A DNA stretch of 36,455 nucleotides from Methanosarcinales archaeon. Its GTDB lineage: Archaea; Halobacteriota; Methanosarcinia; Methanosarcinales; EX4572-44. This document shows, in pieces, positions 1 to 36,455 of the stretch (position 1 is its first letter; each line of letters starts with the position of its first letter). The notes beneath the pieces were generated by a model that ran no database searches, was not told the DNA's origin, and worked only from the letters and a program-made list of their open reading frames with translations. Location: NCBI GenBank assembly GCA_004212095.1, contig RXIJ01000040.1, forward strand, positions 1 to 36,455, in the 5' to 3' direction. The translations under genes and the position numbers were made by a program.

Positions 1-2
1 AT

Positions 3-485
3 TATGGCAAAGATTATGGTGGTGCGAATTTTTTTATTTTTTTAATCGGAGAACTAATCGGTAATATTTACGAACACTCTGAATTTTCTAATGCGAGTAT
101 GATGGCACAAATATATAAAGGGAAAAGTTTAGTAGAAATAACGATATTAGATGATGGAATATCAATACCCGGTTGTTTTGAAAAATGTGGTATTGTGATT
201 CGATCTGACTATGATGCAATTCTATCTGCAATAAATGGAAAAATTTCAACTAAGACTAAAGATGAGCCAAGAGGATTTGGTCTCCGCAGTTCAGTGAAAT
301 TATATATAAATGGTATTGGTGCCCGATTGCTGTTGGTTTCCAGAAACGGGGCATTGTATAAAAGCAGAGATGACGAAAGCGTCTATAACGCGGGAGATGC
401 AAATCAATTAATTGGGACACTGATTAGCATCAGGACCCCATATCCTGTTCCACAAGTTAGCATTTATGACTATATTGATGGTTGA
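3..485 (+). CDS. GHKL-type (histidine-kinase-like) ATPase domain protein, 5' end cut by window edge
   Basis: Frame stays open from position 3; N-box-like GELIGNIYEHSEFSNA, G1-like DDGISIPG, G2-like GFGLRSS motifs. Confidence 0.65.
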   Translation, partial: YGKDYGGANFFIFLIGELIGNIYEHSEFSNASMMAQIYKGKSLVEITILDDGISIPGCFEKCGIVIRSDYDAILSAINGKISTKTKDEPRGFGLRSSVKLYINGIGARLLLVSRNGALYKSRDDESVYNAGDANQLIGTLISIRTPYPVPQVSIYDYIDG

Positions 486-557
486 TACATTCATATAAGC
501 CATTCAAAGATTTATTAAGTTCTCTATTGAGCGCGTATCAACATAATTAAGTACGAT

Positions 558-587
558 TGGTTTGTAACTCTTAAGAGTTACAAACCA
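558..587. repeat. 30-bp perfect palindrome TGGTTTGTAACTCTTAAGAGTTACAAACCA
   Basis: Sequence equals its own reverse complement; lies between the GHKL ATPase and the STAS-like gene. Confidence 0.9.
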
Positions 588-622
588 GTGTTACTAAACA
601 AACGTATCAAAGGTGATAGTAC

Positions 623-939
623 ATGTATCAATCAGCCAAGGAAAGACGACCCATCAAGGATATTATCGGTCCACATTTAGCGTTACGATACTCAGCGGAC
701 AAATTGTTCGATGATATTGACTCGCTAAAAAATACTGAAATAATCATCGATTTTCAGGATGTCTACACAACAAGTCGCTCTTTTATGCAGCGATTTTTGT
801 ATAGCGTGATATAGTTAATATGCCTAAAGAAAAAACCGTGGTTGTAAACCAAACCCCCAAAAGAGTGATAAATTTAGCTTCGAACATGATGAAGAAGACA
901 ACTTTAGCGTACAGAGAAGGTGGATTTCTTCCTTGATGC
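623..939 (+). pseudogene. STAS-like (DUF4325-type) protein, apparently frameshifted near ~800
   Basis: ORF 623-814 (FDDIDSLKNTEIIIDFQDVYTTSRSFMQRFLYS) stops; the expected continuation RDIVNMPKEKTVVVNQTPKRVINLASNMMKK is in another frame up to ~937. Confidence 0.5.
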
Positions 940-1396
940 TGCTCGAAGATTCTGAAACGCACTTTCCGACATTGAGGGAATAAAACATTCTCAGGGGATA
1001 TTAAAAACGATCAAGTATAGAAAAATTGTTATTGATATCTTCTCTTTTTAAAAACCAGTACCAATCCACCCTACAAGAAAACATTTTGACTAGTTGGCTT
1101 CACGGCCGATACCAATGTGTGATAACGTCTCGTGCCTGTCTTATAAAATTGCTACACCCCCTACTTAAGTATAAAGATTGTGTGTACAGGGGTGGTTGTA
1201 AAGTTGTTGGGTGTTAGCATTGTTTTGACCTGGTTGTATATTCAGATATAATGTCTACTGTCCTTAGGTTTGAACGCATGGAAGAAATTAGAGTTTGGTA
1301 AAACACCTGGGTAAGTTGACAGCTTCCACTGCAGCAAAGATATTTATATCAATCTGCACAATTTCGTTGTGCAGAGATACCAGGAACTCATACATA

Positions 1397-3931
1397 ATGG
1401 CCATACTGCGCTTAGCACCCAGTCTACTGTTCATCATTCTAATTACACCAGGTGTAGTTGGAAGTATCGATTCAAATAATAATAAAATTGAGGACTCTCT
1501 TGAATTTGAAATAAGCACGACCGCAGATGTTGATGCTGTTGTTGATGTAATCGTGCTTTATGATCGACACACAGACATTCCGCTGTCGATAGGCAAAGTA
1601 AAATACAATTTTAATATCGTTAATGCAACTGCCCTCAGGATTCCTCACCGCAGTCTGTGTGAGCTGTCAGAGAAACCCAATGTAGAGATGGTGTATCCCG
1701 ATCGGGTGGTTCACACATACCTTGATTCCAGCGTGCCTGTAATCAGAGCAGACATTGCAAGGAATACCTATAATCTTTCTGGCTCAAACATAACAATAGC
1801 AATCATTGATACTGGCATCGATGCTTCACATGAATGGCTTGACGATCTTGACGACGACCTGTTAACAGATGATCCAAAGGTCATTGCATTCAAGGATTAT
1901 ATTAATTTTTTTACAGACCCGTATGACGATAATGGGCACGGCACGCACTGTGCTGCGATTGCTGCTGGTACTGGTGGCGGCACGAAATACACTGGAGTTG
2001 CAGTAAAAGCGAATCTGGTAGGGGTGAAGGTACTTGACAAAACCGGGTATGGGAGCGACTCTGACGTGATTGCTGGTCTTGACTGGTGTGTTGAAAAGAA
2101 GGATCTGTACCGGATAAAAGCAATCTCGATGAGTCTTGGTGGTAATCATAACAATGATGGGACAACTCCGGTAGAAATGGCATGTGATGCCGCTGTTGAT
2201 AACGGCATCGTCGTCTGTGTTGCTGCTGGAAACAGTGGACCTGGCACTAGAACTGTGGGGGACCCTGCGTGTGCTAAAAAAGTTATTGCCGTGGGGTCTG
2301 TCGATGACAGCATGAACATTGCAGGTGATTCATCAAGAGGTCCTACTTCTGATTACAGAATTAAGCCAGAGGTATGTGCTGTTGGTGTTCACGTCACATC
2401 TGCCAAAGCAGGTACCACTGATGGCTATGTTACAATGAGCGGGACATCGATGGCAACGCCACATGTAGCTGGTGTTGCAGCACTGATGTTTGAATACAAC
2501 CCAGACCTTACACCAGGCAGGGTGCGACGAATATTGATGGATACTGCTACTGATCGCGGCGAAACTGAACCTGATAATAACTATGGTTGGGGGGTTGTGA
2601 ATGCAACAAATGCAACCCTGCACAGTGCAGAAGAGCATGACATTTCAATTCTTAAACTCGAAGCTTCTTCTTATGTACTGACGAATAGAACCATGACCAT
2701 TAACGCAACAGTCAAAAACATTGGGCTAAACAACGAAAGTAATGTGTCGATATTCCTCCAATCGAACGAAACAGTGTTGAATCAGACAATCATAGTATCC
2801 ATCCGGACAAATGAGAATGTTGACGTGAGTTTTTCATGGGTTCCGGTTGAGGAAGGTTGTTACAATCTATCGGTGAATGTCAGTGCAGTTGCTGGTGAAA
2901 CACTGCTTAATAATAACATGCGATGTGTGATAGTTAACGTGTCGCATTACCCAGACATCCGGATCAAGCCTCTAAACTATAATTTTGATATCGTGGAAGG
3001 CTCATCTGCTGTAGGGAATCTCACCATCGGCAACAGTGGAACACGTCCTCTCACGTTTAATATCACCGTTCTTGCCAATTATCAGATGGAAGACATCCCA
3101 TACGGATGGATCAATGGAGTCGGCGATGGCACCAATCATCTTTATCTTGGCGATGATAACATCTCAAGCCAGATTCTTCCGTTTGTGTTTAATTTCTATG
3201 GAAACAACTACAGCTCTATTAATATCAGTTCTGATGGTTGGGCAAGTTTCACATCAGGAGATGGGTGGCTGTACTGGATGTATGGGAGATGGAAAACACC
3301 CCCTATGGATGATTGGGAAAACACCATCTTCCCACTTGGAGATGACTGGGATCCAGGTTCTGATGGTGGAGTGTATATAAAATCAGACCCGAGCAGGTAT
3401 GTAATTACATGGTATCAAATTCCTCACTGGTACGATAGCAGTTCTTATGGAAATAACAGCTTTGAGATGGTACTCTATAAAAATGGTGAGATCGGGTTCA
3501 ATTATATGAGAGTTGAAAACACTGAGACGCTTACTGTTGGACTAAATCTTGGTGATGGTTTGCACGGCATCGGTTACATGGATATTCCGGAAAACAATAC
3601 ATCACTACGTTTCAAACCGGAAAAATGGCTATCGATCAAAACAGTAGGTGGCACAATCCCTACCGGTGGCAGGAGTAACGTAACGATTAAAATCAATGCA
3701 GCAGATCTCGATTGCGGGAGTTACCAGGCAGACATTCTGATCGAATGTAACGATCCTGATGAGAGTAGTATAATAATTCCTGCAAACATTGAGGTTGGCT
3801 GGAGTGTTGCAAATGCCAGAACAGCACTTGAAATCGCAGTTGGAAGCCATGAATATGATCTCAGTTTGGACGTTAACGGTGATGGTGAGATCACCTCACT
3901 GGATGCTCTAATAATTCTACAGAAAGTATAG
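1397..3931 (+). CDS. Secreted subtilisin-like serine protease (S8) with CARDB-like domain and C-terminal dockerin-like motif
   Basis: Asp (IAIIDTGID), His (NGHGTHCAAIAAG), Ser (SGTSMATPHVAG) catalytic motifs; signal peptide MAILRLAPSLLFIILITPGVVG from ATG 1397 (ORF call begins 1295); C-terminal DVNGDGEITSLDALIILQKV. Confidence 0.92.
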   Translation: MAILRLAPSLLFIILITPGVVGSIDSNNNKIEDSLEFEISTTADVDAVVDVIVLYDRHTDIPLSIGKVKYNFNIVNATALRIPHRSLCELSEKPNVEMVYPDRVVHTYLDSSVPVIRADIARNTYNLSGSNITIAIIDTGIDASHEWLDDLDDDLLTDDPKVIAFKDYINFFTDPYDDNGHGTHCAAIAAGTGGGTKYTGVAVKANLVGVKVLDKTGYGSDSDVIAGLDWCVEKKDLYRIKAISMSLGGNHNNDGTTPVEMACDAAVDNGIVVCVAAGNSGPGTRTVGDPACAKKVIAVGSVDDSMNIAGDSSRGPTSDYRIKPEVCAVGVHVTSAKAGTTDGYVTMSGTSMATPHVAGVAALMFEYNPDLTPGRVRRILMDTATDRGETEPDNNYGWGVVNATNATLHSAEEHDISILKLEASSYVLTNRTMTINATVKNIGLNNESNVSIFLQSNETVLNQTIIVSIRTNENVDVSFSWVPVEEGCYNLSVNVSAVAGETLLNNNMRCVIVNVSHYPDIRIKPLNYNFDIVEGSSAVGNLTIGNSGTRPLTFNITVLANYQMEDIPYGWINGVGDGTNHLYLGDDNISSQILPFVFNFYGNNYSSINISSDGWASFTSGDGWLYWMYGRWKTPPMDDWENTIFPLGDDWDPGSDGGVYIKSDPSRYVITWYQIPHWYDSSSYGNNSFEMVLYKNGEIGFNYMRVENTETLTVGLNLGDGLHGIGYMDIPENNTSLRFKPEKWLSIKTVGGTIPTGGRSNVTIKINAADLDCGSYQADILIECNDPDESSIIIPANIEVGWSVANARTALEIAVGSHEYDLSLDVNGDGEITSLDALIILQKV

Positions 3932-3977
3932 AGTGGTATATTATATCATTTAGGTTTTTTGTTTAAAACTTAACTTT

Positions 3978-4005
3978 GTTAGGATACATCTTTTACATCC
4001 CTAAC
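3978..4005. promoter_or_regulatory. Candidate operator dyad GTTAGGAT-N11-ATCCCTAAC upstream of the feo operon
   Basis: Imperfect inverted repeat next to a TATA-like tract (ctatatatta, ~4005-4014) ahead of the feo genes. Confidence 0.45.
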
Positions 4006-4030
4006 TATATATTATGGTAGTGGTGAAAAA

Positions 4031-4134
4031 GTGAGATCATTCAACGATATTATGCCAAAAGAAAATAGTACGGTATCTGCAAGCATGGATGAACTGTTGA
4101 TAACTATTGAACGTTTAAGCAATTTTTCTCGATG
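4031..4134 (+). CDS. Small ORF (34 aa) leading the feo operon, ATGA overlap with feoA
   Basis: GTG MRSFNDIMPKENSTVSASMDELLITIERLSNFSR*; stop overlaps ATG at 4132. Confidence 0.35.
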
Positions 4135-4362
4135 AGGATAAATATGATGATGCTAAATCAACTGAAAACAGGTGATGTTGGAAGGGTGGTAAAAGTTGGA
4201 GGAGGTCATGGTATCCGTCAGAAGCTATTCCTTAGAGGACTCTTTGAAGGGAGTTCGGTTCGTGTCATTTCATGCAGTGGTCCTGTAACAGTCGAGGTTG
4301 ACAGAAACATTGTCTGTATCGGTCGCGGAATGGCACAGAAGATTATGGTACGTAAGGTGTAA
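4132..4362 (+). CDS. feoA: FeoA-type SH3-like protein
   Basis: FeoA fold pattern LKTGDVGRVVKVGGGHGIRQKLFLRGLFEGSSVRVIS...GRGMAQKIMVRKV. Confidence 0.85.
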   Translation: MRINMMMLNQLKTGDVGRVVKVGGGHGIRQKLFLRGLFEGSSVRVISCSGPVTVEVDRNIVCIGRGMAQKIMVRKV

Positions 4363-4367
4363 GTGAA

Positions 4368-4595
4368 ATGGAAAAAAGATTGAATGAACTAAATTTTGAT
4401 GAAGAGGGGACAGTTAAAGAAATAGACGAAAGTCTACTGAGACAGGTTGCTGGGATGGGTGTAAGAATTGGTAAAAATGTCAGGATGACGACGAAACAGC
4501 CTATGAAAGGGCCTGTTGTGGTAGAAATAGACAAGTCGTTTACTTCCTTAGGGCGAAGCATGGCTGAAAAAATCGTAGTAGAGGTTAAAAAATGA
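4368..4595 (+). CDS. feoA: Second FeoA-like protein
   Basis: RQVAGMGVRIGKNVRMTTKQPMKGPVVVEI...GRSMAEKIVVEVKK. Confidence 0.75.
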   Translation: MEKRLNELNFDEEGTVKEIDESLLRQVAGMGVRIGKNVRMTTKQPMKGPVVVEIDKSFTSLGRSMAEKIVVEVKK

Positions 4596-5143
4596 AGATA
4601 TTATTGATGGGGCATCCGAATGTTGGTAAAAGTGTTTTCTTCAACCGACTGACAGGAGCAAATGTCATCGAATCAAATTATTCAGGAACAACCGTTGATT
4701 ATACACGCGGGTACATGAGTTTGGATGGAAAAGAAGTCGAAGTCGTCGATGTGCCAGGCACGTTCTCACTTGATCCGAAAGATAGGGCGGAAGAGGTTGC
4801 AGTAGCAATGCTCAAAGAGGCAAAAGATGCATACGTGATTTGTGTTATAGATTCGTCCAAGCTTGAGCGAGGGCTTTATCTTGCGCTGCAAATCATGGAA
4901 GAGGGCTATTCTGTTATTATCGCTCTGAATATGGATGATGTTGCAGAAGATAAAAATATAAAGATTGATAATCAAAAGCTTGAGCAGGTTTTAGGTGTCC
5001 CCGTCGTATCAACCATTGCAATAGAGAACATTGGAATCAGCAAGGTTATATCGAGGTTAAAGGATGCAAAACCTGTTGATGTGGAAGACATCACTGTAAT
5101 GAGGGCAGGAATGAATCACTGCGGTAGGTGTGGGCGCACATGA
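4592..5143 (+). CDS. feoB: FeoB G-domain only (ferrous iron transport GTPase part)
   Basis: GHPNVGKSVFFNRLTG, DVPGTFSL, NMDD; ORF ends with CGRCGRT just before the membrane domain. Confidence 0.88.
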   Translation: MKILLMGHPNVGKSVFFNRLTGANVIESNYSGTTVDYTRGYMSLDGKEVEVVDVPGTFSLDPKDRAEEVAVAMLKEAKDAYVICVIDSSKLERGLYLALQIMEEGYSVIIALNMDDVAEDKNIKIDNQKLEQVLGVPVVSTIAIENIGISKVISRLKDAKPVDVEDITVMRAGMNHCGRCGRT

Positions 5144-6378
5144 AACTGAACCCGGATGAACGATGGGATTTGATCGACAGTATTGCAAGACATGTTGTAA
5201 CTTATGGAGAATACAGGCACACGCTAAAGGATGCGATTGGTGAGCTTACTGTTAAACCGATGACAGGCCTACCAATTGCGATCGCAGTTATGTATTGTTT
5301 TTGGAGTGTCTTTGGTTCGTTTGCAGGAACACTGTGTACAGATGGATTCTTTGTAAAACTCTTTGATGGATACTGGCTTCCATGGCTCCAGGAGGTTTTT
5401 CCTGGAAAAGGTGGCTGGATCTACTCTATTCTGATTGATGCCGGTGGAATGACAAATGGTGAATTTATATTATCTGATAACTGTTTTGAAGCTTTTGGCG
5501 TACTGACGTCAGGGCTCTTTGTTGCAATTGGAGTGGTTTTACCAGCAATTGTGATATTTTACTTGATGTTAACACTCCTTGAAGATATTGGATACATGCC
5601 AAGACTTGCGGTTCTCATTGATACAGTCCTCCACAAAATTGGACTACATGGATATGCAATCGTGCCAACGATTCTCTCGCTCGGGTGCAATGTGCCGGCT
5701 GTAACAGCAACAAGGATTCTTGAGACAAGAAAGCAGCGGTTTATTATGATGACCCTTCTTGCCATATTTATCCCATGTGGTGCCCAGCTTGGAATCATGG
5801 AAGAGGTAATTCCTGATCTGATTGGATACGTTTTACTTTACCTGGTCATTGGCTATTTCATCTTTGGTTTCATTTTGAACAGAATTGTGCCTGGAAAATC
5901 TCCGGAGATTTTAATCGATGTACCACAATACCAGAAGCCGATGATGACAAATGTGAGGCGAAAGTTGTGGATGAGGGTGAGCAGTTTTTTCAAGGTTGCA
6001 GTCCCATTTGTGCTTCTTGGTTGTGTTGTTGTAAATGTCCTCTACCTTGTTGGATTCATACAGTGGCTTGGTGATCTACTGGCACCTGTTTTTGTTGGCT
6101 GGTTTGGAGTACCAAAGGAAACAGCGGGACCACTCATCGCAGCGTTTTTGAGAAAAGATCTCGCGGTTGCACAGCTCTCGGTAATTGAAATGACACAGTA
6201 TCAGATGTTGTCTGCTGTTGTGTTAGTCTCGATATACTTCCCATGTGTGGCGACATTTGCGATGATGCTAAAGGAAGGATGGAAGGAGCTTATAGGAAGT
6301 GTAGCAGTGCTCACAGTAGTGGTCTTTTTGTATGGTGGGATAATACATCTCATAGGAAAACTTCTTGGGGTGGCATAG
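5140..6378 (+). CDS. feoB: FeoB membrane (Gate/core) domain as a separate gene
   Basis: GCNVPAVTATRILETRKQRFIMMTLLAIFIPCGAQ, multiple TM segments; ATG 5140 overlaps TGA of the G-domain gene (ORF call begins 5128). Confidence 0.88.
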   Translation: MKLNPDERWDLIDSIARHVVTYGEYRHTLKDAIGELTVKPMTGLPIAIAVMYCFWSVFGSFAGTLCTDGFFVKLFDGYWLPWLQEVFPGKGGWIYSILIDAGGMTNGEFILSDNCFEAFGVLTSGLFVAIGVVLPAIVIFYLMLTLLEDIGYMPRLAVLIDTVLHKIGLHGYAIVPTILSLGCNVPAVTATRILETRKQRFIMMTLLAIFIPCGAQLGIMEEVIPDLIGYVLLYLVIGYFIFGFILNRIVPGKSPEILIDVPQYQKPMMTNVRRKLWMRVSSFFKVAVPFVLLGCVVVNVLYLVGFIQWLGDLLAPVFVGWFGVPKETAGPLIAAFLRKDLAVAQLSVIEMTQYQMLSAVVLVSIYFPCVATFAMMLKEGWKELIGSVAVLTVVVFLYGGIIHLIGKLLGVA

Positions 6379-6831
6379 ATGGCTGAAAAGAATAATTTTG
6401 TAATGATCGGAATAGCGATTCTTGGTCTTGTTACTGTAGCATTTGGTCTTGCAGACATACTTGTAAGTGTTGTAGGAGATGGCACCGGACTAAGCATAAT
6501 TGAGATACCAGGTGATATGTTTAGAGGTGGGTGGGGTGGACTCATCGTGCTCTTTGCAGGACTATTTTACCTTAGCGGTTGTAAAAATGTAGCTGAGGTG
6601 CACAATGCTTCGAAGGTTGTCATTGGAAGTGTATTGATATGGATCATGGCAGGAACCGATATCTTTGCGATGATCACAGAGTCGATACCGGGAGGCGAAG
6701 AGGGACCATGGTTTAACAGCCTTTCCGGATTTTTCGGGACGTATGCACCACCTTATGCACCAGCAATATTCTTGCTGCCATTCTCGCTTGTTGTTGTGTA
6801 CTACATCTTAAAACAGGAGAGGGCGAGATGA
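6379..6831 (+). CDS. Small polytopic membrane protein in the feo operon
   Basis: Start abuts the feoB stop; several hydrophobic segments. Confidence 0.75.
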   Translation: MAEKNNFVMIGIAILGLVTVAFGLADILVSVVGDGTGLSIIEIPGDMFRGGWGGLIVLFAGLFYLSGCKNVAEVHNASKVVIGSVLIWIMAGTDIFAMITESIPGGEEGPWFNSLSGFFGTYAPPYAPAIFLLPFSLVVVYYILKQERAR

Positions 6832-6873
6832 AAGATACAAAAAGCAGAATGGACTTTAAATTTTTGGATTTAA

Positions 6874-7338
6874 TCATGCGATGAAATCTGGGCCAATACT
6901 GGCACCTTCGACATGCAGGAGATGTTTTTTTATCATCACACCCCATGCAAAGCCACCAAGATCATGTTTACCGATGACACGATGGCATGGAATTACTATT
7001 GGTGCAGGATTTTTGGATAGTGCACCCCCGATCGCCCTTGGTGATGTCTGCAAGTCTTTGGCAAGCATTCCGTAAGTTACTGTAACACCATAAGGTATCT
7101 GTCTCACCTTGTTTAATACCAGCTGCTGAAAGTCTGTGAGATTTTCAAGGTCCACGCTGTATCTTAAAAAATCGACTCTTTTACCATCAAGGTAATCGCC
7201 GATATCATTAAGGAGGTAAATTGTGTTTTCTGCTTTCTTCAGTCCATGTCTGGCTTTTGATAATGTGATTTCTCTTATAGTGTTGTGGTAAAGTGTTATG
7301 GTTACTGTAAGATTATCTCTGGATAGTGTGTGTGGCAT
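6874..7338 (-). CDS. ogt: Methylated-DNA--protein-cysteine methyltransferase
   Basis: IPCHRVIG active site; YGMLAKDLQTSPRAIGGALSKNP. Confidence 0.93.
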   Translation of the reverse strand: MPHTLSRDNLTVTITLYHNTIREITLSKARHGLKKAENTIYLLNDIGDYLDGKRVDFLRYSVDLENLTDFQQLVLNKVRQIPYGVTVTYGMLAKDLQTSPRAIGGALSKNPAPIVIPCHRVIGKHDLGGFAWGVMIKKHLLHVEGASIGPDFIA

Positions 7339-7441
7339 GTAGTTTAGTAGCTGGGTAGAGTAGGTAATTTTTCAAATCTTGTTGTTGAAAACCATAAAGA
7401 GTGCGCAAATATGCTCAATGCGTTTGGCTGCGACATAGTTT

Positions 7442-8620
7442 TCATTTTATCAAATTTCTAAATTCCCATAACAACCTGGGATTGGCTTTAAAAAGAGCTA
7501 AGATCATGTCAAAAACATTCATCGTACTCTTGCACTTTCCTTCAATTGAATGAGCAAGAGTGTTGAACTGCTCATCAGTGAGGGTGCCAAATTTTTCTTT
7601 CACGACCAGGGATTTGCGAATTTTTTTTCCAATAGTTTCCCGCCATTGTATTTCATATTCCATCAGTGCTTTTTCTGAAACATCGTCTTTTTCGATGCAG
7701 CTTGCTGCAACTGTACCCGCCATAACGCCAGCATCAAGAGCGTTTAGAATGCCTCCACCAGTTAGTGGATCTGATTGACGTGCTGAATCCCCTGCAAGCA
7801 TGAGCCCATTTGCAATTGTTTTTTCAATCGGACCGCTTGCTGGCACTGCTCCAAATACCACCTCTATTATTTTGCCAGTTGGAAAGTGATGTTTAACAAA
7901 ATTTGATAGCAGCTTAACTGGCATTCCTTTACCAGAACGTGAGCCACGTACCCCAATCCCAATGTTAGCAACCCCTTCACCTTTTGGAAACACCCATGCA
8001 TATCCGCCTGGTGCAATGCTGTTTCCAAGATAAAAATGGCTGTACTCATCAACTTCAATACCGCTCACAAGAAACTGTGCACATGTCTCAATATCTTTTG
8101 GTGCAAGAGTGGTGTTAATTCCTGCAAACCGTCCAACCTTTGATTCCACACCATCCGCACCCACAACAATTTTGGCTTTGATGTCAACCGACTCTCCAAT
8201 GCTTCGTGCATGAATCCCGGTTATCTGCTTGTTTTTTCTGATGAGTCCTGTTGCAGATGTTTTAACGATTACTTCTGCTCCACTGGATACTGCCTGTTCG
8301 GCAAGGGCTCTATCAAATATCTTCCGCTCAAGTACATAACCTACTTCTGCACCAGACAGTTTTTCTGATATTTGAAGTTTGGTTCCGTCTGGCGCAAATA
8401 TGTATGAACCTTTAACCTCGGCAGCAATCCACCGCGGATCAGGTTTGATGTGTCTTTTTATACCTTCTTTGTCAGCACCCTCTGCACAACGCACAGGGTC
8501 TCCTATTTCCTGTCGTTTCTCAATAAGTAATACATCAAGTCCTGCTTTCGAAGCTGTTTTTGCAACAGAAGAACCTGCCGGACCAGCACCAACAACAATA
8601 ACATCGTACTTATTTTTCAT
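7442..8620 (-). CDS. Geranylgeranyl reductase family flavoprotein
   Basis: GAGPAGSSVAKTASKAG dinucleotide-binding motif, GDPVRCAEG, AGDSARQSDPLTGGGI. Confidence 0.93.
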   Translation of the reverse strand: MKNKYDVIVVGAGPAGSSVAKTASKAGLDVLLIEKRQEIGDPVRCAEGADKEGIKRHIKPDPRWIAAEVKGSYIFAPDGTKLQISEKLSGAEVGYVLERKIFDRALAEQAVSSGAEVIVKTSATGLIRKNKQITGIHARSIGESVDIKAKIVVGADGVESKVGRFAGINTTLAPKDIETCAQFLVSGIEVDEYSHFYLGNSIAPGGYAWVFPKGEGVANIGIGVRGSRSGKGMPVKLLSNFVKHHFPTGKIIEVVFGAVPASGPIEKTIANGLMLAGDSARQSDPLTGGGILNALDAGVMAGTVAASCIEKDDVSEKALMEYEIQWRETIGKKIRKSLVVKEKFGTLTDEQFNTLAHSIEGKCKSTMNVFDMILALFKANPRLLWEFRNLIK

Positions 8621-8793
8621 TCTTTTACCGACTCAATGGCGCCAATCGGGCAAATATTTACGCATGTGTCACAGTCATCACAGGAATCGTTTATCTCAAT
8701 CCATGTTTCGACCAGTTCAAGTGCTGCCATTGGGCATACACTCACACAGGCACCACAGTATCCACATTTGTATCGATTCACAGTAACGGTCAT
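8617..8793 (-). CDS. 2[4Fe-4S] ferredoxin, ATGA overlap with the geranylgeranyl reductase gene
   Basis: MTVTVNRYKCGYCGACVSVCPMAALELVETWIEINDSCDDCDTCVNICPIGAIESVKE*, two CxxCxxCxxxCP clusters. Confidence 0.93.
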   Translation of the reverse strand: MTVTVNRYKCGYCGACVSVCPMAALELVETWIEINDSCDDCDTCVNICPIGAIESVKE

Positions 8794-8876
8794 TGTTAAA
8801 CTCCAGCATCAACAGAATGATAATTATAGTCTTTTAGCAAAGCCAAAACCACGGGATTCCGTACTACACGCAACGC

Positions 8877-8960
8877 GAGCGGAAATAACCAGTAACTGCA
8901 CAATTCTTGATTGCGATAGCAATCAAGTGCAGAAAATAACCAATAACTCTTGATCACGCA
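8877..8960. repeat. Intergenic hairpin-repeat block (two copies of the GAAATAACCARTAACT module around a long hairpin)
   Basis: CTGCA(CAATT)CTTGATTGC-GATA-GCAATCAAG-TGCAG at 8896-8932, flanked by GGAAATAACCAGTAACT and GAAAATAACCAATAACT. Confidence 0.7.
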
Positions 8961-9021
8961 GATTTGTAGATCAGACTTTTGCAAGAAACTATAATCTCAT
9001 ACGCATGGAAACATATAAAAC

Positions 9022-11088
9022 TTACTCACCTCGATTACTTCGTAATCGAGAGTTTATTGACTCTGTAAAGCGCAAGCTTTGCAATTTGCTTAGCTTCTGT
9101 ACCGCCTCAATAAACAGTGCAGAGCTCCATGCAAGTGGTATTGCCCACGCAGGATTGCCTGTGTGTTTGTTGATCTGCTCTGGCAGTAGTTTCGTGTTGG
9201 TAGTGCTGTTTATCACCATATCGAAATAAGGACGTGTGTTGTTTAACCATTGTTCCCCCATTTTTTCGTCTTTTTGCATGTAGTATTCAGCTATTCTTAG
9301 CTGTGCGTTTATCAGCCACAGTGTTGTTACTGTCCATGGATTTCCGCCTCTGTATTTGTCGTTTTCGTATCGTTTTATACCTTTTTTGCCGTTTACCACG
9401 CAGTTGAGTCTTTTTTCGATGGTGTTTAACATCTGAATTATTTTTTCTCGTTCATCACTACTGGTAATGTCAAGCATGTTGAATGGCGTGAAAGTGCCGA
9501 TAACGCTTGCATCGATTACAGGATATATTTCATTGTTTATTATGGCTTTAGCAAAGCATCCCGTTTCTGGTATCCAGAGCATTTTCATTGTTTTTTGTTT
9601 AATCCATTTCGCACGCGTTTCGTATTCTGTAGCGCAGGCACTTTTCGACTGTGCCCGCGCGAGTTTTGAAACTTCCAAGAGTGCTGCATAGATTGCTGCA
9701 CTGGTATACGTGAAAGATCCGTGGTACGTTTCCCACAGGTCAGTGCATGGATCATGCAGTTCTTTTTGTGTTCGTTTCATAAGATATTTTGAGCCGCGAT
9801 CAATTGTCTGCCAGTAATAATCAATGTACTGCTGCCTTTCCTCCTCTAACAGCGATTGTCCATACTTTGCCATCATGTAAACGGTTGATGCGGTTTCATC
9901 TATTTGTGTCGAGTAATCAAAGTTTCCCCACGATGGTGCAAGGCTTCCGTTGAGCCAGTATCGCTGAAACCACGAGCCGTCTTTCAGTTGTGTGTGTTTG
10001 CACCACCTGATAAATCGCGGCAGGTACTCGGTGTATCCTGCATTATGAAGTGATTGCATTACTTCAACCGCGTCCCGATTCCAGCAGAAACCGTAGCCTC
10101 CACATTCTTCATACGCGTGGTCGAACTCTGGCGCTGCTACTACTGATCCAAGTTTTTCATCAGAGAGAAGCCGCAGCACCTGAAGACTTCGATAGTAGTA
10201 GCTGTTTAACCTGCCTGGAACATTTATTTCTTTTCCGCGTAGAAGCCAGGCATTCCACTCTTCGTGTGTTTTTGTGATGAAGCTTGCAAACGGGATGCTT
10301 TTTATTTGTTCTTTCAAATCGTAGAGCTCTTCCCGGTTCTTTGCAAAGATTACGTATTGTGTAATCTCTTTTGTTGTCAGTGGAAAGCCTGCTGCTATAT
10401 TCACATTTCCAATGTCTTCTTTATTTTTTTGAAGTTGTCCATGTTCAACGCCCCACTTAGCACTTGTCCACCATGCAGTACCAAGAGCTTTACCGACCTG
10501 CCAGTCATTAAACGCGGGAGTTGTTGTTATGCCTACGTGGTGGTTCTGCCAGTATTGTGAAAGCATATCCTCTCTCTCATCGTAAAATCCTGAATTTTTT
10601 TCTTTTTTCTCACCCATGTCAAAGTCAAAATACGTGTAAAAGGTGCCTTCAAGTTCATTGTTATTTATTTTAAGATGTCGTATCAAAACCGGGTAATCGG
10701 GTGGCACAACGTCTGTTATTGATACACTAATTCCACTGGAGTGTTTTAGCTCTGTTTTAAGTATCCCGCTGTTGTCCGGATAGTATTGTTTTGACTGCCA
10801 GTTAATGGAATTTAACCAGTGAATGCTTCCATTGGTGTTGACTCCAAAGAGCGCTTCTGTCACCTGTTGTGCATAATCCTTTCCTGGATAATACATGCCA
10901 AATATTTCGCCTTTCATCCCAAGCGTTACAAGCAGCTGCTGGTTTCCTATAATAGAGTTTGGCTGTTTTATAACCAATGTTTTTTCCTTCCTTCTGGTTG
11001 TTATAAACTGTATCTGTTTTTTTATAACTTTCCCTTCACAGCTCTGTGTCCACTGTGTCTTCTCTGGTTTGTTCCATAAAAGTTCCAA
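9022..11088 (-). CDS. GH15-family glucoamylase/glucodextranase-like protein
   Basis: CGGYGFCWNRDAVEVMQSLHNAGY, GSWFQRYWLNGSLAPSWGNFDYSTQIDETAS typical of GH15. Confidence 0.9.
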   Translation of the reverse strand: MELLWNKPEKTQWTQSCEGKVIKKQIQFITTRRKEKTLVIKQPNSIIGNQQLLVTLGMKGEIFGMYYPGKDYAQQVTEALFGVNTNGSIHWLNSINWQSKQYYPDNSGILKTELKHSSGISVSITDVVPPDYPVLIRHLKINNNELEGTFYTYFDFDMGEKKEKNSGFYDEREDMLSQYWQNHHVGITTTPAFNDWQVGKALGTAWWTSAKWGVEHGQLQKNKEDIGNVNIAAGFPLTTKEITQYVIFAKNREELYDLKEQIKSIPFASFITKTHEEWNAWLLRGKEINVPGRLNSYYYRSLQVLRLLSDEKLGSVVAAPEFDHAYEECGGYGFCWNRDAVEVMQSLHNAGYTEYLPRFIRWCKHTQLKDGSWFQRYWLNGSLAPSWGNFDYSTQIDETASTVYMMAKYGQSLLEEERQQYIDYYWQTIDRGSKYLMKRTQKELHDPCTDLWETYHGSFTYTSAAIYAALLEVSKLARAQSKSACATEYETRAKWIKQKTMKMLWIPETGCFAKAIINNEIYPVIDASVIGTFTPFNMLDITSSDEREKIIQMLNTIEKRLNCVVNGKKGIKRYENDKYRGGNPWTVTTLWLINAQLRIAEYYMQKDEKMGEQWLNNTRPYFDMVINSTTNTKLLPEQINKHTGNPAWAIPLAWSSALFIEAVQKLSKLQSLRFTESINSRLRSNRGE
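9030..9050 (-). repeat. Hairpin CTCGATTAC-GAA-GTAATCGAG (minus strand), copy 1
   Basis: 9-bp perfect stem with triloop; lies in the last codons of the GH15 gene. Confidence 0.85.
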
Positions 11089-11387
11089 ACTTTTTTTGCA
11101 ACAGGCAGGATTGTGAATTTGCAGTCTTCAGCACCCGCATTTTTGCATTTTATTTCCTGCACATGTATGGCTTGATCGAGTACTTCTGTGAAAAACCCTG
11201 CAAAATAACCGCTTAAACATCCGCATTGAGCATGTTCTGTTGAATGCTTTATTTCTGCTAAAAAGGAAACTTTTACAGAAATAATTCCTTTACACGAATC
11301 AAAATTAAAATCAATGCCTATCACCCCCCATCCAGGAACCTGCCGAATTTCGTTTGAAATTACTTTGAGTTTGTTTACCATAGTCAT
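11022..11387 (-). CDS. V4R (4-vinyl reductase) domain protein
   Basis: CGCLSGYFAGFFTEVLDQAIHVQEIKCKNAGAEDCKFTI matches the V4R pattern. Confidence 0.75.
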   Translation of the reverse strand: MTMVNKLKVISNEIRQVPGWGVIGIDFNFDSCKGIISVKVSFLAEIKHSTEHAQCGCLSGYFAGFFTEVLDQAIHVQEIKCKNAGAEDCKFTILPVAKKVWNFYGTNQRRHSGHRAVKGKL

Positions 11388-11477
11388 TTTTTCACCTTAA
11401 GTATTCATTTTACAACTTAGATATATGGTTTGTTTCGTCATCTCATCAATTTTCGATAACATCAGGCTCAAGGGAAG

Positions 11478-11496
11478 TTTTTTGCGAAGCAAAAAG
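11478..11496. repeat. Hairpin TTTTTTGC-GAA-GCAAAAAG
   Basis: 7 bp plus a wobble pair, with a C-GAA-G triloop. Confidence 0.7.
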
Positions 11497-11658
11497 TTGG
11501 GAGAATGAATCCGCGAGGCGGGTGATTCTTTTAAGCCCTGTTATACGTGTTTTATCGAAGAGAAAACCAAGGTTCAGTGCAACGTTCCGTAGCGAAGCAG
11601 AGGAAAACCGCAGAGTTAAATTTTCACTATATCAATTCGACCACAGGGAGTCTATATT

Positions 11659-11862
11659 TTAGTTATTTTTAATATCTTTAATTGCTTTATCACATTCATA
11701 AATCAGGAAGCTCATAAAAAACGATGTGCATGCTGGGCACGTCCTGTTTTTCAGGGCTTTATACATATAATGCTTCTTCTTTTTTTTATCCTCGATGATA
11801 TCAAGCTCACGAAATATGGCAGATTGTTGGTCGTAATAATGATGAAATATGCCTAACGACAT
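11659..11862 (-). CDS. Hypothetical small protein with CPxC motif
   Basis: ORF with NRTCPACTSFF; no family recognised. Confidence 0.3.
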   Translation of the reverse strand: MSLGIFHHYYDQQSAIFRELDIIEDKKKKKHYMYKALKNRTCPACTSFFMSFLIYECDKAIKDIKNN

Positions 11863-12191
11863 GGGGCGTATGTTGGTGAAAAACGGCCTGATGTAGCTGA
11901 TTTTCTACTACAATGTCATAAAAAATTAGCGATTAAGTGTGAGAAATGTGGAGTTAAAGCTAATTTGACAACCTCTATGAGGGCAGTTTCTTCTAAGCAC
12001 AATACTTATATACTGTACTGTACATTCATAGTAATTCCCTGAATGTTTCTATTCAGGTTTGTCGTAGTTGTTGATGTCAGCCTTTGATTATTGACTTTTG
12101 TCAGTTATGTGATTGGCTGTTTTCTATGCTGCGGTATATGTTTTAATTTAATGGAGACAGGAAATATGGTATTTTTTGTCTGACGTTTGTT

Positions 12192-12219
12192 GTGGCAGTT
12201 CGGTTTATTTCAGTTCAAT
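12192..12219 (+). other. 5' arm of pre-16S processing stem (bulge-helix-bulge)
   Basis: GUGGCAGUU-CGGU-UUA-UUUCAGUUCAAU pairs with 13751-13778. Confidence 0.85.
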
Positions 12220-12266
12220 GGAATAAATTGAATTATATCTTTTGATGTGTGCGTTTTTCTTTTCCA

Positions 12267-13744
<1,478 letters not shown>

Positions 13745-13750
13745 AACGTA

Positions 13751-13778
13751 ATTGAACTGGATGCCGAAAAACTGCTAC
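13751..13778 (+). other. 3' arm of pre-16S processing stem (bulge-helix-bulge)
   Basis: AUUGAACUGGAU-GCCG-AAA-AACUGCUAC complementary to 12192-12219. Confidence 0.85.
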
Positions 13779-13831
13779 AACAATACTATTTATAGTGGTT
13801 CTCGTAGGGACTTTGCGAATCTACTTAAAAG

Positions 13832-13905
13832 GGGCTCGTAGATCAGATTGGAAGATCGCTGCCTTTGCAAGGCAGAGGCCCTGGGTTCAAGTCCCAGCGA
13901 GTCCA
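13832..13905 (+). tRNA. tRNA-Ala (anticodon TGC)
   Basis: Cloverleaf with CTGCC-TTTGCAA-GGCAG anticodon arm, G3-U70 wobble, no encoded CCA. Confidence 0.97.
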
Positions 13906-14013
13906 TTTGCCAGTGCACCTGTACAGTTGTATGATTGTATGGGGAAGGGCTGAAAATCAATCATTTTCCTCTTCTTTGAGGAAATGTGCGATTTTATGAT
14001 GCTATGTATATGT

Positions 14014-14044
14014 GTGATTCTTTGGACGCTTACTGGATGTAAGT
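14014..14044 (+). other. 5' arm of pre-23S processing stem
   Basis: GTGATTCTTTGGACGCTTACTGGATGTAAGT pairs with 17021-17051. Confidence 0.75.
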
Positions 14045-14071
14045 GAAATAATTGCTGTATCTGGTATAATT

Positions 14072-16995
<2,924 letters not shown>

Positions 16996-17020
16996 TATAT
17001 CCTTGCTACAGCTTTATGAA

Positions 17021-17051
17021 ACTTGCATCCAGGCGATATCCATTGAATCAC
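17021..17051 (+). other. 3' arm of pre-23S processing stem
   Basis: ACTTGCATCCAGGCGATATCCATTGAATCAC complementary to 14014-14044. Confidence 0.75.
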
Positions 17052-17082
17052 TAATATATATATAGCGTAACCTTTATTGATA

Positions 17083-17206
17083 TGGTATGGCGGCCATAGC
17101 GGTCTGGAAACTCCTGTACCCATCCCGAACACAGAAGATAAGCAGGTCCACGTTCTGTACTGTACTGAGGCGCGCGAGCCCTTGGAAACTATAGATCGCT
17201 GCCAGC
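17083..17206 (+). rRNA. 5S ribosomal RNA
   Basis: GGCGGCCATAGCGG...CCCATCCCGAACACAGAAGATAAGC...GCGCGAGCCC. Confidence 0.95.
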
Positions 17207-17288
17207 CAAATCAATTTCTTCTTTTGTTTGCATCATTGCAAAGTTTGAAGTAATATATCTAAATGTAATACGTAATGAGGTTCTTCCG

Positions 17289-17507
17289 GTGTTTCCTAAT
17301 AAAAAAATACAATCGTTGGTTGGCTCCAAGATTCAAGTAGAAATGAAAGGCAACAATCATATTCTTGAAGGTATTCTCTCAAGTGCTGATGAGTACCTGA
17401 ACATACATCTTATTGATACTGTTGAAGTTGAGGATGAAAAAAGGATAAAATCTCTTGGATCTGTGGTTTTACGAGGCAATAATATTATTTTAGTAAATCC
17501 TTTATAA
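17289..17507 (+). CDS. Archaeal Sm-like (LSm) protein
   Basis: Sm1/Sm2 pattern: GSKIQVEMKGNNHILEGILSSADEYLNIHLIDT...LGSVVLRGNNIILVNP; GTG start. Confidence 0.92.
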   Translation: MFPNKKIQSLVGSKIQVEMKGNNHILEGILSSADEYLNIHLIDTVEVEDEKRIKSLGSVVLRGNNIILVNPL

Positions 17508-17897
17508 ATGAGCTCGATCATGAACAAGGATACACTCCTTGATGTTGTAAAGACGCGAAAAGACGGCATCCTGCAGAATGAACTGTGGAAAGTAGTTGGT
17601 ATAGACAGTCCCAAGTGTTCACGACTGGTTAAGCGATTGCTTAAAAAAAACCTGATCACACGAGAGAAGGTGATAGCAAAAGGTTCCCGAACATTTTTAA
17701 TCCGGTCGGTCGAAGAAGGGATGCTTGGAACCGTGAAAAAGGAGAGCCTAATATATTTGATTGCCAATGGACATTTTAGTCCATGCACGGGCTGCAGGCT
17801 TGAATGTGAGCCCAAATATTGCAAATATCTTACTGACTGGATAGATAATTTACTTGCAGAAGAGATAAAAAATAAAAAACTTGAGGTTTGTTTGTGA
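17508..17897 (+). CDS. Winged-HTH transcriptional regulator with C-terminal four-Cys cluster
   Basis: MarR/Lrp-like HTH ([23 protein letters not shown]) then [13 protein letters not shown]. Confidence 0.75.
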
Positions 17898-17898
17898 T

Positions 17899-19077
17899 AT
17901 GAGGAAAGTTGTACTTGCTTATTCAGGTGGTCTTGACACGTCGGTGTGTGTGCCAATACTTAGAGAGCGATATGGCTATGATTATATAATAACAGTTGTT
18001 GTTGATGTTGGGCAGCCAGAAAGCGATATCGATTCCGCGGTAGCACGTGCACAGATGATCAGTGATAAGCACATCACCATTGATGCAAAAGAGGAATTTG
18101 TCGAAGATTATGTTTTCCCATTGATCAAGGCTAATGGAAATTATGAAGGCTATGTGATGGGTACAGCCATTGCCCGCCCATTGATTGCAAAAAAAATTGT
18201 GGAAGTTGCAGATAAAGAGGGTGCGCAGGCATTAGCTCATGGGTGCACAGGTAAAGGCAACGACCAGTTACGTTTTGAAGCAGTGTTTCGCTCTACTTCT
18301 TATGATGTAATCGCACCAGTGCGGGAACTTGAATTGACCAGAGAATGGGAAATTGACTATGCAGCGAAAAAAGATATTCCTATAACCGTATCAACGAAAA
18401 AGCCATGGAGTGTAGATGAAAACCTGTGGAGCCGCAGCATTGAAGGTGGTCTTCTAGAAGAACCGTCTTATGCGGTTCCTGAAGAGATATACACATGGAC
18501 CGTATCACCATTAAAAGCCCCTGATGAGCCTGAAACCGTAGAAATTGAATTTGATCATGGCGTGCCAGCTGGTGTAAACGGAAAAAGATTTGGCAGCCTC
18601 TCTCTTGTTGAACACTTGAATGTTATTGGGGGACAGCATGGTGTGGGCAGGACTGATATGATAGAGGATCGAGTGCTTGGTTTAAAAGCGCGAGAAAACT
18701 ATGAACATCCTGCAGCAACCATTTTGCTTACGGCACATGCTGATCTTGAAAAACTCGTGCTTACTCGGGCAGAACTGCAATTCAAGAAAACAGTTGATGA
18801 AACGTTAAGTGAACTTGCATACATGGGCTTGATGGACGAACCGTTGTATCTCGACCTTAATGCGTTCATAGACAAAACACAGGAGAGGGTGACAGGTACG
18901 GTAAGCTTGCGACTTTACAAGGGAAGTGCTGTTCCGATTGCACGCTCATCATCGTATGCATTGTATTCCAAAGAGCTTGCATCCTTTGACAGCACCACGC
19001 TAAACCAGAAGGACGCAGAAGGTTTTGCCATATATCATGGCTTTCAGGCACGTCTATATAAAAAAGTAATGAGCTAA
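17899..19077 (+). CDS. argG: Argininosuccinate synthase
   Basis: [55 protein letters not shown] 17899 is the likelier start. Confidence 0.97.
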
Positions 19078-19091
19078 AAGGCGATCTTCTG

Positions 19092-19580
19092 ATGCTGATT
19101 GGAATAATGTCTGACTCTCATGACAACCTTCATGCACTTAAAGCTGCTATTCAATTCTTTAACGACAAAAAAGTTGAGCTCGTGCTCCATGCTGGCGATC
19201 TGGTATCGCCTTTCATGATTGACGCATTATCCAGACTAAACTGTACGTTCAAGATGTGTTTTGGCAATAATGATGGCGATAAAATAAACATTAACAGGTT
19301 AGTTTATAGAATAGGTGGCAGTGTTGGCAATTTTATTGAGACCGTTTGCGATAATAGAAAAATTGGGATGTTACACGGCACAAACAAAGCCGTTGTCGAG
19401 GCACTGGTAAAAAGTGGAAACTTTGACATTATGATAAGCGGGCACACCCATATACCAGTGATCAATCATGGCTCAACACTGTATATCAATCCGGGTGAGG
19501 TATCTGGTATGCTGACAGGTAATAAAACAGTAGCATTATTGGAACTAGATAAACTTCAAGCAGAGATTATCGTTTTATAG
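19092..19580 (+). CDS. YfcE/MJ0936-type metallophosphoesterase
   Basis: GIMSDSHDN, HAGDLVSPF, FGNNDGD, LHGTN, SGHTHIP. Confidence 0.93.
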   Translation: MLIGIMSDSHDNLHALKAAIQFFNDKKVELVLHAGDLVSPFMIDALSRLNCTFKMCFGNNDGDKININRLVYRIGGSVGNFIETVCDNRKIGMLHGTNKAVVEALVKSGNFDIMISGHTHIPVINHGSTLYINPGEVSGMLTGNKTVALLELDKLQAEIIVL

Positions 19581-19581
19581 A

Positions 19582-19770
19582 TGCAAGCCTACAAAGCTGC
19601 GCTTTGCAGAGACAAACAGTAACTGTATACAACGCAAGCATTAAGCACTGCAAAGCTGCGTTCTGCAGAGATAACTTCAACTCTCGATTGTGCAAGCTTG
19701 CACAAATTCGTTCTACAGAAAACTGGTAACTCTCGACTACGAAGTAGTCGAGGTGCAAGCAATCGAGATT
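19582..19770. repeat. Intergenic cluster of hairpin modules and palindromes
   Basis: CAAAGCTGCGCTTTGCAGAGA, CAAAGCTGCGTTCTGCAGAGATAAC, palindrome TTGTGCAAGCTTGCACAA (19688-19705), hairpin CTCGACTAC-GAA-GTAGTCGAG (19732-19752). Confidence 0.75.
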
Positions 19771-19798
19771 TGAAAAACGAATGAGGTGTTGATATTTA

Positions 19799-21004
19799 AT
19801 GAAAAAAATACATGTTACAGACGCAAACACACTCAAAGATAAAACTGTTGTTCTGGCTGTTACTGGAAGTATTGCTGCGGTGCGTTGTGTAGAGCTTGCA
19901 CACAGTCTCATACGGAAAGGTGCAAAGGTAATTCCTGTAATGAGTGATGCTGCCACACGCATACTTCATCCCAACGCTATGCATTATGCAACAGGGAACC
20001 GGGTAATTACAGAGATTACAGGTGAGGTAGAGCATGTGGTGTGGTGTGGTGCAGATGGCGACTCTGACCTGCTTTTAATTGCACCAGCTACCGCGAATAC
20101 GATTAGCAAGATAGCGTGTGGTATCGATGACACAGCAGTTACAACCTTTGCAACTACTGCCATTGGTTCCGGAAAGCCAGTAGCAGTTGCCCCAGCCATG
20201 CACGAGGCGATGTATAACCATCCAGCAGTTGTTGATAACATCCAAAGACTTAAACGAATGGGTGTGACTTTTGTTGAATCGGTATTTGAAGAGGGCAAAG
20301 CAAAAATTGCACAGAACGAAGACATCATTCTTGAAATTGGACGTATTCTTGGCTCACACTCTCTTGATGGAAAAAACATACTGATCACAAGTGGCGCTAC
20401 AAGTGAACGCATTGATCCGATACGGATTATTACCAGCCGTGCTTCAGGTCGCACTGGTGTTGTGTTAGCTCTTGAAGCTTACAGACGTGGCGCGAGGATG
20501 GTCACAATAGTGCACTCTAAAAAACAGGGTCTTCATGCCATAAGAGAAATCATTGTTGAATCTGCAAAAGAAATGACGGATGCAGTGCTCAAGGAAGCCG
20601 CAAATACTGATGTGTTAATCAGTGCTGCTGCAATATCTGACTTTACCGTGGATAGGGCAGCGCAGACGAAGATAGATTCAAGTTCGGCCCGTACCATCGT
20701 GTTAAAACCTGTAGTAAAATTATTAAGCAAAGTCACAAGAGAATATCCACGTCTTCATGTCATTGGTTTCAAGGCTGAGACAAACATCTCAACAGAAGAG
20801 TTGATCACGCGGGCATGGAAATTAATGGACAAATATAAGCTTGCGGCAGTCGTAGCCAATGATGTAGGAAGTGGTGGCATCGGAGAAGAAACAAACCGTA
20901 TTCATATTATACAGAAGAACAATGGAATTATAGCAGTAGAAGGAAGAAAAGACAAGCTTGCAAAGCGCATCATTGATGTAATAGAAGGAGTAGTGCGACA
21001 ATAG
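19799..21004 (+). CDS. coaBC: Bifunctional phosphopantothenoylcysteine decarboxylase / phosphopantothenate-cysteine ligase
   Basis: Flavoprotein VLAVTGSIAAVRCVELAHSLIRKGA; APAMHEAMYNHPAV; CoaB TSGATSERIDPIRIITSRASGRTG. Confidence 0.96.
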   Translation: MKKIHVTDANTLKDKTVVLAVTGSIAAVRCVELAHSLIRKGAKVIPVMSDAATRILHPNAMHYATGNRVITEITGEVEHVVWCGADGDSDLLLIAPATANTISKIACGIDDTAVTTFATTAIGSGKPVAVAPAMHEAMYNHPAVVDNIQRLKRMGVTFVESVFEEGKAKIAQNEDIILEIGRILGSHSLDGKNILITSGATSERIDPIRIITSRASGRTGVVLALEAYRRGARMVTIVHSKKQGLHAIREIIVESAKEMTDAVLKEAANTDVLISAAAISDFTVDRAAQTKIDSSSARTIVLKPVVKLLSKVTREYPRLHVIGFKAETNISTEELITRAWKLMDKYKLAAVVANDVGSGGIGEETNRIHIIQKNNGIIAVEGRKDKLAKRIIDVIEGVVRQ

Positions 21005-21023
21005 CTTTACTGCCTTTAAGTTT

Positions 21024-21860
21024 ATGAAAAAAATAACAGCTTTTGCACCAGCACACATAAGCGGGTTTTTCATACCCAAGATAACAAAAAAACCAGAAGA
21101 AAGCGGTTCATTTGGGGCAGGTGTATGTTTGAGTGAGGGAATTATTGCAGAAGCAAGCTTTTCAGACACCACCCGCATACTCTTGAATAATAAGCCTTTC
21201 GAGTGCAGCCCACTGGTTGATGCCATACACACGCTTACAGATGCACCCCTGGAAATCAAACTCAACTCTACTGTGCCTTTTGGAGCAGGATTTGGAGCAA
21301 GTGGAGCAAGTACCCTCACATCGGTGGTAGCAGTAAACCAGCTACAGGACACTAACCTCACGAGAAATCAACTTGCCCAAATTGCCCATACCGCAGAAGT
21401 AATAAACCGGACAGGACTTGGAGATGTGCCAGCGCAGATAACCGGTGGGATAGTAATACGATTGAAAGAGGGCGTTCCACCATATAATAAAATAGACAAA
21501 ATATTAACACCTTTGATTTCTATTTCGTGGGTAAGCTTCAAAAACATATCAACAAAAGAGATACTCGAAGACGACACACTTCAAAAACAGATAGCCATAA
21601 GTGGGGAAAACGCTTTAAAAAATCTTATCCTCAAACCAACGGTTGAAAACTTCATGATACAATCCAACAAATTCACAAGCGAGGTCAACCTTGCAAGCAG
21701 CCACGTGCTTGATGCAATAGAAGCAGCAAGAGCAAAGGGATACATAGCAGCACAGGCAATGCTTGGAGACACAGCCTTTGCTATTGGAAAAAACGTGTTT
21801 AACGAATATGAACACGCAGGAACAAGCCTGGTAAACCACACAGGAGCAAGACTGGTATAG
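21024..21860 (+). CDS. Pantoate kinase (GHMP family)
   Basis: APAHISGFF N-terminus, PFGAGFGASGASTLT GHMP motif; next to coaBC. Confidence 0.9.
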   Translation: MKKITAFAPAHISGFFIPKITKKPEESGSFGAGVCLSEGIIAEASFSDTTRILLNNKPFECSPLVDAIHTLTDAPLEIKLNSTVPFGAGFGASGASTLTSVVAVNQLQDTNLTRNQLAQIAHTAEVINRTGLGDVPAQITGGIVIRLKEGVPPYNKIDKILTPLISISWVSFKNISTKEILEDDTLQKQIAISGENALKNLILKPTVENFMIQSNKFTSEVNLASSHVLDAIEAARAKGYIAAQAMLGDTAFAIGKNVFNEYEHAGTSLVNHTGARLV

Positions 21861-21990
21861 AACTTCAAACCACGTTCGCAGAAAAGAGTCAGGTACATTC
21901 AAGAGCTTTTTGGACATAATACCGGACTTTATAAAATCATGATCGAATCACTGCCCTGCGACCTATTTTATGTACGGTCTAAATGCCTGC

Positions 21991-22143
21991 ATGCATTTCA
22001 AGCTCAAGACGATCAACAACCGCAAATATTTCTATATCATTAAGAACGAGCTAATAAACGGCAAAGTAGTTCAAACAATCCGGAAATCCATAGGATCGGC
22101 GGACAAAGTTTACCAGTTGCTCACATCGGTTAAACCAACATGA
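21991..22143 (+). pseudogene. N-terminal transposase stub (IS1634-like)
   Basis: MHFKLKTINNRKYFYIIKNELINGKVVQTIRKSIGSADKVYQLLTSVKPT*; no downstream catalytic domain. Confidence 0.5.
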
Positions 22144-22448
22144 ATTGCCTCGTATCCATTAGGATGCTGCCCACACAGTATCTTGGCAAGTACAAGTTCA
22201 TGTCTCGAAAATTCAACAAAAACGATACGGTTCCCTTGTAGATCATTATTTATGAGTTGCCTAAACTCAATCACCCGACACCCACCCAAAACTGATTTCA
22301 GATAGCTTTTTAAAGATGAATGGATATTGTTTAAAGGTTGGTACAGATGAATCGGATTTTGACATCACAGAATACAGAACTGCTTAAAAAACTTGCTTAA
22401 GATGTAGTGAATGATATAACCAGTGATGCAGACGATGCAGATGTTTGA

Positions 22449-22520
22449 GGGCCGGTAGATCAGGGGTAGATCGCTACCTCGGCATGGTAGAGGCCTCGGG
22501 TTCAAATCCCGACCGGTCCA
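22449..22520 (+). tRNA. tRNA-Ala (anticodon GGC) with C33
   Basis: Acceptor GGGCCGG/CCGGTCC with G3-U70; anticodon arm CTACC-TCGGCAT-GGTAG; T-arm CTCGGGTTCAAATCCCGA. Confidence 0.9.
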
Positions 22521-22558
22521 CTTCAAATCCTTGAAATAATCGTCAATGGTGTAATTTA

Positions 22559-23473
22559 ATGTTGAAGATCGTTTTTCTTGGCACTGCTGGCTCTTTTCCC
22601 ACTTCCAAACGAAATCCCTCGTGTGTTTTTGTTAATCATGAAGGCGAGTTGTTGTTGTTTGACTGCGGTGAAGGAGCACAGAAGCGAATGATGCAGGCTA
22701 AATGTGGAATGCTGAATATCTCTTCGATTTTTATCACCCACTTCCATGCCGATCATATTCTCGGAATTCCTGGTCTGATTCAAACGCTTTCGTTCAATGA
22801 TCGCAAACAGCCTCTTGTAATCTATGGTCCAAAAGGTGTTGAATCGTTTGTTAAACTCTTTGTTGCTCTTGGGCAGTTTAAGCCTTGCTTTGATGTGCAA
22901 TCTGTCGAAGTGTCAGGCAGGGATGTGATCGTGAGAGATGGCTATCGCATCACAGTCTTTAACACTGTTCATGGCGTGCCAAGTGTCGGTTACGCCCTTA
23001 TAGAGGATGAACGACCTGGGCGATTTAACCGAGAGTGTGCAATAGCTCTTGGAGTCCCGCCCGGACCATTATTTCGAAAACTTCACCATGGTGAGTCAGT
23101 AGAGATAAACGGGAGGATTGTTGCGTCCGAGGAAGTTGTAGGGCCACCGCGGCGCGGTAGAAAGATTGTGTACACAGGTGATACGCGGCCAACTGAAGAG
23201 ATCGTTAAGGCGTCTCTGGGTGCTGATGTCCTGATCCATGATGCAAGCATGGCAGACGACCTTGGCGACTGGGCACGCACGACCAAGCACTCAACAGCAG
23301 GCGAGGCAGCGCGTACCGCGGCAGATGCCGGGGTGAAGCAACTCATCCTCACACACATCAGTGCGCGGTATGGGGACAGTACTGATGTTTTGATTAATAA
23401 TGCGAGAGATATCTTCGAAAACACTGCTGTAGCCTACGATTTAATGGAACTTGTGGTCCCCTATCCAAAATGA
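22559..23473 (+). CDS. rnz: Ribonuclease Z
   Basis: FLGTAGSFPTSKRNPS, THFHADHILGIPGL, YTGDTRP, HDASMADD, LTHISARY. Confidence 0.96.
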   Translation: MLKIVFLGTAGSFPTSKRNPSCVFVNHEGELLLFDCGEGAQKRMMQAKCGMLNISSIFITHFHADHILGIPGLIQTLSFNDRKQPLVIYGPKGVESFVKLFVALGQFKPCFDVQSVEVSGRDVIVRDGYRITVFNTVHGVPSVGYALIEDERPGRFNRECAIALGVPPGPLFRKLHHGESVEINGRIVASEEVVGPPRRGRKIVYTGDTRPTEEIVKASLGADVLIHDASMADDLGDWARTTKHSTAGEAARTAADAGVKQLILTHISARYGDSTDVLINNARDIFENTAVAYDLMELVVPYPK

Positions 23474-23692
23474 TCTCAGCTCCCTTTGAAATCTAAATTT
23501 ATAGTGCTGGGTAATATCTCTTCTTTTCCACGAAGGATGCCATACTCAGTGTCTTAAGTGATTGTGCATAGATTGGTCAACCACTTTCCCCTATACACGT
23601 TCCCCAACAGATACGCAATTGTTTGTGTCGTTCGGTATAGCTTGATGTTTTTCGTGTGTCTGGCAAATAGGTCTATTAAGTGATCTGGTATG

Positions 23693-25148
23693 CTATGCAG
23701 AACTATACTTGTAAAGTTCTTTTATTTTTTCTAATGCCTCTTGCATTTGTTTGCGGGATTTTTCCACCATCTCTTCTTCTATGAATTTGAATTGTTGTTT
23801 GTCTGCGGCTTCTTTAACTTTTTTGATGGAATGCTCTGCTTGTTGTTTTGCATGTTTGAGTTTGTGCTCTGCTGCAGCATTCCTAACCTTTTCGAGTGAG
23901 TCTATTGTTTGCCATGTTGCATGTTCGAGTTTGTGTTCAGCGGCTGTTTTTCCAACTTCTTTAAGAGATATTGCTGCCTGCAGTGCTGCGTATTCGAGTT
24001 TTTTCCTGCAGATAGTTCTCCAAGTTCCCCAAGATAGAAGACTACCCACCCTGTTACATCTTCAAGGTTTTTTACCGCTGTTTTTCCAATCTCTTCAAGA
24101 GATTGTACCGTATGTACTACGAAAGAATCAAATTTCAGTTCCACAATCACTTCTCCAAGCCGTCCTATGGAAAGTACTGCCTACCATGTTACATCTTATA
24201 GTTTTTGCCCAACCGACACCATTCCATTTTTATGCAAAGTGGTAATTATAAACAAAGCAACATCTCCAATCAATGCGAATGCAAGCGCTTTCCCTGCTCT
24301 TCGGATATGCGTAAAAAATATTTTAATACGTTTTCGAGTTTCGTTTTATCATCAGGTTTTTTTGATTCTTCTAATCTTTTTATAATACGATCCATGTAGT
24401 ATCCGATTGCGATCAATCCTGTTTTTGCCGTTTCAAAATCGCTTTTCATCAGTGAGGCGCGCACAATGTCAACAATCGGTAGAATTGGGTCTCTATCGTG
24501 AATTTTTTCAGGTGCTTCACCGATAGAGAATAAGATATTTTTCTCTGTTATTTCCTCTGTCAGCACTTTAATCACAGTTGACGGCTTAAGCAGATCAAGC
24601 GTGCTCCGCATATAATGCACCAAAGCCACAAACACAAATACTCCAAGATAATACGAAAATGAGATATGCACCTCAAGGTTCGACAGATCGCCCGGCTGAG
24701 AACTGCCACTTTCAATTAGCTTCAGAACACCCAGTCCCCAAAAAATAGCTACGCCGTAAATCAATAGAAGTATCCAGAGGTCAGGGGTTTTTCTGAACAC
24801 CTCCACAACCCTCACCGAATACGACTGCGCTGCAAGCTGCACACCAACCAAACTCAGCGTCACGACAATCGCAATAATTGCAGCTTCACTCTGCACAAGA
24901 GCACTTAACATATATCTGGCGCTGTCCACATCAGTATGCAGGAAACCAAAATAAGAAAAAATAAGATGTGAAACTGTGATTACCACAACACAAATAATAG
25001 AATAAAGCGAGAGTCTGCGAAACCAGATATTTTTCAGTGAAGAATTAAAAGACATTTTCACCTGCCCGTCACATGATAAGGTTGCTGCAAAAGGTATAAA
25101 CTTGTTGAAAAATAGCACAAAAATGATTGACGACACAAAAACGTACAA
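23693..25148 (-). pseudogene. Decayed multi-TM membrane protein with C-terminal ~23-residue helical repeats
   Basis: Three fragments: intact N-terminal part to 24270; continuation GKALAFALIGDVALFIITTLHKNGMVSVGQKL in another frame, interrupted by TAA (24196-24198) and TAG (24181-24183); frameshift in an A6 run (~24000); repeats KLEYAALQAAISLKEVGKTAAEH / KLEHATWQTIDSLEKVRNAAAEH / KLKHAKQQAEHSIKKVKEAADKQ. Confidence 0.75.
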
Positions 25149-25401
25149 CTCAACTTTGGGGATTATATTTTAATCCAATAATCAACTGCCTTCGCCCCAT
25201 TTCTACTCCATTCCCCCCAGTTTCCCGCGATCGTGAAATTGCCCCGTGCCCCAAAACCACCATCTTGCGTTTTTCGAAGAATTTGGATAAATCGGAGATG
25301 GGATTGATATGCACAATGGAGATTACAAAAAATAAGGAAACAAGAATTTATGTAAAGCTGGTAGAAGCAGAAGTTTATGGGCGGGTTTCCAAAGTTGAGT
25401 T
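25147..25401. mobile_element. MITE-like element (255 bp) with 13-bp perfect terminal inverted repeats
   Basis: AACTCAACTTTGG (25147-25159) and CCAAAGTTGAGTT (25389-25401); no convincing target-site duplication seen. Confidence 0.5.
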
Positions 25402-25407
25402 ATGTAT

Positions 25408-26442
25408 CTAAATAGTTACTAAAAATTTATCTATCCCCTTTCTTGTGTTTTTAAGAAGTCCCTGTGCCATTTCCTGTGTTGGCCACGAGCCGAGACCACA
25501 ATCCGGACCAGCATAACGTATACGCTCTCCAAAAATATTGTAGGCAGTCTCGAGCCTTTTTGCAATTACATCCGAAGTTTCCATGTCGATAATAACATCT
25601 TTGATTCTTTCGCTATCTTTCCAGACATTCGTATTGTATTTCTCATTGAGGACTGCTGTGAGGCTAAAAATGTCTGTTCTTGCCACACCCACCCGTAAAA
25701 AGGAATCGGTATCTTCAAGTATTTTTTTATCAATTAGTTTAAGGTATTGTGGATTAGCTGCTGATTCAACGCCAATAACATTAATGCCTGGTGTTTGACA
25801 GGCAATATGATAATAAAGTGGCGAATGAAGATGGATCTGAACATCTATGCCATGAGATGCTGCTGTGGATGATGCGATTGTGAGAGCTTTAATCATTTCC
25901 TCTTCCCCAAACATAATCTGTGGATTTATTCCAATACTCGGTTCGTCAATAGATATAGTCTTAACCTGGAAAAATGGTGAAGCGTCAATGGCTTTGCCGA
26001 CAAATCGGTCAACGCTTCTTGCAAGAGCCTGGTACACATCCACATAATCAGTTGCACCAAACTCATGTAAGTACAGTTCAAGCGGCCCTGTAACACATAC
26101 CCTAAGCGGCATACGAGAACCGTGGTCATCAAAGTACCTTCTTGCCGTAGGCAAAATAGCATCAAGTTCTATTATTCGTGCACATTTCTCTGATACAAGA
26201 TACGGTTCATCCGTTGCTACTTCATCAGTGATGTATTGTAGAAACTGGTGGTTCATATCCTGGAACTGCGGATATGTTGATACATCCACTCCCGCCAGAA
26301 GCTTATGCTGCATTGCTTCCTGCATTACAGCATACAATTTGCTGTCTTTATCGTTCCTGCTAATTGTCTCATCAACCCATTCTTTTGTAACACCAAGTGG
26401 AAGTGGGTAACTTCCAATATCATCAAAGATTATCTGCATACT
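25408..26442 (-). CDS. Archaeal MetE-like (core) methionine synthase family protein
   Basis: FDDIGSYPLP N-terminus, IDEPSIGI, QIHLHSPLY, RYAGPDCGLGSWPTQEMA; ORF call starts 26460. Confidence 0.85.
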   Translation of the reverse strand, partial: SMQIIFDDIGSYPLPLGVTKEWVDETISRNDKDSKLYAVMQEAMQHKLLAGVDVSTYPQFQDMNHQFLQYITDEVATDEPYLVSEKCARIIELDAILPTARRYFDDHGSRMPLRVCVTGPLELYLHEFGATDYVDVYQALARSVDRFVGKAIDASPFFQVKTISIDEPSIGINPQIMFGEEEMIKALTIASSTAASHGIDVQIHLHSPLYYHIACQTPGINVIGVESAANPQYLKLIDKKILEDTDSFLRVGVARTDIFSLTAVLNEKYNTNVWKDSERIKDVIIDMETSDVIAKRLETAYNIFGERIRYAGPDCGLGSWPTQEMAQGLLKNTRKGIDKFLVTI

Positions 26443-26512
26443 CAAAACATAATATATCACATCATTTAATCATTTTGCCATCGTCTCAGTTCCACATTTT
26501 CAGCATCAATTT

Positions 26513-27691
26513 TTATGAGCCGTTTGTAACTGCGCTGTACGCTTCATTTATACGGTTATGGTTCACATGTTCACCCTGTTCAATGATAATCTCTGGCCAA
26601 ACACAAACACCTGAGTGAATGCTTGCATTATTATTGATAAGACATCTTGCCCCGATAACAGTACCGGTTTCAATAATACAATTATTACCCACAACAGTGC
26701 CGTTATCAATGATTGCACCAGAAACATTGGTATTTGTACCGATGTGAACATTATTAAAAATATTGGCTGAAAAGATGCGTGCACCAGCCTCAATAACACA
26801 TCCACTGCCAATGGTTGTGTAGGGCCCAATCAGCACATTTTCAGCAATGATTGTGCCTTCGCCGATCACAGCCGGTCCAACAAGTGCTGAGTTTGATCCA
26901 AGTGATACACCAGGCTGAATATCAAATGGCCCAACGACACGGGCATTTTGAATATTGAAATTGCCGACGATTGTGGTGCTTTCCATTTTATCAAGCATCC
27001 ATTTAGCTGCTTCACGGTATGTACGGGAATTTCCTATATCGGTCCAGTGCCCGCGCACTAAAAATCCATTAATCCGCCTGTTATCATTTAAGAGACGTGG
27101 AAACAGGTTTTTTGCAAAATCATATTTCGTATCATCAGGTACCATCTCAAATATTTCCGGACTGCACACATAGATACCGGTACTTGTGAGGTTGCTGAAA
27201 ATCTCCCCTGGATCTGGTTTCTCAAGGAAATGGCAAATCTTGTTGTTTACACTCATGTCCACAATGCCGTATCCCCGTGGGTCTTCTATAGGAAGAAGCC
27301 CAATGGTAATTGGTGCATTCCCAAGCTCATGGAATCGGTACATCTCACGCAGGTTTAAATCCATGACGTGATCGCCGCCGATCACCATGAATGGTTCGTT
27401 TTCAAAATATTCCTCTGCGTTTTTAACACTCCCGGCTGTACTCAACTTTTTTTTATCATAAACATACTCGATGTGAACGCCATAAGTCTGCCCATTACCA
27501 ATAGCCTCTTCAATTGTTCCGCCTTTATATCCAAGAGTGACAACAATATCGTTAATGCCTTCGCGTGCAATACTTTCCACCAGATGAACAATAGAAGGCT
27601 TATTCAGCAAGGGAATCATTGGTTTTGGTCGTTCAAACGTAAGTGGGCGAAGTCTTGTGCCTTCACCACCACACATTATGCAAGCTCTCAA
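26513..27691 (-). CDS. Sugar-phosphate nucleotidyltransferase with left-handed beta-helix (hexapeptide) C-terminus
   Basis: MCGGEGTRLRPLTFERPKPMIPLLNKP; GGDHVMD; many hexapeptide repeats. Confidence 0.94.
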   Translation of the reverse strand: MRACIMCGGEGTRLRPLTFERPKPMIPLLNKPSIVHLVESIAREGINDIVVTLGYKGGTIEEAIGNGQTYGVHIEYVYDKKKLSTAGSVKNAEEYFENEPFMVIGGDHVMDLNLREMYRFHELGNAPITIGLLPIEDPRGYGIVDMSVNNKICHFLEKPDPGEIFSNLTSTGIYVCSPEIFEMVPDDTKYDFAKNLFPRLLNDNRRINGFLVRGHWTDIGNSRTYREAAKWMLDKMESTTIVGNFNIQNARVVGPFDIQPGVSLGSNSALVGPAVIGEGTIIAENVLIGPYTTIGSGCVIEAGARIFSANIFNNVHIGTNTNVSGAIIDNGTVVGNNCIIETGTVIGARCLINNNASIHSGVCVWPEIIIEQGEHVNHNRINEAYSAVTNGS

Positions 27692-27775
27692 TATATCACC
27701 GGTAGAAAAATGATCTTTTAATATAAATTAGTAACTACAAATCTATACGAAACATTAAATAACGATAATTTCAAG

Positions 27776-28837
27776 TTGGTAAGTTTAAGGTATATGTTAG
27801 ACACGATAAACCCCACTTTAGTACAGCTCCGCACACAGGTAAGAAGAAAAGAGATGTCCAGTACCAGGCCTGTTGCATGCTGGTCTGGTAAAGACCTGTT
27901 AATGGGTAAACCAGTTCCATCGCTTACAATTATACTGCGCACCATTGGCTGCAGGTTTGCACAGCACGGGGGCTGCACCATGTGTGGCTATATCAATGAT
28001 GCAGCGAGAGTCTCACCAACTGAAGAGGAGTTAATTGCACAATTCAACTTTGCTCTTACAAAAGCACCGGATTCAGATTTTATCGTGAAGATATTCACCT
28101 CAGGAAGTTTTTTTGACACAACAGAAGTACCATATACTGTACAGGATTACATATTCAGATGCCTCGATCGAAACGAGCATGTTAAAAAAGTCCTTGTTGA
28201 AACCCGTCCATTGTTTGTCAATTACAAGGATGGAAAAAACATGGAGCGTGCAAAAGTGCACTTTAACAAACCGCTTGAGATTGCCATAGGACTTGAAACC
28301 GCTAACGATACAATCCGCAGTTTCTGTATAAACAAAGTATTCAGCTTTAACGAGTTTAAAAAAGCCTGTATTATTGCAGATAATAAAAATATTACAGTTA
28401 AAGCGTATCTTTTATTGAAACCACCTTTTTTAAGCGAAGGAGACGCAATTAGAGATGTTATAAGTTCGGCGAGAGTTGCAGCAGAGTACGCACAGACCAT
28501 CTCTATTAACCCATGCAATATTCAAAAAGGCACTCTCGTTGAAAGATTACACCATCGTAGAGAGTATCGCCCCCCTTATCTGTGGAGCATCATAGAAGTG
28601 CTTAAAACAGCCAAAAGAGAGAACCCGCAAACGATAATTGTTTCTGATCCGGTTGCAGCAGGCACGCGACGGGGGCCCTACAACTGTCCAAAATGTAACC
28701 GTGAAGCTTCCCAGTTAATAAACGATTTCTCACTTACTCAAGATACGGAACTATTTGAAAAATTCGAATGTGAGTGCAGATATCTATGGGAAAAGGTGGT
28801 GCAACTTGAGGATTATGCCTATGGGGCACAATTATAA
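27776..28837 (+). CDS. Radical SAM protein of archaeosine biosynthesis (RaSEA-type)
   Basis: LRTIGCRFAQHGGCTMCGYINDA radical-SAM cluster; KIFTSGSFFDTTEVP; C-terminal CPKCN...CECRY. Confidence 0.88.
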   Translation: MVSLRYMLDTINPTLVQLRTQVRRKEMSSTRPVACWSGKDLLMGKPVPSLTIILRTIGCRFAQHGGCTMCGYINDAARVSPTEEELIAQFNFALTKAPDSDFIVKIFTSGSFFDTTEVPYTVQDYIFRCLDRNEHVKKVLVETRPLFVNYKDGKNMERAKVHFNKPLEIAIGLETANDTIRSFCINKVFSFNEFKKACIIADNKNITVKAYLLLKPPFLSEGDAIRDVISSARVAAEYAQTISINPCNIQKGTLVERLHHRREYRPPYLWSIIEVLKTAKRENPQTIIVSDPVAAGTRRGPYNCPKCNREASQLINDFSLTQDTELFEKFECECRYLWEKVVQLEDYAYGAQL

Positions 28838-28937
28838 AACGTTCATCTAATACAGGCTTTGGGATACTGTTACTCAACCGGCGAATCCATCACTTCGCAA
28901 TCTCCCACCCCCACTCCCTATGAGTTCAACCCATTGG

Positions 28938-29121
28938 TGTTCGGTTAAGAAGTTTTGGTGATGATTCATTGTTCACGTTTTTGACGACTTGAAGACTCTG
29001 GCAAATCCTGATGCACATTAAAATCACAACTAGTCATGGATGGAACCAAATCATAAGGACTTCGCCCAATATTTTATTGTGTTCCCTCGATTTATCGTGA
29101 TTCGTTTTTTATCCGAACACG
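28938..29121. mobile_element. Candidate short inverted-repeat element (GTGTTCGGTTAAGAA ... TTTTTTATCCGAACAC)
   Basis: Imperfect (13/15) terminal inverted repeats ~180 bp apart in non-coding DNA. Confidence 0.35.
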
Positions 29122-29490
29122 CGTGGAAGAATGTTATATGCGTTCGATCTCGGAAACAGTCCAAACGATTGTGAAATGCCGGTTTGGCACAGCCGCTCGA
29201 GGAAAAGACTTAATTCACGGAAGGAGACTGAAACCCGGCTGAAGCTTGTGGGGCACAATATCCGAAGAATAGGATATCCGGAGGTTATGGGGACGTGGTG
29301 TCGCACTGGTGCAGGCATGGATATTCATGAATTTCGCCCCAAAGCCCAAAGAATAGATAAATATTAATATTCAAAAATAACCTGAATTATGTTTCACTCA
29401 TAATTGTCCAATGAAATACTTGATATGGGAAGAAATTTATGTATGGTGAAAGTTATTGGAATGACTATAAATATTTGGAAGGAATTAAAA

Positions 29491-30729
29491 ATGGCCAGTT
29501 ATATTACAAATGTTGATCCCGAGATTGCAGAAATCATGCGGCTTGAAATAGAAAAGCAGGAGCATAAGATCAATCTTATTGCATCAGAGAATTATATAAG
29601 CAAAGCAATAATGGAAGCGCAGGGTTCCGTAATGACCAATAAATATGCAGAAGGCTACCCGGGCAAGAGGTACTACGGTGGTTGTGAGTACGTAGACATG
29701 GCAGAAAACCTTGCCATAGAGCGGGCAAAGCAACTCTTTGGTGCGGAGCATGTGAACGTGCAGCCCCACTCTGGTACTTCTGCAAACATGGCAGTCTACT
29801 TTGCAATGTTAGGCTTCAACGACACCATATTAAGTATGGATCTTTCGCATGGAGGGCACCTTTCACACGGCAGTCCTGTGAGTTTTTCAGGTAAGTTCTA
29901 CAAGGTCGTACCATACGGCGTGGATAAAAAAACAGAGACCATCAACTATGACAATCTTGCTGAACTTGCCCGTACCCATAAGCCAAAACTTATTGTAGCG
30001 GGTGCAAGTGCATATCCAAGACTTCTTGATTTTAAACGATTCAGAGAGATTGCAGATGATGTTGGTGCCTATTTGATGGCAGATATCGCACACATCGCAG
30101 GGCTGATTGCAGCAGGTGTGCATCCGAGCCCAGTACCTTATGCTGATTTTGTTACCACTACCACGCATAAAACACTGAGAGGGGCACGTGGCGGCGTAAT
30201 CTTATGCAAAGAAGAACATGCGAAAATAATTGATAAGACGATCTTTCCTGGCATCCAGGGTGGGCCACTCATGCACGCAATTGCAGCAAAGGCAGTAACC
30301 TTCAAAGAGGCACAGACGCCAGCATTTGTAGAATACCAGAAACAAATCGTTAAAAATGCGAAAGCTGTAGCAGAAGAACTGGATAATAATGGTATGCGTT
30401 TGGTAGCAGGTGGTACCGACACTCACCTCATGCTGGTTGATCTTACAGAATACGACCTAACTGGTAAAGATGCAGAAGCCTTTCTTAGTAAAGTTGACAT
30501 TATATTAAATAAGAACACCATTCCCTTCGAGACCAGAGGGCCTTTTATCACGAGTGGTATTCGAGTCGGCACTCCGGCAGTAACCACCAGGGGAATGAAG
30601 GAAGATGAAATGCGCATCATAGCAGACTGTATATCAGATGCAATCCATAATCGTTATGATGCAGCAAAACTAGAGCACATAAGTGATCAGGTGCATGAAC
30701 TCTGCAAACAATATCCGGTATTAGTTTAG
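29491..30729 (+). CDS. glyA: Serine hydroxymethyltransferase
   Basis: [28 protein letters not shown]-lysine motif; ATG 29491 likelier than 29404. Confidence 0.97.
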
Positions 30730-30742
30730 GAAATGGTTTGGA

Positions 30743-31630
30743 ATGCAGAACGATGAGGTAATGGATCCACGAATAATCGATGGGCGAGGGATAGCTGCTA
30801 AAATCGAAGACCATGTTAAAAGAGAAGTTGAAAAACTTAAAGAAAAAGGCATCCAGCCAACTGTTGCAACCATACTTGTCGGAGAGCATCCACCTTCCAA
30901 GCTTTACGTCAAGCTGAAAGAGTGGGCATGCAAACGTGCAGGCATTCGATCAGAAGATCACAAGTGCAGTGAAGATGCGACGAAGGAGGAGATTATTAAC
31001 CTCATAGCTGAACTGAATAATCGAGTTGAGATAAACGGCATTCTGGTGGAGCTACCACTGCCGGAACATATCGATGAACATGAGGTAATGTCTGCAATCA
31101 AACCTTCAAAGGATGTGGATGGGTTTCATCCATTAAATATGGGAAGTATGTTGATAGGCAAGGAAGGGTTTGTGCCATGTACATCAGAAGGCATCATCCG
31201 TGCCCTGGAAGAATATCATATCGAGGTGCTCGGCAAAAACGTGGTGGTTGTGGGCCACAGCAATGTGGTGGGAAAACCCACATCAATCATGCTATTAAAT
31301 CGAAATGCTACTGTTGAAATATGTCATGTGTATACCCAAAATCTTAAGGAGCATACACTTCGAGCAGACATATTGATTGTAGCGACAGGTGTGAAAGGCC
31401 TGATAACAAAAGATATGGTAAAGAAAGGTGTTATCATCTTCGATGTAGGGGTCACATGGGTTGGTGAGAAAGTCTACGGGGATGTGAACTTTGATAGTGT
31501 CATCGAAAAAGTGAAACTGATATCCCCGGTTCCCGGTGGTGTTGGGCCGATGACTATTGCTATACTGATGGAGCACACAATAGAGGCTGCAAAACTCCAG
31601 CACAACTTACGGTCACGTACCCCGTTCTAA
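30743..31630 (+). CDS. folD: Methylenetetrahydrofolate dehydrogenase / methenyl-H4F cyclohydrolase
   Basis: KPSKDVDGFHPLNMG, VVVVGHSNVVGKPTSIMLL, SPVPGGVGPMTIAILMEHT. Confidence 0.97.
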   Translation: MQNDEVMDPRIIDGRGIAAKIEDHVKREVEKLKEKGIQPTVATILVGEHPPSKLYVKLKEWACKRAGIRSEDHKCSEDATKEEIINLIAELNNRVEINGILVELPLPEHIDEHEVMSAIKPSKDVDGFHPLNMGSMLIGKEGFVPCTSEGIIRALEEYHIEVLGKNVVVVGHSNVVGKPTSIMLLNRNATVEICHVYTQNLKEHTLRADILIVATGVKGLITKDMVKKGVIIFDVGVTWVGEKVYGDVNFDSVIEKVKLISPVPGGVGPMTIAILMEHTIEAAKLQHNLRSRTPF

Positions 31631-31700
31631 AAAGCGATGCATGAAGCTTCTACGTGATTAGGCGGCTTTGAAAAAGTATGGCAGAAGAAGAAAAGCAGAA

Positions 31701-31880
31701 GTTAGGAAAATGGATCACACCCTGGGATGCTGCTCAAGTCCCATGCTCTGTGGCTGATGGATTAAACAGAGGTGAGAGGGTAGCTTCGGTGTCCATCGGC
31801 GTAAAAACATTTCCTAACAGCGCCTATGAGCAGGAACGCTCTGGCAAGAGCGGACAGGACGTGCGAGTACCTGTCTCAAA
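31701..31880 (+). ncRNA. Putative omega RNA (HEARO-type) of the IscB locus
   Basis: Perfect stems: GTTAGGAAA(31701-31709)/TTTCCTAAC(31810-31818); TGGGA..TCCCA; GCTGATGGA(31753-31761)/TCCATCGGC(31792-31800); CGCTCT-GGCA-AGAGCG(31837-31852); GACAGG/CCTGTC(31853-31875). Confidence 0.65.
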
Positions 31881-33120
31881 CATGCGTGGTGAGCCTTTGA
31901 TGCCAACAACGGCAAGGAAAGCGAGGAAATTTCTGGAGCAAGGTAAAGCAAAAGTAGTGGGCTACAATCCATTCACAATACAGCTTTTGTATGGAACCGG
32001 GGAAACGAAACAAGAAATTGTGTTAGGTGTAGATGCTGGTTATGCGCATATTGGATACAGCGCAGTAACAGCGAAAGAAGAGTTAATATCGGGTGAACTG
32101 GAATTAAGAACTGATATAAAGCGTCTTTTAGATAAACGAAGAGCGTACCGAAGGACAAAGCGGAACAGATTATGGTATAGAAAACCGCGTTTTCTAAATC
32201 GTGGTAAGGAAGGATGGTTAGCACCATCGATAAAGCACAAATTAAAGAGTCACATAAAACTAATAGAGCGGTTAAACTCAATAATACCGATAACAAAGAT
32301 AGTAGTAGAAGTAGCGAGTTTTGACACGCAGAAGATGCAGAACCATGAGATAACTGGGATAGAATACCAGCAGGGTACGCTACAAGGCTATAACGTTAGA
32401 AACTATTTACTTGAAAAATGGAAGAGAAAATGCGCCTACTGCGGTCAGGCGAATGTGCCCTTGGAAGTAGAGCACATAATCCCAAAATCACGCGGTGGCA
32501 GTGACAGAGTGTCAAACTTAACTATCGCATGTCATAAGTGCAACGATGAGAAGGGAACACAAACAGCAGCAGAATTTGGACGTTTGGGAATACAAAATAA
32601 AGCAAAAAAACCTTTAAAATCCGCCGCGTTTATGAACATAATCAGGTGGAAAGTAGTAGACCATTTCAAGTGCAAATGGACGTACGGACATAAAACGAAA
32701 TACGGACGGATAAAAGCAGGTTTGGATAAGAGCCACATAAACGATGCATTCATTATCGCAGGAGGTAAAACGCAAAAACACACGGGAAAAAATATAATAG
32801 AGAAACAAGTCAGGCGACAGAACAGAAGCTTATATAAGGCAAATATACAAAAAGGCGGTATGTTAAAGCGGAATACGGTAAAAGAAGTAAAAGAGTTCAG
32901 GAGGTTTGATAAAGTGGAGTACAAAAACAAAGAATTCTTTATTTTTGGATTGAGAAGCAGTGGATATTTCAATCTAAAGAATATCGAAGGCGAAAAGGTA
33001 ACAGATTCCGTAAGCCTTAAAAAATTAACATTTATAGAGCGAGCAAGAGGAAAAATAGCAGAGGTGAGAAGGGCAATTCCTCCATGTGCTGAAGCACATA
33101 GTCTCCTTGCCAGTGGTTGA
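31861..33120 (+). CDS. iscB: IscB RNA-guided endonuclease (RuvC + HNH)
   Basis: PLMP motif GEPLMPTTARKARKFLEQGKAKVV; RuvC-I LGVDAGYAHIGYSAV; RRAYRRTKRNRLWYRKPRFLNR; RuvC-II KIVVEVASFDTQKMQN; HNH CAYCG...VEHIIPKSRGGSDRVSNLTIACHKCN; RuvC-III SHINDAFIIAGG. ORF call starts 31678; GTG 31861 or ATG 31882 likelier. Confidence 0.95.
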   Translation: MRVPVSNMRGEPLMPTTARKARKFLEQGKAKVVGYNPFTIQLLYGTGETKQEIVLGVDAGYAHIGYSAVTAKEELISGELELRTDIKRLLDKRRAYRRTKRNRLWYRKPRFLNRGKEGWLAPSIKHKLKSHIKLIERLNSIIPITKIVVEVASFDTQKMQNHEITGIEYQQGTLQGYNVRNYLLEKWKRKCAYCGQANVPLEVEHIIPKSRGGSDRVSNLTIACHKCNDEKGTQTAAEFGRLGIQNKAKKPLKSAAFMNIIRWKVVDHFKCKWTYGHKTKYGRIKAGLDKSHINDAFIIAGGKTQKHTGKNIIEKQVRRQNRSLYKANIQKGGMLKRNTVKEVKEFRRFDKVEYKNKEFFIFGLRSSGYFNLKNIEGEKVTDSVSLKKLTFIERARGKIAEVRRAIPPCAEAHSLLASG

Positions 33121-33938
33121 TGACTGATGTAAACATTTCCGGTTTGAACGTTGGAGATAAACATCCTGTCAGGATTATGGGTGTAATCAACCTCAGTGTA
33201 GAATCCTTTTACAAGCAATCAGTTGTTAAACCCGATCTTCTTATTCAAACGGTTCAGCAGATGATACAGGATGGTGCTGAAATAATAGATATCGGGGGAA
33301 GGTCCACATGGCCACCTGCTCCACAGATCACTGTATCAAGTGAATATCGTCGAGTCATCCCGGCAATTGAAAAAATACGAGAAGTAACGGAAATTCCAGT
33401 ATCCATTGATACCATGTACTCACAGATTGCAAGAGATGCACTTAATCTTGGTGCAGATCTGATAAACGACGTGAGCGGCTTTACCGGTGACAGTAATATG
33501 AGCCGGGTTACAGCAGAATATGATTGCCCGGTCATGCTAATGGCAAGCAGAAACAAGCCAGGAGACGTGGTCGGTGTTGCTGACACTCTTGACGCACTCT
33601 CAAAGATTATCCGGAATGCAGAAGAAAATGGAGTCGGGAGCGATCGCATCATCCTTGATCCGGCAATCGGACGCTGGTGTGAGATGCGAACCACCGAACA
33701 TGATCTTGAAATTATCAAGAATTTTAAACGCTTCACGGTCTTTCAAAAGCCTTTGCTTGCTGCACTCTCAAGGAAATCTTTCGTAGGTGATGTGCTTGGA
33801 AAAGCACCGGGGGAACGCCTATATGGAAGCATTGCCGCAACTGCAATTGCGGTATGCGCGGGAGCTAATGTCATCAGAACGCATGATGTGGCAGCAACGG
33901 TTGATGCTGTACGCATGGCAGAGAAATTATGCAAGTAA
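33120..33938 (+). CDS. folP: Dihydropteroate synthase family protein
   Basis: VRIMGVINLSVESFYK, DIGGRST, SIDTMYSQIARDALNLGADLINDVSGF, LAALSRKSFVGDVLG; ATG overlaps the iscB stop. Confidence 0.92.
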   Translation: MTDVNISGLNVGDKHPVRIMGVINLSVESFYKQSVVKPDLLIQTVQQMIQDGAEIIDIGGRSTWPPAPQITVSSEYRRVIPAIEKIREVTEIPVSIDTMYSQIARDALNLGADLINDVSGFTGDSNMSRVTAEYDCPVMLMASRNKPGDVVGVADTLDALSKIIRNAEENGVGSDRIILDPAIGRWCEMRTTEHDLEIIKNFKRFTVFQKPLLAALSRKSFVGDVLGKAPGERLYGSIAATAIAVCAGANVIRTHDVAATVDAVRMAEKLCK

Positions 33939-34090
33939 GTAATTATCCTGCCTTCAGAAATGTAAGCAGTATCCACACGTGTTCGGTTAAAAATGACAGA
34001 GACCATGCGAAATATCTGGTCAGTCGTAACAAAGATATTTAAGTTATCTCAAATAACATGGGATATAAGATCAATAGAAGCATGTAATAT

Positions 34091-34252
34091 ATGAACACAA
34101 AAATATTAACAGTAATTTTACTGGTAGCATTTACCATACCTTTGGCGTCTGCAGACTGGTCCCAGTTCCACCATGACCCAGAGCGCACAGGAAACGCGAG
34201 CAGGGGAGAAGGCAGTGTAAGCGTCCAGGTCTTTAGCGTATCTCGAATTTGA
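34091..34252 (+). pseudogene. Truncated secreted PQQ-repeat-like beta-propeller protein, N-terminal stub
   Basis: MNTKILTVILLVAFTIPLASADWSQFHHDPERTGNASRGEG...*: signal peptide plus the WSQFHHDPERTG start, then stop. Confidence 0.6.
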
Positions 34253-34700
34253 CGCCTATCTTAAACAATCTTTTCGTGGGTAGTTCAATCAGTGGGCATC
34301 CGGTTTGTACCTTTATCTCATGAATGATCCGATTAAGTTCCGCTCTGTTTGCTGCCGATATGGTAAACCAGATGTTGTAGTTCCCGCCCCGAAGATAGTT
34401 GTGTGAGACTTCCTCGTATTCGCTGATGATGTTTGCTACCTCACTAATTTTATCCTTTTCTGCTTTAACTGCGGCAAGAGTGCTTACACCCCCCGCATTT
34501 CTAGTGTTGATGATTGGTCCGATGCGTCTTATTACCCCCTCGGTAATTAGCCTTTCAATGCGCATCATAATCTCCTTTTCCGGGGTTCCAAGTTCTTCCC
34601 CTAATTTTTTGAAAGGTTGTTTTGCCAAAGGAAAGTCAAGCTGGATGAGATTTAACAGTTTTTTGTCCACCTCATCAAGAGCTACGAATTTACTTATCAT
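34233..34700 (-). CDS. Siroheme decarboxylase subunit (AhbA/AhbB, Lrp/AsnC-like)
   Basis: LDEVDKKLLNLIQLDFPLAKQPFKKLGEELG...RIGPIINTRNAGG...SHNYLRGGNYNIWFTI. Confidence 0.9.
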   Translation of the reverse strand: MISKFVALDEVDKKLLNLIQLDFPLAKQPFKKLGEELGTPEKEIMMRIERLITEGVIRRIGPIINTRNAGGVSTLAAVKAEKDKISEVANIISEYEEVSHNYLRGGNYNIWFTISAANRAELNRIIHEIKVQTGCPLIELPTKRLFKIGVKFEIR

Positions 34701-35757
34701 TGGAACTCAACTTTTTAGGTATGTATGTGCAATACGGCTCTTCTGCAAGGTAGTCTCCGGTTTCAGCAAAAGCTCGTGCACGACAACCACTACATACCCT
34801 GCGATATTCACAGATGCCGCATTTGCCTTTAAGTTTGTTCACATCCCTTAAATCATTAAATATCTTCGACTGCTCCCATATTTTTTTGAATGACATTTCC
34901 CTGATGTTTCCAGCAATTACCGGAAGGAAACCACAGGGGCATACCTCGCCAGTGTGAGATACAAAGCAAAAACCAGTCCCACCAAGGCAGCCCTTAGTTA
35001 CAGCTTCAAAACCATGTGTCTGTACTGTGATTTTTATGCCATCCTCTTTTGCCCGCTTTCGCATAATTCTGAAATAATGTGGTGCACAGGTTGCTTTTAC
35101 CTGCATTTGACTGTTACTTAGATAGTTAACATCATACACCCAGTTAAGCACGTGTTCGTACTCATCCGGAGGAATTTCATCACCTTCAATCGCGTTGCCT
35201 CGTCCGGTTGGAACCAGCATAAATACATGCAGTGCTTTTGCCCCAATACTTAGGGCAAAATCATAGATCTTTGTAACTTCTTTGATATTATGCCTGGTAA
35301 TCGTTGTATTAACCTGAAACTCGATACCTGCTTTCTTTAGTTCATCAATACCATGTAGCGATGCTTCGAAGCTTCCGGGCATACCTCGGAATCTATCATG
35401 TATTTCCGCAGAAGACCCGTCAATACTCACACTCACGCGCTTGATACCTGCCTCTCGCATTTTGCGTGCAACCTCCTTTGTAACCAGCGTTCCGTTGGTG
35501 GCAAGCACTACGCGAAGTCCTTTATCTGTCCCGTATCGTGCAATTTCAAATACATCTTCCCGTACAAGCGGTTCGCCACCTGTTAGAATCAGAATTGGCT
35601 TGCCGTAGTCTACAAGTTCATCGATGAAATGCTTTGCTTCTCCAAGGGAAAGCTCATCAGTGTCTGGCTTTTCAGTGGCACTTCCCCGACAATGAATACA
35701 CCTGAGATTGCAGGCACAGGTAAGTTCCCATGCAATAAGTCGTGGTGGTTTAATCAA
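34690..35757 (-). CDS. Radical SAM/SPASM heme-biosynthesis enzyme (AhbD-like; AhbC not excluded)
   Basis: WELTCACNLRCIHC radical-SAM motif, GGEPLVRED, SPASM cysteines CPCGFLP...CGICEYRRVCSGCRARA; overlaps the AhbA/B gene. Confidence 0.88.
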   Translation of the reverse strand: MIKPPRLIAWELTCACNLRCIHCRGSATEKPDTDELSLGEAKHFIDELVDYGKPILILTGGEPLVREDVFEIARYGTDKGLRVVLATNGTLVTKEVARKMREAGIKRVSVSIDGSSAEIHDRFRGMPGSFEASLHGIDELKKAGIEFQVNTTITRHNIKEVTKIYDFALSIGAKALHVFMLVPTGRGNAIEGDEIPPDEYEHVLNWVYDVNYLSNSQMQVKATCAPHYFRIMRKRAKEDGIKITVQTHGFEAVTKGCLGGTGFCFVSHTGEVCPCGFLPVIAGNIREMSFKKIWEQSKIFNDLRDVNKLKGKCGICEYRRVCSGCRARAFAETGDYLAEEPYCTYIPKKLSSNDK

Positions 35758-35801
35758 ATATGAACACCAGAGGTAGTATTATGCAGAGATTGTATTAAAT
35801 C

Positions 35802-36440
35802 TTACCTAAAACATTTAGTACTGAAGTATTTTAACAATCGCTCTTTTTTAATGTCCACTAACTTTTGCCTGATCACATGTTGCAGTGGTCGAATCTCTTT
35901 TTTTTTGGCACTTACCGGAAGAATTGTACCAAGCCACTGCTCCCACGGCGGAAGCATATTAAACTGCTCACCAACCGCATCCAGCAACTCGTCACGGTTC
36001 TCCCTTATTTTATCGATTTTATTTACTAGCAACTTTGTATCGATTGCAAGATCAGAGAGAAAATCATACATCTCAAGGTCAACTGGAATTTCTCCCTGGT
36101 TTAACCACCGATCAACTATATCAAGAAAAGACTTTGCATCCACTACCACAAAACCAAGCATAATACGGTCAGCATGATCCTCGATATAATGAACTATTTC
36201 ATCCTTTACCGCATTAATATATTTCTCTTCAACCCCACTAATAAAACCAAAACCTGGCATATCTGTGATAATCAAATCATCAAGCTCAAGGTTAAGCGGC
36301 TTTCGCGTGAGACCGGGCTTGCGTCCGGTCGGTACACTTCGCCCGGTTAAACACCTGATAAGACTGGATTTGCCAACGTTTGAGCGGCCAACGAATATGA
36401 TTTCAAGATTTGAATTGTTTTTTGTTTTAGGGGATTTCAT
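35802..36440 (-). CDS. engB: GTP-binding protein EngB
   Basis: GRSNVGKSSLIRCLTG, PGLTRKPL, DMPGFGF, NKIDK. Confidence 0.95.
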   Translation of the reverse strand: MKSPKTKNNSNLEIIFVGRSNVGKSSLIRCLTGRSVPTGRKPGLTRKPLNLELDDLIITDMPGFGFISGVEEKYINAVKDEIVHYIEDHADRIMLGFVVVDAKSFLDIVDRWLNQGEIPVDLEMYDFLSDLAIDTKLLVNKIDKIRENRDELLDAVGEQFNMLPPWEQWLGTILPVSAKKKEIRPLQHVIRQKLVDIKKERLLKYFSTKCFR

Positions 36441-36455
36441 GGTTATTTTCCATCC

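What the first reader, a model, noticed from the sequence alone, without database searches (positions are those of the whole stretch)
31631..31880. N-terminal 'coding' extension of the IscB ORF looks like an omega/HEARO RNA
The ORF caller starts iscB at 31678, but IscB homology (the PLMP motif) begins only around 31861-31882. The intervening DNA holds a set of nested and serial perfect stems: a 9-bp closing stem 31701-31709/31810-31818 enclosing two hairpins, then CGCTCT-GGCA-AGAGCG and GACAGG-N11-CCTGTC running up to the IscB start. IscB omega RNAs (formerly HEARO RNAs) lie directly upstream of iscB with the guide at the RNA 5' end. Here the scaffold would start near 31700, placing the guide in ~31680-31700 (GCAGAAGAAGAAAAGCAGAA), and its 3' end would overlap the ORF 5' end. 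The exact guide boundary cannot be fixed by eye.
Basis: partly seen in the sequence, partly recalled or inferred. Interest (0 to 1): 0.85.

Follow-up and report, generated by a model that had tools for sequence, protein, structure and literature searches.

The report
IscB gene overlapping its guide RNA
A small mobile element in an archaeal folate operon carries a Cas9-ancestor nuclease (IscB) with a genuine guide-RNA scaffold; the aiming part of that RNA is the tail of the host gene folD, and related sequences show that the nuclease gene's reading frame is kept open right through the guide RNA, so one stretch probably serves as both guide RNA and coding sequence.

Summary
The stems are real and belong to an IscB omega RNA. 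Rfam HEARO (RF02033) matches 31612-31837 at 101.9 bits (cut-off 83). Covariation over 17 homologs supports the fold, the nexus pseudoknot and both 3' hairpins.

Two same-genus genomes hold the empty site: the element is 31612-33119 (1508 bp, no target duplication). The RNA starts at 31612, so the guide is about 31596-31611 (TCCAGCACAACTTACG, folD 3' end), not 31680-31700. The target-adjacent motif is ATGA, here the folD-stop/folP-start overlap.

The N-terminal extension is not simply spurious. It shows no amino-acid constraint (flat codon positions; predicted disordered). Yet across a deep IscB clade the IscB frame through the RNA stays stop-free, its length stays a multiple of three (23/24 against 7/26 outside), and an in-frame ATG follows a Shine-Dalgarno-like nexus strand; six members lack a start codon at the conventional position. 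Best reading: in this clade iscB translation starts inside the omega RNA, so scaffold and coding sequence are the same RNA. That folding or IscB binding hides the ribosome site is inferred. Cleavage and translation are untested. New variant of a known kind.

The parts
31612..33119 (+). Mobile element (1508 bp): omega RNA, iscB, right-end hairpin
   Evidence: Empty site in L059 and L060; left homology ends 31611, right resumes 33120, one ambiguous base, no target duplication
31596..31611 (+). Guide, TCCAGCACAACTTACG, taken from the folD 3' end (16 nt as in OgeuIscB; true length unknown)
   Evidence: Flank directly 5' of HEARO model position 1; matches the empty site next to ATGA; guide length from PMC9640706
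31612..31875 (+). Omega RNA scaffold (Rfam HEARO 31612-31837 plus two terminal hairpins)
31612..31658 (+). Guide adaptor hairpin, also the element's left end; closing stem 31612-31619/31651-31658
   Evidence: 96% of cells paired, 3 pairs with changes on both sides
31660..31665 (+). Nexus stem 5' strand (AGGCGG; AGGAGG in most relatives), pairs with 31821-31824; candidate ribosome-binding site
   Evidence: Covariation; position before in-frame ATG; 16S 3' end CCTCCT
31678..31680 (+). ATG inside the omega RNA, probable iscB start
   Evidence: In frame with IscB; in-frame ATGs at this place in relatives
31678..31860 (+). Double-use stretch: scaffold RNA and 61-codon N-terminal extension of iscB
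   Evidence: Stop avoidance, multiple-of-three lengths, flat codon positions, extension predicted disordered, pLDDT 30-37 for residues 1-60
31701..31818 (+). Central stem 31701-31712/31808-31818 enclosing the nexus pseudoknot hairpin 31721-31728/31738-31745 and hairpin 31753-31762/31791-31800
31730..31833 (+). Nexus pseudoknot: 31730-31736 with 31827-31833
   Evidence: Five core pairs 95% paired, four with compensatory changes
31837..31852 (+). Terminal hairpin 1
   Evidence: Covariation:
31853..31875 (+). Terminal hairpin 2; its loop holds the conventional iscB start GTG 31861-31863
   Evidence: 90% of cells paired, 5 of 6 pairs with changes on both sides
31861..33117 (+). IscB core (PLMP, RuvC, HNH, C-terminal domain), stop TGA 33118-33120
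33075..33110 (+). Right-end motif AATTCC-hairpin-GTCTCCTTGC (hairpin 33084-33089/33094-33099)
   Evidence: Shared with other copies
33120..33123 (+). Target-adjacent motif ATGA; also the folP start codon
   Evidence: Empty site; ATGA follows 19 of 21 right ends
30743..31630 (+). folD; last five codons SRTPF and the stop come from the element
33120..33938 (+). folP (dihydropteroate synthase), start ATG 33120

Best explanation
A non-autonomous IS200/IS605-type element sits exactly at the ATGA stop/start overlap of folD and folP. RNA read from the folD side carries a guide copied from the folD 3' end, followed by an omega RNA scaffold. IscB with this RNA should cut the empty allele (guide match next to ATGA), which re-forms when the element leaves, so that repair copies the element back. 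In this IscB clade the iscB frame begins inside the omega RNA, at an ATG just after the nexus 5' strand, which doubles as a ribosome site. The same RNA is either translated, giving IscB a sequence-tolerant N-terminal extension of about 60 residues, or folded and bound by IscB as guide. Shown: RNA family and fold, element ends, guide and TAM by empty site, conservation of the frame. Inferred: cutting, homing, translation from the inner ATG, the either/or switch.
For: HEARO match and covariation with pseudoknot. Empty sites fix ends, guide and TAM; ATGA after 19 of 21 right ends; ATGA is cut by the related IsrB (PMC9581776). Intact IscB motifs aligned to OgeuIscB. Frame: 7 stops in 18 homologs against 22.3 +/- 3.5 permuted, the other frames as permuted; stop-free 23/24 against 2/26 and length a multiple of three 23/24 against 7/26; in-frame ATG behind AGGAGG-like nexus strand; six members without a start codon at the conventional place; trait clustered on a deep IscB tree, 3 changes against 12.3 shuffled.
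Against: No amino-acid constraint in the extension, which is also predicted disordered. One lineage (L037, L044, L047) has lost the in-phase frame and has its own SD and start; L111 has a stop just before the conventional start. In the window the ribosome-site-like strand is weaker (AGGCGG) and 12 nt from the ATG. Clade membership was drawn with a profile built mostly from the same sequences, and a decayed copy and iscB-less copies were set apart. No RNA, protein or cleavage data.
Confidence: 0.75

Rival explanations
1. Conventional arrangement: the omega RNA is a 5' untranslated region, IscB starts at GTG 31861, and the open frame upstream is an accident of gene calling kept by RNA conservation.
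For: Codon positions evolve equally in the extension; published IscBs are described with a 5' UTR RNA (PMC9755519) and extensions are trimmed by curators (PMC13180657); most clade members do have TTG or GTG at the inner place.
Against: Stop avoidance in that frame only, multiple-of-three lengths, in-frame ATG with SD-like strand, members without the inner start codon.
Confidence: 0.2
2. The frame is translated, but as a leader that couples translation to iscB rather than as part of the active enzyme: ribosomes run through the RNA and restart at the inner codon.
For: In L037/L044/L047 the frame is open in RNA phase but one base out of phase with IscB, which there has its own SD and start; no amino-acid constraint.
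Against: In six members no NTG codon exists at the inner place, so a fused product is the simplest reading.
Confidence: 0.25
3. One reading: scaffold from about 31700 with the guide at 31680-31700.
Against: HEARO model position 1 is at 31612, the guide adaptor hairpin 31612-31658 covaries, and the flank-to-element border is at 31611/31612.
Confidence: 0.01
4. The extension is a protein domain and the stems are chance or coding constraint.
For: 61 codons open in phase with IscB.
Against: Compensatory changes in nearly all helices, HEARO match over cut-off, flat codon positions.
Confidence: 0.01

Closest known systems
OgeuIscB-omega RNA (PDB 7xht; PMC9640706)
   Same: PLMP, RuvC and HNH protein; guide 5' of a guide adaptor hairpin, nexus stem, central stem, nexus pseudoknot, two terminal hairpins; motif 3' of the target
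   Different: ATGA instead of NNRR motif; iscB frame runs through the scaffold; terminal hairpin 2 overlaps the conventional start codon
Rfam HEARO RNA, RF02033
   Same: Full-length match over the gathering score
   Different: Extended by two covarying 3' hairpins beyond the Rfam model, and carries a conserved open frame in this clade
DtIsrB nickase-omega RNA (PMC9581776)
   Same: Cuts next to ATGA or TTGA
   Different: IsrB lacks the HNH domain, which is present here
TnpB and its omega RNA in IS200/IS605 elements
   Same: Guide taken from flanking DNA; guide RNA at one end of the nuclease gene (PMC12558985); elements with tnpB and the same right end and ATGA flank exist in genus-mate G002
   Different: TnpB RNAs lie at the 3' end of the gene (that they overlap the coding sequence is my own knowledge); here the overlap is with the 5' end

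Membership tests
IscB | PLMP domain, split RuvC, bridge helix (RRXRR) and HNH | tested here: met
   NF040563 381.9 bits against cut-off 175; RRXRR and HNH over cut-off
IscB | Catalytic RuvC and HNH residues | tested here: met
   VDAG, VEVASFD, EHIIP and SHINDAF align with OgeuIscB IDPG, LELNRF, HHVVP and DHYLDAY
IscB | RNA-guided DNA cleavage | not testable with these tools
   Needs biochemistry
HEARO / IscB omega RNA | Match to the HEARO covariance model over the gathering score | tested here: met
   101.9 bits against 83, model positions 1-211
HEARO / IscB omega RNA | Nexus pseudoknot and terminal hairpins as in OgeuIscB | tested here: met
   Pseudoknot 95% paired and covarying; terminal hairpins covary
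HEARO / IscB omega RNA | Guide = DNA flanking the left end, target with TAM = empty site | tested here: met
   Empty sites in L059 and L060
HEARO / IscB omega RNA | RNA lies in an untranslated 5' region | tested here: inconclusive
   Frame through the RNA is selected to stay open in this clade; translation itself not observed
IS200/IS605 element | No target duplication, subterminal hairpins, fixed target motif at one end | tested here: met
IS200/IS605 element | Encodes its own Y1 transposase TnpA | tested here: not met
   Only iscB lies within 31612-33119; one full Y1 gene and three partial ones are elsewhere in the genome, so at most a non-autonomous element

The most novel reading that the evidence does not exclude
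In a large IscB clade spanning archaea and several bacterial MAGs, the guide-RNA scaffold is also the 5' coding region of the nuclease: the ribosome site lies in the nexus stem, so IscB binding to its omega RNA shuts off its own synthesis. Its ATGA motif also steers insertion to gene starts and stop/start overlaps, where operon genes stay intact and the guide is transcribed.
Probability: 0.4. Interest if true: 0.78.

Novelty: new variant of a known kind. Interest (0 to 1): 0.6.

Why it matters
IscB is the likely ancestor of Cas9, and its guide RNA is treated as a 5' untranslated RNA; published curation removes N-terminal extensions such as this one (PMC13180657). If the frame is translated, proteins and RNAs of this clade have been cut at the wrong place. 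One RNA would then have to choose between being message and being guide, a built-in feedback control that simple reporter constructs can test. The natural empty site also gives an exact guide and TAM, so the enzyme can be tested in vitro directly.

Tried and rejected
Free energy alone did not separate the whole RNA from shuffles, so covariation was used. A regular-expression scan for the frame in other loci was too strict and was replaced by an nhmmer profile. A covariance model of the full scaffold was not built (about 280 positions, likely over the time limit). A second empty site was sought for the C106 copy, but its left flank is a dispersed repeat. The AlphaFold model came from a shallow alignment of 14 rows and is of moderate quality (mean pLDDT 68, pTM 0.41), so it was used only to see that residues 1-60 are disordered; no fold search was made, as sequence already places the protein. 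Considered and rejected: protein-only reading of the extension; guide at 31680-31700; a false assembly join (both flanks align to two relatives at about 95%). Altae-Tran 2021 and Kapitonov 2016 are not held and Weinberg 2009 was not found, so the novelty of the overlap rests on the papers that could be read.

Full report
1. The observation. Rfam RF02033 (HEARO) matches 31612-31837 on the + strand over its whole length at 101.9 bits (gathering score 83). The ORF 31678-33120 is IscB: NF040563 at 381.9 bits, RRXRR and HNH domains; the motifs VDAG, VEVASFD, EHIIP and SHINDAF align to OgeuIscB. Homology begins at residues 64-66, that is near GTG 31861.

2. Is the fold real? Seventeen homologous regions were aligned without regard to structure, and the fold (Rfam pairs, the two 3' hairpins and a pseudoknot) was counted on them. 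84.4% of cells are standard pairs against 68.5% after shuffling and at most 42% after sliding. The covariation score is 0.459 against 0.178 +/- 0.009, and 55 of 80 pairs change on both sides. The pseudoknot 31730-31736/31827-31833 is 95% paired in its five core pairs and the last hairpin 90%, both with compensatory changes. By position these are the nexus pseudoknot and terminal hairpins 1 and 2 of the OgeuIscB omega RNA (PMC9640706). Folding energy alone would not have shown this for the whole RNA, though it does for the two terminal hairpins.

3. Where the RNA begins, and the guide. Two genomes of the same genus (FolD 93-95% identical) lack the element. They read ...CTCCAGCAYAACTTACG|ATGACTGATG..., and the window matches up to 31611 and again from 33120, with one ambiguous base. 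The element is therefore 31612-33119, without target duplication, and begins exactly at HEARO model position 1. Nearly all other copies in this and related genomes begin GTCA, with different 5' flanks. In the empty allele the guide match is followed by ATGA: perfect in G001 (L060), with one silent change nine bases from the TAM in G003 (L059). ATGA follows 19 of the 21 right ends found by pattern; one of the other two runs into undetermined bases. ATGA is cut by the related IsrB (PMC9581776). The own genome, 79% complete, holds no intact guide+ATGA target.

4. Place of insertion. In the empty allele ATGA is the overlap of the folD stop (TGA) and the folP start (ATG). The element splits them: folD gains SRTPF and a stop, folP keeps its ATG, and the iscB stop TGA 33118-33120 overlaps that ATG. 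The same stop/start overlap is occupied in L037, L044 and L054. In 13 of 17 assessable insertions the ATG of the TAM opens a frame of at least 77 codons, against 16% of ATGA sites in the window (P 5e-8). Survival of harmless insertions may explain this as well as targeting does.

5. The N-terminal extension. There is none: mismatches by codon position are flat in the extension (0.40/0.39/0.40) and typical of protein in the core (0.34/0.24/0.61). Six independent sister pairs show the same, and AlphaFold gives residues 1-60 pLDDT 30-37 with no secondary structure. Yet the frame is kept. Over 58 codons upstream of IscB, 18 homologs hold 7 stops against 22.3 +/- 3.5 when columns are permuted (0 of 500 as low), while the other two frames behave as permuted. 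With a profile over about 60 distinct RNAs, the frame from the conserved ACACC to terminal hairpin 1 is stop-free in 23 of 24 clade members and 2 of 26 others, and its length is a multiple of three (111 to 123 nt) in 23 of 24 and 7 of 26. The exception, L017, reaches IscB through an ATG in another phase. A longer RNA in L045 (302 nt) is still open over 104 codons. Set apart were a decayed copy (C117) and the iscB-less copies, two of which have stops in the frame. The clade was drawn by score to a profile built mostly from these same sequences, so the tree in the next paragraph, made from the IscB core alone, is the independent check.

6. A start site inside the RNA. Nearly all these members have an in-frame ATG about 5-15 nt after AGGAGG or a close variant, which is the 5' strand of the nexus stem; two have AAGGAGGTGAC-ATG. 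Copies that lost the usual ATG (the window, L012, L013, L015) have another in frame a few codons upstream. The 16S rRNA in the window ends GGATCACCTCCT. Six members have CCG, TCG or ACG where the conventional start would be. On the tree of the IscB core the trait needs 3 changes, shuffled mean 12.3. I conclude that in this clade the frame is translated, most likely from inside the omega RNA. Because the same strand pairs in the nexus stem, folding would hide the ribosome site; a HEARO RNA without its protein is flexible (PMC12286853), so IscB binding could act as the switch. That last step is inference.

7. How it works. Such elements are moved by a Y1 transposase (general knowledge of the IS200/IS605 family). 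None is encoded here, but one full Y1 gene and partial ones lie elsewhere in the genome. Excision would re-form the guide target next to ATGA, which IscB should cut so that repair restores the element, as described for TnpB (PMC11870625). Because the guide lies in folD, the RNA must come from transcription entering from the folD side.

8. Host. The relatives are unnamed, but a closed 1.92 Mb genome of a sister genus fits the ethane-oxidising Argoarchaeum/Ethanoperedens group (PMC7175092). This is inference from genome size and kinship only.

9. Novelty. IscB, HEARO RNA and ATGA-type motifs are known. I found no report of the omega RNA lying within the iscB frame; one large screen states that such N-terminal extensions were trimmed when a downstream start was available (PMC13180657). 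Several founding papers could not be read here.

Noticed in passing
L036, L043, L046, L051, L054 (genome G002, same genus): Omega-RNA-only elements without iscB; four measured ones are about 271-347 bp, with the same ends and, where readable, the ATGA flank. They may be served by IscB in trans.
   Followed up: partly
L163 (G002:C79): An element with the same right end and ATGA flank carries a 422-aa TnpB-like ORF on the opposite strand; L161, L164 and L168 have similar internal sequence. IscB and TnpB elements appear to share ends and motif.
   Followed up: partly
window 33118-33122; L037, L044, L054: Insertions of this family sit at start codons and stop/start overlaps (ATGA); in the window the iscB stop codon borrows its last base from the flank and overlaps the folP start.
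   Followed up: partly
L004:1396-1482 (G000:C106): A dispersed repeat of roughly 80 bp occurs in tens of places in each of the four genomes of this genus.
   Followed up: no
G000:C117:7919-8876 and G000:C35:11959-12195: Own genome also holds a decayed iscB copy with a degraded HEARO RNA and a HEARO RNA without iscB; a second intact iscB lies at C106.
   Followed up: partly
window 12267-17207: Archaeal rRNA operon: 16S, tRNA, 23S, 5S.
   Followed up: no
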